DNA of 64,000 nucleotides from the NCBI RefSeq assembly GCF_029893105.1, contig NZ_JARXWG010000014.1:1-64000 (forward strand), given 5' to 3'. Numbering within the stretch: the stretch's first letter is position 1; every line of letters starts with the position of its first letter. This DNA is from Parabacteroides sp. PF5-9. GTDB taxonomy: Bacteria; Bacteroidota; Bacteroidia; Bacteroidales; Tannerellaceae. The notes under the pieces are model-generated. The model made no database searches. It saw only the letters and a list, made by a program, of their open reading frames with translations, and had not been told where the DNA came from. Shown here piece after piece: positions 1-64,000 of the stretch. The translations under genes and the position numbers were made by a program.

Positions 1-105
1 TCTGTTTTCTGTTAGAGGTACGTCTAAACAAATTTAGAGGTACCTCTAAATCGATTTAGAGGTAGGTGTAAAACATTTTAGAGGTACCTCTAACAGAAAA
101 GTGTT
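1..105 (-). repeat. Intergenic repeat element A, five-module 22-bp family (cut by window edge)
   Basis: Four near-palindromic modules start at 12, 34, 56 and 78, exactly 22 bp apart. Each is close to TTAGAGGTACCTCTAAA and they are joined by the 4-bp linkers CAAA, TCGA and ACAT. The right end at 94-105 is CAGAAAAGTGTT, the terminal repeat seen in copies B and D. The left flank TCTGTTTTCTG matches copy C, so the fifth module and the other end lie outside the window. Orientation is opposite to B and D. The element is downstream of pdxA and does not overlap a gene. Confidence 0.9.
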
Positions 106-238
106 CGAAACAATTCTGTTTTTTCATTACGAAGTGGTAAAAAAAGCAATGGGAGGTTGTTTGGAAATGTCAATTCTAAACAGCTTTTCAACTGACAGTC
201 AGTACGTGTAAGGATTAAAAGGGTAGAGGGTTGAAAAC

Positions 239-276
239 AAAAAAAGATGTATGGTTTACTCCTTACATCTTTTTCT
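239..276. terminator. Likely bidirectional terminator downstream of pdxA
   Basis: AGATGTA at 245-251 pairs with TACATCT at 264-270. The stem is preceded by an A-run and followed by a T-run, so it could stop transcription in either direction. It lies 26 bp past the pdxA stop codon on the minus strand. Confidence 0.65.
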
Positions 277-301
277 TATTTCAATATCAGCTTCGTCTTG
301 T

Positions 302-1405
302 TTAAATATCAGCTTCTTCCTGGGTCAGATCTAATTTTTCATTATCCGCGCCTTTGTCGAAATATTGCTTTCGTAAAGGGTTTTCAGTCGCTTCACGGTA
401 TCTGATGCGATTGCGATAAATATCCAGTGCCGTATAGATTGACTGCCGGAAAGAGGCTTCAGAGGCTTTATTCTGGCCTGCAATATCGTAAGCCGTTCCA
501 TGGGCTGGGGAGGTTCGGATAACAGAAAGACCTGCGGTGTAATTCACGCCGTCTTCCATGGCTAATGCTTTGAAAGGCGTCAGTCCCTGGTCGTGATACA
601 TGGCCAGAACACCATCAAACTTACTATACATTTCAGCACCGAAGAAACCATCTGCGGCATAAGGGCCAAAAGACATCACATCTTTCTTTTCGGCTTCTTG
701 CATGGCCGGGATAATGATCTCTTTTTCTTCCGTACCCAGTAAGCCGTCATCTCCGGCGTGAGGGTTTAGCGAGAGTACCGCAATACGCGGTTTAATTATG
801 CCAAAATCCTGTTTGAGCGAGCGATTAAACAAAACCAGTTTTTGGGTAATATCTTCGACAGTAATTGTGGATGCCACTTTAGAAAGAGGGATATGACCTG
901 TAACCAGTGCTACCCGCATCTGGTCATTCATCAAAATCATAAGTGCTTTTCTTCCCAATCCACCAAAGTGTTCTTCAAGATATTCGGTATGTCCAGGAAA
1001 ATGAAACGCTTCGTTTTGAATGTTGTGTTTATTGATTGGTGCTGTCACTAATAGATCAATTGTTCCCTGTTTAAGATCGGCAATTGCTGTTTCCAATGCT
1101 TTAAAAGCGGCCATGCCGGCCACTTCTGTCGACTGTGCCAATTCAACTTTCGTCTCTTCATCGACACAATTGATGATATTGATACGGTTGTTGCCGGCCT
1201 CTGCAGCGTTTTTGATACTATTCATGTTTACAGCAGGCAATTCCAATGCTTTGCGGTGGAAAGCAGCAATTTTTGATGATCCGTAGATAACGGGAGTACA
1301 CAACTCTGTTATACGGGTATCAGCAAATGTTTTTAGAATCACTTCGTAACCAATTCCATTGATGTCACCATGTGTGATGCCGACTTTGATCAATCCTTCT
1401 TCCAT
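302..1405 (-). CDS. pdxA: 4-hydroxythreonine-4-phosphate dehydrogenase
   Basis: This is the PdxA enzyme of DXP-dependent pyridoxal 5'-phosphate synthesis. It oxidises and decarboxylates 4-phosphohydroxy-L-threonine in the cytoplasm with NAD+. The 367-residue protein has the usual family length. It carries the three metal-binding histidine motifs, seen as FPGHTEY, LNPHAGDDG and AMYHDQGLTPFK, and an N-terminal GITHGDINGIG. It is the last gene of a minus-strand group after rlmN and the DUF4837 gene, with 12 bp to the latter. A hairpin terminator follows at 239-276. The start is ATG. Confidence 0.97.
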   Translation of the reverse strand: MEEGLIKVGITHGDINGIGYEVILKTFADTRITELCTPVIYGSSKIAAFHRKALELPAVNMNSIKNAAEAGNNRINIINCVDEETKVELAQSTEVAGMAAFKALETAIADLKQGTIDLLVTAPINKHNIQNEAFHFPGHTEYLEEHFGGLGRKALMILMNDQMRVALVTGHIPLSKVASTITVEDITQKLVLFNRSLKQDFGIIKPRIAVLSLNPHAGDDGLLGTEEKEIIIPAMQEAEKKDVMSFGPYAADGFFGAEMYSKFDGVLAMYHDQGLTPFKALAMEDGVNYTAGLSVIRTSPAHGTAYDIAGQNKASEASFRQSIYTALDIYRNRIRYREATENPLRKQYFDKGADNEKLDLTQEEADI

Positions 1406-1417
1406 GTATATGTGTTC

Positions 1418-2464
1418 TTATTTTTCGTTTTTAGCAAGTTCAACAGTTGTACTTACTATCGGTTTTTCAAATTCTCCAGGTAAGCGTAATGTATATAAGG
1501 AGGCTTCGAGTCGCCTCATGTAATTTCTTTTATCGGTCTCCGGTGCATAGACAAAAGCTTCGGCAACGATGATGCGGTTACTTGTTTCATCCAAACGTGT
1601 ATGGCTGACAAAAGGGCCTCCCATCATGTCTCCCTGCATGCGCCATAATCCACGTAATACACCGCAGTATTTCCCATGAACGGTTATCGGCGTATAGGAA
1701 GGTTTCAGATAATGTGTTTCTGTAGCCATATAGGACTCTGGAAAGCTGCCGGGTATATTCGCTTTTAAGACAGAATCTCTTTTATGAATCAGGTATTCTG
1801 CGGTAAAGGTATTTGGATCGGTATATGGAAAAGAATAGACAACAACATCCATCCGGCCTGTAGAAGCATTATTAGATGTCCAGAAAAAATCGGTCGTGTC
1901 TTTATAGAAATTCATATTGGTCGGAACATTCAGCATAATACCGAATTTCTCTTTGACAGTATTCATCACCGTGATATTATATTCATTTTCGAATAATGCG
2001 ACTGCGCGGTTCATTTCCACATTTGTAAAAAAGTCGACTAAGATCCGCTTATTATCTAACATGAATGCCAAGAGTTCTTCACGGTTGGGCGCATTGATTG
2101 TTACTGCAACCTGCCCTTGTACCCATCGGTTGTCTTCATAGTTCATAGATACTTTTGTATACGCAGTAGGATTGATGTTTACAAGAAGAATGTTGCGGAC
2201 ATAGGTTAATATACCGTTAAAGTCGTTAGGCGTAACATAGGTAATACGCATGGAAGGTTCTGCTCGTGGTAATCCCAGAACGCTTGAGGTTAACTCTTCT
2301 TTTACCGCTTTTCCCGCCTCACTATTCCAGTCGGGACGTTCCATGACTACAACAATCTCGTAAGGAATACCGGTCGCTTTAGCTACAATTGAACCGGAAT
2401 TACAATTACTCATCATACCGAGAAGTAAAAGCAAACTTGTAATAATTAAAATATGAGTCTTCAT
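1418..2464 (-). CDS. DUF4837 family lipoprotein
   Basis: I recognise a Bacteroidota DUF4837 protein; its function is not known. I chose ATG 2464 (348 residues) over a longer reading to 2620. It begins a lipoprotein signal peptide, MKTHILII followed by a hydrophobic stretch and a lipobox-like Cys (MMSNCNSG). A TAnnTTTG promoter at 2488-2495 sits just upstream, and the longer frame would overlap the end of rlmN. The mature protein would be periplasmic or outer-membrane attached. It has mixed alpha/beta character and two DUF4837-like halves. It is 12 bp from pdxA, so the two probably share a transcript. Confidence 0.8.
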   Translation of the reverse strand: MKTHILIITSLLLLLGMMSNCNSGSIVAKATGIPYEIVVVMERPDWNSEAGKAVKEELTSSVLGLPRAEPSMRITYVTPNDFNGILTYVRNILLVNINPTAYTKVSMNYEDNRWVQGQVAVTINAPNREELLAFMLDNKRILVDFFTNVEMNRAVALFENEYNITVMNTVKEKFGIMLNVPTNMNFYKDTTDFFWTSNNASTGRMDVVVYSFPYTDPNTFTAEYLIHKRDSVLKANIPGSFPESYMATETHYLKPSYTPITVHGKYCGVLRGLWRMQGDMMGGPFVSHTRLDETSNRIIVAEAFVYAPETDKRNYMRRLEASLYTLRLPGEFEKPIVSTTVELAKNEK

Positions 2465-2487
2465 TTGCGTAATAATTAATAATGATA

Positions 2488-2495
2488 CAAATGTA
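2488..2495 (-). promoter_or_regulatory. Bacteroidota -7 promoter element of the DUF4837-pdxA unit
   Basis: TACATTTG on the minus strand matches the TAnnTTTG consensus. It lies 23 bp upstream of the ATG at 2464, leaving a short leader of about 15-20 nt. It lies inside the rlmN-DUF4837 gap and supports the shorter start of the downstream gene. Confidence 0.6.
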
Positions 2496-2519
2496 ATTCT
2501 TTTTATTGAACAATTAGGT

Positions 2520-3554
2520 TTACTTGTTTTCGCTGTTTTTTGCAGTAGACAACATTCCACAGGCCGCAAATATATCTTCTCCACGGGATGTTCGTATTGT
2601 ACATAAGACTCCTTTGGCATTTAATGTATCGCGGAAAGTTTCCATTTTTGTTAAGTCTGAACTTTCCAGTGCTACATTGGGGATGGCATGAAAGCGGATC
2701 AGATTAACTCTGCATGGTATCTGTTGTAATAAACCGGCCAAGGCTTCCGCATGCTGAATACTATCGTTCAGATTTTTAAAAATGATGTATTCAAAAGAGA
2801 CTCTTCTCTGATGAGAAAAGTCATATTGTTTAATTAGGTTAATAATCTCTTTAGCCGGAAAGGCTTTTTCGACGGGCATCAAGGTTAATCGTTCTTCCGG
2901 AAATGGGGAATGTAGACTGACGGCTAAGTGACAATCACTTTCTTTCAGAAAACGTTGAAGTCCCTTGTTTACTCCGATGGTAGAAACTGTGATGCGTTTA
3001 GGACTCCAACCGTATCCGTAGGAGGCTGTCAGTATTTCCAACACTTTAAATAATTCATCCGTATTGTCTAATGGTTCACCCATTCCCATGAATACGATAT
3101 TCGTTAAAGTGTCTGTTTCTGGCAACGCCTGAATCTGATTAAGTATTTCGTTTGCTGTGAGGTTGGCTTTGAATCCTTGTTTTCCCGTCATGCAGAATAA
3201 ACAATTCATTTTGCATCCTACTTGCGATGATACACATAAGGTTGCCCTGTCGTGTGTCGGTATGTATACCGACTCTACAAAATAGTTGTTTTCAACAGGA
3301 AACAGGTACTTGATCGTTCCGTCGATGGAACGCATAGATTCAGTCGGGGATGTTATACCTACATCGAAATGATTCTCCTCCAGCCAGGTTCGTTTCGCTA
3401 TCGCAATGTTTGTCATTTCAGCAATACTGGTCACTCTTTTTTTATATAACCAGTCTGCTAATTGCTTACCGGCATAAGCAGGAAGATCTGCCTGAATAGC
3501 TACTGCTTTCAGTTCGTCTAAGGTCATTCCCAACAGATGCTTTTTCTTATTCAT
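2520..3554 (-). CDS. rlmN: 23S rRNA (A2503)-C2 / tRNA(A37)-C2 methyltransferase RlmN
   Basis: RlmN is a radical-SAM methyltransferase that methylates C2 of A2503 in 23S rRNA and of A37 in some tRNAs. The 344-residue protein has the [4Fe-4S] motif CxxxCxxC at about residues 114-121 (GCKMNCLFC). It also has the SAM-binding GMGEPLDN segment and the C-terminal acceptor cysteine in RGEDIFAACGML. Length and motif order are normal for RlmN. It starts a minus-strand group just downstream of a TATCTTTG promoter (3570-3577). RlmN rather than Cfr is favoured by the Bacteroidales core context. Confidence 0.96.
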   Translation of the reverse strand: MNKKKHLLGMTLDELKAVAIQADLPAYAGKQLADWLYKKRVTSIAEMTNIAIAKRTWLEENHFDVGITSPTESMRSIDGTIKYLFPVENNYFVESVYIPTHDRATLCVSSQVGCKMNCLFCMTGKQGFKANLTANEILNQIQALPETDTLTNIVFMGMGEPLDNTDELFKVLEILTASYGYGWSPKRITVSTIGVNKGLQRFLKESDCHLAVSLHSPFPEERLTLMPVEKAFPAKEIINLIKQYDFSHQRRVSFEYIIFKNLNDSIQHAEALAGLLQQIPCRVNLIRFHAIPNVALESSDLTKMETFRDTLNAKGVLCTIRTSRGEDIFAACGMLSTAKNSENK

Positions 3555-3569
3555 TTCCGATGTTTAGTA

Positions 3570-3577
3570 CAAAGATA
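3570..3577 (-). promoter_or_regulatory. Bacteroidota -7 promoter element of rlmN
   Basis: TATCTTTG on the minus strand, 15 bp before the rlmN ATG, is a perfect TAnnTTTG match. The leader would be only about 8-10 nt. Confidence 0.6.
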
Positions 3578-3613
3578 AAAAAAGCTGCCGTATCATAGAG
3601 ATACAGCAGCTTA
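3576..3613 (-). terminator. Intrinsic terminator after the PPIase gene
   Basis: On the minus strand AAGCTGCTGTATC (3612-3600) pairs with GATACGGCAGCTT (3594-3582) with one mismatch. A T-run follows at 3582-3577. It closes the coaX-to-PPIase operon just before the rlmN promoter. Confidence 0.85.
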
Positions 3614-3647
3614 AGAGTTGATAAAAAGTCTGTTATTTTATTGTCTT

Positions 3648-5783
3648 TTAATAAAAGCGAATGCGATTATCTTCAACTTTCGCTTTGTTAATTAATGATT
3701 GAACGGCCTGGAAACCATAACGATATTCATTCATTTGGTTCAGTGCTCCAACCTGTTGTGTTTCGTTGTATTCTTTGTTATCGTTATTAACGGCATATGT
3801 TTGGACTACGTATACACCGTTATTACCTATAATCGGCTCACTTGTCTGGCCGGTTTGTGAAGAAGCAACATATGCATTGACTTTAGGCTCTACACCGATA
3901 CCTGTAATCCGACGGGTCTCGAATGTCACAAACTTGGCAGAATCAACAGCTGATCCCATCGCCTGTGCATAAGCACTGACCGAACTGAGATTTTTTGATT
4001 TTAATTCATTGGCTATTTTTTCTCCTTTCTTCTGAGCGATTAATTCAGTCTGGATAGTCGGAGTCACATTGGCTAATGAACGATATCCTTCTGGAATAGT
4101 TCCTTGAACAGCAGCAACGATAAACCGGTTTCCAACTTCAAAGATATCTGAAATAGCTCCTTTTTCATTCTGGAATGCCCAACGAATCACCTGACGTGAG
4201 TTAGATATCATTGCAAGTGTTTGATCACTGGCTGTAATTGTCACATCTTTGGTCACGTTATATCCAGCACCCTGAGCGTTTTCATTTATTTTGGCAATGG
4301 TGTTATTGGTCGAAATAAACTGATTCAGATCATTATAAATGTTACTGAAAGTCGTAGAACTAGGTGATACGGTCAGATCGACATCTGCCACTTTATACTT
4401 CGTTACATTGGCTGTTTTCTCTGTAACCTTAACCAGGTGTGTGCCGTATAATGATTTAACAACAGCTATTTCATTGATCGGTGTTGAGAAAACTGTTTTT
4501 TTGAATTCTTCGTTAATACCTCTTAAGGCAGTCGCTTCTGTAAACCAACCCAATTCACCACCGGCTTGTGCAGCTTGATCCATTGAAAATTGTCTAGCCA
4601 ATTCAGCAAAGTCAGCACCTGTTTTCAGAACATTCTTTAAACTGTCGGCAAGAGCGGTCGTGCGTGCTTCCGTTAGACCAGCCAACATGATATGGCTGAC
4701 AAATACGGAGTCGGGAGCAACGGTTTTATCAACCAATTTGAACAGTCTGTATTTATTGTTTGAAAAGAATGGACCTTCGATCGCACCGATCTCAGCAGAT
4801 GTAGCAAACTGTTTCAATTCGGCATCAAATGCATTTTCAGAAAAGAAAGCATCAATGTAAGGAACCTCCGAATTTTCATTGACTATTTCAGCAATTCTGT
4901 CTGATGAGGCCAACTCTTTCTTGATCTCTTCAATTTCAGCTTGAACTTTATTATAGTCGTCTTGGCTCGGATTGATATCTACAGAGATATAATCGATGAC
5001 TTTACTTTCTTTCTGTTTGTATAACTCTTTACGCTGGTTGTAGATTTTTTCTATTTCACCTTTACTCACCTGTATAGTAGAATCAGGGATAGAGTTGTAA
5101 GTTTGCATTGCAAAAACAATATCTTTACTTCCGGTAGAGGCGTTGAACGCATCTTTGGCTTCTAAGGTGTTCGCAGAAACAGCTTTACTTAACAGTGTGG
5201 TATATTTTTGCTCCAGACGTTGAAGTTTAATATTCTTTTCCCAGAACAGCCAGAAACTTCTGGCTTGCAGTAATTGCGCCTGCTGCTCTGCCGGATAAGA
5301 AGAGATATTATCGTCGTCAATGGCTTTAAGGAAGTTCAATAACGCCGTTTTATCAAATGCTCCGGTCTGAGGATCTGTAAAAAGTTGCATCTGTTGAATC
5401 ATCGGAGAGATGTTTTCACCCTGCACCATGTCGAACAACTCTTCAGGCCCAACAGTCAACCCTAATTCTTCTGTTGCCTTGTTCAATACAAATTCTTGAA
5501 CCATACTATCAAAGACAGACTGGCGAATCTGTGCCGTAATCTCTTCGGACAGATTTGCTGAACCGCTTTGCATTTTATAGACTTCAGACATTTCGTCTAT
5601 GCGCAATTGATAGTCCTGAATATTAATAACTTCTCCGTCAATAGACGCGATTTTCTCCTGAGATTGTCTGAAATAAGTAGAACCTGAGTTTAAAAAGTCA
5701 CCGATAATAAAGGCGAACAGTGCCACCCCCACAACAATCACTAATAGTCCTGCCTTGCTTCTAATTTTTTCCAGCGTAGCCAT
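3648..5783 (-). CDS. Membrane-anchored periplasmic peptidyl-prolyl isomerase, SurA/PpiD type
   Basis: This is a 711-residue folding chaperone/isomerase of the PpiD architecture. One N-terminal membrane helix spans about residues 13-32 (GLLVIVVGVALFAFIIGDF). A SurA_N-like chaperone region follows, then a parvulin domain at about 350-450 (VSHIML, GADFAELARQFSMD, GGELGWF, YGTHLVKV), and a long C-terminal region. It should sit in the inner membrane and help outer-membrane proteins fold. It is the last gene of the operon holding an outer-membrane protein and lptC, which fits that role. A terminator follows at 3576-3613. A second terminator lies upstream at 5840-5879, so it may also have its own promoter. 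Confidence 0.9.
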   Translation of the reverse strand: MATLEKIRSKAGLLVIVVGVALFAFIIGDFLNSGSTYFRQSQEKIASIDGEVINIQDYQLRIDEMSEVYKMQSGSANLSEEITAQIRQSVFDSMVQEFVLNKATEELGLTVGPEELFDMVQGENISPMIQQMQLFTDPQTGAFDKTALLNFLKAIDDDNISSYPAEQQAQLLQARSFWLFWEKNIKLQRLEQKYTTLLSKAVSANTLEAKDAFNASTGSKDIVFAMQTYNSIPDSTIQVSKGEIEKIYNQRKELYKQKESKVIDYISVDINPSQDDYNKVQAEIEEIKKELASSDRIAEIVNENSEVPYIDAFFSENAFDAELKQFATSAEIGAIEGPFFSNNKYRLFKLVDKTVAPDSVFVSHIMLAGLTEARTTALADSLKNVLKTGADFAELARQFSMDQAAQAGGELGWFTEATALRGINEEFKKTVFSTPINEIAVVKSLYGTHLVKVTEKTANVTKYKVADVDLTVSPSSTTFSNIYNDLNQFISTNNTIAKINENAQGAGYNVTKDVTITASDQTLAMISNSRQVIRWAFQNEKGAISDIFEVGNRFIVAAVQGTIPEGYRSLANVTPTIQTELIAQKKGEKIANELKSKNLSSVSAYAQAMGSAVDSAKFVTFETRRITGIGVEPKVNAYVASSQTGQTSEPIIGNNGVYVVQTYAVNNDNKEYNETQQVGALNQMNEYRYGFQAVQSLINKAKVEDNRIRFY

Positions 5784-5839
5784 TTATCTTTTATTTGTTT
5801 AAAGTTTATAACTCCTCATTTTAAGGGCACGAAGATACA

Positions 5840-5879
5840 AAAAAAAGGATTTGTTCCATCAATTAATCCTTTTTTTTTG
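5840..5879. terminator. Inverted repeat with A/T runs between CNNM gene and PPIase gene
   Basis: AAAAAAAGGATT pairs with AATCCTTTTTTT across a 12-nt loop. On the minus strand it follows the stop of the CNNM gene and ends in a T-run, so it can terminate or attenuate the operon before the PPIase gene. A TATCTTCG box at 5827-5834 downstream of it could restart transcription. Confidence 0.7.
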
Positions 5880-5880
5880 T

Positions 5881-7134
5881 CTAACTGTTCACTTTCATCC
5901 TTACAAGTTCTATTTTAGTAGCAGTTACCTTGACAATTTTAAATGTATATTTATCAATTTCAATGGTCTCGTTGAGTTTGGGGAATTTTTGATAATGGTG
6001 TAAAATGAATCCGGCAACAGTCACATAGTCATCGGCATCGGGAATGTCCAGGTTGAACATTTCGTTCAGGGCATCTATCTCCAGTCTTCCGGATAACAGG
6101 TATTCATCTTCTGCCACTTTCTTGGCGATATGCGATTTGATGTCATGCTCGTCTTCTATCTCTCCGAAAATTTCTTCTACCAGATCTTCCAGTGTGACAA
6201 TACCTGTGGTACCTCCGAACTCATCGACGACAACAGCAAGGCTTTTTTTATCCTGCATCAAGAGTTTCATTAATTTATTCGCTGCCATCGTTTCGGGGAC
6301 AATAGAGACACTGTTTATATTCTGCATGATATCCGAAGGGTGTTTAAACAGTTCGGAGGAGTGGATATACCCAACAATATCATCAATATTTTCATTATAG
6401 ATAAGTATTTTGGAAAGGCCTGTCTCAATAAATTTTGCGCGCAACTCTTCAACCGAAGTCTGTGTATCGCAAGCGACAATCTCTGTACGGGGAACGATAC
6501 AATCGCGCAGACGCACATTGGAAAAATCCAATGCGTTTTGAAATATTTTTACTTCGGTTTCTATTTCCGAATGTTGAGGAACATCTTCCAGGCTTTGTTG
6601 GATAAAATAATCGAGGTCGACCTTACCTAATCCCTGTTCGTTCGCCTCATTTTTTTTAACGCGCAATACCCATAAAATGCTGTGTGAAAGGAATGATGCA
6701 AATTTTGAAATCGGATATAATAGAATGTAAATAATGAATAGGGGGATCGCAAACAGATTTAATGAGAAATTGGGATTGATCCGAAAAATTGTTTTGGGAA
6801 TAAATTCACCGGCAAACAGGATTAACAGGGTAGAAATAATAGACTGAATCAATACGATTAAAGCTTCGTTAGGAATAAACCGTGCGATGTAGGGTTCTAA
6901 CAGAAGTGCCATTTGTAATCCATAGATAACAAGTGCGATATTATTGCCCACAAGCATGGTGGAAATAAACTGATTCGGATGACGGTAGAAAATGGATAGT
7001 AGTTGACAAGAGAGACTTTTGTTCTTTTTATCCAGTTCAAAACGCAGTTTATTTGATGAGACAAAGGCTATTTCTATGCCTGAGACAAAGGCTGAGAAAG
7101 CCAGGGATATGAATATGTAGACAAATGTGTTCAA
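5881..7134 (-). CDS. CNNM/CBS-domain membrane protein (hemolysin C / CorC family, GldE-like)
   Basis: The protein has an N-terminal CNNM (DUF21) domain with about four membrane helices in residues 1-150. A CBS pair follows at about 200-330 (IVPRTEIVACD, VVVDEFGGTTGIVTLEDLVEEIFGEI), then a C-terminal CorC_HlyC transporter-associated domain. Relatives are linked to Mg2+ or Co2+ movement, and in gliding Bacteroidota to GldE. There are 417 residues. The start is TTG at 7134, inside a TTGA overlap with the lptC stop, so translation is probably coupled. It belongs to the envelope operon between lptC and the PPIase gene. Its exact substrate cannot be read from sequence. Confidence 0.9.
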   Translation of the reverse strand: MNTFVYIFISLAFSAFVSGIEIAFVSSNKLRFELDKKNKSLSCQLLSIFYRHPNQFISTMLVGNNIALVIYGLQMALLLEPYIARFIPNEALIVLIQSIISTLLILFAGEFIPKTIFRINPNFSLNLFAIPLFIIYILLYPISKFASFLSHSILWVLRVKKNEANEQGLGKVDLDYFIQQSLEDVPQHSEIETEVKIFQNALDFSNVRLRDCIVPRTEIVACDTQTSVEELRAKFIETGLSKILIYNENIDDIVGYIHSSELFKHPSDIMQNINSVSIVPETMAANKLMKLLMQDKKSLAVVVDEFGGTTGIVTLEDLVEEIFGEIEDEHDIKSHIAKKVAEDEYLLSGRLEIDALNEMFNLDIPDADDYVTVAGFILHHYQKFPKLNETIEIDKYTFKIVKVTATKIELVRMKVNS

Positions 7135-7769
7135 AGGTTATCCTGTTCGGTATTGTTTGCTGTTTGAGTACTGTCAGCCGGAGCAGAGTCTTTTACTGGG
7201 AAAACACCCTGGGAGTTAAATATGCGATATTGAGACATGTTTTGATTGGATTCAAAACCAATACCGGTAATAATTTTATCTTCTTGTGTGATTTTGATAT
7301 ACTGATCCGAATAAATCTTTTCGTTTTCCTGATCCCAATACAATAAAGAAGTCTCGAAAAACTCTCCATTCAGATTTTCTATCTCCACATTGTTGATCGC
7401 TTTCCATAGTTTCTTTTTTTCAAAGTAATAAGCGGTATCCGCTTTTATACTTGCTTCGGTTTGGAAGAGCGTATCAAATTTCTCGACATAGACGCCTTCC
7501 GGAAAATACCAGTAAGGTTCTTCTGCTTTTCCATAAATGAACCATTCTTTGGTTACCAGCCGATAACGGGTCACTCCCGAATCGGAAATAAGTGATGCGA
7601 CATCTGTCGTTTTCACCGTAAAGGTGTTTTCGGGGTCGAATACCACCTCTACCACTTCCGTTTTATCCTTTCCGCAGGAGGTAGATAATAAAAGCAACAT
7701 AACAACCACTGCGATAGTGGTTGTTATGTTGGTATAAGTCGTTTTGCAATGAAAACGTTTATTGGTCAT
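7131..7769 (-). CDS. lptC: LPS export protein LptC
   Basis: LptC is the inner-membrane-anchored periplasmic protein that passes lipopolysaccharide from LptBFG to LptA. I set the start at ATG 7769 (212 residues, MTNKRFHCK), 7 bp after the TPR gene stop. A reading to 7883 would overlap that gene by over 100 bp. The N-terminus has a hydrophobic segment ending in a lipobox-like LLSTSCGKD, so it may be a lipoprotein rather than a single-pass protein. The rest is the LptC beta-jellyroll, with AYYFEKKKLWKAINNVEI typical of the family. A perfect 15-bp inverted repeat lies in the signal region. Confidence 0.88.
   Translation of the reverse strand: MTNKRFHCKTTYTNITTTIAVVVMLLLLSTSCGKDKTEVVEVVFDPENTFTVKTTDVASLISDSGVTRYRLVTKEWFIYGKAEEPYWYFPEGVYVEKFDTLFQTEASIKADTAYYFEKKKLWKAINNVEIENLNGEFFETSLLYWDQENEKIYSDQYIKITQEDKIITGIGFESNQNMSQYRIFNSQGVFPVKDSAPADSTQTANNTEQDNL
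7696..7730 (-). other. Perfect 15-bp inverted repeat inside the lptC signal-peptide codons
   Basis: AACATAACAACCACT at 7696-7710 is followed by a 5-nt loop and its exact reverse complement at 7716-7730. The mRNA would form a stable hairpin beginning about 40 nt after the start codon. It encodes part of the hydrophobic N-terminal segment, where codon choice is free enough to allow it. Confidence 0.9.
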
Positions 7770-7776
7770 ACTGTGA

Positions 7777-9141
7777 TTATCTAACGATGGTTCGCTCGTT
7801 AATCCAACCACCGATAGTGATTGTTTTCCCTTTTTCCAAATCCGGATGCATGAAAATTTCTTCGGTAGAAGGGAGGTGGGCACGATAAGCGCTGATCAAT
7901 GAGTTCGCTTCTTCTGCAACTGTAGAATCAACTTGTCTGCCTTTTTCAAACTTATCAATAGCTGTATTGTATACCACTCTTGCCATTACTCCATCATTCG
8001 GATAAACCGATTTGGCTGTTGCTGCATACATCTTTCCAATCAATAAATAAGGACTTCCGTAATTCGGATTGTTTTCGATGGCTTTTAATGCATACTGTCT
8101 GGATCTTGAATAGTTGTTTTGTTCAAACATCAACAACGCAATCATGTAATAATCATCAGCGATAGAATTCGGATCTGTATCCAGAGTAGCCGCTTCTTCA
8201 AAGTAGGTGATTGCTGTATTATAATCTTTATCACGAACAGCCTGTTTTCCTAAACCAACTGCTGATTCAGCTGTAGGTGCATTCACGTGTACGTATCTTG
8301 AAGCTGCGAAATAAGCATCGATTTCCTGGCAACGTACTCTTCTGAACAACGCTAACGTTTCACGAAGAAATTCCATGTCTGTTTTGTTGTCTTCGATTTT
8401 TGCAGCATACATATTCTGCAATGTTTCGCAATCTGCAGCGCCACTGTTTACGAATCCATTGTCGACAGCTGATTTGTAGGTAGTCAGATTTTTGATATCA
8501 CGTTCTGAATTAGCTGCTTGGGCTGCTGCGATCTGTGTATCCAAGATGGCAGAACTTTTCAGGTAATCTTCCAGATATTGTTCTTTAAAACCAGGATCAC
8601 TCAGTAATTGCTGGTGAGCAGAAAACATATAAAGCGAAACGGCTAGAGCTTCTGTTTTTTCACCGAACTGCTCGAGTACAGGTTTCAACCAACCATACAA
8701 CACTTTCGGATCTACTTTATCACCCATGTATTGGATGTAATCCTGTGCTTTACGAGAGATAATCCAGTCGGTTCCGTAACGCGGATCATTACCGAAATAT
8801 TTAACACGTTTGTCATACACAGCCATCAAATCATCCACTAATGCACTTTTTTTAGCAGGATCAGTTTCGTTACCGATTTGCCAACCAACGATTTGTACAC
8901 CATACAGATAGATGTCCTTCGTCGCAGCAGGACATTCTTCATACACTATTTTCCAAAACGGATAAGCATCCGCATAGTTTTTTGCTTTTGCGTAGGGAAC
9001 GAATAAACTAATGTTGGTAATACAACGTACACTGTCCTCACCAGAACCGAATTGAGTACCATTATCTACTCCCTTTTGCGCATAGGCCCCGAATACTCCT
9101 ATCGAGAATCCGATGGCAATTAATAACACTTTGATTTTCAT
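7777..9141 (-). CDS. Exported tetratricopeptide-repeat protein
   Basis: The 454-residue protein has a cleavable signal peptide (about residues 1-21, ending AYAQ). TPR-like helical repeats are clear from about residue 285 (GKQAVRDKDYNTAITYFEEAATLD, then MFEQNNYSRSRQYALKAIENNPNYGSPYLLIGKM). It should be a periplasmic scaffold. It lies between an outer-membrane protein gene and lptC, with 31 and 7 bp gaps, so it is probably co-expressed with envelope assembly genes. No enzymatic motif is visible and the exact role is unknown. Confidence 0.85.
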   Translation of the reverse strand: MKIKVLLIAIGFSIGVFGAYAQKGVDNGTQFGSGEDSVRCITNISLFVPYAKAKNYADAYPFWKIVYEECPAATKDIYLYGVQIVGWQIGNETDPAKKSALVDDLMAVYDKRVKYFGNDPRYGTDWIISRKAQDYIQYMGDKVDPKVLYGWLKPVLEQFGEKTEALAVSLYMFSAHQQLLSDPGFKEQYLEDYLKSSAILDTQIAAAQAANSERDIKNLTTYKSAVDNGFVNSGAADCETLQNMYAAKIEDNKTDMEFLRETLALFRRVRCQEIDAYFAASRYVHVNAPTAESAVGLGKQAVRDKDYNTAITYFEEAATLDTDPNSIADDYYMIALLMFEQNNYSRSRQYALKAIENNPNYGSPYLLIGKMYAATAKSVYPNDGVMARVVYNTAIDKFEKGRQVDSTVAEEANSLISAYRAHLPSTEEIFMHPDLEKGKTITIGGWINERTIVR

Positions 9142-9172
9142 ATCTATTCCTATATAAAATTAACAACTCGAA

Positions 9173-10444
9173 TCAATCAATTTTCCGTTTAAAGAACCAG
9201 AATTCATTAAATGTGTAGTTCACTGTAAACCGAAAATATTGCTCATCAATCATCGATTTCAATTCCGGTCGTACCTTCACATATTCAAAAGAAATATTAA
9301 GTAACGAACGGTTATCAATCAATGGGAGGCCAAATCCTAAACTTGCTCCGTACTCTTTGTAGCCGTATGGGTTGTACATGTTTCCTTCCTTCATGGTGAT
9401 TTCCTGGTAGGAATTGCTGTAATGTGCTCCAACACGATATCTGACGCGACTAAAATAGGCTCTGTTCATGTACTCCGGTATATACTCGGCACCGGCAGCT
9501 ACGCGCATACGGTTTTTAAAATTATCCTTTTTATCAAAGAATGTAGCACTACTCCAATCTTCATATAAAAAATCTGCAGCTAACGTCAGTTTATTCTCTT
9601 TTGTATAGGATATACCTGCACCGTAAGAATGTGGTATATCAAATCGTTGTCCGGTTATGGTGTCGCTCTCCGCATTGGAGGTAGAACCTACGCTTTCAAT
9701 GGAATAAGAAGTGGTATTGAGTTTGTTGGACGGCGAATAGATAAGACCCAAGGTGAAACGCTCTCTGGCGCTGATCGGGTGTGTATATTGTACACCGAAA
9801 TCCAGTTTAATGTCTCTTACTTCAATACGTTCTTTCTTATATACATTATTGGCAACACTCGACGAAGGAAAAATAACATTCTGCTCATGTGTAATATTTC
9901 CAAAGAAATAGCCGACATTGGCTCCAACTGAAAGACGCTTCTTCCATATATCTATAGACAAACCAGCATACACTTCGTTTAATCCACCCGAACCAACAAA
10001 GTTTTCGGTATAGCTTAAATCTCCGTTAGTGATCTGATCGCCAAACTTATATCCGACATACGAATAAGGCAACATTCCTATACTCATCGCCATCCACCGG
10101 GTTATCGGAAATTGCATAGCAACATATTCAAAATTTCCATTGACATTCTTTCGGCTGTTCGCTCCATCGTCAAACCATGAAACTTGTCCGGCTGCACCAA
10201 AATCGAAAAGAAATGTTAATGAATCCATGCTGGTATAAGACGCCGGATTCATCGGATTTATTTGTTTAGAAGATCGTAACCCGATTCCTACACCTCCCAT
10301 TGCTCTTCCGGCTCCAAACGACCGATCTGCCAACTCTCCATACCCAAATCGTGTATATGGCGAATTGGTATTATTTTGCGCATGTAATGATAACTGAGTG
10401 AATATAAGAATACTTATAATTACTACCTTATTAATTTTCAACAT
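9173..10444 (-). CDS. Outer-membrane beta-barrel protein, FadL/OmpP1-like
   Basis: The 423 residues comprise a signal peptide (about 1-22, ending SLHA), then NSPYTRFGYGELADRSFG and GRAMGGVGIG, a hallmark of this Bacteroidota family. An alternating beta pattern typical of an outer-membrane barrel runs to an aromatic-rich C-terminus. Hydrophobic-substrate transport is known for FadL, but the Bacteroidota branch is not characterised. The start overlaps the end of coaX by 14 bp, which points to translational coupling. The downstream genes TPR, lptC and PPIase are also envelope genes. Confidence 0.83.
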   Translation of the reverse strand: MLKINKVVIISILIFTQLSLHAQNNTNSPYTRFGYGELADRSFGAGRAMGGVGIGLRSSKQINPMNPASYTSMDSLTFLFDFGAAGQVSWFDDGANSRKNVNGNFEYVAMQFPITRWMAMSIGMLPYSYVGYKFGDQITNGDLSYTENFVGSGGLNEVYAGLSIDIWKKRLSVGANVGYFFGNITHEQNVIFPSSSVANNVYKKERIEVRDIKLDFGVQYTHPISARERFTLGLIYSPSNKLNTTSYSIESVGSTSNAESDTITGQRFDIPHSYGAGISYTKENKLTLAADFLYEDWSSATFFDKKDNFKNRMRVAAGAEYIPEYMNRAYFSRVRYRVGAHYSNSYQEITMKEGNMYNPYGYKEYGASLGFGLPLIDNRSLLNISFEYVKVRPELKSMIDEQYFRFTVNYTFNEFWFFKRKID

Positions 10445-11159
10445 TATACTCTAAGATTCTGTTTAATCCCATCAACACTAAATTAATGTCTGCAAAGATG
10501 CAGTTTTTTAGTCGTCTTTCAAAATAAAACGAATGACCTCCTGTTAAAAAAACCAAAAGATCGGGATATTTTGCTTTCAGTTTATCGATATATCCATCCA
10601 TTTCGAAAATAATTCCATGTACAACGCCTGCTTGAATAGCCGAACGGGTGTTTACTCCGATCAATGGAACCTCTTCTTTTTCGTTTACCAACGGTAATTT
10701 CTTTGTAAACTCATGCAGTGCCCTGAAGCGTGTTGTCATTCCCGGGGAGATGTTCCCGCCCAGATACAGTCCGGAAGCCTCAATGACTTCATACGTAATT
10801 GCTGTTCCGGCATCGATCACCAGGATGTCTTTTCCGGGTTGCAGGTAATTCGCCCCGACGGCCGCTGCCAGACGGTCTTTTCCTAACGTTTCCGGCGTTT
10901 CATACCCGATTGTAATCGGTAAAGAGACATGTTCGTTCAGCAAAATGAATGCAGGTAATTTCTCTTTTAAAAACAGAATGACATCATCACTGATTCCGGT
11001 TACAGTCGACAGTATACCGTTTGTCGGACTATACGTTTCAAGCAATGAGGTGACAACACTCAGGTCAAATACGTTATAGGTAAGCGAGACTTCCAACTGT
11101 CCCTTATTGTATATTCCAACTTTTGTCGATGTATTACCTTGCTCGATAATCAGATTCAC
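10431..11159 (-). CDS. coaX: Type III pantothenate kinase
   Basis: CoaX phosphorylates pantothenate in the first step of coenzyme A synthesis, in the cytoplasm. I chose GTG 11159 (242 residues, starting NLIIEQGNTSTK). The longer reading starts at TTG and adds a hydrophobic tail not seen in the family. Type III motifs are present: ETLGKDRLAAAVGA, VIDAGTAITYEV and GGNISPGMTTR. The usual first-motif aspartate (DxGNT) is Glu here (EQGNT). It is the first gene of the envelope operon and overlaps the next gene by 14 bp. Confidence 0.9.
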   Translation of the reverse strand: MNLIIEQGNTSTKVGIYNKGQLEVSLTYNVFDLSVVTSLLETYSPTNGILSTVTGISDDVILFLKEKLPAFILLNEHVSLPITIGYETPETLGKDRLAAAVGANYLQPGKDILVIDAGTAITYEVIEASGLYLGGNISPGMTTRFRALHEFTKKLPLVNEKEEVPLIGVNTRSAIQAGVVHGIIFEMDGYIDKLKAKYPDLLVFLTGGHSFYFERRLKNCIFADINLVLMGLNRILEYNVEN

Positions 11160-11413
11160 TTCGCTGAATTTTACGGCAAAGAAAAACAAAATTGGTGATA
11201 AATAGATCAATACGGCTGGTAATTTTTGTCAAAAAGCTAAGTTCATACCGGTTATTTAAATATTCTTTAGGATGGAAGCCTGTCAGTTTTAAAAAATGTA
11301 AATCGATAGTCGTTATAAAATGGAATAACAACAAAATTCCCTTAGGCAATACATGTCAAGAGAGAACCAAATCAAAAATCGTCACGTCGCTGTCGGTTTA
11401 TTTGAGGCATCAT

Positions 11414-11543
11414 AAACACTTTTTTGTTAGAGGTACCTCTAAATAATTTTAGACGTACCTCTAAACGGATTTAGACGTACCTCTAAATTGTTTTAGACGT
11501 ACCTCTAACAGAAAACAGAGGTAGGTGTCACAGAAAAGTGTTT
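11414..11543 (+). repeat. Intergenic repeat element B, five-module 22-bp family (complete copy)
   Basis: Imperfect terminal repeats, AAACACTTTTTTG at 11414-11426 and CAGAAAAGTGTTT at 11531-11543, match as inverted repeats at 12 of 13 positions. Between them modules start at 11427, 11449, 11471 and 11493. A fifth, inverted module (AGAGGTAGGTGT) starts at 11517, still in the 22-bp phase. In this orientation TACCTCTAA is constant and the left half varies (AGAGG or AGACG). Linkers are TAAT, CGGA and TTGT. It lies about 45 bp before the cysK promoter box. Confidence 0.93.
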
Positions 11544-11586
11544 TTTATGGAACAAAAAAACCGACAGCATGTTGTATTATAATCGT

Positions 11587-11594
11587 TATATTTG
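11587..11594 (+). promoter_or_regulatory. Bacteroidota -7 promoter element of cysK
   Basis: TATATTTG matches TAnnTTTG and lies 77 bp before the cysK ATG. I see no clear TTTG box 19 bp upstream. Confidence 0.55.
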
Positions 11595-11671
11595 TACAAA
11601 GAAACGATCCATGTAGCGGATTTTTTTTTGATACCTCCTCTGAAAATCAGGTATAATATAAAAAAATCATT

Positions 11672-12619
11672 ATGACACAGTATGCAAAACAATTAACTGA
11701 TTTTATCGGCCGTACTCCTTTATTGGAGTTGTCCCGTTTTAATGCAGCCAATAAATTGGATGCGGTTTTGGTGGCCAAACTGGAGTGTTTTAATCCGGGA
11801 GGAAGTGTGAAAGATCGTATCGCTTTAGCGATGATTGAAGATGCGGAATCAAAAGGTTTGTTGAAGCCGGGTTCTACAATAATCGAACCGACCAGTGGAA
11901 ATACAGGGATCGGTTTAGCACTTGTTTCAGCCATAAAAGGATATACATTAATTCTTACGATGCCCGAGACAATGAGCCTGGAACGCAGGAATTTGTTAAA
12001 AGCATTGGGAGCACAATTGGCATTAACACCCGGAGAAGAAGGGATGAAAGGGGCGATAGCCAAAGCGGAAGCTTTACGTCTGCAGATCCCGGATGCCGTC
12101 ATATTGCAGCAGTTTGAACATCCGGCTAATCCGATGGTACATAGGCATACTACGGCCGAAGAGATCTGGAAAGAGACCAACGGCGAAGTGGCTGTTTTTG
12201 TGGCGGGAGTAGGAACGGGCGGAACAGTGAGTGGGGTAGGTGTGGGATTGAAAAAGTATAATCCGGCTATTCGTATTGTAGCAGTGGAACCGGCCGACTC
12301 TCCTGTATTGTCGGGAGGAAATCCGGGGCCGCACAAGATTCAGGGTATAGGAGCCGGTTTTGTTCCAAAGAATTATCATCCGGAAGTCATCGATCAAATC
12401 ATTCGGGTTAGTAATGATGATGCGATTCGTACCAGTCGTGATCTGGCTCGAAAGGAAGGACTTTTGGTCGGTATTTCATCGGGAGCAGCAGCTTATGCGG
12501 CTGTTCAGTTGGCAAAATTACCGGAATATAAAGGGAAGACTATCGTGACATTATTGCCTGATACCGGAGAACGTTATCTCTCCACGGTGTTGTATGCTTT
12601 TGATGATTATCCATTATAA
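11672..12619 (+). CDS. cysK: Cysteine synthase A (O-acetylserine sulfhydrylase)
   Basis: CysK makes L-cysteine from O-acetyl-L-serine and sulfide, using pyridoxal phosphate in the cytoplasm. The 315-residue protein carries the PLP lysine at about residue 47 ([12 protein letters not shown]). It also has the substrate loop [11 protein letters not shown] and the phosphate-binding [12 protein letters not shown]. The C-terminal [11 protein letters not shown] is typical of CysK. It is monocistronic, with its own promoter box and a strong terminator immediately downstream. Confidence 0.96.
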
Positions 12620-12623
12620 AAAG

Positions 12624-12662
12624 CGAGTCCGGTCTGAAATGCAGACCGGACTCGTTTTTTTC
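12624..12662 (+). terminator. Strong intrinsic terminator of cysK
   Basis: A perfect 13-bp stem, CGAGTCCGGTCTG with CAGACCGGACTCG, has a 5-nt loop and is followed by eight T. It begins 5 bp after the cysK stop codon. Confidence 0.95.
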
Positions 12663-12683
12663 TATTTATCAGTTATACATCTG

Positions 12684-12884
12684 TTAAACTAATTCGACAT
12701 ACAATATGCCATTTTGATTGTTGAAACGGATTTTATTTTCCCGTGCCAGCCATCCTAACGCCATGAAAATATGGGATTCACTCCAATGGGTTAATTCTCC
12801 GATTTTACGGATAGAGGTGCTCCTTTTTTCGGCCAATATCTGCCACACCCGCCCTGCATTTCTGCCTACATCATTCTTTTCCAT
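12684..12884 (-). CDS. Small winged helix-turn-helix protein (DUF2582-like)
   Basis: The 66-residue protein is made almost wholly of a winged-helix fold: GRVWQILAEKRSTSIRKIGELTHWSESHIFMALGWLARENKI followed by a short beta wing. This matches the DUF2582 small wHTH family common in Bacteroidota, whose targets are unknown. I use ATG 12884, since the frame upstream of it only offers TTG at 12893. It stands alone, convergent with cysK and divergent from the beta-propeller gene. Confidence 0.8.
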   Translation of the reverse strand: MEKNDVGRNAGRVWQILAEKRSTSIRKIGELTHWSESHIFMALGWLARENKIRFNNQNGILYVELV

Positions 12885-13101
12885 ATAATACAAGATTTTG
12901 ATTTCGCTTAAAACTAATAAAAATAACCATATAAATCAAGCCTTTTGAGATGTTTTTATCCGAAAACATCGTTTTTCTGTGTTATAACAAGAAAAAGACC
13001 GTTTTGTTCATTGTTTTTGTTTTTCTTGTTCATGATATTCAATAAATAGCTGTTTCTTTCGTTTCTACAAAGTAGAAGCGTTTAATTGAATAGATGGAGC
13101 G

Positions 13102-14166
13102 ATGAAGCGAACTTTTGGAATTTTATTGGTGGTGCTGGCCATAGGCTGTGCAAAAACAATCTATGAGCGGGTAAATAATGATGTTGTAAAAACGTTTATG
13201 ACGGGAGTCTTATCGGATATCGCTGATGAGGTTATTGCTATTCCATTGGAACTGCCTGAGGGTGAGTTTATAGAAAAGGTCAGGAGTGTACGAAAAGAAG
13301 GGAATAACCTGTTTCTGATCAGTAACGAGGTGCTTTATCGTTTCGACAAAGCAGGTAAATTTATTTGCCGCATAACGAATCCGGAAGAGATTCAGGTAGC
13401 CGGTTATGTTGTTTATCAAACCAAACGCGAATTGATTGTTTTAGGGAATAAAGATGATATTTTTTACTATTCGTATGATGGGGTTTTATTGGAGAAGAAA
13501 AAATTAAAGAGTGATTTTCAGCATCATCAGATGTCGTCGGTTGCGCTTTACCGAGACCGGATATGGAGTATGGAGGAGTACGCATCGATTGATGCGGATA
13601 CCGGCAGTCTACGTATAGAGAAGGCTGTGGTCGAATACGATACCTCATTCAACAAAATCACTACGCGTTCGTTATCACCTGTTGATTTGGGCAGAGCACA
13701 ATTTGCTCAGGTGTATCCTATTCCGCGGTTAGCTGTTGCTGATCATTCCGGGATGCTCTATGCCTATGTGCCTTCTACGACCGATGAGTATTTATTGCAA
13801 GACACATTATCTCTGAAAAATCGTTGGGAAGATGCCACCCGAGATGCCTGGCAAGAGCAGATGGTGTCTCTGTTTCCTTTCTGTTTGGGTAGTCGTTTCT
13901 GGATCGCAAATTATCAACAGAACGGAGATCAGTCTTTAAATTATTCTTATTGTTATGATTTTAAAAACGATATTTCCTGGCAGAAAAGTGAGGGTTGGAG
14001 AGATGATTTTTATCAAACAGGCATGATTAATGATCTGGATTCGATCGATATCTATAATCATTCCTATTGTTTTTTTAAAACGGGAAAGGAGTTGGAAACC
14101 TCTTTCCCGGATAAGGAGAACGAATTGCAAGCAGTCTTGTTTATCGTAAAAATAAAACAGGCCTGA
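13102..14166 (+). CDS. 6-bladed beta-propeller lipoprotein
   Basis: The 354-residue protein has a lipoprotein signal (MKRTFGILLVVLAIGC, lipobox Cys at about 16). Repeated beta strands follow, of the type IRSVRKEGNNLFLISNEVLYRFDKAGKFI, which marks the Bacteroidota 6-bladed beta-propeller family (BF2867/DUF4934-like). Such proteins are surface or periplasmic and mostly uncharacterised. The gene has no operon partner. Its stop codon is embedded in an 18-bp palindrome shared with the convergent helicase gene. Confidence 0.82.
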   Translation: MKRTFGILLVVLAIGCAKTIYERVNNDVVKTFMTGVLSDIADEVIAIPLELPEGEFIEKVRSVRKEGNNLFLISNEVLYRFDKAGKFICRITNPEEIQVAGYVVYQTKRELIVLGNKDDIFYYSYDGVLLEKKKLKSDFQHHQMSSVALYRDRIWSMEEYASIDADTGSLRIEKAVVEYDTSFNKITTRSLSPVDLGRAQFAQVYPIPRLAVADHSGMLYAYVPSTTDEYLLQDTLSLKNRWEDATRDAWQEQMVSLFPFCLGSRFWIANYQQNGDQSLNYSYCYDFKNDISWQKSEGWRDDFYQTGMINDLDSIDIYNHSYCFFKTGKELETSFPDKENELQAVLFIVKIKQA

Positions 14167-14176
14167 TATCAGGCCT
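14159..14176. terminator. 18-bp palindrome carrying the stop codons of two convergent genes
   Basis: AGGCCTGATATCAGGCCT is perfectly palindromic. It contains TGA of the beta-propeller gene (14164-14166) and, on the other strand, TGA of the helicase gene (14171-14169). A T-rich stretch follows on the plus strand and a CTGTTTTATT stretch on the minus strand, so it may act as a compact two-way terminator. Confidence 0.6.
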
Positions 14177-15443
14177 TCTTTTGGGGTTTTCCGGTCTTGT
14201 TTTTGTTGGAAGGATTGTTTTTTTGACCGGCAGGTCTTTTTGTTGTTCGTGAATGACTCCCTTTTTTTCGGAACTGTCTATATTTCTCCGGTTCATATAA
14301 GGGGACTTCTCCGAATTTAGTATCGATAGGTATTTTATAGACCTCTTTTTCCAGAAAGTCCTCTATCCGTTTAAATTGCGCTTGCTCTTCTACAGAGACG
14401 AAAGTGATAGCCACTCCGGCTCCGTCGGTTCCCCGGGCTGTTCTTCCTATACGGTGGACATAATCTTCCGGATCATGCGGTATATCAAAATTAACGACCA
14501 ATGTGATATCATTAATATCTATGCCGCGCGAAACAACATCGGTGGCAACAAGAATATCGATCCGGCCGTTTTTGAATTCTTTCATCACCTCTTCCCGTTG
14601 TGCCTGTTCCAGATCGGAATGCATGGCGGCAACATTAAACTTCATACGTTTGAGCGTCGAAGCTAACTCTTTTACCTTTAATTTAGAGGAAGAAAAAATG
14701 ATCACCCGCTTCGGTTTACTTTGCGAGAAGAGATCTTCCAAAATCGGCAATTTCTGCATATCATAACAGATATAGGCCGTTTGCATAATCGATTCGGGCG
14801 GGCGTGAAATGGCTATTTTGATCTCTTCAGGATTTTTCAGAATCGTTTTTGCCAATGTGCGGATCTTAGGAGGCATAGTGGCTGAAAACATGATGACCTG
14901 ACAGGAGGCTGGCAGTTGTTTGTATACCTGCATGATGTCGTCATAAAATCCCATATCCAACATTCGGTCGGCTTCGTCTAAAACAAAAAAGGAGACTTGG
15001 GATAAGTCGACTGTGCCTAATTTAATGTGAGATAACAGTCGTCCGGGGGTGGCTATAACAATATCGGCACCCATTTCAAGACCTCGCTTTTGCTGTTCCC
15101 AGGTAACCCCGTCGGTACCTCCGTAAACAGCTACAGCAGAGACAGGGATGAAGTAAGTAAATCCTTCGATCTGTTGATCGATTTGTTGAGCCAATTCACG
15201 GGTAGGTGCCATAATAATGGCATTCACTGCGTGATCAGGATGTTGATTTTTGCTTAATTCGTTAATAATTGGCAATACAAAGGCGGCTGTTTTCCCAGTT
15301 CCTGTTTGTGCACATGCGATAAGGTCGTGACCTTCTAAAATAACTGGAATTGTAAGTTCTTGGATGGGAGTTGTTTCTATAAAATTCATGGCATCAAGTC
15401 CATCCAATACATCATCTTCCAGTTTCAGTTCATCAAATCTCAT
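14169..15443 (-). CDS. rhlE: DEAD-box ATP-dependent RNA helicase, RhlE type
   Basis: The enzyme unwinds RNA, probably in ribosome assembly or mRNA turnover. All motifs are in order in the 424 residues: Q motif (about 18-32), Walker A AQTGTGKT, PTRELAQQ, TPGR, DEAD (VLDEADRML), SAT, and HRIGRTARG in the second RecA domain. A basic, disordered tail (KKGSHSRTTKRPAGQKNNPSNKNK) ends the protein and probably binds RNA. RhlE rather than CsdA or DbpA is inferred from length and tail; the exact paralogue is uncertain. Confidence 0.92.
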   Translation of the reverse strand: MRFDELKLEDDVLDGLDAMNFIETTPIQELTIPVILEGHDLIACAQTGTGKTAAFVLPIINELSKNQHPDHAVNAIIMAPTRELAQQIDQQIEGFTYFIPVSAVAVYGGTDGVTWEQQKRGLEMGADIVIATPGRLLSHIKLGTVDLSQVSFFVLDEADRMLDMGFYDDIMQVYKQLPASCQVIMFSATMPPKIRTLAKTILKNPEEIKIAISRPPESIMQTAYICYDMQKLPILEDLFSQSKPKRVIIFSSSKLKVKELASTLKRMKFNVAAMHSDLEQAQREEVMKEFKNGRIDILVATDVVSRGIDINDITLVVNFDIPHDPEDYVHRIGRTARGTDGAGVAITFVSVEEQAQFKRIEDFLEKEVYKIPIDTKFGEVPLYEPEKYRQFRKKGSHSRTTKRPAGQKNNPSNKNKTGKPQKKA

Positions 15444-15508
15444 TATACGATTAATTTTTGGTAAAGATAGATAAAATTCAATAATGTGAGCGGGAAACCG
15501 TCTTTTGG

Positions 15509-16327
15509 TTATGGATAATAGCGTTTATAGATTTTATTGTATACGCCATTTTTGCGTATCTGACGCATCCAGGAGTTTAAACTATCGAGTAAGACAGGCG
15601 AATCTTTCCGGACTGCCCATGACTGTAATTGAGTGAAACTGATATCGGTATCAATATCAATTTCAGGGAACTGTTTTTTTGACTTCAATGCAATTTGCTG
15701 ATCGCATACGACATAGTCGATATCTCCTTTGGCCACCATAATAATGAGTTGTTCGGAAGAGTATACCTTATCTTCTACAATATAAATCGTATCTCCAATT
15801 TCATGTTCCAGGTTACGGATACGTAGTATGGCCGGAGAGTTTTCAGGGATATAGAGTGTCTTTCCCGCCAGATCTAATTGATTACGGATAGGAGGGATGT
15901 TGTTATTGGCTTTTGCTGTCCGCTGAACAAGTACCTGTTTATTCAGAACAATAGGATCGGTAAAAAGATAAAGTTCCCGGTTTTCGATCGTCACTGGTAT
16001 ATTTTGAGCAATGATATCACACTGTTGTGTCGTTAATTGATCAAAGCTTTTTGTCAGACTCATTTCCAGTTGAATTTGAACTTCCAATCCTGATACCTGC
16101 GCGATGGCCTGTGCCAGTTCGTATTGAAAACCTTCGATGGTATCTCCAGAAATATAGTATCCTGATTGATTATATTCGGTGACCATCCGTAGAACTCCTT
16201 CTTGGCGGATTTCCTCATAATCTCTTGGTGATATCGTTTTGTTTTTAAGATACCAAAGCATTATCATACTGATTACGGCAAGAAATAGTAATACGATATA
16301 AACCGTAAAAAGTTTTTTGAAACGCAT
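15509..16327 (-). CDS. Membrane-anchored substrate-binding protein, family 3
   Basis: The 272-residue protein has one N-terminal membrane helix (about residues 8-27, uncleaved by appearance). A bilobed periplasmic binding domain of solute-binding family 3 follows (LRMVTEYNQSGY, GFQYELAQAIAQ, CDIIAQNIPVT, TDPIVLNKQVLVQR, INSWMRQIRKNGVYNKIYKRY-like end). The domain also occurs in MltF, but here there is no transglycosylase domain after it. No ABC permease gene is nearby. It is 4 bp behind a porin gene, so the pair is likely co-transcribed. A ligand cannot be named. Confidence 0.8.
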   Translation of the reverse strand: MRFKKLFTVYIVLLFLAVISMIMLWYLKNKTISPRDYEEIRQEGVLRMVTEYNQSGYYISGDTIEGFQYELAQAIAQVSGLEVQIQLEMSLTKSFDQLTTQQCDIIAQNIPVTIENRELYLFTDPIVLNKQVLVQRTAKANNNIPPIRNQLDLAGKTLYIPENSPAILRIRNLEHEIGDTIYIVEDKVYSSEQLIIMVAKGDIDYVVCDQQIALKSKKQFPEIDIDTDISFTQLQSWAVRKDSPVLLDSLNSWMRQIRKNGVYNKIYKRYYP

Positions 16328-16331
16328 GCGA

Positions 16332-18476
16332 TTAATTATTGAAATTTACGGAAATACCGATCTTGATAACCATCGGATCTAACGGGTAGTTTGGCAATGA
16401 GAAGTAATTGGGATCAACGAATTTGGATCCGACATTATAGGCCATCACAAAAAAACGAGCCTGTTTCAAGTGTAAATTGGCATAGGCATTAATAAGCGGA
16501 TAGCTGCCTATCTTTTGTCTTCCAGGATGCGCCTGAAAGTCAAATCCGTTTTCCGGTTGTAATTGAAACTGCATGGTGGCCGGTTCGTAATAAGGCGCGT
16601 AATAATCGGTATGATAATATAAGTTGGCTCCCAGTTGAACGGTTAAAACCGACACAGGCTTAAATACCACATACATATTAGAGTATACGCTTACTTGCGG
16701 AAGGGGGAGTATCTCTTTTTTGCTGGTATATTGATAAACCGCTTCGTTCTCCCAACCGAAAGCACGGTAATGAAAATCTTGTTTTAGTCGTGCTGTGATG
16801 ATTTGTATATCGTTTTCGTATTGATTCGGATGTCCTGTCTGATCGAAATAAACATAGTTGGTCAGACTGGTCACTCCTGCGGATAGTTGAGTTTTGGAAC
16901 TTTCCAGATCGATTGTTCCTCCGGCATATACCCGCTTTTCATTTTTTAATTTGTAATCCCACTGAAAATAGCGCGAACGGTTGTGGCGGTAAAAGAATGC
17001 CGGAGTCAAATTGTTGATATAGCCATCCAAGCGTATGCCGGCTTCTTTTTTGAAAAGTGAAAATTTGGTCTGTATTTCACCATTCAAACGGAATTCTCCG
17101 ATGTCGTCGCCCACGACACAAAGTTCTCCTCTGGCATTGTAAGTCAATACACTTCCTCTTCGTTTGGATAATTCTGCTCCGAGGTAAGTCGAGAATTCAT
17201 CAAACTTCTCGAATACCTCATAATTTGTTAAATCTTCCGGATAACTTGGTTTTACAGTTGGATTTTCCGGATCAATCGATAATATGGACGGATTTTCGGG
17301 ACCTATTGGCTGTAGTTTAAACTGGCGTTTCTCCATATTGACAAAGGCTGTTAAACCAAATTTGGCCCAGTCCTGAAAGCCTTCACGAAGGGATAAAGCA
17401 AATGTGTTGGATAATTTCCAGCTTTCGGCACGGTCGTTCAATGCAGCTGTATCTTGTCGGTAGATATATGGATATTCATAGTCAATATTTCGTGTGTTTT
17501 CTCCCGATCCGACATAGGCTCGCCGCCGGTTATCTTCGTAATTGATGGTATGAATGATACTTGATACCGGTACAAATACATTGATATCTATCGGATTCCC
17601 CTCTTCATCTACTGTTTCCCCTATTGTGCGGTGAAATCCTAAGTTGTAACGATGAGTTAGGTAAAACTGTTTACCACGCACCCGGTTGATATAATTGTAA
17701 AGGCGGGTTTTGATTCCTTTACTGGTAGGCGATTTATCATCCGCAATGGTATCCGGATTGGTGATGTATCCAATATTTCTTATCCCTCCATTTTCGTGGA
17801 GTGCAAAATGGTAGTTACGGACAAAAGCATTCATCTCGTAGCGATCCGATCGATAACTCCCGAAAAAGCGGTAAGTAAGTAATTTGTTTCCGTTAGAAGC
17901 GTAATGTCCCCGACTGAAAATATAATCCATTTCTGCTCCGACATTTATTTTTTTGCTGAAGTTAGAGGTTAAAACCCCTTTCAGATGGTCTGCTTTCGCG
18001 TCGCTTCCGCCTCCAAATGTATAGAGGATGTTGGTATAAGGTACTTTGGTATCGTAGAAACAGGCGTTTTTGTCGTCAATGATATAATAATCGAATGGGT
18101 CGGCAAACATAAAATCACGAGCCTCCTTTCGTTCGTTGAATATTTTGGATTGGGCGCCCGAGCCAAAATTGGCCAAATAGCCGACAGCCACTGAGTTTGA
18201 TTCCACCAATGTCCGGTTACTGGAATTGAATATCCCGGTATCTATCGGTACCACATAAGCCTCTCCCAATAAAGGGGTTAAGCGATAGGCGATCGTGTTT
18301 TGAGTACGTATGGCCGCGCTATCCGCAAAAAGAAGACTATCTGGAATCTCTGTGTCGGAAGAAGTCAGGTCTTGAAGAGAGAAAGCACTTCGTTCGCCCA
18401 AATCTCCGCCTTGTTGAGCATCAACAGAAGAAACACCCAATAGGAGTAAAAGCAATATATTCAAGCAATGCTTCAT
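16332..18476 (-). CDS. Putative outer-membrane porin (Porin_10 family)
   Basis: The 714-residue protein has a signal peptide (MKHCLNILLLLLLGVSSVDAQ). A long beta-barrel follows, with repeated aromatic alternating strands such as YRFFGSYRSDRYEMNAFVRNYHF, and a C-terminus ending KIGISVNFNN. It matches the Bacteroidota putative porin family (PF14121 type). I use ATG 18476, because the upstream extension starts at TTG. It is 4 bp upstream of the gene for a membrane-anchored substrate-binding protein. A terminator separates it from the vor operon. The substrate is unknown. Confidence 0.83.
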   Translation of the reverse strand: MKHCLNILLLLLLGVSSVDAQQGGDLGERSAFSLQDLTSSDTEIPDSLLFADSAAIRTQNTIAYRLTPLLGEAYVVPIDTGIFNSSNRTLVESNSVAVGYLANFGSGAQSKIFNERKEARDFMFADPFDYYIIDDKNACFYDTKVPYTNILYTFGGGSDAKADHLKGVLTSNFSKKINVGAEMDYIFSRGHYASNGNKLLTYRFFGSYRSDRYEMNAFVRNYHFALHENGGIRNIGYITNPDTIADDKSPTSKGIKTRLYNYINRVRGKQFYLTHRYNLGFHRTIGETVDEEGNPIDINVFVPVSSIIHTINYEDNRRRAYVGSGENTRNIDYEYPYIYRQDTAALNDRAESWKLSNTFALSLREGFQDWAKFGLTAFVNMEKRQFKLQPIGPENPSILSIDPENPTVKPSYPEDLTNYEVFEKFDEFSTYLGAELSKRRGSVLTYNARGELCVVGDDIGEFRLNGEIQTKFSLFKKEAGIRLDGYINNLTPAFFYRHNRSRYFQWDYKLKNEKRVYAGGTIDLESSKTQLSAGVTSLTNYVYFDQTGHPNQYENDIQIITARLKQDFHYRAFGWENEAVYQYTSKKEILPLPQVSVYSNMYVVFKPVSVLTVQLGANLYYHTDYYAPYYEPATMQFQLQPENGFDFQAHPGRQKIGSYPLINAYANLHLKQARFFVMAYNVGSKFVDPNYFSLPNYPLDPMVIKIGISVNFNN

Positions 18477-18494
18477 GGGTTGCAAATATAGAAT

Positions 18495-18525
18495 AAAAAG
18501 GGCGTTCTTCCGTAAGAAACGCCCC
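18495..18525 (-). terminator. Intrinsic terminator of the vor/kor operon
   Basis: On the minus strand GGGCGTTTCTT pairs with AAGAACGCCC around a short loop, then TTTTTATTC follows. It lies 23-53 bp after the stop of the gamma-subunit gene and before the porin gene. Confidence 0.85.
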
Positions 18526-18547
18526 TCTTTATCATCTTTTTACAAGT

Positions 18548-19090
18548 TTACACTTTCTGAATGATTTCCATACCCTTTTTAATCGCCGCTTCATTCATAG
18601 GGATGAGTTTATGGTGGCGTTCAGGTAAAGATTTCTTTAATCCCAGGAGTACATTTTCGAGTTTAACCATCGGAACGATCTTCAGCATACCTCCCAGGAT
18701 CAGCATATTGAATGCTTTTTCGTTTTTCATCTCGGTAGCAGCATCCATCGCATCCACACGATATACGTTGATATCCGTTCTTTTTACGGGTGTATGAATG
18801 CCATAACCGTCGTAGATTAGTATGCCTCCGGGTTTGACCTTACTCTCAAATTTATCCATGGAAGGCTGATTCAGAATAATGGCGATATCGTATGCATTGA
18901 GAATCGGCGAACTGATCGGATCGTCACTGACGATGACTGTGACATTCGCTGTTCCTCCACGTTGTTCAGGGCCATACGACGGCATCCAGGTGACCTCTTT
19001 TCCTTCCATCAATCCGGAGTAGGCAAGTATTTTCCCCATGGATAATACCCCTTGTCCTCCAAAACCTGCTATAATTATTTCCTGCTTCAT
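18548..19090 (-). CDS. 2-oxoacid:ferredoxin oxidoreductase, gamma subunit
   Basis: This 180-residue protein is the gamma subunit of the four-subunit 2-oxoacid:acceptor oxidoreductase. The complex oxidatively decarboxylates a 2-oxoacid to acyl-CoA and reduces ferredoxin. Family marks are AGFGGQGVLSMGKILAYSG at the N-terminus and WMPSYGPEQRGGTANV. It is the last gene of the operon ferredoxin - alpha - small membrane protein - beta - gamma, 4 bp after beta. Substrate may be 2-oxoglutarate (Kor) or branched-chain 2-oxoacids (Vor); sequence reading alone does not separate them. Confidence 0.92.
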   Translation of the reverse strand: MKQEIIIAGFGGQGVLSMGKILAYSGLMEGKEVTWMPSYGPEQRGGTANVTVIVSDDPISSPILNAYDIAIILNQPSMDKFESKVKPGGILIYDGYGIHTPVKRTDINVYRVDAMDAATEMKNEKAFNMLILGGMLKIVPMVKLENVLLGLKKSLPERHHKLIPMNEAAIKKGMEIIQKV

Positions 19091-19094
19091 GTGA

Positions 19095-19859
19095 TTAGTC
19101 GTTATTTTTTAAGTCTCCCAGCGGATAAAACGGGAACATATTCTCTTCCATCCATTTATTGGCTTTTTCCGGTGTGGTTTTCCAGCCCGATGAACAGGTT
19201 GAGACAAATTCAACAATCGAAGTTCCTTTTCCGGCCATCGCATTTTCAAATGCTTTGCGAAGCATTTTCTTGGCTTTACGAACTGCGGCTGCCGTATGAA
19301 CACTCTGACGGGTCACCAGACAGGTTCCCTCCAGTTGTGCCAATAGATTGGTTATTTTTAAAGGGTAACCATTCAATGCGATATCACGTCCGTAAGGGGT
19401 CGTCGATGTAGGCATCCCCTCTAACGTGGTCGGAGCCATTTGTCCGCCTGTCATTCCGTAAATGGCATTATTGACAAAGACGATAACGATGTTTTCTCCC
19501 CGGTTGGAGGCATGAATCGTTTCAGCCGTACCGATTGCAGCAAGGTCTCCGTCGCCCTGATAGGTAAAGACCATTTTATCCGGATTTAACCGTTTGGCAG
19601 CTGTAGCTACAGCCGGTGCGCGTCCGTGAGCCGCTTCGATCCAGTCGATGTCCAGGTAGTTGTAAGCAAAGACTGCACATCCTACCGGAGAAACACCAAT
19701 TGTCTGATCTTCAAGCCCCATATCGGCAATCACCTCTGCGATGAGTTTATGAATCACCCCGTGGCTACAGCCGGGGCAATAGTGCATCGGATTGTTATTC
19801 ATTAATCCGGGTTTATCGTATACGAGATTTTCCGGTTTAATTATTTCGTTGAGTTCCAT
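19095..19859 (-). CDS. 2-oxoacid:ferredoxin oxidoreductase, TPP-binding beta subunit
   Basis: This 254-residue subunit binds thiamine pyrophosphate. It has HYCPGCSHGVIHKL at the N-terminus, with the Cys pair near the cluster. The TPP motif reads GDGDLAAIGTAETIHASNRGENIVIVFVNN, followed by YGMTGGQMAPT. It couples decarboxylation of the 2-oxoacid to CoA and ferredoxin in the cytoplasm. It follows the 56-residue membrane protein gene by 42 bp and precedes gamma by 4 bp. Confidence 0.94.
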   Translation of the reverse strand: MELNEIIKPENLVYDKPGLMNNNPMHYCPGCSHGVIHKLIAEVIADMGLEDQTIGVSPVGCAVFAYNYLDIDWIEAAHGRAPAVATAAKRLNPDKMVFTYQGDGDLAAIGTAETIHASNRGENIVIVFVNNAIYGMTGGQMAPTTLEGMPTSTTPYGRDIALNGYPLKITNLLAQLEGTCLVTRQSVHTAAAVRKAKKMLRKAFENAMAGKGTSIVEFVSTCSSGWKTTPEKANKWMEENMFPFYPLGDLKNND

Positions 19860-19901
19860 ATATTAAAATGTAAATTATATGTTAAATAGATCATCCCATT
19901 C

Positions 19902-20072
19902 TTATCCGAAATACCGGAGTACATATTGCACGATTCGCAGCACCACCGCAAATCCACCTAAAGCCAAAAATACGGTGCGATCACTAACTGCAAAATAACA
20001 GACTACAGCCGCAATGGCCAGTACCATAAAAATCAGTGTAAAGACTTCATCTAATCTGCTTCCTCGTTGCAT
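19902..20072 (-). CDS. 56-residue two-helix membrane protein inside the vor/kor operon
   Basis: A frame of 56 codons begins at ATG 20072 and ends with TAA at 19904-19902. The protein starts MQRGSRLDEVF. It has two hydrophobic segments, about residues 12-30 (TLIFMVLAIAAVVCYFAVS) and 33-47, and ends VLRYFG. It is in the same direction as the operon, 7 bp after the alpha-subunit gene and 42 bp before beta. I cannot assign it to a family. A role anchoring or tuning the oxidoreductase at the membrane is only an inference from position. Confidence 0.75.
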   Translation of the reverse strand: MQRGSRLDEVFTLIFMVLAIAAVVCYFAVSDRTVFLALGGFAVVLRIVQYVLRYFG

Positions 20073-20079
20073 GGGATTT

Positions 20080-21165
20080 CTATTTATTGATTATTTTATC
20101 TTTTAAAGCAACTAAAATTTCATCCGGTGTGAAGACGATTCCGCCCAGACGTCCGAAGTGTTCCACTTTTACTTTTCCGTTTACAGCCAAGCGAACATCT
20201 TCAACCATCTGACCGGCATTTAACTCGACAGATAACATCCCTTTCACTTTGTCGGCATACCCACCAATGGCATTCGAAGGGAAAGGCCATAAAGTGATCG
20301 GGCGAAGTAATCCCAGTTTAATCCCTTCCGCACGGGCGTTTTCTACCGCTTTTTGGCAAATACGAGCGGAAGAGCCGAAGGCCACTAACAAATAGTCGGC
20401 ATCTTCGCATAGAAACTCTTCGTAGCGTACTTCATTTTCTTCGATCTGACGGTATTTAGCCTGGAAGCGCAGGTTGTTCTCTTCCATCGCTGCCGGATCC
20501 AGTTCCAACGATGTCACCACATTGCGATCGCGGTTGTTTTTCTTTCCACGAGCGGCCCATGGCGATTCTTCATAGATCTCACTTTCTGTTTTACGCGGAC
20601 GTAGTGGAGGAAGCGTTACTTTTTCCATCATTTGTCCGATAATACCATCGGCAAGGATCATAGAAGGGTTTGAATATTTAAAGGCCAAGTCAAAACCTAA
20701 TCCGACAAAGTCGGCCATTTCCTGTACTGAAGACGGAGCTAATGTGATGAGGCGGTAATCGCCATGTCCTCCTCCTTTTACTGTCTGGAAATAATCGGCC
20801 TGGCTGGGTTGTATGGTTCCTAATCCAGGTCCACCACGCATAATATTTACAATCAGGCAAGGCAATTCTGCACCTGCAATGTAGGATATCCCTTCTAATT
20901 TCAGGCTGATACCCGGACTGGAGGATGAAGTCAATACCCGTTTGCCGGTCGCAGCACCTCCATAAACCATGTTAATAGCGGCCACTTCACTTTCTGCCTG
21001 TAAAACCACCATGCCGGTTGTCTTCCAAGGCATTTCGGCCATTAACGTTTCAAGGATCTCCGATTGCGGAGTGATCGGATAACCAAAATACCCGTCGGCT
21101 CCATATCGTATGGCTGCGTATGCAATCGCCTCGTTACCTTTTAATAGTTTTATCTCTTCTGCCAT
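20080..21165 (-). CDS. vorB: 2-oxoacid:ferredoxin oxidoreductase, alpha subunit (VorB/KorA)
   Basis: The 361-residue alpha subunit holds the pyruvate-flavodoxin-like N-terminal domain. Marks include GNEAIAYAAIRYGADGYFGYPITPQSEI, with TPQSE in the position of the substrate loop, ESEVAAINMVYGGAATGKRVLTSSSSPGISL, and RGGPGLGTIQPSQ. The C-terminal domain II carries LLVAFGSSARIC. Automated annotation often calls this VorB (3-methyl-2-oxobutanoate dehydrogenase), but KorA is equally plausible. It is 3 bp after the ferredoxin gene and 7 bp before the small membrane protein gene. Confidence 0.92.
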   Translation of the reverse strand: MAEEIKLLKGNEAIAYAAIRYGADGYFGYPITPQSEILETLMAEMPWKTTGMVVLQAESEVAAINMVYGGAATGKRVLTSSSSPGISLKLEGISYIAGAELPCLIVNIMRGGPGLGTIQPSQADYFQTVKGGGHGDYRLITLAPSSVQEMADFVGLGFDLAFKYSNPSMILADGIIGQMMEKVTLPPLRPRKTESEIYEESPWAARGKKNNRDRNVVTSLELDPAAMEENNLRFQAKYRQIEENEVRYEEFLCEDADYLLVAFGSSARICQKAVENARAEGIKLGLLRPITLWPFPSNAIGGYADKVKGMLSVELNAGQMVEDVRLAVNGKVKVEHFGRLGGIVFTPDEILVALKDKIINK

Positions 21166-21168
21166 CGC

Positions 21169-21396
21169 TTAAATTTTTACTTTATAAATTGTCAGACAAC
21201 CGTCGGGACATACCAATCCACAACTTGCACAACCGATACATTCGTCCGGCTTTTTCATATACACATAATGGTATCCTTTGTTGTTAACCTCACGCGGATG
21301 CAATTCCAATACATCCGTAGGGCAAGCCACGACACAGAGGTTGCACCCTTTGCATCGTTCGGTGTTAACAACAACAGTTCCTCTTATTTTTGCCAT
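21169..21396 (-). CDS. 2-oxoacid:ferredoxin oxidoreductase, 2[4Fe-4S] ferredoxin-type delta subunit
   Basis: The 75-residue protein has two CxxCxxCxxxC-type motifs, CKGCNLCVVACP and CIGCASCGLVCP, each for one [4Fe-4S] cluster. It passes electrons out of the oxidoreductase. I use ATG 21396 (MAKIRGTVVV). The longer frame to 21474 would run through the TAACTTTG promoter at 21448-21455. It is the first gene of the operon. Confidence 0.93.
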   Translation of the reverse strand: MAKIRGTVVVNTERCKGCNLCVVACPTDVLELHPREVNNKGYHYVYMKKPDECIGCASCGLVCPDGCLTIYKVKI

Positions 21397-21447
21397 AATT
21401 CGCTTATATTTAATGCTTCTTAGTATTCTATCGCTTAAAAAGACGGA

Positions 21448-21455
21448 CAAAGTTA
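21448..21455 (-). promoter_or_regulatory. Bacteroidota -7 promoter element of the vor/kor operon
   Basis: TAACTTTG on the minus strand matches TAnnTTTG and lies 51 bp before the ATG of the ferredoxin subunit gene, giving a leader of about 45 nt. Confidence 0.6.
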
Positions 21456-22120
21456 GCAAATTCTTTCTATTCAATCTGTTTTTTCAATGAGTTATCCGCA
21501 CAATTTCGGATAAAGGAGCGATTGGTCATCTCTTTTTGATGACTGTTTTGTTGGTGTAGATTTAGTTGGGGTGACTGTGTCGTTTTATAGTTAAAAACAA
21601 GAAAAATGTGATAAAAATAAAACGAAATGCATTTTTTGCTAACTCATTCTTTTGTTGTTTTTGATCAACCAGGAGCCTTTTTTGAGTGTTTTAGGCAAAA
21701 GATAGGTTGTATTTGATTTTTTGAACTGCATCATCCGTTCTTTTTATCGGAATGATTTTTAAAAAGATGCAGATAGTCTTGGAGAAACATCTAAATACTT
21801 TGAGTAAACCATTTAGATGATTTTTTTGAGGGGCTGAAATAGCTGAAAAAACAGATTCAAAAGCGGTTGTTTTTCTCCAGAATAGTTCATTTTTCAGATC
21901 GTGAAAAATGAGTGATACAACTTGAATATCAATACTTGAGTCGTAAATAAACCCCCAAATCCTTGCGCTTTTTACGGACAGGTTTGTCTTGGTGCTCAAA
22001 TAGACGAGTATTGAAGGGGGTAAAATAACAATTTGTTCAAATTGTCAAAATGTAACTTCAGCTTTAATCGAGTTAAAAAACGGTTTATAGATCGATTTTT
22101 CGTTATTAAAGAAAAAGCCG

Positions 22121-22128
22121 TACCTTTG
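22121..22128 (+). promoter_or_regulatory. Bacteroidota -7 promoter element of the HEAT-gtrA-GT2 unit
   Basis: TACCTTTG, a perfect TAnnTTTG, lies 45 bp before the ATG at 22173. Confidence 0.6.
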
Positions 22129-22172
22129 TTCTGCATCTTATTTTTAAGAAGTAGATTCTAAATAAAAGGTTT

Positions 22173-22934
22173 ATGGGGAAAGAAGAGGGTGATGTGTTTA
22201 AACAGTTTCGGGAGTCTTTTGATAAAATGGAAGGTCATTTCCATATTTTGGAACAACGTATTCCTGTAAAAGAACAGATGGCGTATTTTAAGAATTCCGA
22301 ACAAATGCGTAAGGATAATGCATTGACACCCCCTTTGGATGACGAGGAGAGTGAAGTTCTTTTTAATTTACTTCAACTGGAAAGTACGACTAAAGCGGAG
22401 AAAAAAGAGTTGTTGACTACGCTTGCAATCTCAAAATCGATTAAAGCATATCGCTTACTGCAGGAGTATGTGCAATCTCCCGATCCGGAAGTCAAAGACT
22501 GGGCGTATATGGCCTTAATGGAATCCCGTATCTCTTTGGAGTCGGAATTATCTGATGAAAAGCAAATCTATATATCAACCGGTTTAGGCGGCAGAGACGG
22601 AAAGTTGCGTTTTTATATCCTCATCTTGTCGAAAGATAAAAAGCCTTTTGAAGAGTACCAGCGCCAGGTGATCGAACGCGAATTTGCTTACTACTTGCCG
22701 AAAGATGATTGTGAGATCGAACGGTTGGATGTGATGGAACAGTATGTTGAACTACTTTTTTTGATCCCTGTCAAAGCGGATATCAAAGGCATACTGGATA
22801 ATGTTATTAATGAATGTAATCAGTATGGCAATTTCCTTTCAGATGCTTTTACGATCACCAATGTAAAGGAGTTGACCAAAGAAGAAGTAGCGGAAATTAT
22901 CGAAAAAGATGGAGACGATCAAGCAGGCGATTAA
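22173..22934 (+). CDS. HEAT-repeat-like protein of unknown function
   Basis: The 253-residue soluble protein has an acidic helical N-terminal half. It contains a HEAT-like pair, TTLAISKSIKAYRLLQEYVQSPDPEVKDWAYMALMESRI, and then an alpha/beta C-terminal half (STGLGGRDGKLRFYILILSKD, EREFAYYLPKDDCEIERL). There is no signal peptide or catalytic motif. It overlaps gtrA by 26 bp, so translation of the two is probably coupled. A regulatory or scaffolding role for the membrane glycosyltransferase pair is inferred from position only. Confidence 0.72.
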   Translation: MGKEEGDVFKQFRESFDKMEGHFHILEQRIPVKEQMAYFKNSEQMRKDNALTPPLDDEESEVLFNLLQLESTTKAEKKELLTTLAISKSIKAYRLLQEYVQSPDPEVKDWAYMALMESRISLESELSDEKQIYISTGLGGRDGKLRFYILILSKDKKPFEEYQRQVIEREFAYYLPKDDCEIERLDVMEQYVELLFLIPVKADIKGILDNVINECNQYGNFLSDAFTITNVKELTKEEVAEIIEKDGDDQAGD

Positions 22935-23286
22935 GTATGGTATTGTGGGGGTGAGCAATACTGTTATTACTGCGATTGTTATATGGATAATGATGCGGAT
23001 TGTTGGATGCTCGGATGTTTTATCGAATGCCATAGGTTATGCGGCAGGGGTTGTCAATAGTTTTATCTGGAATAAGCAGTGGACTTTTCAGAGTTCGGCT
23101 GGATGGATCCGTAGTGGTATCCGGTTTATAATTGTTTTTGGGATCTGTTATCTGTTGCAGTTGGGTTTATTGATTTATTTGAATAAACATCTGATGATCG
23201 ATTCGTATTATAATCAGCTTATTGCGATGGCTTTTTATACGGTGATTAACTTTATACTGAATAAATTCTATACGTTTAAACCATAA
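22909..23286 (+). CDS. GtrA family membrane protein
   Basis: The 125-residue protein has four membrane helices: about 7-28, 36-54, 69-89 and 100-118. It carries family marks KYGIVGVSNTVI, NAIGYAAGVVNSFIWNKQWTF and INFILNKFYTF. GtrA proteins are thought to flip undecaprenyl-phosphate-linked sugars. It begins inside the end of the HEAT-like gene and ends 7 bp before the GT2 gene, which is the usual partner (GtrB-like). Confidence 0.92.
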   Translation: METIKQAIKYGIVGVSNTVITAIVIWIMMRIVGCSDVLSNAIGYAAGVVNSFIWNKQWTFQSSAGWIRSGIRFIIVFGICYLLQLGLLIYLNKHLMIDSYYNQLIAMAFYTVINFILNKFYTFKP

Positions 23287-23293
23287 ATATATA

Positions 23294-24235
23294 ATGAAAA
23301 AACTATCGGTGATAGTGCCTTGCTACAACGAAGAACTGGTGATTGCTGAGTCTTACCGGCGTACCAGAAAAGTGTTGTCCGCCATACCTAATCCTACGGA
23401 AATCATCTATATAAATGATGGAAGTAAGGATAATACGCGTGTATTGTTGAATGAAATCGCCTCCTCTGATCCTGAAGTAAAAGTGATTCATTTTTCCCGT
23501 AATTTCGGACATCAGCCGGCAGTAACCGCCGGCATAAATAATTGTGATGCTGATCTGGCTTTGATATTGGATGCCGATATGCAAGACCCTCCGGAATTGA
23601 TTCCTGCGATTATGGCATTGCAGGAAGAAAAAGAGGCCAATGTGGTCTATTGTGTGCGAAAATCCCGTGAGGGTGATGGATGGTTTAAGCGGCTTTCGGC
23701 GAAACTGTTTTATCGCTTTATGAATGCCATGAGCGAAGTTCAATTTCCGGTAGATACAGGTGATTTTCGTTTGATTGACCGCAAAGTGATGGATCAGTTT
23801 AATAGCCTGAAAGAAAAAGGGAAGTATATTCGTGGGTTGATCAGCTGGATTGGTTTTAAGCAGGTTCCATTTTATTATGAACGTGAAGCACGGGTAGCTG
23901 GTGAAACAAAGTATCCTTTACGGAAAATGTTACGGTTTGCTTCTACAGCACTGATCTATTTTTCTAAAAAACCGTTGAAGCTTGTGATGGGTTTGGGATT
24001 TACGGCGGTATTGGTCGGATTGCTATTGACTACATGGATTACATTAGGGAAATTATATGGTTTCAGCAATGCTGAATCGGGTTGGTCTTCTATTGTGACC
24101 ATCATTGTCTTTTTTGGCGGTGTGCAGCTTATCACCATTGGCGTACTGGGGCAATACATAGGCACTCTTTTTGATGAAATCAAATCGCGTCCGGAATATA
24201 TTATTGACGAGAAGGAAAATTTTAAAAACGATTAG
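23294..24235 (+). CDS. GT2 polyprenyl-phosphate glycosyltransferase (GtrB/DPM1-like)
   Basis: The enzyme moves a sugar from a nucleotide donor to a polyprenyl phosphate. The 313 residues have a GT-A domain with VPCYNEELVIAESY, INDGSKDNT and the metal-binding LILDADMQDPPEL. Two C-terminal membrane helices follow at about 228-250 and 262-288. This layout is that of GtrB, ArnC and DPM1-like enzymes. With GtrA next door it probably decorates LPS, capsule or a surface protein. The sugar is unknown. Confidence 0.92.
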   Translation: MKKLSVIVPCYNEELVIAESYRRTRKVLSAIPNPTEIIYINDGSKDNTRVLLNEIASSDPEVKVIHFSRNFGHQPAVTAGINNCDADLALILDADMQDPPELIPAIMALQEEKEANVVYCVRKSREGDGWFKRLSAKLFYRFMNAMSEVQFPVDTGDFRLIDRKVMDQFNSLKEKGKYIRGLISWIGFKQVPFYYEREARVAGETKYPLRKMLRFASTALIYFSKKPLKLVMGLGFTAVLVGLLLTTWITLGKLYGFSNAESGWSSIVTIIVFFGGVQLITIGVLGQYIGTLFDEIKSRPEYIIDEKENFKND

Positions 24236-24371
24236 CCTGAACAGGTTGAAAAAGTATAAAACATTAAAACAAGTCGCTGTAGAATAGGGTTGTCTTAGTG
24301 CGGAAGAGTTTGATCAATGAGGCGATCCTTCTAAAATGGTCGGTAAAATCTGAAAAAAACAGTGAAATAAT

Positions 24372-24401
24372 TTTGCTTTTTCAAATAAAACCCTACCTTT
24401 G
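24372..24401 (+). promoter_or_regulatory. Complete Bacteroidota promoter of tRNA-Pro
   Basis: TTTG at 24372-24375 and TACCTTTG at 24394-24401 are separated by 18 bp, close to the -33/-7 pattern of Bacteroidota. The tRNA begins 31 bp after the -7 box. Confidence 0.75.
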
Positions 24402-24431
24402 CACCGCATTCGGAAAGAACATCTGAATATT

Positions 24432-24506
24432 CGGGGTGTAGCGCAGTCCGGTTAGCGCACCTGCTTTGGGAGCAGGGGGTCCCAGGTTCGAATCCTGGTA
24501 CCCCGA
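24432..24506 (+). tRNA. tRNA-Pro (anticodon TGG)
   Basis: The cloverleaf is complete. The acceptor stem CGGGGTG/TACCCCG ends in a G-T pair. The D stem is GCGC/GCGC, the anticodon stem CCTGC/GCAGG has loop TTTGGGA (anticodon TGG), and the T stem CCAGG/CCTGG has loop TTCGAAT. The discriminator base is A and CCA is not encoded. A promoter and a terminator flank it, so it is a single-tRNA unit. Confidence 0.98.
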
Positions 24507-24510
24507 CAAA

Positions 24511-24547
24511 AAATAGCTTGTAATGAAATAATTACAGGCTATTTTTG
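24511..24547 (+). terminator. Terminator of tRNA-Pro
   Basis: AAATAGCTTGTAAT at 24511-24524 pairs with ATTACAGGCTATTT at 24531-24544 through 13 Watson-Crick pairs and one G-T pair, followed by T residues. Confidence 0.85.
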
Positions 24548-24671
24548 TTTATTTAATTAGTTTTGACCATTTTTGTATGGAAATTTCATACAGTCTCTAT
24601 TGTACCTGGACACTTTAATTAGGCTATAGCATAGACTTATTTTTATAGTAAGACAATAAAAAAGTACCATT

Positions 24672-25652
24672 ATGAATAAGTTATCTCTTTTATCTATTCT
24701 CATATTGATGTTGTTGGTCAGTTGTGAAACGCATCTTAGTCGCTCTGTTATAGAGCCTTTGACTGTAGAGGAGATCCAGTCGGTATTGGCTGAAGATCCA
24801 TCGTTTGAAGAAACTTACCGAACTATAAAACTGATCAGGGATACTTATCTGACCTCGGAGTTGGAGCAGGCTATATTTGCCGATTTGACTTATAAACGGT
24901 TGATTGATTATCTGAAATTGACTTCCGATACGCTAAAAATGGCGCAAGTGCAAGATTCTATTCTAATAGATTGGGAGTATGATTACGGATTCTATTTAGC
25001 CAAATTGGATTCGGTCATTAATTATTGGGAGGGTTATAAAAGAAGCCATTCTTTGAATAAATATGTAGAGATCGAATTGGAACGCATCAATAGGGATTAT
25101 TATCCATATAGCAGAGAGGTTAGAAAAACGAATTTAGGGTTTCGGATTACTCCGATAAGTGGTAAGGTAGAGCGGATTGTCTTTGGTTATAAGATCGTTG
25201 AGAAAGGCAATGAGGAGGCTTCTTCTTTATCCGATTACACCAGATGCCAGTCTTCAACTTCTTTTTCTGCACCGGTACTAAGGTATTGGGAGGCCAGTAG
25301 AGCTGATCTGGAAATATTATCCGATAAATCGGTAGAAGCATTGTTGAGCGACTATACGCTCTATGTTAATGTAGAGGAGATTAAAATAGATGGTCAGACA
25401 ATGAGTGTGAATAATTTGCAGATGCCCGAATCGGTAGAGAACTATTATAAGTACAAAGACCGGAGTGAGTTTCTGAGAAAAAAATATGCCGAAGATCTGA
25501 TCAAGGAAGAGGTTTATAGCGATTATATTTCCGAATCATTGTATACCTTAAATGCCTATGATAGTTATTTGAAACAGCGAGATCCTTTAGCCTATCGATT
25601 TCTCGGATTATTGAAAGAAGAGGATATGTTGTACGATCTTCCAAATCTCTGA
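24672..25652 (+). CDS. Lipoprotein of unknown function
   Basis: The 326-residue protein has a lipoprotein signal (MNKLSLLSILILMLLVSCET, lipobox Cys about 18). The mature part is acidic and helical, rich in Tyr, Leu, Asp and Glu. It begins with LTVEEIQSVLAEDPSFEETYRTI and has no motif I recognise. It sits alone between tRNA-Pro and the end of the ATP synthase operon, which is convergent. Location next to a tRNA gene raises the question of acquisition, but no duplicated tRNA end or integrase is visible. Confidence 0.75.
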   Translation: MNKLSLLSILILMLLVSCETHLSRSVIEPLTVEEIQSVLAEDPSFEETYRTIKLIRDTYLTSELEQAIFADLTYKRLIDYLKLTSDTLKMAQVQDSILIDWEYDYGFYLAKLDSVINYWEGYKRSHSLNKYVEIELERINRDYYPYSREVRKTNLGFRITPISGKVERIVFGYKIVEKGNEEASSLSDYTRCQSSTSFSAPVLRYWEASRADLEILSDKSVEALLSDYTLYVNVEEIKIDGQTMSVNNLQMPESVENYYKYKDRSEFLRKKYAEDLIKEEVYSDYISESLYTLNAYDSYLKQRDPLAYRFLGLLKEEDMLYDLPNL

Positions 25653-25671
25653 AAAAGAATAAGATTCTAAG

Positions 25672-26541
25672 TTAGGCAAACGAACTTCCGATAATATCCA
25701 ACAACTCTGATGTGATGTTTTGTTGCCGTAGTTTGTTGTATGCTAATTGTAACTCACCAAGGATTTGATCCGCATTTTCTGTCGCCATTTGCATAGCCAT
25801 TGTACGGGCTGCATGTTCAGAGGTTTGATTTTGCATCAGTACATAATAGAAGTTCGATTTAATGACCATCGGTATCAACTCTTCTAATAGTTGCTGCTTC
25901 GACGGTTCCATAATAAAATCAGCTTTCTCATTGGATGGGGTGTTGGAAAAACCTTTTGACATCGAAAAAGGCAATAGAGTCATCTCCTTGATCTCTTGTA
26001 TGGCCATGTTTTTAAAATGGTAATAGATCAGTTCGACCTGTTTGACCTTTTTTGAACGGTAAAGTTCCATAAGGTGAGTGACCATTTCTGCTGCTGCTTG
26101 ATAGGTCGTTTTCCCCGCCAGATGATCCGCCTCTTCTCCCGATTCAAACCCGATGTCGAATCCCTCTTTTTCTACCGATTCCCGTATTTTTTTACCAATG
26201 GGGAAAAACAAAAGCGGATCTTCCGGGTAATAGGCACGGATATTATGCAATACTTTGGTCATATTGACATTGAATGATCCGCACATCCCTGAATTGGAAG
26301 AGAAGATCACAATAGCCACAGGGCCAGTCTCCTGTTTTTGAGTATAAGGAGATTCGATCTCCTCATGATCTAATAGGCTGGAGATTAGTCTGTCCATAGA
26401 CTCTTTATAGATGGACGTATTTTCCAGTAAACCTTGTGCCTGATGCAACTGTGCTGAAGCAACCATTTGCCTGGCTTGGGTTATTTTTTTTGTATTACCG
26501 ACGGAACTGATCCGGTTTTTTACTTCTTTCAGCGAAGCCAT
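25672..26541 (-). CDS. atpG: ATP synthase F1 subunit gamma
   Basis: Gamma is the central rotor shaft of F1. The 289-residue protein has the N-terminal coiled coil ending in VKNRISSVGNTKKITQARQMVASAQ and the C-terminal helix HAARTMAMQMATENADQILGELQLAYNKLRQQNITSEL-like segment that turn inside the alpha3beta3 hexamer. It is the last gene of the operon, 4 bp after atpA. Confidence 0.96.
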   Translation of the reverse strand: MASLKEVKNRISSVGNTKKITQARQMVASAQLHQAQGLLENTSIYKESMDRLISSLLDHEEIESPYTQKQETGPVAIVIFSSNSGMCGSFNVNMTKVLHNIRAYYPEDPLLFFPIGKKIRESVEKEGFDIGFESGEEADHLAGKTTYQAAAEMVTHLMELYRSKKVKQVELIYYHFKNMAIQEIKEMTLLPFSMSKGFSNTPSNEKADFIMEPSKQQLLEELIPMVIKSNFYYVLMQNQTSEHAARTMAMQMATENADQILGELQLAYNKLRQQNITSELLDIIGSSFA

Positions 26542-26545
26542 ACTT

Positions 26546-28132
26546 TTATGCTTTAAATTCTTTACTGATAGTTGCGGCTATTTCTTTTAAAATAACTTCT
26601 ATTTCAGGAGTGATAATCCCTTTTTCCAACGAATCGAGTACTTGTTCTTTATGTTGCAATTCCAATTGTTTAAGAAAATTTTTTTCAAAATCATTGACTT
26701 TTCCTAAAGGAATTTCTTTCAACAAACCATGTGTTCCACAATAAAGTATCGCGATCTGCTCTCCGGTACTCATCGGTTGGTATTGAGGTTGTATCAACAA
26801 CTGTGTGTTTTTCCTCCCTTTATCGATGACCTGTTCGGTTACTGCATCCATATCTCCGCCAAACCGGGTAAAGGCTTCCAGTTCCCGATATTGTGCCTGA
26901 TCTATCTTTAATGTTCCGGCAACCTTTTTCATCGATTTGACTTGCGCATTTCCTCCTACGCGAGAAACAGATATCCCGATATTAATTGCCGGACGGTTCC
27001 CCTGATTAAACAGGTCTGTATCAAGGAATATCTGTCCGTCGGTAATAGAGATTACATTGGTCGGAATGTAGGCTGATACGTCTCCGGCCTGTGTCTCGAT
27101 AATAGGCAAAGCCGTTAATGAACCGCCACCTTTGACACGCCCTTTCAGACTATCAGGAAGGTCATTCATTGTCGCAGCAATTTCATCCTGATTGATGATT
27201 TTAGCAGCACGCTCCAATAACCGTGAATGCAGATAAAAGATATCTCCCGGATACGCTTCACGACCGGAAGGGCGACGCAGGATAAGTGATACTTCACGAT
27301 AGGCTACCGCTTGTTTGGATAAATCATCGTAGACGACCAATGCATGACGCCCTGTGTCGCGGAAATATTCTCCGATAGCAGCACCAGCAAACGGTGCAAA
27401 ATACTGCATCGCTGCCGGGTCGGATGAGGTGGAGTTGATAACGATGGTATAATCCATCGCTCCTTTTTCCTTGAGTGTGTTAACCAGTGATGCTACCGTC
27501 GACGCTTTCTGTCCGATAGCCACATAGATGCAATAGACCGGATTTCCTTCTTCGTAATTCTTCCGTTGGTTAATGATGGTATCAATGGCAATCGCTGTTT
27601 TGCCTGTTTGACGGTCGCCGATAATCAATTCACGTTGTCCACGGCCGATCGGAATCATCGCATCAATTGCTTTTAACCCTGTTTGTAAAGGTTCATTTAC
27701 CGGTTGTCTGAAAATCACTCCTGGCGCTTTTCTTTCTAAGGGTAAAGAGATCCGTTCACCGGTAAGCGATCCTCTTCCGTCAATCGGTTCACCCAGTGGA
27801 TTCATCACGCGGCCGATCATACAATCACCAACCGCAATAGAAGCGATCTGTCCGGTACGTTTGACATGATCTCCTTCTTTCACCAGTTCCGTCGATCCAA
27901 GTAATACAGCACCTACATTATCTTCTTCCAGATTCATGACAATTGCTTTTACGCCGTTGTCGAACTCCAGTAATTCATTTGATTCGGCATTCGTTAATCC
28001 GTATATACGGGCAACACCGTCGCTGACCTGAATGACTGTGCCTATCTCTTCCAACTGTTTATCCGGATCAATTTCATCCAGCATTTTATAAAGGATATCC
28101 GAAACTTCACTTACTCTAATATGATCTGTCAT
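26546..28132 (-). CDS. atpA: ATP synthase F1 subunit alpha
   Basis: Alpha carries the non-catalytic nucleotide sites of F1. The 528 residues have the N-terminal beta barrel and Walker [12 protein letters not shown] at about 171-181. The signature [14 protein letters not shown], with the conserved Ser/Arg, follows. It is 3 bp from atpH and 4 bp from atpG. All features are normal for a full-length alpha subunit. Confidence 0.98.
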
Positions 28133-28135
28133 AAC

Positions 28136-28690
28136 TCAATCCATTTTTACACGCTCTGTTAACTCTTTTTTTATCTGTCTCAAGCGGGTTGCCGTACTGG
28201 CATCCCAACGATAAGTATCCCATTTAATGACGTAGCCGCCTATAATACTGGGATCTACCGTTTCATCAATATCCACCGTTTCATTTGTTAGCTGCTCTAA
28301 TTTTTTGACCAACTGTTCTTTTGTTGCTGAGTCGATAGGTACTGCTGTAACAATCTGCATATGCAATAATTTGTGTTCATTCCGGTAAATTGCCTGATAA
28401 TCCAAACAGATTATTTCCAGAAAAAACTCTCTTTTTTGCCGGATAATCAACCGTAGGAAATTCAGAAACTCATCGCTTGTCTCTCCTCCGGCAGCCAGAC
28501 AAAGCACTTCCTCTTTTTTCGCTTTCGAAAGCACTGGGTTGGCAACCGTTCGTCGTAACGCTTCGAATTGCGTATAACTTTTACTCAATCGAAGAGTCTC
28601 ATCGTAAATCTGTTTCTCTTTTCCGTGCATATGCGCATATTTGTAGAGCGCAACAGCATACCTTCGAGAAATTGTACCTGTATCCATCAC
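28136..28690 (-). CDS. atpH: ATP synthase F1 subunit delta
   Basis: Delta (OSCP) ties the peripheral stalk to the top of F1. The 184-residue protein has the N-terminal six-helix domain (SRRYAVALYKYAHMHGKEKQIYDE) and the C-terminal motif DPSIIGGYVIKWDTYRWDAS that is typical of the family. It overlaps no neighbour but lies 1-3 bp from atpF and atpA. Confidence 0.95.
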   Translation of the reverse strand: MMDTGTISRRYAVALYKYAHMHGKEKQIYDETLRLSKSYTQFEALRRTVANPVLSKAKKEEVLCLAAGGETSDEFLNFLRLIIRQKREFFLEIICLDYQAIYRNEHKLLHMQIVTAVPIDSATKEQLVKKLEQLTNETVDIDETVDPSIIGGYVIKWDTYRWDASTATRLRQIKKELTERVKMD

Positions 28691-28691
28691 T

Positions 28692-29192
28692 TTATGATTT
28701 ATAAATCATTTCTTCTTGGAGTAGACGTTCGATTAACGCTTTTTGTTTTTTGTCGTTACTCAACTCTTCATTGACCACCTTCTCTGCAATTTTTACAGAG
28801 AGATCAACAAGTTGATCTTTAATCTCTCCGAGTGCTCTTTTTTTAGCGATTTCAATTTCTTCGGTCGCTTTTTTCATCAGAATACGGGTTTCAGCTTCTG
28901 CCGTTTCTCTGGCTTCTGCCTCGATCCGTTTTTTTGTTTCCATAGCTTCTTCTATAAGCTTTTTCTGTTCATAACGTGCCTTTTCCATCATGGCTTCGGC
29001 TTGCTGACTCAGTGTAGCTAGCTGCTCTTCTGCTTTACGGGCGGCTTCAAGAGATTCGTTGATGTAACTGTTTCTCTTTTCCACGCTTTGTGTAATGATA
29101 GGAAAAGCATATTTCGCCAAAATGAAAAAGACTATTCCGAATGAAAGCGTCATCCAGAATAGAAGTCCTGTATCCGGAACGAGTAATGACAT
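28692..29192 (-). CDS. atpF: ATP synthase Fo subunit b
   Basis: Subunit b forms the peripheral stalk. The 166 residues have one N-terminal membrane helix (about 7-27) and then a long charged coiled coil ([21 protein letters not shown] to [15 protein letters not shown]). The length is normal and there is no second b-type gene here, so a homodimer is expected. Confidence 0.96.
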
Positions 29193-29204
29193 ATTATTCT
29201 TTTT

Positions 29205-29471
<267 letters not shown>

Positions 29472-29497
29472 TTATACATTTGTGAATTGAAATTCGT

Positions 29498-30556
29498 TTA
29501 ATGTGTCTCATGTTTGACTTTCGACAATCCGATAAATACGGCAGAAAGGAGTGTAAACACATACGCCTGGATATAAGCGACCAGTATTTCCACAAAATTC
29601 ATGAATACACTGAAAAACACAGCTAATATCGACATTCCGGTATTTATGGCTGTCCCCATAGATACGGTAATGAAAATCAAACAAACTAATCCTAATATGA
29701 CTGAGTGTCCCGCCATGATATTGGCAAACAGACGAATCATCAAGGCGAAGGGTTTAGTTAATACCCCGAATATTTCGATTACCGGCATGATAGGAGCCGG
29801 TATTTTTAACCATAAAGGAACATCGGGCCAGAATATTTCTTTCCAGTACGCTTTTGTTCCCGTCAGGTTCACGGCCAAAAACGTACATACCGCCAGAACA
29901 AGCGTGATCGCTATATTTCCAGTCACGTTCGCTCCTCCCGGAAAGAAAGGAACTAGCCCCATCAGATTATTAATAAACACAAAGAAGAATACCGTGAGTA
30001 AATAGGGTACAAATCGTTTGTATTCGTCTCCTATACATGGTTTTATAACATCATCCTGGATACTTATCAGAAGCATTTCCACTGCCCCTTTAAATCCTTT
30101 CGGAGGCGTATGGTTGGCCTGGCGATACCAACGGGCTAATGGTAGAATAACCCATAATAGGACTATACTATTCATAAATAATGCGAGTACATTCTTTGTT
30201 ATTGATAGATCGATCGTAGGCCGTACAGTCTCTCCGACGCTGTTTGTCTCCACTATTTTACCTGCATATTTCCCTTCATGGGCAATATGAAATCCTCTAT
30301 ATTCGTGTCCATGACTTATATGTGAAGATAAAAATAGATGCCAGCCGCTATTCTTTCCTTTTACGATCACGGGTAAAGGGATGCAAATCTCCTTTTCACC
30401 CCATTGAGTAATATGCCATTCATAGGAATCGCCTAAATGTTCAAAAACGATCTCTTTTACATTCACCTCTTCTGTTGCGGTTAGATTTCCCGGAGCAAGT
30501 AGTGAGAAGAAGAAAAGAAAGACCAGGCTAATTATATACTTATTATTTAGTCTCAT
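29498..30556 (-). CDS. atpB: ATP synthase Fo subunit a with N-terminal extension
   Basis: Subunit a forms the ion channel next to the c ring. At 352 residues it is longer than the roughly 270 of Escherichia coli. The extra N-terminal part has a signal-like helix and about 90 periplasmic residues (VKEIVFEHLGDSYEWHI, HISHGHEYRGFHI), as seen in other Bacteroidota. The catalytic Arg is in FALMIRLFANIMAGH. It overlaps the AtpI-like gene by 14 bp. Confidence 0.96.
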   Translation of the reverse strand: MRLNNKYIISLVFLFFFSLLAPGNLTATEEVNVKEIVFEHLGDSYEWHITQWGEKEICIPLPVIVKGKNSGWHLFLSSHISHGHEYRGFHIAHEGKYAGKIVETNSVGETVRPTIDLSITKNVLALFMNSIVLLWVILPLARWYRQANHTPPKGFKGAVEMLLISIQDDVIKPCIGDEYKRFVPYLLTVFFFVFINNLMGLVPFFPGGANVTGNIAITLVLAVCTFLAVNLTGTKAYWKEIFWPDVPLWLKIPAPIMPVIEIFGVLTKPFALMIRLFANIMAGHSVILGLVCLIFITVSMGTAINTGMSILAVFFSVFMNFVEILVAYIQAYVFTLLSAVFIGLSKVKHETH

Positions 30557-30968
30557 TTTTTTCTTTATCCTGAGCTTGAATAATCTTTTTGTTATATAAA
30601 AAATAGATATACATCTCTAAAAAAGAATATATAAAGTAATTGCACATTAGCGTGACTGAAAACTGCATTTTAACTTCTGGATTATAAGCTACATATAACA
30701 TCAGAAATAAAATGGTCAGTACAAATTTGGCCGCCTTAACTGTCATAAAATAATGCAGTAATCTATCCGGGTTTGTTTTCCGGAGGCGATTCAATCCAAA
30801 GGTTAAAACAAGTCCCATGATCCAGTAAAAGATACTGATCGTCGGATATATTCCGAAATAATCTTTCGAGATGATAAATTCCAAAAGTACTCCGCCAAGC
30901 GATCCGACACCGGCATAGACTACGGTGACTAAAACGAATAGTTTAAGTTTTAAGCTAAAATGTGCCAT
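30543..30968 (-). CDS. AtpI-like membrane protein of the ATP synthase operon
   Basis: The 141-residue protein has four membrane helices (about 10-30, 40-60, 72-90 and 100-125) and a charged tail. Position between atpC and atpB and its size match the AtpI slot, where AtpI helps assemble the c ring or takes up Mg2+. Sequence likeness to AtpI is weak by eye, so the assignment rests on context. It overlaps atpB by 14 bp. Confidence 0.75.
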   Translation of the reverse strand: MAHFSLKLKLFVLVTVVYAGVGSLGGVLLEFIISKDYFGIYPTISIFYWIMGLVLTFGLNRLRKTNPDRLLHYFMTVKAAKFVLTILFLMLYVAYNPEVKMQFSVTLMCNYFIYSFLEMYIYFLYNKKIIQAQDKEKNETK

Positions 30969-30989
30969 ATCTGTTTTTGTATGAAGAGG

Positions 30990-31232
30990 TTATTGTTCGG
31001 TAAAAACCCAGATTTGATTATTTTTTATTTCTACGATACCATCTTCAACATCTATTTCTAACTCCTCTCTCTGCCCTTTAGCTTGATACTTGATTGTCCC
31101 TTTTTTCAATGTGGACATGATGGGGGCATGATGGGGCATAACCGTAAAAGCGCCTTGAATACCAGGGAAAGAGGCCTTCTCCACTTGCAGGTTGCAACGA
31201 ATACCCTTGGGGGTAATGATTGTCAATTCCAT
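30990..31232 (-). CDS. atpC: ATP synthase F1 subunit epsilon, short form
   Basis: Epsilon links gamma to the c ring. The 80-residue protein has only the N-terminal beta sandwich (LTIITPKGIRCNLQVEKASFPG, GAFTVMPHHAPIMSTL, VEDGIVEIKNNQIWVF). It lacks the C-terminal helical domain of about 50 residues which, in longer bacterial epsilons, can inhibit ATP hydrolysis. It lies 18 bp after atpD. Confidence 0.95.
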   Translation of the reverse strand: MELTIITPKGIRCNLQVEKASFPGIQGAFTVMPHHAPIMSTLKKGTIKYQAKGQREELEIDVEDGIVEIKNNQIWVFTEQ

Positions 31233-31250
31233 AATGACGATAGATTGATT

Positions 31251-33316
<2,066 letters not shown>

Positions 33317-34750
33317 ATGAACTATCGTTATTTTTCTGCAATCGTTTTTGTCTGGTTCTCGATGTTTTTTTCTATTCAGGTTTCAACTGCAAGGGGTATT
33401 GATTTGGACGCCATTGATGCATACCTTCAAATGAGATCGGAAAAAGAAGGTTTACCTGGTTTTTCGGTGGCCATCGTGGATAAAGATGAGGTGTTATTCG
33501 CAAAGGGGTATGGCCGATCCGGTCATCGTCCAATAACAGCAGATACTCCTTTTGCGATTGCTTCACTGAGTAAAGCCTTTACAGCCTTGTCGATCATGCA
33601 ATTGGTAGAGGCAGAGCAGATACGTCTGGATGATGATATCGGATTGTTTATTCCTGCATTTGAACAAAAAGGGATCACTGTCAGGCATTTATTGAATCAG
33701 ACGAGTGGCTTTTCCGATAGAACTTTTCCGGAAATGCGTTTTTATGAGCAACCCGATAATTTGGATGAACTTATCGATCGAATGAAAAATATAGAATTAA
33801 TCACTCAGCCGGGTGAGCGGTTTAATTACCATAATCCGAATTACTCTGTTTTAGCCCGGTTGGTCGAAATTGTCAGCGGCGAAGCATTTTCGGACTACTT
33901 GGAGAAATATATATTCGAACCATTACAAATGGATCATACTTATAATATGGCTGCAACAAAAGATTTTTATACTGTTGAGAATCTTGAATTTCAAAATGGA
34001 TATAATTTTCTGTTTGGTCGTTCGATCCAGATAAAGGAACCGGACTGGTTTGTTCAGGGGTCGGCAGGTATGTTATCGACAGCGAATGATATGGCGCGTT
34101 GGTTGATGATGTTTATGAACGGAGGGGTCTATGATACACACCGGTTGTTGAGCAGTGAAAACATCCGTTTGATGGGAACACCTCCGGAAGGAATAAACAG
34201 TTCTTATGGCATGGGCTGGAGTGTTTGGGACAATAAGAATTGGAGTCATAATGGTATTTTGTGGACGGCTCAATCAGAGCAGATAATACTGCATGAGGAA
34301 GGGTATGGAATTGTTATTTTGTTTCATAGCGGTCTGAATATGTTGGTCAGTTATAACTCCTATATGACTGGTATAGTTGATATTATAAAGGGTAAAACAC
34401 CTGCAAAATCGAGTGCTTTGCTGTTTTATATGGGGGTGGGTATTGCTGTTTTATTGGTCTGTTATATTCTTTTTATCCTCAGATATATCATAAAGGTAAA
34501 AAACCGGGGGAAAATATGGAACAATAAAATAAGTATGGTGTTTGAACTCATCGTTCTGATTTTTCCGCTATTTCTTCTTATTCTCCTACCTTCGACAGTC
34601 ACTTTCCTTTCGGGGCGAGTGTTTCATTGGGTGCGACTGTTTTGGATGATGCCTGATGTGATTATTTTTCTGGTGGTTGCAGCGGTGTTGAATCTTTGTT
34701 TGATCGGTTTGATCTTTTATCGCTATTTGCGCCCCAGTTTATATTGTTAG
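33317..34750 (+). CDS. Membrane-bound serine hydrolase of the class C beta-lactamase / PBP4-like family
   Basis: The 477-residue protein has a signal peptide (about 1-25). A beta-lactamase fold follows, with the catalytic SxxK in AIASLSKAFTAL, a Tyr-x-Asn motif in FNYHNPNYSVL and a HNG third motif in WSHNGILW. After residue 360 come about four membrane helices. These place the hydrolase domain in the periplasm. Known relatives are D-amino-acid peptidases, esterases or penicillin-binding-like proteins; drug resistance cannot be inferred. It has no operon partner. Confidence 0.85.
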   Translation: MNYRYFSAIVFVWFSMFFSIQVSTARGIDLDAIDAYLQMRSEKEGLPGFSVAIVDKDEVLFAKGYGRSGHRPITADTPFAIASLSKAFTALSIMQLVEAEQIRLDDDIGLFIPAFEQKGITVRHLLNQTSGFSDRTFPEMRFYEQPDNLDELIDRMKNIELITQPGERFNYHNPNYSVLARLVEIVSGEAFSDYLEKYIFEPLQMDHTYNMAATKDFYTVENLEFQNGYNFLFGRSIQIKEPDWFVQGSAGMLSTANDMARWLMMFMNGGVYDTHRLLSSENIRLMGTPPEGINSSYGMGWSVWDNKNWSHNGILWTAQSEQIILHEEGYGIVILFHSGLNMLVSYNSYMTGIVDIIKGKTPAKSSALLFYMGVGIAVLLVCYILFILRYIIKVKNRGKIWNNKISMVFELIVLIFPLFLLILLPSTVTFLSGRVFHWVRLFWMMPDVIIFLVVAAVLNLCLIGLIFYRYLRPSLYC

Positions 34751-34864
34751 AAATGAATATTAATTGATTGATTAATAGATTATTTTCTTTTGTGCGTCGT
34801 GCGTTTTCTGTGAAGTATGATTTTCCCCCATTTCGTTCTTTCGATAATAAAATAGAAAAAATAT

Positions 34865-34872
34865 TATATTTG
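34865..34872 (+). promoter_or_regulatory. Bacteroidota -7 promoter element of the A+T-rich orphan gene
   Basis: TATATTTG matches TAnnTTTG and lies 32 bp before the ATG at 34905. Confidence 0.55.
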
Positions 34873-34904
34873 TTCCAATTTTAATACACTAATAATTACT
34901 TACT

Positions 34905-35354
34905 ATGGAAGGTAGTATAATGATAGCAGTAATTGCTGCTCTATCTGCTATTGCAGGTGGAGCCATTCAAGGGTATTTTTCTTATTTACTTAATAAGCAG
35001 AAGAATAAATATGATAGATTAAGAGAACTTGACAATAAGCAAAAAGAAATATACTGGGATTTTTGGTATTCTATGCAAGTATTCATGAATCATAATACAG
35101 ACAGAGAAGCTTTTGAAGCATTTCAAATAAATGTCACAAGGTTGGCTCTATATGCGGATAATAGCACATCAAAAATAGTTCAAGAGTATTTTCAAACACT
35201 TATAAATCAAAATAATAATAAAAAAAGTCTATCAAGAGAATCTCATACGAAGTATCAAACTAAGATTATGAATTCTATGAGAATGCATTTGGAAATGGAT
35301 GGCTTTGACAATTTTGAACTAATAGCCTTTACTCCTCAAAACAATATAGAATGA
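34905..35354 (+). CDS. Hypothetical protein with one membrane helix, A+T-rich orphan
   Basis: The 149-residue protein has an N-terminal membrane helix (about 5-27, MIAVIAALSAIAGGAIQGYF). A charged helical region follows, with NKQKNKYDRLRELDNKQKEIYWDFWYSM as a likely coiled coil, and then a polar tail rich in Asn, Gln and Ser. I do not recognise a family. The gene is visibly richer in A+T than its neighbours, which may mean late acquisition. It has its own promoter box. It is convergent with glycerate kinase. Confidence 0.7.
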   Translation: MEGSIMIAVIAALSAIAGGAIQGYFSYLLNKQKNKYDRLRELDNKQKEIYWDFWYSMQVFMNHNTDREAFEAFQINVTRLALYADNSTSKIVQEYFQTLINQNNNKKSLSRESHTKYQTKIMNSMRMHLEMDGFDNFELIAFTPQNNIE

Positions 35355-35384
35355 GAATTTATTAGTGGTATTAAACTTTTTCCG

Positions 35385-36515
35385 TCATCTCATCACACGT
35401 AAAATTTGTTCAACTGTTCTTGTGATATTTTGACAAGCAAACAGTTTATTCATAGCTAATTCGGAAGTTACCGGCCCTGACTGTATTGAGAATACAGCCA
35501 GAAAACCGAGTTTATTCAGTATATCGGTGGCTTCTATACTTCCTCCGATTGCAATAACAGGGATTTGTTGTTTTTGGGCTGCCTTTAACACTCCTGCAGG
35601 TGCTTTTCCCATCGCTGTTTGGTGATCCAGTTTTCCTTCACCGGTAATAATCAGATCTGCCCCTTGGATGAGTTCCTCAAAATGGAGATGTTCCAGAACC
35701 ATCTCTATACCCGGTTTTAATGTAGCGTTTAGAAAAGCCAGAAAACCTCCTCCCAATCCTCCGGCAGCACCGGCACCTGGAATCGGATCGATATTTTTTT
35801 GCTCTTTCTCGTGAATCACCTGTGCAAAATGTTTTAATCCTTTATCCAGTTCAAAAATCATCTGTTCATCTGCTCCTTTCTGGCGCGCATAGACCAAAGC
35901 AGCACCATTTGTTCCGGAAAATGGGTTGTTGACATCACAAGCGATGGTGAAAACAGCATCGTTCAGTTCAGAAAGTTTGTGTGAATGGTCGATGGAGTGA
36001 ATGTGTATTAATTGCTGTCCACCTTTACCCAACTCTTTCTTCTCTTTATCCAGAAAACGGAAGCCAAGCGCCTGAAGCATACCGGTTCCACCGTCGTTGG
36101 TCGCGCTCCCGCCGATTCCGATCAGAAATTTACGGCATCCGCGAAACAGTGCATCTTTGATCAGTTCACCGGTGCCATAGGTCGTTGTTTGCATCGGATT
36201 CCGTTTTTCAATCGGAACTAAAGGTAGTCCGCTGGCAGTAGCCATCTCTATAACGGCCGTCTGTCGATCACCAAGTATGCCGTATTCGGCTGTAATTGGT
36301 TGCATCAGCGGATCATGAACACGACATTGAATGATCTTGCCATTCATCGCTTCAACGAGTGTCTGAATGGTTCCTTCACCTCCGTCGGCTACCGGTATTT
36401 TAATGACTTCGCAGTCGGGAAAGACTTTATGTACACCATATCCGGCATATTCGGCAACTTCTATCGAAGAGAGAGAACCTTTAAAGGAATCGGATGCGAT
36501 CACGACTTTTTTCAT
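35385..36515 (-). CDS. Glycerate kinase (GlxK/GarK type)
   Basis: The enzyme phosphorylates D-glycerate, to 2- or 3-phosphoglycerate depending on subtype. The 376 residues have the family marks VIASDSFKGSLSS, PVADGGEGTIQTLVEA, IGIGGSATNDGGTGMLQALG and GAGAAGGLGGGFLAFL. The last region shows DLIITGEGKLDHQT. It stands alone between an orphan gene and the galactofuranose pair. Type 1 glycerate kinases of this group usually give 2-phosphoglycerate. Confidence 0.93.
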   Translation of the reverse strand: MKKVVIASDSFKGSLSSIEVAEYAGYGVHKVFPDCEVIKIPVADGGEGTIQTLVEAMNGKIIQCRVHDPLMQPITAEYGILGDRQTAVIEMATASGLPLVPIEKRNPMQTTTYGTGELIKDALFRGCRKFLIGIGGSATNDGGTGMLQALGFRFLDKEKKELGKGGQQLIHIHSIDHSHKLSELNDAVFTIACDVNNPFSGTNGAALVYARQKGADEQMIFELDKGLKHFAQVIHEKEQKNIDPIPGAGAAGGLGGGFLAFLNATLKPGIEMVLEHLHFEELIQGADLIITGEGKLDHQTAMGKAPAGVLKAAQKQQIPVIAIGGSIEATDILNKLGFLAVFSIQSGPVTSELAMNKLFACQNITRTVEQILRVMR

Positions 36516-36621
36516 ATTAATGTAGTTGTTATTTGGAATCGAAGATTTTACGATTCACTCTTTCTGAGAGTAAGATCCTATCGATTCTAGCTATTTATCT
36601 TCAGGGGTAATTTACCGGCTC

Positions 36622-37641
36622 TCAGACAATCGGGTACCCAATCTGCGATAAAGCCTCTTTGAATGCCTTTTTGAAATAGTATCCTTCGGATAGTTGTTTG
36701 CCGATAGTGGCGGCATTTTTTTTCATTTCTTGATATTCTTCCGTAGTGATACCGGCTAATAACTCATCTAAATCGGTAAGGGAGGAGATACATATACCGA
36801 CTTTGTTTTCGTTGACAAAATGAGCCATGGCTGCCTCTTTCCAGATAATAACCGGCAATCCGCAACGCATATATAAGGAGAATTTATGTGGGTTGTTGTA
36901 TTTCATATATTGTCCTCTGGGGCCGTCACAAAAAAGTATGGAATTTCCATCCCATACCAATCCGAAATCTCCATCGGCAGAGGCTACCAAGTCATCAGAC
37001 GACATAAATCCTTTGTAAGAGAAGTGGTCTTTGTGGTGTATCAACGTTTCATCCAGCCCTTTCCCATAGACATTCAGCTGATAGTTTGTGATATGAGCCG
37101 ATAAATCGTACAGAAATTTGTTTTTCTTTGGACTTAATGTTCCGGCATAAAGTACTTTATATGGTTTTGTCGCTGTTTTGTGTTCTTGCGGTTCTTTATT
37201 GGATAGGTAATCGAAAATGTTTAATATGCCGACTGGGACCTGACAGCCGTTTGTTTCCAACCATTTTTTCATAACCGGATTATGGGCAATAAGATAATCG
37301 GAATGATTCAATCGTTTTATTTCCTGTTGAGGAGTAATTCTTTTGCGATAGAAACTGCTTAGGTCATGAATGATAGTAACCACTTTCCCTCCGCGTAAAT
37401 GAGTCAATCGACATAAATAAATATAATATTTTCTCAGATTATAAGGTAAAACCAATACATCCCCTTTCTTAATAACGAAAGGGGCTTTCATCATACCGGC
37501 CAGTGTAACAAAAAAATCGATAAATTTATTATTATAACCGGGCAAAGGGAAGCCGATATTCCGGAATCCCATATTGACCATTATATGATCAATGTCTCTT
37601 CTTGCTTTACTTGGTGTTTTTTTTAACAGGTACAGGTTCAT
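36622..37641 (-). CDS. Glycosyltransferase, probable galactofuranosyltransferase
   Basis: The 339-residue cytoplasmic protein has a GT-B-like layout: GGKVVTIIHDLSSFYRK in the N-terminal half and KVLYAGTLSPKKN, GLVWDGNSI and CGLPVIIW in the C-terminal half. These resemble beta-1,6-galactofuranosyltransferases (WbbI/GlfT1-like). It lies 6 bp after glf, which makes the UDP-galactofuranose donor, so the assignment rests on both. It probably works on an LPS, O-antigen or capsule precursor. Confidence 0.8.
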   Translation of the reverse strand: MNLYLLKKTPSKARRDIDHIMVNMGFRNIGFPLPGYNNKFIDFFVTLAGMMKAPFVIKKGDVLVLPYNLRKYYIYLCRLTHLRGGKVVTIIHDLSSFYRKRITPQQEIKRLNHSDYLIAHNPVMKKWLETNGCQVPVGILNIFDYLSNKEPQEHKTATKPYKVLYAGTLSPKKNKFLYDLSAHITNYQLNVYGKGLDETLIHHKDHFSYKGFMSSDDLVASADGDFGLVWDGNSILFCDGPRGQYMKYNNPHKFSLYMRCGLPVIIWKEAAMAHFVNENKVGICISSLTDLDELLAGITTEEYQEMKKNAATIGKQLSEGYYFKKAFKEALSQIGYPIV

Positions 37642-37647
37642 AACAGG

Positions 37648-38760
37648 TTAGTTTTTGATTAATTGTTCTGCAAGCTGCAAAGCTGCTTCTATTGTATCGT
37701 CCATATCGAAATAAGCATATTGAGCCAGTCTTCCTCCGAAGAAGACATTTGGTTGTTGTGCGGCAAGTGTTTTGTATTGTTGATAGAGGCGACTGTTCTG
37801 TTCGTCATTAATCGGATAATAAGGTTCCTTTCCTGTTGTGAATGAAGCTGGATATTCTTTCGTGATAATAGTGGTTGGCTGTTGCCCGAATTCGAAATGT
37901 TTATGTTCGATTATGCGCGTATAGGGAATATCCCGTTCCGTATAATTGACAACAGCATTTCCCTGATAATTATCCGTGTCTGGTTTTTCATGTTCAAAAT
38001 GAAGGCTTCTATATTCCAGATGTCCCAGACTGTAATCAAAAAAGGCATCAATACAGCCGGTATATAAAATAGTATCGGCCAGATTATCGAATATTTGCCG
38101 GTCTTCGAAATAATTTGTATTCAGTCTCACTTCGCTTCCTTTTAGCAGGGCGTCAATTAACGGGTTATATCCTCCAATAGGTATCCCTTGATACCTGTCA
38201 TTGAAGTAATTATTGTCGTAAGTAAACCTGAAGGGAATACGTTTGATGATAAACGGTGGTAGTTCTTTGGCATCACGTCCCCACTGTTTTTCTGTATATC
38301 CTTTAATGAGGGATTGGTAGATATCTTCACCACACAATTTCAGTGCCTGTTCTTCAAGATTGGCCGGTTCTTCGATATCGGCATATTTCCCCCGTTGTGA
38401 TTCTATTTCTTTCAGTGCTTCGGCCGGAGTGATTACGCCCCACAACTTGTTGAACGTATTCATATTGAAAGGCAGGTTATATAACTTCCCTTTATAATAG
38501 GCAACAGGTGAGTTCGTATATCTGTTAAACTCGACAAACGAGTTCACATAATCCCATATTTTTTTATTATCGGTATGGAATATGTGTGCACCATATATAT
38601 GCACATTGATCTGATCGATTGATTGACAGTAAATATTACCACCGGTATGCGGACGTTTATCGATCACCAGGCAACGTTTACCGGCCGCATGTGCTTGTTG
38701 GGCAAAAACAGCACCGAATAAACCGGAACCTACAATTAAATAATCGTATTGTTTTTTCAT
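37648..38760 (-). CDS. glf: UDP-galactopyranose mutase
   Basis: Glf turns UDP-galactopyranose into UDP-galactofuranose with reduced FAD. The 370-residue protein has the dinucleotide motif DYLIVGSGLFGAVFAQ and typical blocks GGNIYCQSIDQINVHIYGAHIFHTDN, GYTEKQWG and YPINDEQN. I use ATG 38760; the longer frame begins at GTG 38766. A TATCTTTG box ends 7 bp before the ATG, so the mRNA may be almost leaderless. The neighbour is a galactofuranosyltransferase. Confidence 0.95.
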   Translation of the reverse strand: MKKQYDYLIVGSGLFGAVFAQQAHAAGKRCLVIDKRPHTGGNIYCQSIDQINVHIYGAHIFHTDNKKIWDYVNSFVEFNRYTNSPVAYYKGKLYNLPFNMNTFNKLWGVITPAEALKEIESQRGKYADIEEPANLEEQALKLCGEDIYQSLIKGYTEKQWGRDAKELPPFIIKRIPFRFTYDNNYFNDRYQGIPIGGYNPLIDALLKGSEVRLNTNYFEDRQIFDNLADTILYTGCIDAFFDYSLGHLEYRSLHFEHEKPDTDNYQGNAVVNYTERDIPYTRIIEHKHFEFGQQPTTIITKEYPASFTTGKEPYYPINDEQNSRLYQQYKTLAAQQPNVFFGGRLAQYAYFDMDDTIEAALQLAEQLIKN

Positions 38761-38767
38761 ATACACA

Positions 38768-38775
38768 CAAAGATA
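38768..38775 (-). promoter_or_regulatory. Bacteroidota -7 promoter element of glf
   Basis: TATCTTTG on the minus strand lies 7 bp before the glf ATG. Transcription from it would begin at or a few bases before the start codon. Confidence 0.6.
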
Positions 38776-38803
38776 AAACTTTATCGGATTATCCTTATGT
38801 ATT

Positions 38804-39820
38804 TTATATGAAAAGAGAGACGAAGAGATAAACTCCTGCCGCTAATAATCCGCTGACGGGTATTGTAAGAATCCAGGCGACGAGTAAATTTTGTGTTACT
38901 CCCCAGCGCACAGCAGATAGACGTTTGGTTGCCCCGACACCAATAATGGCTCCGGTGATCGTATGTGTCGTACTGACAGGGATTTTCAAATACTCAGTCA
39001 GATAGAGTGTCAATGCTCCGGCAGTTTCGGCGACCATACCTTCCAAAGGGGTAACTTTCGTAATTCTTGATCCCATTGTCTTGACAATTTTCCATCCGCC
39101 CGACATCGTTCCCAGTGAGATCATGGTAAAACAGGCAAATGCCACCCAGTTCGGTAAATCTTCTATCGATTCAATCCCCATGCCTAAGCCTAAAGGATGG
39201 GCAGCAATAAGTGCTGCGGCAATGATACCCATCACTTTTTGCGAATCATTCAGACCATGTCCGATACTGAATAAAGCGGATGAGACCAACTGTAGTTTTT
39301 TGAACCACGACTCGGCCTTATGCGGATTGGCTTTTTTACAGATATTCAATACGAGCAAGGTCAAAAGAAAAGCGATTGTCATACCGATGATAGGAGCCAG
39401 GAAGATGAACGCTGCAATTTTGAGGATCACAACACTTTGTACGGCTTTAAAACCGCTTGCCATAATCGCCGCTCCTGCAAATCCCCCGATCAAGGTATGG
39501 GAAGAAGAGGAGGGGATTCCGAACCACCAGGTGGCCAGGTTCCAGATAATTGCAGCAATTATTCCGGCGAAGATCACCGGAAGAGTAATAAAATCTTCAT
39601 ACACGGTTTTCGACACGGTATTGGCTATCCCAAATTCTCCGATTAAGTATTTTGCAATAAAAAAGGCAACGAAGTTAAAAAACGCTGCCCATAAAACCGC
39701 CTGGAAAGGCGTGAGTACCTTTGTGGATACGATCGTTGCAATTGAGTTGGCCGCATCATGAAAACCATTGATATAATCAAAAATAAGGGCGAGAATGATA
39801 ATGGTTACTAATAAAGTCAT
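38804..39820 (-). CDS. Inorganic phosphate transporter, PiT family
   Basis: This is a low-affinity phosphate:cation symporter of the inner membrane. The 338-residue protein has about ten helices and the duplicated PiT signature, YINGFHDAANSIATIVSTKV in the N-half and FSIGHGLNDSQKVMGI in the C-half. Glycine/serine-rich GIPSSSSHTLIGGFAGAA and IPVSTTHTITGAIIGVGAT repeat the pattern. It is 11 bp after the DUF47/PhoU-like gene, a common pairing. Confidence 0.95.
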   Translation of the reverse strand: MTLLVTIIILALIFDYINGFHDAANSIATIVSTKVLTPFQAVLWAAFFNFVAFFIAKYLIGEFGIANTVSKTVYEDFITLPVIFAGIIAAIIWNLATWWFGIPSSSSHTLIGGFAGAAIMASGFKAVQSVVILKIAAFIFLAPIIGMTIAFLLTLLVLNICKKANPHKAESWFKKLQLVSSALFSIGHGLNDSQKVMGIIAAALIAAHPLGLGMGIESIEDLPNWVAFACFTMISLGTMSGGWKIVKTMGSRITKVTPLEGMVAETAGALTLYLTEYLKIPVSTTHTITGAIIGVGATKRLSAVRWGVTQNLLVAWILTIPVSGLLAAGVYLFVSLFI

Positions 39821-39831
39821 CTGAGGTCGTT

Positions 39832-40479
39832 TTAGGCGTACTTGACAATGATGGTTTGGATGATTTTTCCGACATATTCGGCAGAATCGGTTGTTTTTTC
39901 CAATTCGTAAGCAATTTCTTTGAGTTTGATCAGTTCGATCGCATCTTTTTCCTCTTCAAACAACTTAATGATAAACAGTTCATACACATCATCTGCCCTG
40001 TTCTCGATATCATGTAATTCCTTGCAATACACTTTGATGTTTTTGGCGCTCTTTTTTAATACATCGAGTTCATCAATGGCTTTTCCGATGCCAATGGCAC
40101 TTTCTCGTATTAAGTGAGCCAGTTCAACCATACTTTCAGGGATATACTTAGGTTTATAGAGAGCAACGCGCTTGGCGCAACTGTTGATTCCGTCGGTCAC
40201 ATCATCCAGTCTGGTCGCCAAATGATGAATATCTTCCCGGTCGAAGGGTGTAATAAAGGTGGCATTCAATTCATCAAAAACCTGATGAGAAAGTCTGTCT
40301 CCAATACGTTCTTGCTCTTTGATTCTTTTGTAATAGTCGACCTGTACGGAATGATCCTGACTTTGCAGACATTCTATTAAAAGGTCGGAAGCCACCAGTA
40401 CGATGTCAGACATCTGTTTTAACAACGGAAAAAACTTAGGCTCTTTAGGCGTAAAGCGATTAAAGAAGGAATTCTTCAT
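39832..40479 (-). CDS. DUF47 (PhoU-like) phosphate-transport regulator
   Basis: The 215-residue all-helical protein has the PhoU-related repeats of DUF47 (IKEQERIGDRLSHQVFDELNATFITPFDREDIHHLATRLDDVTDGI). DUF47 proteins usually lie next to PiT transporters and are thought to regulate them. It is the first of the two-gene unit and has a promoter box at 40543-40550. Confidence 0.92.
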   Translation of the reverse strand: MKNSFFNRFTPKEPKFFPLLKQMSDIVLVASDLLIECLQSQDHSVQVDYYKRIKEQERIGDRLSHQVFDELNATFITPFDREDIHHLATRLDDVTDGINSCAKRVALYKPKYIPESMVELAHLIRESAIGIGKAIDELDVLKKSAKNIKVYCKELHDIENRADDVYELFIIKLFEEEKDAIELIKLKEIAYELEKTTDSAEYVGKIIQTIIVKYA

Positions 40480-40542
40480 AAGGTAGAATATATAGTGATT
40501 TTACTTAAAAATAATTTGACTAAACCTCTTTGGAAAACGATG

Positions 40543-40550
40543 CAAATGTA
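40543..40550 (-). promoter_or_regulatory. Bacteroidota -7 promoter element of the DUF47-pit unit
   Basis: TACATTTG on the minus strand lies 63 bp before the ATG at 40479 and matches TAnnTTTG. Confidence 0.55.
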
Positions 40551-40670
40551 TAAAAAAGATGAAAAAACAGTCCTATATCCCATTAATTATTTCAGTTGTT
40601 GAACCGTTTTTTTATTTGTTTTTCATTCAGTATTTCAACAAGTAACGCGAATGCAATGACAACAGAGATA

Positions 40671-40678
40671 TACCTTTG
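40671..40678 (+). promoter_or_regulatory. Bacteroidota -7 promoter element of the 58-residue gene
   Basis: TACCTTTG lies 90 bp before the ATG at 40769. Together with the terminator at 40955-40998 it brackets the small frame. Confidence 0.5.
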
Positions 40679-40768
40679 GATTATTTGAAGAGTCTGCGTG
40701 AGTTCTTGAACTAAAATAAGTACACGTTTGTTTTGTCTGTATTAATAACAGATTAAAGATATTTTATC

Positions 40769-40945
40769 ATGGAAAAGAAGAAAGAAACAGAGAAGCTGGA
40801 GATCATTGAAAAATATCAGCACAGAACTCCGGAACTTCACCCGGAAGAGATACCCGGATGGATGAAAAACGATTGGGGGAGTGATACTATTCAGGATATG
40901 TGGAACAATCTGCAACTGGCGGTGATTGCCCCTCGGAAAATTTAG
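40769..40945 (+). CDS. 58-residue charged protein, unknown
   Basis: A frame of 58 codons runs from ATG 40769 to TAG 40945. The protein begins MEKKKETEKLEIIEKYQHRTP and has the short segment HPEEIPGWMKNDWGSDTIQDMW in its middle, rich in Trp, Asp and Pro. It is cytoplasmic by composition and has no known motif. A TAnnTTTG box lies upstream and an intrinsic terminator begins 9 bp after the stop. These support a real monocistronic small gene. Confidence 0.72.
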   Translation: MEKKKETEKLEIIEKYQHRTPELHPEEIPGWMKNDWGSDTIQDMWNNLQLAVIAPRKI

Positions 40946-40954
40946 ATAAATAGG

Positions 40955-40998
40955 AGTCCTGTAGATGAGTTTTTTACTTATTTACAGGACTTTTTTTG
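40955..40998 (+). terminator. Intrinsic terminator of the 58-residue gene
   Basis: AGTCCTGTA at 40955-40963 pairs perfectly with TACAGGACT at 40983-40991, followed by a run of seven T. The loop of 19 nt is rather long. Confidence 0.8.
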
Positions 40999-41008
40999 TT
41001 TCGTAAAG

Positions 41009-41136
41009 AACACTTTTCTGTTAGAGGTACCTCTAAAATGTTTTAGACGTACCTCTAAATGAATTTACACGTACCTCTAAATTTGTTTAGACGTACCTCT
41101 AACAGAAAACAGACCTACCTGTAGACAAAAAAGAAT
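41009..41136 (+). repeat. Intergenic repeat element D, five-module 22-bp family (complete copy)
   Basis: The left end AACACTTTTCTG is at 41009-41020. Modules start at 41021, 41043, 41065 and 41087. A fifth, more degenerate module (AGACCTACCTGT) starts at 41111, still in phase. Linkers are ATGT, TGAA and TTTG; the first and third are identical to copy A read on the same strand. The right end CAAAAAAGAAT is a weak terminal repeat. Orientation matches copy B. Confidence 0.92.
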
Positions 41137-41224
41137 CCAGTGGATGTAGAAAAACGTTACGTATAAAAACAAAATAACTCCGTTATTTCGTCTGAAGAAC
41201 AATAAAATCTTAAGTTTATAGTAT

Positions 41225-41232
41225 TATCTTTG
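41225..41232 (+). promoter_or_regulatory. Bacteroidota -7 promoter element of aspS
   Basis: TATCTTTG matches TAnnTTTG and lies 50 bp before the aspS ATG. Confidence 0.55.
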
Positions 41233-41282
41233 CAAATTCATACGCGTATGGAATAATACGTTAATACATTAAATATCAGCAT

Positions 41283-43055
41283 ATGTATAGAACAAGAACT
41301 TGTGGAGATTTACGTCTTGCAGACGAAGGATTAGTTGTTACGCTGGCAGGATGGGTACAGCGAACCCGTAAAATGGGTGGGATGACGTTTGTAGATATTC
41401 GCGACCGTTATGGTGTTACTCAGTTGGCATTTAATCAGGAGGTTAATGAAGCACTGTGGGAGAAAGCCAATAAATTAGGACGGGAATATGTCATTCAGGC
41501 AACAGGAAAAGTGCAGGAACGTTCCAGTAAAAACAAGAATATCTCAACGGGTGATATCGAAATAATTGTTACAACATTAGACATATTGAATGCAGCATCT
41601 ACTCCGCCGTTTACCATAGAAGATGAGACGGATGGGGGAGATGATTTGCGTATGAAATATCGCTATCTGGATTTACGTCGTAATCCGGTACGTGCGAATC
41701 TGGAACTGCGTCATAAGATGACGTTCGAAGTGCGCCGTTATTTGGATGAGCAAGGTTTTCTGGAAGTAGAAACTCCGGTTTTGGTGAACTCTACTCCGGA
41801 GGGCGCCCGCGACTTTATCGTTCCTTCCAGAATGAATCCGGGACAGTTTTATGCATTGCCACAGTCGCCACAGACACTTAAGCAGTTGTTGATGGTTTCC
41901 GGTTTCGACCGTTATTTCCAGATTGTGAAATGTTTTCGTGATGAGGATCTGCGTGCCGACCGTCAACCCGAATTTACACAGATCGACTGTGAAATGAGTT
42001 TTGTGGAGCAGGAAGATGTCCTGGCCTTGTTTGAAGGAATGGCTAAACATTTGTTCAAAGTGATTCGGGGTGTAGAGATTAAAGAACCGTTTACCCGTAT
42101 GTCTTGGCATGATGCGATGAAATATTATGGCAGTGATAAACCCGACCTTCGTTTCGATATGCAATTTGTCGAATTGATGGATATTCTACAAGGACATGGG
42201 TTTACTGTTTTTGATCAAGCAGCTTATGTCGGAGGAATCTGTGTGAAAGGGGCTGCAACGTATACGCGTAAGCAGTTGGATGCATTGATCGACTATGTTA
42301 AACGTCCTCAGATTGGTGCAAGTGGAATGGTTTATGCGCGTGTGGAAGCCGATGGCAGTGTGAAATCCAGCGTAGATAAATTCTATACACAGGATGTTCT
42401 TCAGCAAATGAAAGAAGCTTTTCATGCAGAAGCGGGGGATCTTATATTGATCTTGTCCGGCAGTGAAGTGATGAAGACGCGTAAACAACTTTGTGAGTTG
42501 CGTCTGGAAGTAGCCAGTCAATTGGGATTACGTGATAAGAATAAATTCGTTTGTTTATGGATCGTTGATTTCCCTCTGTTTGAATGGAGTGAAGAAGATC
42601 AACGTTTTTATGCGATGCATCATCCTTTTACCTCTCCTAAGCCGGAAGATGTGCCTTTGTTGGATTCCGATCCGGGTGCTGTACGTGCTAATGCCTACGA
42701 TATGGTGATCAATGGGGTGGAAGTCGGCGGTGGTTCTATCCGTATCCATGATAGTGTATTACAGAATAAAATGTTCCAATTACTCGGATTTACGGAAGAA
42801 CAGGCGCAGGCGCAGTTTGGTTTCTTAATGAATGCGTTTAAATTTGGAGCTCCTCCTCATGGTGGTCTGGCGTATGGACTGGATCGTTGGGTCTCTCTGT
42901 TTGCCGGCTTGGATTCGATTCGTGACTGTATCGCTTTCCCAAAAAATAATTCAGGACGTGATATGATGCTCGATGCTCCGACATTTATTGATCAAAAGCA
43001 GTTGGACGAGTTAAACTTAGCTGTGAAGGCGACAGATAATAAAGAATCGGTTTAG
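41283..43055 (+). CDS. aspS: Aspartyl-tRNA synthetase
   Basis: AspS charges tRNA-Asp with aspartate. The 590-residue bacterial-type enzyme has the N-terminal OB-fold anticodon domain ([26 protein letters not shown]). Class II motifs follow: motif 2 [18 protein letters not shown] and motif 3 [10 protein letters not shown]. The bacterial GAD-type insert lies between them. Length is normal. It is the first gene of a plus-strand run with the Nif3-like gene, and repeat element D lies upstream of its promoter. Confidence 0.97.
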
Positions 43056-43090
43056 CTTAATCATTAAACATTAATAATTAGTCATTGCCA

Positions 43091-44185
43091 TTGAAGATAA
43101 AAGAAATCATAAAAGAACTGGAATTATACGCTCCGCTTCCTTTGCAGGAAGGTTTTGATAATTCAGGAGTGCAAGTCGGTGATGTATATCAGGTGGCGAC
43201 AGGTGTATTGCTTTGTCTGGATATCACGGAAGAAGTGATTGAAGAAGCGATTGAATTGGATTGCAATCTGATTGTCTCTCATCATCCACTGGCATTCAAA
43301 CCTTTTAAATCGTTGACAGGATCGACTTATATCGAGCGCTGCATGATCAATGCGTGCAAAAATGATATCGTCATTTATTCGGCACACACCAATCTGGACA
43401 ATGTTATTGGCGGGGTCAATTATAAGTTGGCCGAAATGATCGGGTTACAGAATGTCCGTATTCTGAGCCCGCAGAAAGACGCACTGTTGAAACTGGTTAC
43501 ATTTGTTCCTGAACTTCACGCTGAGGCTGTTCGCACGGCATTATTTCATGCCGGTACGGGGCATATCGGAAATTATGATTCATGCAGTTTTAATGCACCG
43601 GGAACAGGTACATTCCGTGCTCAGGAAGGCACGCATCCCTTTTGTGGTGAAATTGGAGAACTGCATTCGGAAAAGGAAGTGCGTATAGAAACCATTCTTC
43701 CGGCCTATAAAAAACTGTCAGTGACACGTGCTCTTCGATCTGTTCATCCGTATGAAGAGCCGGCATTTGATTTTTATCCCTTGAATAATTCCTGGGAGCA
43801 AGCAGGGTCGGGGATAGTCGGTGAGTTATTGGATGCTGAAGATGAATTGACTTTTTTGCAACGGGTGAAAGATATTTTCCATGTTCCTTGTGTTAAACAC
43901 TCGCAATTGACCGGTAAAAAAATCCGTGAAGTGGCCTTATGTGGAGGCAGTGGTGCATTTCTTATAAAGGATGCTATCGCTTATGGGGCGGATGTTTTTA
44001 TTACGGGTGAAGCTAAGTATAATGACTTTTATGATGTGGAAGATCGTATTTTGTTGGCAGTCATAGGACATTATGAGTCTGAAGTCTGTACAAAAGAGAT
44101 CTTTTATACGATATTATCGAAAAAATTCCCTACCTTTGCGGTGCATTTTTCGAATGTTAATTCAAACCCTGTAAAATATTTATAG
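43091..44185 (+). CDS. Nif3-like dinuclear metal-centre protein
   Basis: The 364-residue protein is the long form of the Nif3/YbgI/YqfO family, with a PII-like insert between two halves. Metal ligands are in VSHHPLAFKPFKSLTG, SAHTNLDNVIGGVN and TGEAKYNDF, and the last His near GHYESE. The true function is unknown; some members are called GTP cyclohydrolase I type 2 without strong proof. I use TTG 43091 (MKIKEIIKELE); another TTG at 43085 is possible. It ends 1 bp before the zinc-ribbon gene. Confidence 0.9.
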   Translation: MKIKEIIKELELYAPLPLQEGFDNSGVQVGDVYQVATGVLLCLDITEEVIEEAIELDCNLIVSHHPLAFKPFKSLTGSTYIERCMINACKNDIVIYSAHTNLDNVIGGVNYKLAEMIGLQNVRILSPQKDALLKLVTFVPELHAEAVRTALFHAGTGHIGNYDSCSFNAPGTGTFRAQEGTHPFCGEIGELHSEKEVRIETILPAYKKLSVTRALRSVHPYEEPAFDFYPLNNSWEQAGSGIVGELLDAEDELTFLQRVKDIFHVPCVKHSQLTGKKIREVALCGGSGAFLIKDAIAYGADVFITGEAKYNDFYDVEDRILLAVIGHYESEVCTKEIFYTILSKKFPTFAVHFSNVNSNPVKYL

Positions 44186-44186
44186 A

Positions 44187-44951
44187 ATGGCTACAGATAA
44201 ACAATCTGCTGAAAAAGAAATTACAGTTGAAGATAAGCTATCCGCATTGTATCAGCTTCAGACAATGGTGACTGATATAGACAAGATTAAGACACTTCGC
44301 GGAGAGTTGCCTTTGGAAGTTCAGGATCTGGAAGATGAAATAGCAGGTCTGGAAACTCGTTTGCAAAACTACCAAACTGAGATCAAAGAATATGAAACTT
44401 CAGTTGTAGAACAGCGGAATAAAATTACTGAATCAACAGCATTAATCGAACGATATAAATCTCAATTAGATAACGTGCGTAATAACCGTGAATTTGATAA
44501 CTTGTCGAAAGAGATCGAGTTTCAAGGGTTAGAAATCGAATTTTCTGAAAAGAAAATACGTGAGGCGAATGATGCGACTGGTTATAAAAAAGAAGAGATT
44601 GCTCAATTGACAGAACGTTTGGATGGCCGTAAGGCTGACCTGGTTCAGAAAAAGAGTGAATTGGAAGAGATTATCTCTGAAACCAAACAGGAAGAAGAAA
44701 AACTTCGTGAAAAGGCTAAAAAGCTGGAATTAAGTATAGAACCTCGTTTATTGACAGCGTTTAAACGTATCCGTAAAGGTGCTCGTAACGGGTTGGCGAT
44801 CGTTTATATTCAACGTGATGCGTGTGGTGGTTGTTTCAATAAGATCCCCCCACAGAAGCAGATGGATATAAAGTTACGTAAGAAGATCATTGTTTGTGAA
44901 TATTGTGGTCGTATCATGATCGACCCGGAATTGGCAGGTATCGAAGAATAA
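44187..44951 (+). CDS. C4-type zinc-ribbon coiled-coil protein (DUF164/CT398-like)
   Basis: The 254-residue protein has a long coiled coil (about 10-190) and a C-terminal zinc ribbon with CGGC and CEYC pairs. Relatives such as CT398 and HP0958 bind flagellar or RNA-related partners, but their role in Bacteroidota is not known. It lies 1 bp after the Nif3-like gene, a pair conserved in many Bacteroidota, which suggests a joint function. Confidence 0.88.
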   Translation: MATDKQSAEKEITVEDKLSALYQLQTMVTDIDKIKTLRGELPLEVQDLEDEIAGLETRLQNYQTEIKEYETSVVEQRNKITESTALIERYKSQLDNVRNNREFDNLSKEIEFQGLEIEFSEKKIREANDATGYKKEEIAQLTERLDGRKADLVQKKSELEEIISETKQEEEKLREKAKKLELSIEPRLLTAFKRIRKGARNGLAIVYIQRDACGGCFNKIPPQKQMDIKLRKKIIVCEYCGRIMIDPELAGIEE

Positions 44952-45023
44952 AAAAACGTATAAGAATAAGGAGACGGGGGCATAGGGTAAACACTCTTGT
45001 CTCCGTTTTTCCTTATATAGACC

Positions 45024-46340
45024 ATGGTAAATACGGTTCGTAAATACATTCAGGAGTATCAGTTGTTGGAGGAAAACCGGCCGGTTCTGGTCGGATTGAG
45101 CGGAGGTGCGGACTCGGTTGCGCTGATCGCTGTTTTGAAACGATTAGGATACTCTTGTCTGGCGGCTCATTGTAATTTTCATTTACGGGGTGAAGAGTCG
45201 GATCGGGATGAGGCTTTTGTGTGTCAACTTACCGAACAATTAAATGTACCGCTAGTTCGCATCGATTTTGATACCATTAACTATGCCGAACAAAACCACA
45301 TCTCTATTGAAATGGCTGCTCGTGAACTGCGGTATAGCTGGTTTGAAGAAAAACGAAAGGAATTGAAGGCACAGGCGATAGCTGTGGCGCATCATCAGGA
45401 TGACAGTATCGAAACGCTTTTATTGAATCTTATTCGTGGGACGGGTATTAAAGGGCTGACAGGTATTTCTCCGAAAAATGGGTCTGTTGTACGACCTTTA
45501 CTTGCTGTTAACAGGGAAACGATCATTTCCTGGTTAAAAGAACAGCAATTGGAATATGTGGACGACAGTACGAATACGGATGATGCCTATAAACGTAACT
45601 TTGTACGTATCCACCTGATCCCTTTGATGGAAAAACTGAACCCTTCAGTCAGAATCGCTTTGGCGCGGACAGCCGACCATCTTTCAGAAGCAGAAGTGAT
45701 CTATGATCGTGTGATTGAAGAGGCTCGTGAAAAAATATTTACGGAAAGCCACAAAATGTCAATTGGAGAACTTCTTAAATATCCTTCTCCGAAGACCATT
45801 TTATATGAGTTGCTGAAGCCGTTCGGATTTACCCGGATCGTTTCGAATGAACTATTTTTAGCTTTGGACAGAGAATCGGGTAGACAATTTTATTCCGCAT
45901 CTTATCGCTTGGTGAAAGATCGGGAATATCTGCTGTTGGAAGCGATAGAAAAGCACTCTTTGTCGACATATATAATAAATGTAGAGGAAGGGGAGTGGCG
46001 TGGGCCGATTGAACTCTTTTTTCAGAAAATTGTTGTAGATAAAGAGTTCAGGATTGAAAAAGATAAATATACCGCTTATTTTGACTATGATCAGCTGCAT
46101 TTCCCTTTAACACTTCGATTGTGGCAGACTGGAGATTGGTTTGTCCCTTTTGGTATGCAGGGGCGAAAAAAACTGAGTGATTATTTTTCCGATCGGAAAC
46201 TCAGTCGGATAGATAAAGAGCAGATATGGCTTCTCTGTAGCGGCGAGAATATCATTTGGATTGTTGGTGAACGAAGTGATAACCGTTTCCGGGTAGATAA
46301 TGCGACAAAACAGGTCTTGAAGGTAAAATTTTCCCTATAA
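45024..46340 (+). CDS. tilS: tRNA(Ile)-lysidine synthetase
   Basis: TilS converts C34 of tRNA-Ile(CAU) to lysidine so that it reads AUA. The 438 residues have the PP-loop SGGADSVALIA, HCNFHLRGEESDRDEAFV and AVAHHQDDSIETLLLNLIRGTGIKGL. The C-terminal TilS domains contain LRLWQTGDWFVPFGMQGRKKLSDYFSDRK. All key segments are intact. It lies 72 bp after the zinc-ribbon gene. Confidence 0.96.
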   Translation: MVNTVRKYIQEYQLLEENRPVLVGLSGGADSVALIAVLKRLGYSCLAAHCNFHLRGEESDRDEAFVCQLTEQLNVPLVRIDFDTINYAEQNHISIEMAARELRYSWFEEKRKELKAQAIAVAHHQDDSIETLLLNLIRGTGIKGLTGISPKNGSVVRPLLAVNRETIISWLKEQQLEYVDDSTNTDDAYKRNFVRIHLIPLMEKLNPSVRIALARTADHLSEAEVIYDRVIEEAREKIFTESHKMSIGELLKYPSPKTILYELLKPFGFTRIVSNELFLALDRESGRQFYSASYRLVKDREYLLLEAIEKHSLSTYIINVEEGEWRGPIELFFQKIVVDKEFRIEKDKYTAYFDYDQLHFPLTLRLWQTGDWFVPFGMQGRKKLSDYFSDRKLSRIDKEQIWLLCSGENIIWIVGERSDNRFRVDNATKQVLKVKFSL

Positions 46341-46366
46341 AAAGATTGGATATATAAAAAAGTTCT

Positions 46367-46374
46367 TACATTTG
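46367..46374 (+). promoter_or_regulatory. Bacteroidota -7 promoter element of rho, with a long leader
   Basis: TACATTTG lies 171 bp before the ATG at 46546. The leader holds a T-run (46432-46438), a mixed palindrome around GATATC and no clear frame. Such a long leader is unusual in this window. Confidence 0.55.
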
Positions 46375-46545
46375 CGCAGATTTACTCCGCAGATCTGTTT
46401 CCAATCAAATCGAATGAGGTAAACAATCCGGTTTTTTTCATAATAAAGATATTTATTCAATCAAAATAAGATATAATGATAGTGATATCACGTATCGCGC
46501 TAAAAGTGTGGTATGTCTCATGTCACGTGTTATTTACTTCACAAT

Positions 46546-48564
46546 ATGCAAAAATACAACATTTTAGAACTAAATGAGAAACTCCTGCCAGAACTACAAG
46601 CGATCGCTGAGGAGTTAGGTATAAAAAAAATCAATAGCTTTAAAAAAGAAGAACTGGTTTATCGTATATTAGATGAACAAGCGATTTCATTAGCTGGTAT
46701 TCAGGTAGAAAAACAGAAAGAAAAAGAGGCTAAAAAAGCCGAAAGTCGTGTGAAAAAAGACCGACCGGAAAAAGCAACAAAAACTCCCGCAGCCAAAAAG
46801 GCGAAAACAGCAAAAGCTGAAGTGACTGCAGAGGAAAAGAAAGTTGTAAAAACGGTAGAAAAGAAACAACCTGAGGAAGAAAAACAGGCTGAACTGGATT
46901 TTCAACCTGAGCGTAAAAAAAGAGTTCGTATTGAAAAGAAAGAGAAAGTAGCAGGTGCTGCTGTCCCTACGGAAAATAATAAAGGAGTGGTCGTATCGAA
47001 AACGCCTCAAACAGTAGCAACCGTCATAGAAACTCCTGATGAAAAGCCAAAGAAAGAGAAAAAGGTAAAAAAGGAGAAAGATGATGTGGTTGAAATATCC
47101 GGTGAACAACCGTTACTTCCACCTGTTACAGCAGAAGCGAATAAGGAAGAACGATTACCGGAGGCTACGCAGGAAGAAAAAGTTGAAATTGTTCTTCCGG
47201 CGACAACAGAAGAAGAACCTAAAAGGGTTGTTTTCAGACATCCGGATGCAAAATCTGTCCTCGATCAGGTTTTTCCATTCTCCTCTTCTCCTACCAAACC
47301 GGAAACTAAAGTTCAGAATGAACAAAATAGCGTTCAACAACCTGGAAACAATAAACAGGTCAATAACCGTCAGAATAATCACAATAATAAGAATAACAAC
47401 AATAATAATGCTCCACAAGAGAAGATATACGATTTTGACGGTATCTTAACCGGAGTCGGTGTATTGGAAATGATGCAGGACGGTTATGGTTTCTTGCGTT
47501 CATCCGATTATAATTATCTGACTTCTCCTGATGATATCTATGTCTCTCAATCACAAATCAAACTGTTCGGTTTAAAAACAGGTGATGTCGTAGAAGGAGC
47601 TATTCGTCCTCCGAAAGAAGGTGAGAAATATTTCCCATTGGTAAAAGTCGATAAAATAAATGGACGATTACCGGAAGATGTGCGTGACCGTGTTCCTTTT
47701 GATCACCTGACACCGTTGTTCCCTGATGAGAAATTTATGTTGACGGCTCGTCGCTCGCCTAAGGTGCATGATCAGATTGCTGTTCGTGTGGTTGATTTAT
47801 TCTCACCGATAGGTAAAGGGCAACGTGGATTGATTGTGGCTCAACCGAAAACGGGTAAGACTATGTTGTTGAAAGATATTGCTAATGCGATAGCAACGAA
47901 TCATCCGGAAGTGTATATGATTATTCTTTTGATCGATGAACGCCCGGAGGAGGTGACAGATATGGCTAGAAGTGTCGATGCAGAAGTGATTGCTTCTACT
48001 TTTGACGAACCGGCAGAACGACATGTAAAAATTGCTGAGATCGTTTTAAATAAAGCGAAACGAATGGTTGAATGTGGACACGATGTTGTTATCCTGTTGG
48101 ATTCAATAACTCGTTTGGCTCGGGCTTATAATACAGTACAACCAGCTTCAGGAAAAGTGCTTTCCGGAGGGGTGGACGCCAATGCACTTCAAAAACCCAA
48201 ACGATTCTTTGGAGCGGCCCGTAATATAGAGAATGGTGGTAGTTTGACTATTCTGGCCACGGCTTTGACAGAGACCGGATCAAAAATGGATGATGTCATC
48301 TTTGAAGAATTTAAAGGTACGGGTAATATGGAATTACAACTGGATCGTAAATTGTCTAATAAACGTATCTATCCGGCAGTGGATATTACGGCTTCCAGTA
48401 CACGTCGTGATGATCTGTTACAGGATGATAGTACGTTGAACAGGATGTGGATTTTACGTAAATACCTGGCAGATATGAATTCGTTGGAAGCTATGGAGTT
48501 TGTAAAAAAACGTATGGAGAATACAACAGACAATATGGAATTTTTAGCTTCAATGAACGGTTGA
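46546..48564 (+). CDS. rho: Transcription termination factor Rho with large disordered insert
   Basis: Rho is the hexameric RNA-dependent ATPase that ends transcription. I use ATG 46546 (672 residues); the frame extends to 46513 but that N-terminus is not Rho-like. Domains: Rho_N at about 1-45, a charged Lys/Glu-rich linker at about 50-265, an Asn-rich stretch at about 266-287 and the RNA-binding cold-shock domain from about 295. Walker A QPKTGKT is at about 433 and [16 protein letters not shown] follows, with the Q/R loops. The insert is far longer than in Escherichia coli Rho (419 residues). A hairpin terminator follows the stop. Confidence 0.96.
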
Positions 48565-48590
48565 TCCATAGTTGTTTTGAGATAAGACGA

Positions 48591-48624
48591 GAGGTGAACG
48601 GCAGAGCGGTTCACCTCTTTTTCT
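48591..48624 (+). terminator. Intrinsic terminator of rho
   Basis: GAGGTGAAC at 48591-48599 pairs with GTTCACCTC at 48609-48617 around a 9-nt loop and is followed by a T-rich run. Confidence 0.9.
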
Positions 48625-48641
48625 TTTATAAACTTTTCCTG

Positions 48642-48665
48642 TACGGAAAAGTTTCCGTAAGTTTG
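48642..48665 (+). promoter_or_regulatory. Promoter of the lipid operon with overlapping 18-bp inverted repeat
   Basis: TAAGTTTG at 48658-48665 matches TAnnTTTG and lies 15 bp before the ATG at 48681. TACGGAAA at 48642-48649 and TTTCCGTA at 48652-48659 form a perfect 8-bp inverted repeat around AG. Its right arm ends on the first two bases of the -7 box. This is the geometry of a repressor or activator operator. Confidence 0.55.
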
Positions 48666-48680
48666 CAACTTGAAAAAAGT

Positions 48681-49157
48681 ATGCCCATGTTTAAGGATAA
48701 AACAATCGTTTATACTTCCGGTACATTTGATATGTTTCATTACAATCATTTGCGGATGATCAATTATGCCAGAAGTTTAGCAGATCTATTAATTGTTGGA
48801 GTAAGTACGGATGAATTGGTTTCCTCCTATAAAGCGGCTCCTATTATTCCGTTCAATGAACGTTTACAGATTATTGAAGCATTAAAAACACCGGATATTG
48901 TTATTCCTCAACATACTTTGGATCATACGGAAATCGTAAAGAAACTCAATATAGATGCCTTTGTAGTCGGAGATGACTGGTATGGAAAATACGACTATCT
49001 GAAAGAGTTGAATGTACAGGTTTTTTATTTTCCTTATGGAACAGGTGTCTCTTCTTCAAATTTGAAAAAAACGATTCATGATTCGTATGAAGCGACCTTG
49101 AATTCTCAACGACAGTCCAAGCCTGTGACTGTAAAGGGTTCTCACGAAAAAGAGTGA
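48681..49157 (+). CDS. Cytidylyltransferase-family nucleotidyltransferase (TagD-like)
   Basis: The 158-residue protein has the nucleotidyltransferase fold of TagD and ethanolamine-phosphate or glycerol-3-phosphate cytidylyltransferases. Marks are TSGTFDMFHYNHLRMINYAR, LIVGVSTDELVSSYK, PFNERLQIIEAL, VGDDWYGKYDYL and the GVSSSNLKK end. The usual HxGH motif reads HYNH here. It would activate a phospho-alcohol as a CDP derivative for the CDP-alcohol phosphotransferase two genes on. ATG 48681 is used; 48687 is also possible. It is the first gene of a four-gene operon. Confidence 0.85.
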   Translation: MPMFKDKTIVYTSGTFDMFHYNHLRMINYARSLADLLIVGVSTDELVSSYKAAPIIPFNERLQIIEALKTPDIVIPQHTLDHTEIVKKLNIDAFVVGDDWYGKYDYLKELNVQVFYFPYGTGVSSSNLKKTIHDSYEATLNSQRQSKPVTVKGSHEKE

Positions 49158-49163
49158 TTTTTG

Positions 49164-49892
49164 ATGAAAAAATATGCTTTAATTACCGGTGGTACGAAAG
49201 GTATTGGAAAAGCTGTTGCACTCTGTTTAGGGAAAGCCGGTTATAATCTTTTACTGACTTATGCGACTGATAGCGTATTGGCTGAAGAAACTCAAAAAGA
49301 GTTGAGTGGTCTGTGTGGAGTCAAAGTGTCGGTTGTACAAGCGGATATCACTCAACGAGTTGCAATTGGCGTAATCGCTGACTATCTGACAACTCACGAT
49401 TTATTGTTGGATGCTGTAGTGATGAATGCCGGATTGACTTGCCGGGATCCTTTTGAGCAGATGACGATGGAGAGTTGGGAAAAGGTATTCTTTGGCAATG
49501 TTCATTTCCCGGTATTTCTTTTACAGCGAATTATTCAGCAAATAAAAAAGGAAGGGAGTGTTGTGTTTACCGGTTCCTTGATGGGTATTCAGCCGCATTC
49601 TGTCTCGTTGGCCTATGGGGTAACAAAGGGGGCTGTTCATTCATTGGTGAAAAATCTGGTAAAATTTCTTGAACCTTACGACGTGCGGGTAAATGGAGTT
49701 GCTCCTGGTTTTGTGGATACGGAATGGCAAAAAACAAAACCGGCAGAGATTAGGCGTAATATTGAAAATAAAACATCATTGGGACGTTTTTGTGAGCCGG
49801 AAGAATTGGCCGAAGTCTATAAGATGTTGATTGAAAATAAGTATTTTAACGGAGAAATAGTTGTTGTTGATGGTGGCTATTTGTATAAATAA
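49164..49892 (+). CDS. Short-chain dehydrogenase/reductase (FabG-like)
   Basis: The 242-residue enzyme reduces a keto group with NAD(P)H. It has the cofactor motif TGGTKGIGKAV, the NAG motif in VVMNAGLT, and the catalytic Ser (FTGSLMG) and Tyr-xxx-Lys (YGVTK). The C-terminal VNGVAPGFVDTEW is typical of FabG-like SDRs. FabG, or a 3-ketosphinganine reductase as described in Bacteroides, are both possible; the lipid-operon context favours a lipid substrate. I use ATG 49164, 6 bp after the previous gene. Confidence 0.9.
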   Translation: MKKYALITGGTKGIGKAVALCLGKAGYNLLLTYATDSVLAEETQKELSGLCGVKVSVVQADITQRVAIGVIADYLTTHDLLLDAVVMNAGLTCRDPFEQMTMESWEKVFFGNVHFPVFLLQRIIQQIKKEGSVVFTGSLMGIQPHSVSLAYGVTKGAVHSLVKNLVKFLEPYDVRVNGVAPGFVDTEWQKTKPAEIRRNIENKTSLGRFCEPEELAEVYKMLIENKYFNGEIVVVDGGYLYK

Positions 49893-49898
49893 TTGGTG

Positions 49899-50792
49899 AT
49901 GGGTGAGTTGAATAAAGAATACGAATCATCCTTAAAGTCCATTGAAACAGAGAATTTCATTGATCGGATATTCTATCGTCCGGTTGGTTTCAGGATAGCT
50001 CGTTTGTTACGGGGGACAGGTATAACCCCTAATATGGTGACTATATTGTCCATCTTTGTGGGTGCAGCAGCCGGATTTTTCTTTTATCAAGGGAGTTTAT
50101 TGTATGCCGTTTGTGGTATTTCAGTGCTTATATTGGCCAATATCCTGGATTGTGTCGACGGACAGTTAGCTCGTTTGACAGGTATTAAATCTGAGATAGG
50201 CCGGATATTGGATGGTGTTGCCGGAGATATCTGGTTTGCTTGTATCTATGTCGGATTGGCTTTACGTTTATCACAGTTATATGATAATTATTGGTTTTTT
50301 GCCTTAGCTGTTTTATCCGGTTTTTCCCATTTGATTCAGGCCAATATTACGGACTATTATAAAACGCTCCATTTATATTTTATCAGTAAAGAAAAGGGAG
50401 CAGAGTTTCAGACTCCGGATCAGATCAAATTGCATCAAGAAAAATCAGTTCAGGGGATTAATAAGTTTTTTTATTTCCTATACTTATGGTATACCTTGTT
50501 TCAGGTAAAGGTTACTCCTAAACTTCAACAGTTACTCATCCGGTTACATACGCGTTATGGTGATGATATACCGGAAGATATTCGTATTGCATTCCGGAAA
50601 AAGAGTTGTCAATTGATGCCTTTAATTGATATGTTGACTTTTAACGGACGTACAATTATGATGTTTCTGATTGTTTTGTCAGGGTATGTCTGGATCTATT
50701 TCTTATATGAAATAATAGTTTTGAATCTCGTGTTAGCGATAGCTATGCATAAACACGAAAAAATGTGTACTTCTTTTTTGAATGAATTATGA
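49899..50792 (+). CDS. CDP-alcohol phosphatidyltransferase-family protein
   Basis: This integral membrane enzyme moves a phospho-group from a CDP-alcohol to a lipid or alcohol acceptor. The 297-residue protein has about six helices. The signature is at about residues 85-110: DCVDGQLARLTGIKSEIG followed by RILDGVAGD. The motif fits DxxDGxxAR-x8-GxxxDxxxD except the last Asp, which is Gly, with Asp one residue later. I use ATG 49899. It is 6 bp after the SDR gene and overlaps the acyltransferase gene by 4 bp. Confidence 0.88.
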   Translation: MGELNKEYESSLKSIETENFIDRIFYRPVGFRIARLLRGTGITPNMVTILSIFVGAAAGFFFYQGSLLYAVCGISVLILANILDCVDGQLARLTGIKSEIGRILDGVAGDIWFACIYVGLALRLSQLYDNYWFFALAVLSGFSHLIQANITDYYKTLHLYFISKEKGAEFQTPDQIKLHQEKSVQGINKFFYFLYLWYTLFQVKVTPKLQQLLIRLHTRYGDDIPEDIRIAFRKKSCQLMPLIDMLTFNGRTIMMFLIVLSGYVWIYFLYEIIVLNLVLAIAMHKHEKMCTSFLNEL

Positions 50793-51616
50793 AAGAGACT
50801 GTAGTTGATATCAATGATTTACAAAAAATAGTTCCTTTTTTTAGGTCTCGTTTTGGAAAACTCATCGGAAAGGCTGCAATTAAATTATTTAGTATTGATA
50901 AAGTCAACAGAGTACATGCTAATAATTGTCATTTAAGAGGTTCTGCGTTTACTTCTGCTATCTTAAATGATCCGATTATTGACTTAAAATATGAAGTGCA
51001 CAACAAAGAGATTCTTGAGAGTCTTCCAGAAGGTGCTTTTATCACGGTTTCCAATCATCCGATAGGTTCATTGGATGGGATTATGTTGATTGATATATTT
51101 GCATCACGTCGTCCCGATTTTAAAGTGATGGTAAATGGTATCCTGACTCAGATAGGCGCGATGGATGATAATTTTATCTCTGTAGTTCCTGATTCGACGA
51201 ACAAAGGAGCTAATCTTGCCAATGTAAATGGGGTACGGCTTTCGCTACAACGATTACGTGAAGGTCATCCTATGGGGTTTTTTCCGGCGGGTGCGATCTC
51301 TTTTTATGATAAAAAGAAAAAGAAAATAGAGGATCTTTCCTGGGCGCATAGTGTGATTCGATTGATTCGAAAAGGAAATGTACCGGTATACCCGGTCTAT
51401 TTTGACTTTCTGAATACCCGTTTTTTTTATTGGCTGGGGAATATAGACTGGCGGATACGTACATTACGTATACCGGTGGAAGCCTTTAATAAGCGAGGCA
51501 AAAAAGCGGATGTATATATAGGAGACCCTATTCCACCCGAAGAGATTCAATCTATTACAGATGATGAGGCATTAGCCGATTTTCTATATAAACGCACATA
51601 CGCCTCAAAAAAATAA
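50789..51616 (+). CDS. 1-acylglycerol-3-phosphate acyltransferase-like (PlsC family) protein
   Basis: The 275-residue enzyme has the PlsC fold. The first motif reads SNHPIGSLDGIML, so His and Asp are separated by five residues rather than four. The third block is FFPAGAISF, and a C-terminal DVYIGDPIPPEE follows. Relatives acylate lysophospholipids, glycerol-3-phosphate or, in some Bacteroidota, other lipids. It overlaps the CDP-alcohol enzyme gene by 4 bp and closes the operon. Confidence 0.87.
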   Translation: MKETVVDINDLQKIVPFFRSRFGKLIGKAAIKLFSIDKVNRVHANNCHLRGSAFTSAILNDPIIDLKYEVHNKEILESLPEGAFITVSNHPIGSLDGIMLIDIFASRRPDFKVMVNGILTQIGAMDDNFISVVPDSTNKGANLANVNGVRLSLQRLREGHPMGFFPAGAISFYDKKKKKIEDLSWAHSVIRLIRKGNVPVYPVYFDFLNTRFFYWLGNIDWRIRTLRIPVEAFNKRGKKADVYIGDPIPPEEIQSITDDEALADFLYKRTYASKK

Positions 51617-51715
51617 ATTCTTCCCGCATTGTATCAATCTTCCATAGTGATTATTTGAATTAAGTTTGTAATTTTGTCAGGTAAACTGAAATAATTACAG
51701 ATTTTAGTAAAGCAG

Positions 51716-52903
51716 ATGGCAAAAGTTGATATTCAACAAATAAAACAACGTTTTGGTATTATAGGGAATAGTCTGGGGCTCAATCGAGCCATTGATGTGG
51801 CTTTGCAGGTTGCACCCACTGATATGTCTGTTCTTATTACTGGAGAGAGTGGAGTTGGAAAAGAGACATTCCCGCAGATTATTCATCAGAATAGTCCGCG
51901 TAAGCATGGACAATACATAGCTGTAAATTGCGGGGCAATTCCGGAAGGAACAATTGATTCGGAACTGTTTGGACATGAAAAAGGTTCATTTACGGGTGCA
52001 TTGGCAGATCGTAAAGGGTATTTTGAAGGATCCGACGGTGGAACTATTTTTTTGGATGAGGTAGGGGAGTTGCCGATTCCGACACAAGCTCGTTTGTTGC
52101 GTGTATTGGAGACCGGAGAGTTTATCAAAGTCGGTTCTTCTAAGGTGCAAAAGACCAATGTACGGATTGTTGCAGCGACCAATGTTAATCTGATGCAAGC
52201 TGTTGCTGATGGAAAATTCCGAGAAGACCTGTATTATCGTTTGAATACTGTACCTATTCAAGTACCGCCCTTACGTGAACGTTCTGAGGATATTTTGTTG
52301 TTGTTCCGGAAGTTTGCCGGTGATTGTGCAGAGAAGTACCGTATGCCGGCTATTCATCTGGATGAGGAAGCCCGGCAATTACTGACTTCCTACAGATGGC
52401 CTGGTAATGTCAGGGAACTGAAGAATATTACGGAACGTATTTCTGTTATCGAAGAAAACCGGGATGTCACAGCGGATATTTTAAGACAATATCTGCCTGA
52501 TCTGACAAGAGATAAATTACCTGTACTTGTCAAACAGGAAAGTGATCAGAAAATTTTTAATAGTGAACGTGAAATCCTTTATCAGGTATTGTTTGATATG
52601 AAAAAGGATGTGACCGAATTAAAAAAACTGGTTCATGATATCATGGGTGGAAATATACAGCCCCCCAACGATTCCGCATATGCTCATCATCCGATTCATC
52701 CGGCTGCGGTTCACCCTGTAGAGGCACCTATCCAGGAAGCAGAAGATGTGGTTGAAGAATCTCTTTCTTTGGAAGATGTGGAGAAAGAGATGATCCGAAA
52801 AGCTTTAGAACGTCATAACGGACGGAGAAAAAATGCAGCGGCTGATTTGAAAATATCAGAACGTACCTTATATCGGAAAATCAAAGAATATAATTTGGAA
52901 TAA
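51716..52903 (+). CDS. Sigma-54-dependent transcriptional activator lacking a sensor domain
   Basis: The 395-residue protein is an AAA+ enhancer-binding protein. Walker A GESGVGKE is at about 43-50, GSFTGA takes the place of the usual GAFTGA loop, and Walker B GGTIFLDEVGEL follows. Arg-finger segments and a C-terminal Fis-type helix-turn-helix (EKEMIRKALERHNGRRKNAAADLKIS) are present. There is no receiver, GAF or PAS domain before the ATPase. A His-rich linker (HHPIHPAAVHP) lies before the DNA-binding domain. It is 3 bp before lptE and 99 bp after the lipid operon. Confidence 0.92.
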   Translation: MAKVDIQQIKQRFGIIGNSLGLNRAIDVALQVAPTDMSVLITGESGVGKETFPQIIHQNSPRKHGQYIAVNCGAIPEGTIDSELFGHEKGSFTGALADRKGYFEGSDGGTIFLDEVGELPIPTQARLLRVLETGEFIKVGSSKVQKTNVRIVAATNVNLMQAVADGKFREDLYYRLNTVPIQVPPLRERSEDILLLFRKFAGDCAEKYRMPAIHLDEEARQLLTSYRWPGNVRELKNITERISVIEENRDVTADILRQYLPDLTRDKLPVLVKQESDQKIFNSEREILYQVLFDMKKDVTELKKLVHDIMGGNIQPPNDSAYAHHPIHPAAVHPVEAPIQEAEDVVEESLSLEDVEKEMIRKALERHNGRRKNAAADLKISERTLYRKIKEYNLE

Positions 52904-52906
52904 GTG

Positions 52907-53419
52907 ATGGTTAGAAAAAATATATTGGGTATTTGTTGTGTACTGTTGATGAGTATAACAGCCTGTTCTATTTCCTATAAATTCAATGGTGCTTCAATTG
53001 ATTATTCTAAGGTATCATCTATCTCTATCCATGATTTTCCGAATCAAGCTCCCATGGTATACCCTCCTTTGTCGCAGATGCTGACAGAGAAGGTTAAAGA
53101 TATTTATACGCGACAAACACGTTTGCAGATGGTTACCAGTAATGGTGATCTAGACTTGGAGGGTGAGATTATCGGTTATGAATTAACTCCTTTGGCAGTA
53201 AAAGAAAATGCGATGGAGAGTCAAACACGATTGACGATCACAATCAGAGTGCGTTATACCAACCGTACAGCGCCGGAGGATGATTATGAACAGTCGTTTA
53301 CAGCCTATCAGGAGTATGATTCTAGTAGAATGCTGGATGATGTGCAGGCTGAATTATGTACAGCCATTATCGAAGAATTAGTTGATCAGATTTATAATAC
53401 TACAGTAGCAAATTGGTAA
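52907..53419 (+). CDS. lptE: LPS assembly lipoprotein LptE
   Basis: LptE plugs the LptD barrel in the outer membrane and helps insert LPS. The 170-residue protein has a lipoprotein signal (about 1-18, lipobox Cys in SITACSIS). The LptE/RlpB-like fold follows, with YKFNGASIDYSKVSSISIHDFPNQAP and LEGEIIGYELTPLAV. I use ATG 52907, since the frame upstream offers only GTG. It is 3 bp after the sigma-54 activator gene and 1 bp before the TPR gene. Confidence 0.88.
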   Translation: MVRKNILGICCVLLMSITACSISYKFNGASIDYSKVSSISIHDFPNQAPMVYPPLSQMLTEKVKDIYTRQTRLQMVTSNGDLDLEGEIIGYELTPLAVKENAMESQTRLTITIRVRYTNRTAPEDDYEQSFTAYQEYDSSRMLDDVQAELCTAIIEELVDQIYNTTVANW

Positions 53420-53420
53420 G

Positions 53421-54194
53421 ATGAAACCAGCCGTTTTATATCACTATATGGAAACATCAACATTGCTTTCGGAAGAGACTCTTCCGGAATTGGAATTGTT
53501 GGTTTTTCAGTATCCCTATTTTGATATAGCCCGGCTGTTGTATCTTAAAAACCTGGCTGTATTGGATGATCCCCGTTTTAGTCCGGAACTTAAAAAAACA
53601 GCTATTTATATTCCTGACAGAAAACGACTTTTTTTTCTGATAGAAGGAGAGCGTTTCGGGTTGAAACTTCCGTTGTCAGGACAAGAACGGACAACATCAG
53701 ATGGAACATCATTCTCTTTGATTGATAATTTTCTTTCTTCTTATGAAAATAAGAAGAGTAAAGAGGGAGAAGAAGATCTGACCATTCAATCGTCGGCCTC
53801 TTCCGATTATATATACTGGGCTTATTCGTCGGAAGAACCAACAGAAGAACAAGATTCCCATAAACTACAACATCATACACTTATTGACTCATTTATTGAA
53901 AATGAGGAAAATAGGACACCAGGTAGTCGGTTGATCAATCTGGAAGAAGATGAACCGAATGAGGAATCGGAAATACCATTGTCTATTGTTGAATTGGAGG
54001 AGGATGCTTTTTTTGAGTCAATGGAAAATTCTTATCTGACCGAAACTCTGGCACGGATTTATATCAAACAAAAGCGCTATACTAAAGCATTGCAAATAAT
54101 TAAAAACTTAAGTTTGATTTATCCGGAAAAAAATGTTTACTTTGCAGACCAAATCAGATTTTTGGAAATGTTGATTATTAACAATAAAAAATAA
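53421..54194 (+). CDS. Tetratricopeptide-like cytoplasmic protein, Bacteroidota-specific
   Basis: The 257-residue protein has an N-terminal helical part (LPELELLVFQYPYFDIARLLYLKNL) and an acidic, low-complexity middle (about 110-200). A C-terminal TPR-like helix pair follows, ETLARIYIKQKRYTKALQIIKNLSLIYPEKNVYFADQIRFLE. No catalytic motif or signal peptide is visible. It lies between lptE and secG, 1 bp and 7 bp from them. A role with the LPS or Sec machinery is only inferred. Confidence 0.8.
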   Translation: MKPAVLYHYMETSTLLSEETLPELELLVFQYPYFDIARLLYLKNLAVLDDPRFSPELKKTAIYIPDRKRLFFLIEGERFGLKLPLSGQERTTSDGTSFSLIDNFLSSYENKKSKEGEEDLTIQSSASSDYIYWAYSSEEPTEEQDSHKLQHHTLIDSFIENEENRTPGSRLINLEEDEPNEESEIPLSIVELEEDAFFESMENSYLTETLARIYIKQKRYTKALQIIKNLSLIYPEKNVYFADQIRFLEMLIINNKK

Positions 54195-54201
54195 GACTAA
54201 A

Positions 54202-54561
54202 ATGTACGTGTTTATTTCTATTCTGATCCTGATCGCTTCGATCTTATTGATCTTGATCGTAATGATTCAGAACTCAAAAGGGGGAGGTTTGGCATCAGGG
54301 TTCTCTTCTTCTAACCAGATTATGGGTGTACGTAAAACGACAGATTTTCTGGAAAAAACAACATGGGGATTAGCTGGAACAGTAATTGTACTGAGTATAA
54401 TTATTACTGCATTTATTCCTCGTGAACAACAAACGAACCAATCGGAAATCAGACAACAAGTCAATGACGCTGTAGTTATTGATCCGAATATGATTGCACC
54501 TGACTTTGGAACAGCACAACCTGCTCCGGCTGATGCAACTCCCGATGCTCCGACAGAATAA
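54202..54561 (+). CDS. secG: Preprotein translocase subunit SecG
   Basis: SecG is the small accessory subunit of the SecYEG channel. The 119-residue protein has two membrane helices (about 2-22 and 54-74) separated by the family motif QNSKGGGLASGFSSSNQIMGVRKTTDFLEKTTW. The C-terminal tail is Pro/Ala-rich and acidic. A terminator follows at 54587-54619. Confidence 0.95.
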   Translation: MYVFISILILIASILLILIVMIQNSKGGGLASGFSSSNQIMGVRKTTDFLEKTTWGLAGTVIVLSIIITAFIPREQQTNQSEIRQQVNDAVVIDPNMIAPDFGTAQPAPADATPDAPTE

Positions 54562-54586
54562 ATACATTGTATAAGAAATACAGGGG

Positions 54587-54619
54587 AAAGACATTCAATT
54601 GACGAATGTCTTTTTTCTT
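54587..54619 (+). terminator. Intrinsic terminator after secG
   Basis: AAAGACATTC at 54587-54596 pairs with GAATGTCTTT at 54604-54613 around 7 nt, followed by a T-run. Confidence 0.85.
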
Positions 54620-54645
54620 TTGTGATACAAATAGATTGAGTAGTC

Positions 54646-54948
54646 ATGGAAGATATTAATTGGAATGGTTTATTGATAGGTGCTGTGACTTTTGTAATAA
54701 TTGGCTTGTTCCATCCGATTGTCGTCAAAGCCGAATACTATTGGGGTACCAAATGTTGGTGGCTTTTTCTATTATTGGGCATAATAGGTATAGTTGCATC
54801 ACTATTTATCCAAAATGTGTTTCTGTCTGCTATTTGTGGTGTGTTTGCTTTTTCTTCTTTCTGGACAATAAAAGAGTTGTTTGAACAGGTAGAACGCGTT
54901 CGTAAAGGATGGTTTCCTAAAAATCCAAAGCGAAAATATCCATTCTAA
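54646..54948 (+). CDS. DUF4491 family membrane protein
   Basis: The 100-residue protein has three membrane helices (about 8-26, 38-56 and 58-76) and the DUF4491 pattern LIGAVTFVIIGLFHPIVVKAEYYWG, ending KGWFPKNPKRKY. The function is unknown. It lies after the secG terminator and may have its own promoter. Confidence 0.85.
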   Translation: MEDINWNGLLIGAVTFVIIGLFHPIVVKAEYYWGTKCWWLFLLLGIIGIVASLFIQNVFLSAICGVFAFSSFWTIKELFEQVERVRKGWFPKNPKRKYPF

Positions 54949-55002
54949 TTGTAAATCGGCAATACTCTTCTTTTGTTTTCTTGATAATCCGTAACTTCAT
55001 TC

Positions 55003-55010
55003 TATCTTTG
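55003..55010 (+). promoter_or_regulatory. Bacteroidota promoter of the small basic protein gene
   Basis: TATCTTTG lies 22 bp before the ATG at 55033, with TTG at 54981-54983 about 19 bp further upstream as a possible -33 box. Confidence 0.65.
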
Positions 55011-55032
55011 TCGCGATTAATAATAAATAAAG

Positions 55033-55236
55033 ATGAAAACAAAAAAGAAAAATGAGTTGGTTCAATATTTAAAAGCCAACCGTAAGGGAAGCCGTGAGGC
55101 TGAACTGGAACAGCACAGTCGCCCTGTTAGTTATAACCGGGTATATCGTTCTAAAAAAGTGTATGACCGCAAGAAATATAAGGCAGATGATAAGGATCTG
55201 CCTTATTTGTTTTTATTACTGGGTATTCTGAATTAA
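55033..55236 (+). CDS. Small basic protein, conserved in Bacteroidales, unknown function
   Basis: The 67-residue protein is highly basic, with many Lys and Arg (MKTKKKNELVQYLKANRKGSREAE, RVYRSKKVYDRKKYKADDKDL), and ends in a hydrophobic LPYLFLLLGILN. No family function is known to me. Binding to RNA or DNA is plausible by charge alone. Its last 21 bp overlap the end of the convergent thioredoxin-like gene. Confidence 0.72.
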   Translation: MKTKKKNELVQYLKANRKGSREAELEQHSRPVSYNRVYRSKKVYDRKKYKADDKDLPYLFLLLGILN

Positions 55237-55740
55237 TGCGGTTAATTGATCTGCATTGATATGTAACTTTTCGATAGCCATCCAGGTCACAATGCCTTCT
55301 TCATTGATGATATACAATCTGGGAATTGTACTATTTGCAAACAGATTGAAAATGCTTCGATCCGGGTCAATATATTTGGGTATTGTAAATTGTCGTTTTT
55401 CATCATTCCAATAAGTATCTGTAACTTCTTTACTTTGTTGCCGAGCAATGGCAACAACTAAATATTGCGGATCATCCATTAAGTTTTCCCATACTCTTTG
55501 AACGATGGGTAATTCGCGGTCGCAATCTTCACAAGTCGTGGAGAATAATACCAACAACGATTTTTTGCCCAGGAACTCCTCTGAATTGAATAGGCCTTCT
55601 GCCCCATCAGATACGGTAAATGACGGTACTTTATCCCCTGTATGGATATAATTAATCATTTCACCTGAATTCGGATCATCCTCATTAATACAGGAGAAAA
55701 GAGAAAATGTCAGAAGAGTGATAAACCAAGTGTATCGCAT
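55216..55740 (-). CDS. TlpA/thioredoxin-like lipoprotein
   Basis: The 174-residue protein has a lipoprotein signal (MRYTWFITLLTFSLFSC). A redoxin fold follows with CxxC in LVLFSTTCEDCDREL and a cis-Pro loop in STIPRLYIINEEG. It should be a periplasmic thiol reductase or oxidase. Its end overlaps the convergent small basic gene by 21 bp. The next gene upstream on the same strand is the M14 peptidase, 12 bp away. Confidence 0.88.
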   Translation of the reverse strand: MRYTWFITLLTFSLFSCINEDDPNSGEMINYIHTGDKVPSFTVSDGAEGLFNSEEFLGKKSLLVLFSTTCEDCDRELPIVQRVWENLMDDPQYLVVAIARQQSKEVTDTYWNDEKRQFTIPKYIDPDRSIFNLFANSTIPRLYIINEEGIVTWMAIEKLHINADQLTALIQNTQ

Positions 55741-55752
55741 ATTTTTGTTTGA

Positions 55753-57543
55753 TTATGGGGTGTAAACTTTTCCGACCGGATATCGGTTGACTCCGACTTC
55801 AACGCGCGCTCTTACCTTTGTCATAAAGAAATTAAGGATTGCGCGTGGATCATTGGCTAAAGCCGGATCCTCTTTTTTCTTGGTCTCGAACTCAGCTTTC
55901 AGAACCGGATCTTCTTCCAGCATCTCACGTCCTTTTGTTTCCATATAGTTCAGGCTAATCCAGAATTCATTAGGTGCTTTTATGAAATTATTATAAAATC
56001 CCCAGTAAACAAGCGAGGTAGAGGATTTAGGTTCCAGCATATGCGCAATGATCTTCACTTTAGGTTGTGAAGTTGATACCCATATATCCCCGGCATGATA
56101 TCGGATATGTTCTTTGGTTGTTTTATAATCTGTTTTTAATGTTATTCTTCCCTCGTAAGGTGTTTTTGACCATTCGGCATCGGTGAAATGATAGGTCTCT
56201 ACTTCCAGGATGGTATCTCGTTTAAACCGTTCATAATGAATACCATGAATATCTAATAACTCAATCGTCGTCAATTGTTCCTGTGGGATGATATATGCTT
56301 CGGGTAATCTGATTTTATTCTCTCCGGTAAAGGATAAAAAGAGGTGATAATCTAATGTAACCGGAGCATTTCGGTCGTAATAGGTCCAGTTTCCTCCCGA
56401 GAGGTCGCTGATAACGGTCGTATCTTTCCATCCTAGGTAACGAATCGGAACAGACTGTGCCATATTGTGTACATAGTCCAACGCCAGCGAATCTTTTCTG
56501 AATTCACGAGAAGATACATATCGGTCGGCCTTTTCTATTTCGGCCTTTAATATCTTGTTGTGTCGACCTGCAAGCTCAAGAGCATGTTTGAGATAAAGAT
56601 ACGTGGCATCCACCCGTTCTTTATAGGGTTTGTAGATATGGTTTTCGATCAATAATCCAATGCGGTTGTTAGCGGAGGCATATCCATTTGAATATTGTGG
56701 TGCAAATACATCCGGAAAGACACTCATTCCAACATCAGGCACATGGGTGATAGAAAAGAAATAGGGGAAAAGCGGGAATCCATCATCTTCCATTCGCCCT
56801 TTCAACTCTTTTTCAAACGTATTCATACTCCATTCCAACATATTGGGAGTCAGAAATTCACAATGTTCCAGTCCATAGGTGGAGACATACTGGAAATCAG
56901 CACCGTTTGTTACATGGATATCGATAAACAACTCCGGCATCCATTGGGCATATAAACTTAATAAGGATCGCATTTCAGGAGCATCTGCCTTGATGAAATC
57001 CCTGTTCATATTTAGGCGTTGAGCGGTAAATCGGGCACCAACTTCAACCGGTCCGTTTTGATTGATCCGGTAGTGTATACCGAAATCTTCATGTCCGTCC
57101 ACATTGATGATCGGGATAAAAAGGAAAGAGACATTATCCAATAGTCCGGGGTGTTCGTCAAATAAAACAGCATCGCGAATAAACATCAGACCGGCATCTT
57201 TTCCGTCTGGTTCTCCGGCGTGAATATTCGCTTCGGCAAGTACGACTACTCGTCCTTTTGCTCTGATCTGTTCAGGAGAAGTCAGTCCGTCTTTATCGAT
57301 GATAAGAAGAGGAATCTCCCGGCCTTGTGGTGAGACACCGATAGTTGTATATGTTATTTGACGAGAATGCTTGGCCAGTAACCGACAGTAATCAATGGTT
57401 TCCTCATACCGTGGAGTATGCTCGTAGTTATTTTTCTCATAATAAGTTAAGAAATCTTCTTTCTGAAGTGCTTGCTGCGTGCAAGAAAAAAACAGAGAGA
57501 TAAAGACAACAAGTGTAGTGAAGCTTAAATATTTTATGCGCAT
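55753..57543 (-). CDS. M14 family zinc carboxypeptidase, lipoprotein
   Basis: The 596-residue exported peptidase has a lipoprotein signal (lipobox in LFFSCTQQ). The zinc ligands are HxxE in NIHAGEPDGKD and a later His in FIDIHVTNGAD. The catalytic Glu is in LLIENHIYKP. The C-terminal part, about 200 residues, is an accessory domain. It may trim peptidoglycan peptides or dietary peptides; the substrate is not readable. A TACCTTTG promoter lies at 57572-57579. Confidence 0.9.
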   Translation of the reverse strand: MRIKYLSFTTLVVFISLFFSCTQQALQKEDFLTYYEKNNYEHTPRYEETIDYCRLLAKHSRQITYTTIGVSPQGREIPLLIIDKDGLTSPEQIRAKGRVVVLAEANIHAGEPDGKDAGLMFIRDAVLFDEHPGLLDNVSFLFIPIINVDGHEDFGIHYRINQNGPVEVGARFTAQRLNMNRDFIKADAPEMRSLLSLYAQWMPELFIDIHVTNGADFQYVSTYGLEHCEFLTPNMLEWSMNTFEKELKGRMEDDGFPLFPYFFSITHVPDVGMSVFPDVFAPQYSNGYASANNRIGLLIENHIYKPYKERVDATYLYLKHALELAGRHNKILKAEIEKADRYVSSREFRKDSLALDYVHNMAQSVPIRYLGWKDTTVISDLSGGNWTYYDRNAPVTLDYHLFLSFTGENKIRLPEAYIIPQEQLTTIELLDIHGIHYERFKRDTILEVETYHFTDAEWSKTPYEGRITLKTDYKTTKEHIRYHAGDIWVSTSQPKVKIIAHMLEPKSSTSLVYWGFYNNFIKAPNEFWISLNYMETKGREMLEEDPVLKAEFETKKKEDPALANDPRAILNFFMTKVRARVEVGVNRYPVGKVYTP

Positions 57544-57571
57544 AATTTATGACAAATAGATTATATTGTAT

Positions 57572-57579
57572 CAAAGGTA
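57572..57579 (-). promoter_or_regulatory. Bacteroidota -7 promoter element of the M14 peptidase gene
   Basis: TACCTTTG on the minus strand lies 28 bp before the ATG at 57543. Confidence 0.6.
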
Positions 57580-57644
57580 TAAAATAATTAAGAATCTGTA
57601 TAAACAGAGGAATAGAATATTTTAACCAGATTCGTATGGAATAG

Positions 57645-58520
57645 CTAATTTGTTTGTAGAGGTCTCACTACAATGATTCCGGTATTACTTTTCATATTTT
57701 CCGTATAAGTCGAAAGCGGTTCCGAGTTGATAATCACTTTCTTTTCTTTCGATGAGGCGTGTATGAATGTCAGTTTGTCCCCTTCGTGATAGATAAAACC
57801 GATATGTGATATATCGAGTCCTTTGATGGAGGTGACAAAACAGACCATGTCACCGTTTTGCATTTTTGCTTTTTTATATTTGATCAACTCTTTCGGTAGA
57901 TAGTAATACATGCGGGTATTGATATCCCGTTCAATCTTTTCTATTTTAGGTATTAAGTCGGGATGATTTTTTAATTGTATATAGCTATCCGGATGTGTAG
58001 ACATAAAGGATAGGTTTAAAGGCAGAATAACACCACCGATCTGTCGTGTAATATCTTTAACAAACCCTTTTCTTTCGTTGGTATAGATCCAGTCGGAAGT
58101 ATAATGCAAACGGGATGAATAGTCTGTAATTTTCCCGTTCCTATAACGAAGTCGTTGAAGGTTCCGGCAGAAATGCTCAAAGGAGGGTGTAGGGCTTTTT
58201 ATTGTTTGGCTCAGGGCAATCACATTTTCGACGAAAGTAGTACAATCCATTTCCCGTAGATTGATCACCAATGATTCCGGCTCTTTTTCCAGTGTAGAAG
58301 CAACATAAGGAGTGTTGAGAAAGTATTTACCAGTTTCAATCAACAACTGATCCATCGGTAAAGAGCGTTTAGGGAGCATTTGTTTGGCGAAACGTTCAAA
58401 AATCAACCGGTCTTCATAAATATAACAAAAAGGTTCAGCATTTATCGTTTGTGCGTTGATTGTTTGTAATGCGCATAGAAAAGAGTAAAAAGCCAGAAGA
58501 AGATATACCTTTTTTTTCAT
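57645..58520 (-). CDS. DUF1460 protein, amidase-like (NlpC/P60-related)
   Basis: The 291-residue protein has a signal peptide (about 1-23). The DUF1460 fold follows, with the catalytic Cys in REMDCTTFVENVIALSQT, conserved YRNGKITDYSSRLHYTSDWI and His in LDISHIGFIYHEG. Members include N-acetylmuramoyl-L-alanine amidase-like enzymes that act on peptidoglycan fragments. It starts 1 bp after the uvrB stop, so the two are cotranscribed. Confidence 0.88.
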   Translation of the reverse strand: MKKKVYLLLAFYSFLCALQTINAQTINAEPFCYIYEDRLIFERFAKQMLPKRSLPMDQLLIETGKYFLNTPYVASTLEKEPESLVINLREMDCTTFVENVIALSQTIKSPTPSFEHFCRNLQRLRYRNGKITDYSSRLHYTSDWIYTNERKGFVKDITRQIGGVILPLNLSFMSTHPDSYIQLKNHPDLIPKIEKIERDINTRMYYYLPKELIKYKKAKMQNGDMVCFVTSIKGLDISHIGFIYHEGDKLTFIHASSKEKKVIINSEPLSTYTENMKSNTGIIVVRPLQTN

Positions 58521-58521
58521 A

Positions 58522-60540
58522 TCATTCTTTTATTTTCAAAATGTCTTGCAACTTAATCAGTTCATCGCGATACTGTGCCGCTTCAATAAATTCAAGTTTT
58601 TTCGCTGCTTCCGTCATTAATTTTTTCGTTCGTTCGATCGCTTTTTCTAATTGTTCACGGTTCATATATTGGACAATCGGGTCGGCAACAAGGCTGGCCT
58701 CGGATTCAATGTAGGCATTCGGTTCGGCACTACCCGGTTTTCCGCCAAGAAGTGAAACACTTGTTTTTACAATTTGCTTTGGCGTAATACCATGTTTCTC
58801 GTTATATGCCAATTGTTTTTCTCTGCGTCGGGTAGTTTCTTCAATGGTCAGGCGCATACTTTCCGTGATTTTGTCGGCATAAAAAATCACCTTCCCGTTA
58901 ATATTACGGGCAGCACGTCCGGCAGTCTGTGTCAATGAGCGATGGGAGCGAAGAAAACCTTCTTTATCAGCATCCAGAATAGCAACCAAAGAGACTTCCG
59001 GTAGATCCAGCCCTTCACGCAATAGATTCACCCCTATCAATACATCAAACAGACCTGTTCGTAAGTCATCCATAATACGTACCCGTTCAAGTGTATCGAC
59101 ATCACTATGGATATAATTACATTTGATCCCCATCCGACTAAGATAAGCCGTTAACTCTTCGGCCATACGTTTAGTCAAAGTGGTCACTAAAATACGTTCG
59201 TTTATAGCCGCCCGTTGCGTAATCTCTTCCATCAGATCATCGATCTGATTCAATGTCGGACGGACATCTATGATCGGATCCAATAGTCCTGTCGGACGGA
59301 TTAACTGATCGACAACAATACCTTCACTTTTTTCGAGTTCATAGTCCGCCGGAGTTGCACTGACATAGATGGCCAGTGGAGTCAATGATTCGAATTCTTC
59401 GAAGGTTAACGGGCGGTTATCGGTTGCTGCGGGAAGACGAAATCCATATTCCACCAAGTTTTTTTTCCGAGCAGCATCACCTCCGTACATGGCTCGGATT
59501 TGCGGAACGGTTACATGACTTTCGTCAACGACCAGTAAAAAGTCTTTTGGAAAATAATCCAACAGGCAGTAAGGACGCTCACCGGCCGCTCTACCGTCGA
59601 AATAACGGGAATAGTTCTCGATGCCCGAACAATGTCCCAGTTCGCGGATCATTTCCAGGTCGAATGTCACCCGCTCGTAAAGCCGTTTGGCCTCAAAAGG
59701 TTTTCCAATCTGTTTAAAATACTCTACCTGTGTCCCTAAATCGACATCAATCTGACCGATTGCTTGATTAATACGGTCTTGGGTGGTCACAAAAAGATTG
59801 GTCGGATAAATATTTAACTCATCCTGTTCATCAATTTCAATACCTGTTTGCGGATTAAAAGAAGAGAGACGTTCTATCTCGTCTCCCCAGAATTCGATCC
59901 GATAGGCTAAACCATCATATGCTTCAATTGCCGGAAAGATATCAACAGTATCTCCATTGACACGGAAACAACCGCTATTGAAGTCTACTTTGTTATTGAT
60001 ATATAAAGCATCTACAAAACGCCGCAACAACTTATCACGGCTTATTTGCATACCTCGTTTCAGGTAGGTTACCTTTTCTGCGAATGCTGTAGGGTCAGCC
60101 ATACCGTAGAGGCAGGATACCGATGAAACGACGATCACATCTTTTCGGCCGGATAGGAGAGAGGCTGTTGCACGCAATCGTAATTTATCAATTTCCTGAT
60201 TAATCTCCAGATCTTTCTCTATATAAGTATCCGAAGAAGGCAGGTATGCTTCAGGTTGATAATAATCATAATAAGAGACAAAGTATTCAACGGCGTTGTT
60301 TGGAAAAAAAGATTTGAACTCACTATATAACTGAGCCGCTAATGTTTTATTATGACTCAATATTAAGGTAGGCCGTTGTACTTCTTTAATGACGTTTGCA
60401 ATGGTAAATGTTTTACCAGAACCAGTTACGCCCAGTAAGGTTTGGAAAGGCACACCGCCTCTTATCCCATCAGACAGAGCGGCAATAGCTTCGGGTTGAT
60501 CCCCTGTGGGACTGAACGAAGACGATATTTCAAAACTCAT
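58522..60540 (-). CDS. uvrB: Excinuclease ABC subunit B
   Basis: UvrB is the damage-verifying helicase of nucleotide excision repair. The 672-residue protein has Walker A GVTGSGKTFT, the beta-hairpin EYFVSYYDYYQPEAYLP and helicase motifs VVDESHVTVPQ and QTAGRAARN. The C-terminal UVR motif (LEKAIERTKKLMTEAAKKLEFIEAAQYRDE) that contacts UvrC is also present. It follows the PspC gene by 3 bp. Confidence 0.98.
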   Translation of the reverse strand: MSFEISSSFSPTGDQPEAIAALSDGIRGGVPFQTLLGVTGSGKTFTIANVIKEVQRPTLILSHNKTLAAQLYSEFKSFFPNNAVEYFVSYYDYYQPEAYLPSSDTYIEKDLEINQEIDKLRLRATASLLSGRKDVIVVSSVSCLYGMADPTAFAEKVTYLKRGMQISRDKLLRRFVDALYINNKVDFNSGCFRVNGDTVDIFPAIEAYDGLAYRIEFWGDEIERLSSFNPQTGIEIDEQDELNIYPTNLFVTTQDRINQAIGQIDVDLGTQVEYFKQIGKPFEAKRLYERVTFDLEMIRELGHCSGIENYSRYFDGRAAGERPYCLLDYFPKDFLLVVDESHVTVPQIRAMYGGDAARKKNLVEYGFRLPAATDNRPLTFEEFESLTPLAIYVSATPADYELEKSEGIVVDQLIRPTGLLDPIIDVRPTLNQIDDLMEEITQRAAINERILVTTLTKRMAEELTAYLSRMGIKCNYIHSDVDTLERVRIMDDLRTGLFDVLIGVNLLREGLDLPEVSLVAILDADKEGFLRSHRSLTQTAGRAARNINGKVIFYADKITESMRLTIEETTRRREKQLAYNEKHGITPKQIVKTSVSLLGGKPGSAEPNAYIESEASLVADPIVQYMNREQLEKAIERTKKLMTEAAKKLEFIEAAQYRDELIKLQDILKIKE

Positions 60541-60543
60541 TCT

Positions 60544-60744
60544 TTAAAATTGCTCTCCTTGTTGAGGCATTACGATCCAGAGTATGAGATAGGCTAATGC
60601 TCCGGCAAATGCGGTAAATATGCTTAACAAAATATAACCAACCCGTACCAATGTCGGATCGAGATCAAAATACTCCGCAAATCCGGCACACACGCCTGCT
60701 ATCATTTTATTCCTTGAACGATACAATCTTTTCTTTTCTTCCAT
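60544..60744 (-). CDS. PspC-domain small membrane protein
   Basis: The 66-residue protein has the PspC fold: MEEKKRLYRSRNKMIAGVCAGFAEYF followed by a membrane helix (GYILLSIFTAFAGALAYLILWIVMP). PspC proteins sense membrane stress. I use ATG 60744 rather than the frame beginning at 60768. It lies 3 bp before uvrB, so the two may be cotranscribed. Confidence 0.9.
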   Translation of the reverse strand: MEEKKRLYRSRNKMIAGVCAGFAEYFDLDPTLVRVGYILLSIFTAFAGALAYLILWIVMPQQGEQF

Positions 60745-60790
60745 AATACTTGTGTTATATATATACAAAAATAATCAATACTTTTCAGTT

Positions 60791-63442
60791 CTACAAGTTA
60801 AACCAGTAATTCAGTTTAACCATGAAGACATTGGAAGCCGGCAAGCCGAACATGCGATCTAAATTATCTCCCCACCCGGAGATCACCCGGCTGTCGCGGT
60901 TTGACATAGAATGTTCCCAGACCAGGTAAAGGGTGGAGCCGGGCAGGTATTCCCAACGAGCCACCAGGTTAGAGCGGAATTCATTAAAACTAAAATTAGG
61001 ATTCTTGAAACTATATTGTTCGCCGTTTCTGTCTACGTGATAAGATCCGTCGGCATAACTGATTTCATCCGCTCCGTAGACGTGAAAGCGGTCATTATAT
61101 GACCGGGCTAACGTATTTGTTGCCTGTTTGAAATCGGTATATTTCCCGGTAGAGGTATAGGGTGCTCCGTAGAACTGAATGGATATATCCGGGGTTACAT
61201 TCATCTGTACTTTTAATGTCAGCCCGTAGGTGTTTTGTCTGAGATGCCCCATGACATATGTATCTTGGGCAAAAGGAATGTTTGAGCCACCGTTGGATAT
61301 GGTTGCGACATATTGTAGGTTCTCTCCTTTTGTTTCATAGGTGAAATCTCCGGAAACAAGAAACTGATTACCTAAGCGTAAGGTGATTCCCGGGATAATG
61401 GTATGATACTGATTACCAGCTACATTATAGTCCCATATATATTTGGCATTTACAGCAATGCGTTTAGTTTTATCGGTGTTTAAACTAAGTGTACTAACTA
61501 GAAAAGGGCTAATGCGTAAACCGGGTCCTCCGTATAGTTTCCGAGGATTGATAAAATTCCAACCATAGTTTTCCGTAAAATCAATCTCAAAACTATTTAG
61601 CAACATACTTTTCCATTGTAATGTGGCGCTGTTTTGGAGGCTTCTACCTCCGTAGTCCCATTTGTTTATTTGCTTCAATGTAATAGTGTTGCTTCTGAAA
61701 ATTTTCCATGGATTGGTTTGACGAAAAGCAATTTCTGTTTCATTCATTAAGTAATCCGCCTCTTTCATATATCCGATTGTATTCAAATCGAAACCGGGAG
61801 AAGACCAGCCGAATGTTTCGGCAAATGTCCATTTGGCATTTCCTTTTCTTCCGACTGTCAGATACCCTCCGGTTCCGGACAACGAGGTTCGGTTAGGGTC
61901 AACCCCTAAATAACGATTAGAAGTAATACGTTGATATAAATGCGTCGTATTCTGTTGCAAACGGGTGATCGCTTCTTTTGTACCGTCAAGATAACTGAAC
62001 ATACCTTTGGATTCAATATAATACAACCTGTTTGCAAAATACTGTGTAAAATCGATTCCTGCCGTATACGCGTTTCGTACCAATCTGTTTTCTAAATGAG
62101 GTTCATCATTGAAGGCGCGATTGACAGAAGTGATCATTCCTCCCAACAAACTATTTCCTTTCCAGTTTTTTTGAACGCGTGCGACGGTATAATTTGTTAA
62201 TGGTTCTACGACCTCTTTATCTTCGACTCCATCACGTGTGACTTTTAAAGAAGAGCGGGCGGTAATACTTTGGACTACACCGATCGTTAAGCCGTTTTTA
62301 TTTGTTCCCGTCAGCTTTAAAGCGCCGATAATCGGAACATTATCCGCTGTACTGGTAAAACTGTTTACCTGATCGATATCCGCCGGACTATAGGAAGGCA
62401 TAGCGCCAATCCGCCGGGTATAAAACATCATATCACTGCCGTTGTTGAAATCGAGAATATGTTTGCCTTCCAGAAAGAACGTTCTTTTTTCGTCGTAGAA
62501 TGTTTCATAAACTGTCAGGTTCATAACCGATGGATCGAGTTCAACCTGCCCGAAGTCGGGGTTTATTGTCAGATCCAAGGTATAATCGGATAACGCCAGT
62601 TTAGCATCCAATCCGGCATTGCCTTTCCAGGAAGATCCTTTTTGATAGGGACTTCCTTCTATTTTTGGTTCGCTGCTATATTTGCCCATCACGTAAGGCA
62701 GAATTTCAATAGCCCGTGGTTTGGGTAGATCATTCATCCCGTGCATCTCTCCAAAAGAGAATACATGTCCGTTATTTTTTACAGGGATCAGGCTCCAGTT
62801 TTGTGTTTCATTCTTATGTCGAATGATTCTTCGGATATGTAACCCCCAGATACCCTCTTCTGAAAATTGGTTATAGCGTAATTGACTGAAAGGAATCTGC
62901 ATTTCGGCCGTCCAACTCGAATCCGCCATATTCACCTGTGTACGTGCTTCCCAAACAGCATTCCAACTGCGAATACCTTCCAGTTTATCGGTAACGATCA
63001 GATCGGTTTTATTTCCCCCCAGATTGATATTAAACTCGGGAGAAGCACGATAATCATGATAGGTATCGAATGCGACACTGACCAGATCACCCGTATTGTT
63101 CTCATCCCGGTTTCCTATAAAGCGGTTCATTTTTTCCGGTTCAGATTCTTTACAGTAGATACCCACATAAATGTATTTATCGTCATAAAATATTTTTGCT
63201 CTGGTTGGTGATGAGGTTTCTGCCCGTTCATTGGGAGATACTTGTACAAATGTGTCTGTCCATACTCCTTGCTGTTGCCACAAATCTTCATTCAAGCGAC
63301 CGTCTATATCCGGTTTCTCACTACTGATTCTTGTTACGGTATATTTTCGTTTATAAGCGTCGTCAAAAGGAATAACAGCTTCTTGCTGCGCACGACAAAA
63401 CATACTGATGGTTAATGAAATAAGGATAAACAGGTACTTCAT
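60791..63442 (-). CDS. CBM9/DUF5916 outer-membrane protein
   Basis: The 883-residue protein has a signal peptide (about 1-18). A CBM9-like domain follows at about 35-230 (KPDIDGRLNEDLWQQQGVWTDTF, ARTQVNMADSSWTAEMQIPFSQLRY). A large beta-barrel (DUF5916) from about 240 ends in a Phe-rich terminus (NVFMVKLNYWFNL). The family is widespread in Bacteroidota with unknown cargo. A TATTTTTG promoter box lies at 63484-63491. It ends 47 bp before the PspC gene. Confidence 0.88.
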   Translation of the reverse strand: MKYLFILISLTISMFCRAQQEAVIPFDDAYKRKYTVTRISSEKPDIDGRLNEDLWQQQGVWTDTFVQVSPNERAETSSPTRAKIFYDDKYIYVGIYCKESEPEKMNRFIGNRDENNTGDLVSVAFDTYHDYRASPEFNINLGGNKTDLIVTDKLEGIRSWNAVWEARTQVNMADSSWTAEMQIPFSQLRYNQFSEEGIWGLHIRRIIRHKNETQNWSLIPVKNNGHVFSFGEMHGMNDLPKPRAIEILPYVMGKYSSEPKIEGSPYQKGSSWKGNAGLDAKLALSDYTLDLTINPDFGQVELDPSVMNLTVYETFYDEKRTFFLEGKHILDFNNGSDMMFYTRRIGAMPSYSPADIDQVNSFTSTADNVPIIGALKLTGTNKNGLTIGVVQSITARSSLKVTRDGVEDKEVVEPLTNYTVARVQKNWKGNSLLGGMITSVNRAFNDEPHLENRLVRNAYTAGIDFTQYFANRLYYIESKGMFSYLDGTKEAITRLQQNTTHLYQRITSNRYLGVDPNRTSLSGTGGYLTVGRKGNAKWTFAETFGWSSPGFDLNTIGYMKEADYLMNETEIAFRQTNPWKIFRSNTITLKQINKWDYGGRSLQNSATLQWKSMLLNSFEIDFTENYGWNFINPRKLYGGPGLRISPFLVSTLSLNTDKTKRIAVNAKYIWDYNVAGNQYHTIIPGITLRLGNQFLVSGDFTYETKGENLQYVATISNGGSNIPFAQDTYVMGHLRQNTYGLTLKVQMNVTPDISIQFYGAPYTSTGKYTDFKQATNTLARSYNDRFHVYGADEISYADGSYHVDRNGEQYSFKNPNFSFNEFRSNLVARWEYLPGSTLYLVWEHSMSNRDSRVISGWGDNLDRMFGLPASNVFMVKLNYWFNL

Positions 63443-63483
63443 GGTCTATTAGATTTAAGGCAACGTCAATAATAGTATTCAGA

Positions 63484-63491
63484 CAAAAATA
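63484..63491 (-). promoter_or_regulatory. Bacteroidota -7 promoter element of the CBM9/DUF5916 gene
   Basis: TATTTTTG on the minus strand matches TAnnTTTG and lies 41 bp before the ATG at 63442. Confidence 0.5.
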
Positions 63492-63556
63492 AGGTTATCT
63501 GATTTATAATCAAATTTTTTGACCTGTTTTTGATGCAAATCAAATATCTTATTCTT

Positions 63557-64000
63557 TCAAAGCAGGTAAGCCGCCACTTTTTGACGATCCGTTTCGACCC
63601 TCTCGAACTCAGAAGTAACGACACTACTGCCCATTGGTACCTGTTCATTCCGATAGTTCATTTGGCTGTGTACGATACTTCGTGCGGATGTGTGGAACTC
63701 TTTTGCACCTGTTGCTGTTTCGATTTGGGCGATATTGTTTTCGCGTACTCCGCTTCCCGGCATGATGATAATCCGGTCACCAGCCTGTTTGACCAGTTCG
63801 GCTATTAATGGGATACCTTGTTCTGCGGTGGCCTGTTGTCCTGATGTCAATATCCGGTCGCATCCCGCTTCGATGAGTTGTTCCAGGGCGGCGAACGGGT
63901 CACGGCAAACGTCAAAAGCTCTATGGAATGTGATTGATAAAGGCTTTGCAGCCGCAATAAGTTTGTTTAATAAGGTGAGATCAATATCGCCTTGGGGAGT
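63557..64000 (-). CDS. cutC: Copper homeostasis protein CutC (C-terminal part, cut by window edge)
   Basis: 148 codons run from the window edge to TAA at 63557. The frame is open from base 64000. Marks of CutC are SITFHRAFDVCRDPFAALEQL, GCDRILTSGQ, GDRIIIMPGSGVRENNIAQI and KEFHTSARS. CutC is a TIM-barrel cytosolic protein linked to copper handling. The N-terminal part and the start lie outside this window. Confidence 0.93.
   Translation of the reverse strand, partial: TPQGDIDLTLLNKLIAAAKPLSITFHRAFDVCRDPFAALEQLIEAGCDRILTSGQQATAEQGIPLIAELVKQAGDRIIIMPGSGVRENNIAQIETATGAKEFHTSARSIVHSQMNYRNEQVPMGSSVVTSEFERVETDRQKVAAYLL

Follow-up and report, generated by a model that had tools for sequence, protein, structure and literature searches.

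What are the four intergenic elements of near-palindromic modules, repeated every 22 bp, that punctuate a single contig of Parabacteroides sp. PF5-9? Elements A (1-105), B (11414-11543), C (33068-33193) and D (41009-41136) lie within a stretch of 64,000 nt, hereafter the window, and a sequence-only reading saw in them the layout that an array of dimer-binding sites or of ordered RNA hairpins would need, and expected many copies in the genome. We find that they belong to a high-copy family of arrays on a strict pitch, that relatives carry arrays of other sequence on the same pitch, and that an insertion sequence (IS) ends beside them at a fixed offset.

Four arrays on one 22-bp pitch

All four elements are present at the positions given above, and in each of them successive module starts are exactly 22 bp apart, as had been claimed. 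Tandem Repeats Finder returned period 22 at all four places, and when the window was searched for TTAGASGTACSTCTAA, allowing at most 3 mismatches, 17 matches appeared (100 shuffles averaged 0.62). Of these, 16 correspond to modules of A-D, and the remaining one is a 3-mismatch match at 48311. The array unit consists of a 16-bp module and a 6-bp spacer. Most modules are not true palindromes, one half being exact and the other carrying swaps between G and C.

In the orientation of B and D, relative to which A and C are reversed, the canonical order is AACACTTTTYTG, four modules, CAGAAA and a degenerate fifth module of the ACAGAGGTAGGTGTAA type in phase. Array B (plus strand, 11427-11508, modules at 11427, 11449, 11471 and 11493) is preceded by the left end AACACTTTTTTG (plus strand, 11415-11426), which is common to most copies in the genome according to flank alignment and per-position conservation in 68 loci, and is followed after CAGAAA by its degenerate fifth module, ACAGAGGTAGGTGTCA (plus strand, 11515-11530); flank alignment finds the same tail in most copies. 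Array D (plus strand, 41021-41102, modules at 41021, 41043, 41065 and 41087) leads into the degenerate fifth module ACAGACCTACCTGTAG (plus strand, 41109-41124). Array C, on the minus strand (33100-33181, modules at 33100, 33122, 33144 and 33166), has its degenerate fifth module at 33078-33093, also minus strand (TTACACCTACCTCTGT on the plus strand). Array A, likewise on the minus strand (12-93, modules at 12, 34, 56 and 78), has its left end, CAGAAAAGTGTTC, at 94-106, and lacks its fifth-module part because the window, and with it the contig, begins here and truncates the tail side (1-11). The four arrays were delimited from the sequence, Tandem Repeats Finder and the module scan, and the fifth modules from the sequence. 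The inverted fifth module proposed for B, C and D is in phase after a 6-bp spacer, is degenerate and has its better half on the opposite side. Apart from the contig that starts inside array A (window 1-105), several further contigs end at or beside arrays; short-read assemblies therefore break there, and the copy counts may be low.

A high-copy family with one exact half-site per module

The family extends far beyond these four loci, and the expectation of many copies is borne out. In the host genome of the window (G000; 3.69 Mb, 46 contigs), a four-module pattern allowing up to 2 mismatches matched 133 times per strand, with 0 matches of the backward control, a five-module array such as L112 scoring twice in this count; adjacent module pairs gave 319 matches per strand, again with 0 in the backward control. 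The gap was 22 bp between all modules in 68/68 host loci read in detail; 40 of these had been collected for their likeness to B and 28 taken from the pattern matches, and both routes favour that gap. The rule has independent support, since a period-21 pattern (5-base spacer) had no match in 123 genomes of the family and a sequence-blind scan (see below) recovered the same spacing.

The exact half-site TTAGAGGT is kept in 273/274 host modules, a regularity that would fit dimer binding sites. The opposite half reads TTAGACGT in 145 modules, TTAGAGGT in 70, TTACACCT in 37, TTACACGT in 21 and TTAGACCT in 1. At the A/T positions 1/2740 cells deviates and at the G/C positions 0/1644 cells hold A or T, both figures being favoured by the way the modules were collected, which allowed each of them one such deviation; the flanks do vary. 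Moreover, the exact halves point outwards: read 5' to 3', left-strong modules precede right-strong ones 17 times in the host genome and the reverse occurs once, and in four other carrier genomes the outward order was seen 14 times versus 5 for the reverse, in copies that are related rather than independent.

Within 59 distinct arrays, the outer ten module positions pair almost always. The inner pair 6/11, by contrast, survives in 63% of first, 10% of second, 12% of third and 20% of fourth modules; elsewhere it is C.C or G.G, the only forms in which the variable pairs break. These mismatches argue against selection for hairpins within modules and fit a protein that needs one good half-site. The strands of B, C and D do fold better than shuffles (z -6.5 to -9.7), which favours an ordered RNA hairpin array but which near-palindromes must show in any case, and Rfam has no match over the arrays, the window yielding only a tRNA and seven G010 loci one tRNA. 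Because the inner modules are systematically mismatched, and the C.C and G.G mismatches uncompensated, we rejected the RNA hairpin array, which we consider highly improbable. Of the original alternatives, the strictly phased, high-copy array of dimer-site build is supported and the hairpins are not.

The same letters can be read in another register, in which inverted 8-bp arms, ACCTCTAA and TTAGAGGT, enclose spacers of 6 bp that vary, and 11-bp units lie back to back. The modules would then be core sites of a tyrosine-recombinase-like enzyme, each with a variable 6-bp centre; the spacers, however, are constrained, with A....T in nearly all, no rearrangement was seen, and we give this possibility very little credence.

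Flanks and genomic setting

Flanking sequence is common to the copies on the left in 45/68 loci and on the right in 61/68, the likeness reaching about 150 bp on each side in the best copies and fading with distance. Such shared, fading flanks, which are more variable than the modules, indicate that the array belongs to a dispersed repeat, and hence that the copies are related and the counts are not independent. The array is bounded by inverted ends, TTTTYTGTTAGAGGT / ACCTCTAACARAAAA, beyond which the shared flanks extend; outer element ends and target duplications were recognised neither by flank comparison nor by a profile search, which was overfitted to its seed.

The arrays might be operators through which one global transcription regulator controls the adjacent genes, as their position partly suggests. 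Two callable neighbours were available at 60/68 loci by crude gene calls (8/68 being uncallable), and 29 of these 60 are divergent; array B was entered there as tandem owing to a spurious short reading frame and is divergent in the window count, in which an array occupies 3 of the 4 divergent gaps of at least 150 bp. The other 31/60 loci, however, are tandem (23) or convergent (8), the flanks are common through copying, and the neighbours, both in the window and at the loci read, share no function by eye. The seven scanned window neighbours match PdxA, type III pantothenate kinase, a PALP enzyme, an ATP-synthase-type ATPase, a beta-lactamase-fold protein, a PhoU-like protein and a class II tRNA synthetase. 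Furthermore, when 186 neighbour proteins were compared all against all with BLAST, few pairs from different genomes proved to be related, and at one locus both neighbours are shared. Operators of a single regulator are thus improbable.

Patchy distribution among relatives

Module pairs with the TTAGAGGT core were found in 5/123 genomes of the family, the host included. The other four carriers, with 66 (G018), 28 (G016), 24 (G094) and 23 (G008) forward-strand pair matches, each represent another genus of the family and have congeners that lack the module. In an order-level sample, 2/393 genomes matched (G000 and G008), and a narrower pattern applied to a collection of 84,980 species returned 11 stretches in three genomes, Massilibacteroides sp. 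STF2_31, Parabacteroides sp. PH5-46 and Parabacteroides sp. BH.2_3, all already among the five family carriers. Among the loci fetched from the four other carriers, 40/45 hold arrays by the same criterion as in the host, with gaps of 22 or 44. No core matches were found in phages, plasmids or viral contigs. In congeners of G008, two of three orthologous upstream regions show an ordinary terminator and lack an array, and one is coding.

Several of these loci have features of their own. At 440-740 of L051 (G008), a long inverted repeat encloses an array of seven units; its arms, 119 nt long with the array halves counted in, are 82% complementary, and the array is bordered by perfect arms that resemble terminators and have T runs. 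The same two genes, for a HAD hydrolase and an outer-membrane-type protein, flank arrays of differing sequence in two genera (L112 in G000 and L046 in G018). Arrays also lie upstream of related genes for HU-HIG DNA-binding proteins (66% identity) at L135 in G018 and L147 in G094, and the HU-HIG protein is a possible candidate for an array-binding protein.

Arrays of other cores keep the pitch

Arrays with a different palindromic core, of the GATAGCTATC / GACGGCCGTC type, comprise four units 22 bp apart and lie beside two IS copies in G018; this core was found in 3/123 genomes, with at least 7 loci in G018, 2 in G062 and 1 in G118. A sequence-blind scan covered about 1.02 Mb of seven family genomes that lack the TTAGAGGT core, using a refined detector that tolerates G/C swaps, was tuned on the window and recovers all 4 known arrays. 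Three-module arrays appeared solely at spacing 22; both are in G010 and have the core GCGCCCATGGGCGCA, and the scanned stretches of the other six genomes had no three-module array. At the two-module level there were 7 matches at 22 versus 12 over 18 other spacings, those at 22 falling in G010 (2), G030 (2), G020 (2) and G003 (1), of which the last three look like chance by eye. An earlier, cruder detector reported three-dyad arrays at 22 in the window (2/4 of those known), in G010 (2) and in the named 8-kb loci (2), and also spacing 33, which is one and a half times 22, in the window (3), the named loci (2) and G030 (1), and spacing 18 once, in G030. In 360 kb of stretches from five genomes of other families, no array was detected.

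A search with one of these two G010 arrays matched 3/123 genomes, with at least 7 loci each in G010 and G026 and 2 in G007. The arrays of G010 and G026 have three modules, with nearly constant outer halves and swaps in the inner halves, and at five loci shared by the two genomes they are conserved no better than their flanks (314/324 identical array positions versus 1432/1495 flank positions). At L269-L293 in these two genomes, the CCATGG-core arrays are often edged on one or both sides by an inward CTTTGCA-like sequence, which we take to be reminiscent of the -7 promoter box of Bacteroidales. Two further cores are TTCTCA..TGAGAA, with two modules at no fewer than 7 loci in G030, and GTTGATAATTATCAAC, with three or four modules at no fewer than 7 loci in G008. 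A joint query for both matched 13/123 genomes, some weakly, and the detector scored spacing 22 in 11/20 of its loci, three others not being centred on the match. With some relatives carrying other cores, it appears that the core is replaced and the pitch retained.

An insertion sequence ends at a fixed offset

A flank common to four loci was recognised as the end of an IS. Left ends of this IS, from which it is known here, right ends and target duplications not having been seen, occur at eight places in the host genome, all of them contig ends; 8/8 lie beside an array and face towards it. The IS start (TGTCCTGTCCTGAAATAGG) is 17 bp from the last intact module in seven cases and 39 in one, so that all eight are at 17 modulo 22. 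The IS interrupts the fourth module in two cases and lies in the fifth unit in three and in the unit beyond in one; the other two ends are at the opposite flank, in sequence without a recognisable module, and are still in phase. At L177 (G000), the initial 22 bp of the IS occur twice in tandem beside the array.

Two related IS copies in G018 match this left end at 86 and 85% over 78 and 72 nt, and downstream of one copy an open stretch of 117 aa has matches to rve_3 and rve_2; judged from this relative, the host IS is probably IS3-like. Beside the GATAGCTATC / GACGGCCGTC arrays of G018, the offset is 61 bp, or 17 modulo 22, at L178 and 16 at L180, the latter counted by hand where the script found no sufficiently good dyad. 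At L327 (G108), a 59-bp element with IS-like ends adjoins a GTTGATAATTATCAAC-core array at 39 bp, again 17 modulo 22; this element is the sole one on which the CA end was seen, the TG end being seen on the IS. Over three cores and three genera, 10/11 IS or IS-like ends beyond arrays are thus at offset 17 and 1/11 at offset 16. Outside that set, at L322 (G021), an IS-like end without an interior fills exactly the 18 bp that adjoin an array's first module.

The offset shows the pitch to be read by something, for which a bound protein would be the simplest explanation and a DNA structure a possible one. The search of the genome and its relatives that the sequence-only reading had advised thus returned the copies and the 22-bp phase it foresaw, together with other cores and a fixed-offset IS that it did not.

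Comparison with known systems

By analogy, the arrays may work like REP/BIME elements that serve as IS targets. Those elements, with their IS3-family partners IS1397, ISKpn1 and ISPsy8, are likewise high-copy intergenic near-palindromes in regular clusters, entered by an IS of the IS3 type at a single exact position and in a single orientation, as in the 5/5 ISPsy8 copies that lie in a REP at one point, according to the part of the report compared (PMC1525189). The eight host left ends similarly share one fixed point. Unlike REP/BIME elements, the present arrays have no looped hairpin, no GTAG foot and, in the host genome, no RAYT; they are defined by the 22-bp pitch, and their modules follow in direct order with outward half-sites, whereas REPs alternate. 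The RAYT transposase (PF01797) had 0 matches in G000 and G010 and is present in G008, G016 and G018. REP/RAYT units carry a GTAG or CGTC tag at one foot, in the portion of the description used here (PMC3733652), and by inspection of the sequences read, the array units start with TTA and end with TAA, with neither tag. Nor do the modules form the base-paired hairpin unit of 20-40 nt, the inner pair 6/11 being broken in 80-90% of modules 2-4. For want of a RAYT in G000 and G010, a foot tag and a conserved hairpin, we rejected membership of REP/RAYT.

Atypical structures, also present at other places in the genome, are reported to flank TnpA-REP subclass 2.6 of Bacteroidetes; they resemble our arrays in phylum, in lacking a GT[AG]G foot and in weak secondary structure; as far as that account was available for comparison, they differ in being tied to a RAYT gene, which the host genome lacks (PMC6006769). 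Some arrays may be among these structures, the comparison being one of descriptions. A 22-bp array accompanies 1/12 RAYT loci (L058 in G008, about 300 bp from the RAYT match), and the RAYT flanks inspected (5/12 loci) hold ordinary looped hairpins. BrickBuilt, a MITE of Porphyromonas gingivalis, is a dispersed intergenic element with a short tandem repeat from the same order; it differs in sequence, in its 23-nt repeats (1 to 22.8 of them) and in its IS5-like ends, and the part of its description compared mentions no palindrome rule (PMC4596501). With a period of 22 instead of 23, another sequence and no ends of the GAGACC type, the arrays were not assigned to it. Across REP/RAYT, BrickBuilt, Rfam, phages, plasmids and viral contigs, then, no match to a described REP or MITE was found, and the open-licence literature gave nothing relevant on such arrays in Bacteroidales. 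Operators of phage repressors, such as lambda OR, likewise have several dimer sites, spaced by about two helical turns and each made of a strong and a weak half; they number few per phage, versus a hundred dispersed copies of the array.

A proposed platform of dimer sites

We propose, with a probability of about one half, that the elements are REP/BIME-like intergenic platforms of putative protein-binding sites that an IS uses as landing pads. Each would be a dispersed platform on which four dimer-type sites follow in tandem at a pitch of 22 bp, which would place adjacent dimers on one face of the DNA and so permit joint, possibly cooperative, binding. In each module, a putative sequence-specific DNA-binding protein would recognise the invariant half-site, TTAGAGGT, and put up with swaps between G and C in the opposite half. 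The arrays would have multiplied by copying within a longer dispersed repeat, as REP/BIME elements do, with the core turning over among relatives and the pitch staying. An IS3-type IS would target the platform with its left end towards the array, 17 bp past a module and thus 3 bp past the dyad of the next unit, and we infer that it senses the occupied array rather than the base sequence. The case for a row of dimer sites comes from the pitch kept over different cores, the rule of one good half and the outward symmetry. Against it, the copies are related, and most of the loci read were found through the 22-bp pattern or likeness to B; array conservation between G010 and G026 is at flank level, the stretches surveyed in six of the seven family genomes had no three-module array, one IS offset is 16, and the IS-like end at L322 abuts its array.

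Some of the same observations would suit purely selfish REP/MITE-like repeats, in which the array serves the copying needs of a transposase, has no host protein or function, and is tolerated, or structured, as an IS target. Flanks that fade with distance (left 45/68, right 61/68), the patchy spread (5/123 family genomes), the diverse neighbour genes and the like divergence of arrays and flanks in G010 and G026 speak for such repeats. Near-invariant A/T positions of the host modules (1/2740 cells) amid variable flanks, the lack of recognised element ends and target duplications, the lack of a RAYT in the host genome and the pitch maintained over different cores speak against them, and we regard a purely selfish origin as rather unlikely.

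Tentatively, the platforms might represent an undescribed class of chromosomal arrays in which the 22-bp pitch and not the sequence is the conserved trait; the cores would be lineage-specific, each with a fast-changing coat protein, and the IS would read the pitch of the coat, 3 bp past the dyad, whatever the core. The REP/BIME idea would thereby be extended to a class defined by exact spacing and, in its richest genome, without a RAYT. One insertion offset beside three array sequences amounts to a natural experiment on the target choice of a transposase, and the identity of the bound protein would tell whether the arrays are nucleoid, defence or regulatory platforms.
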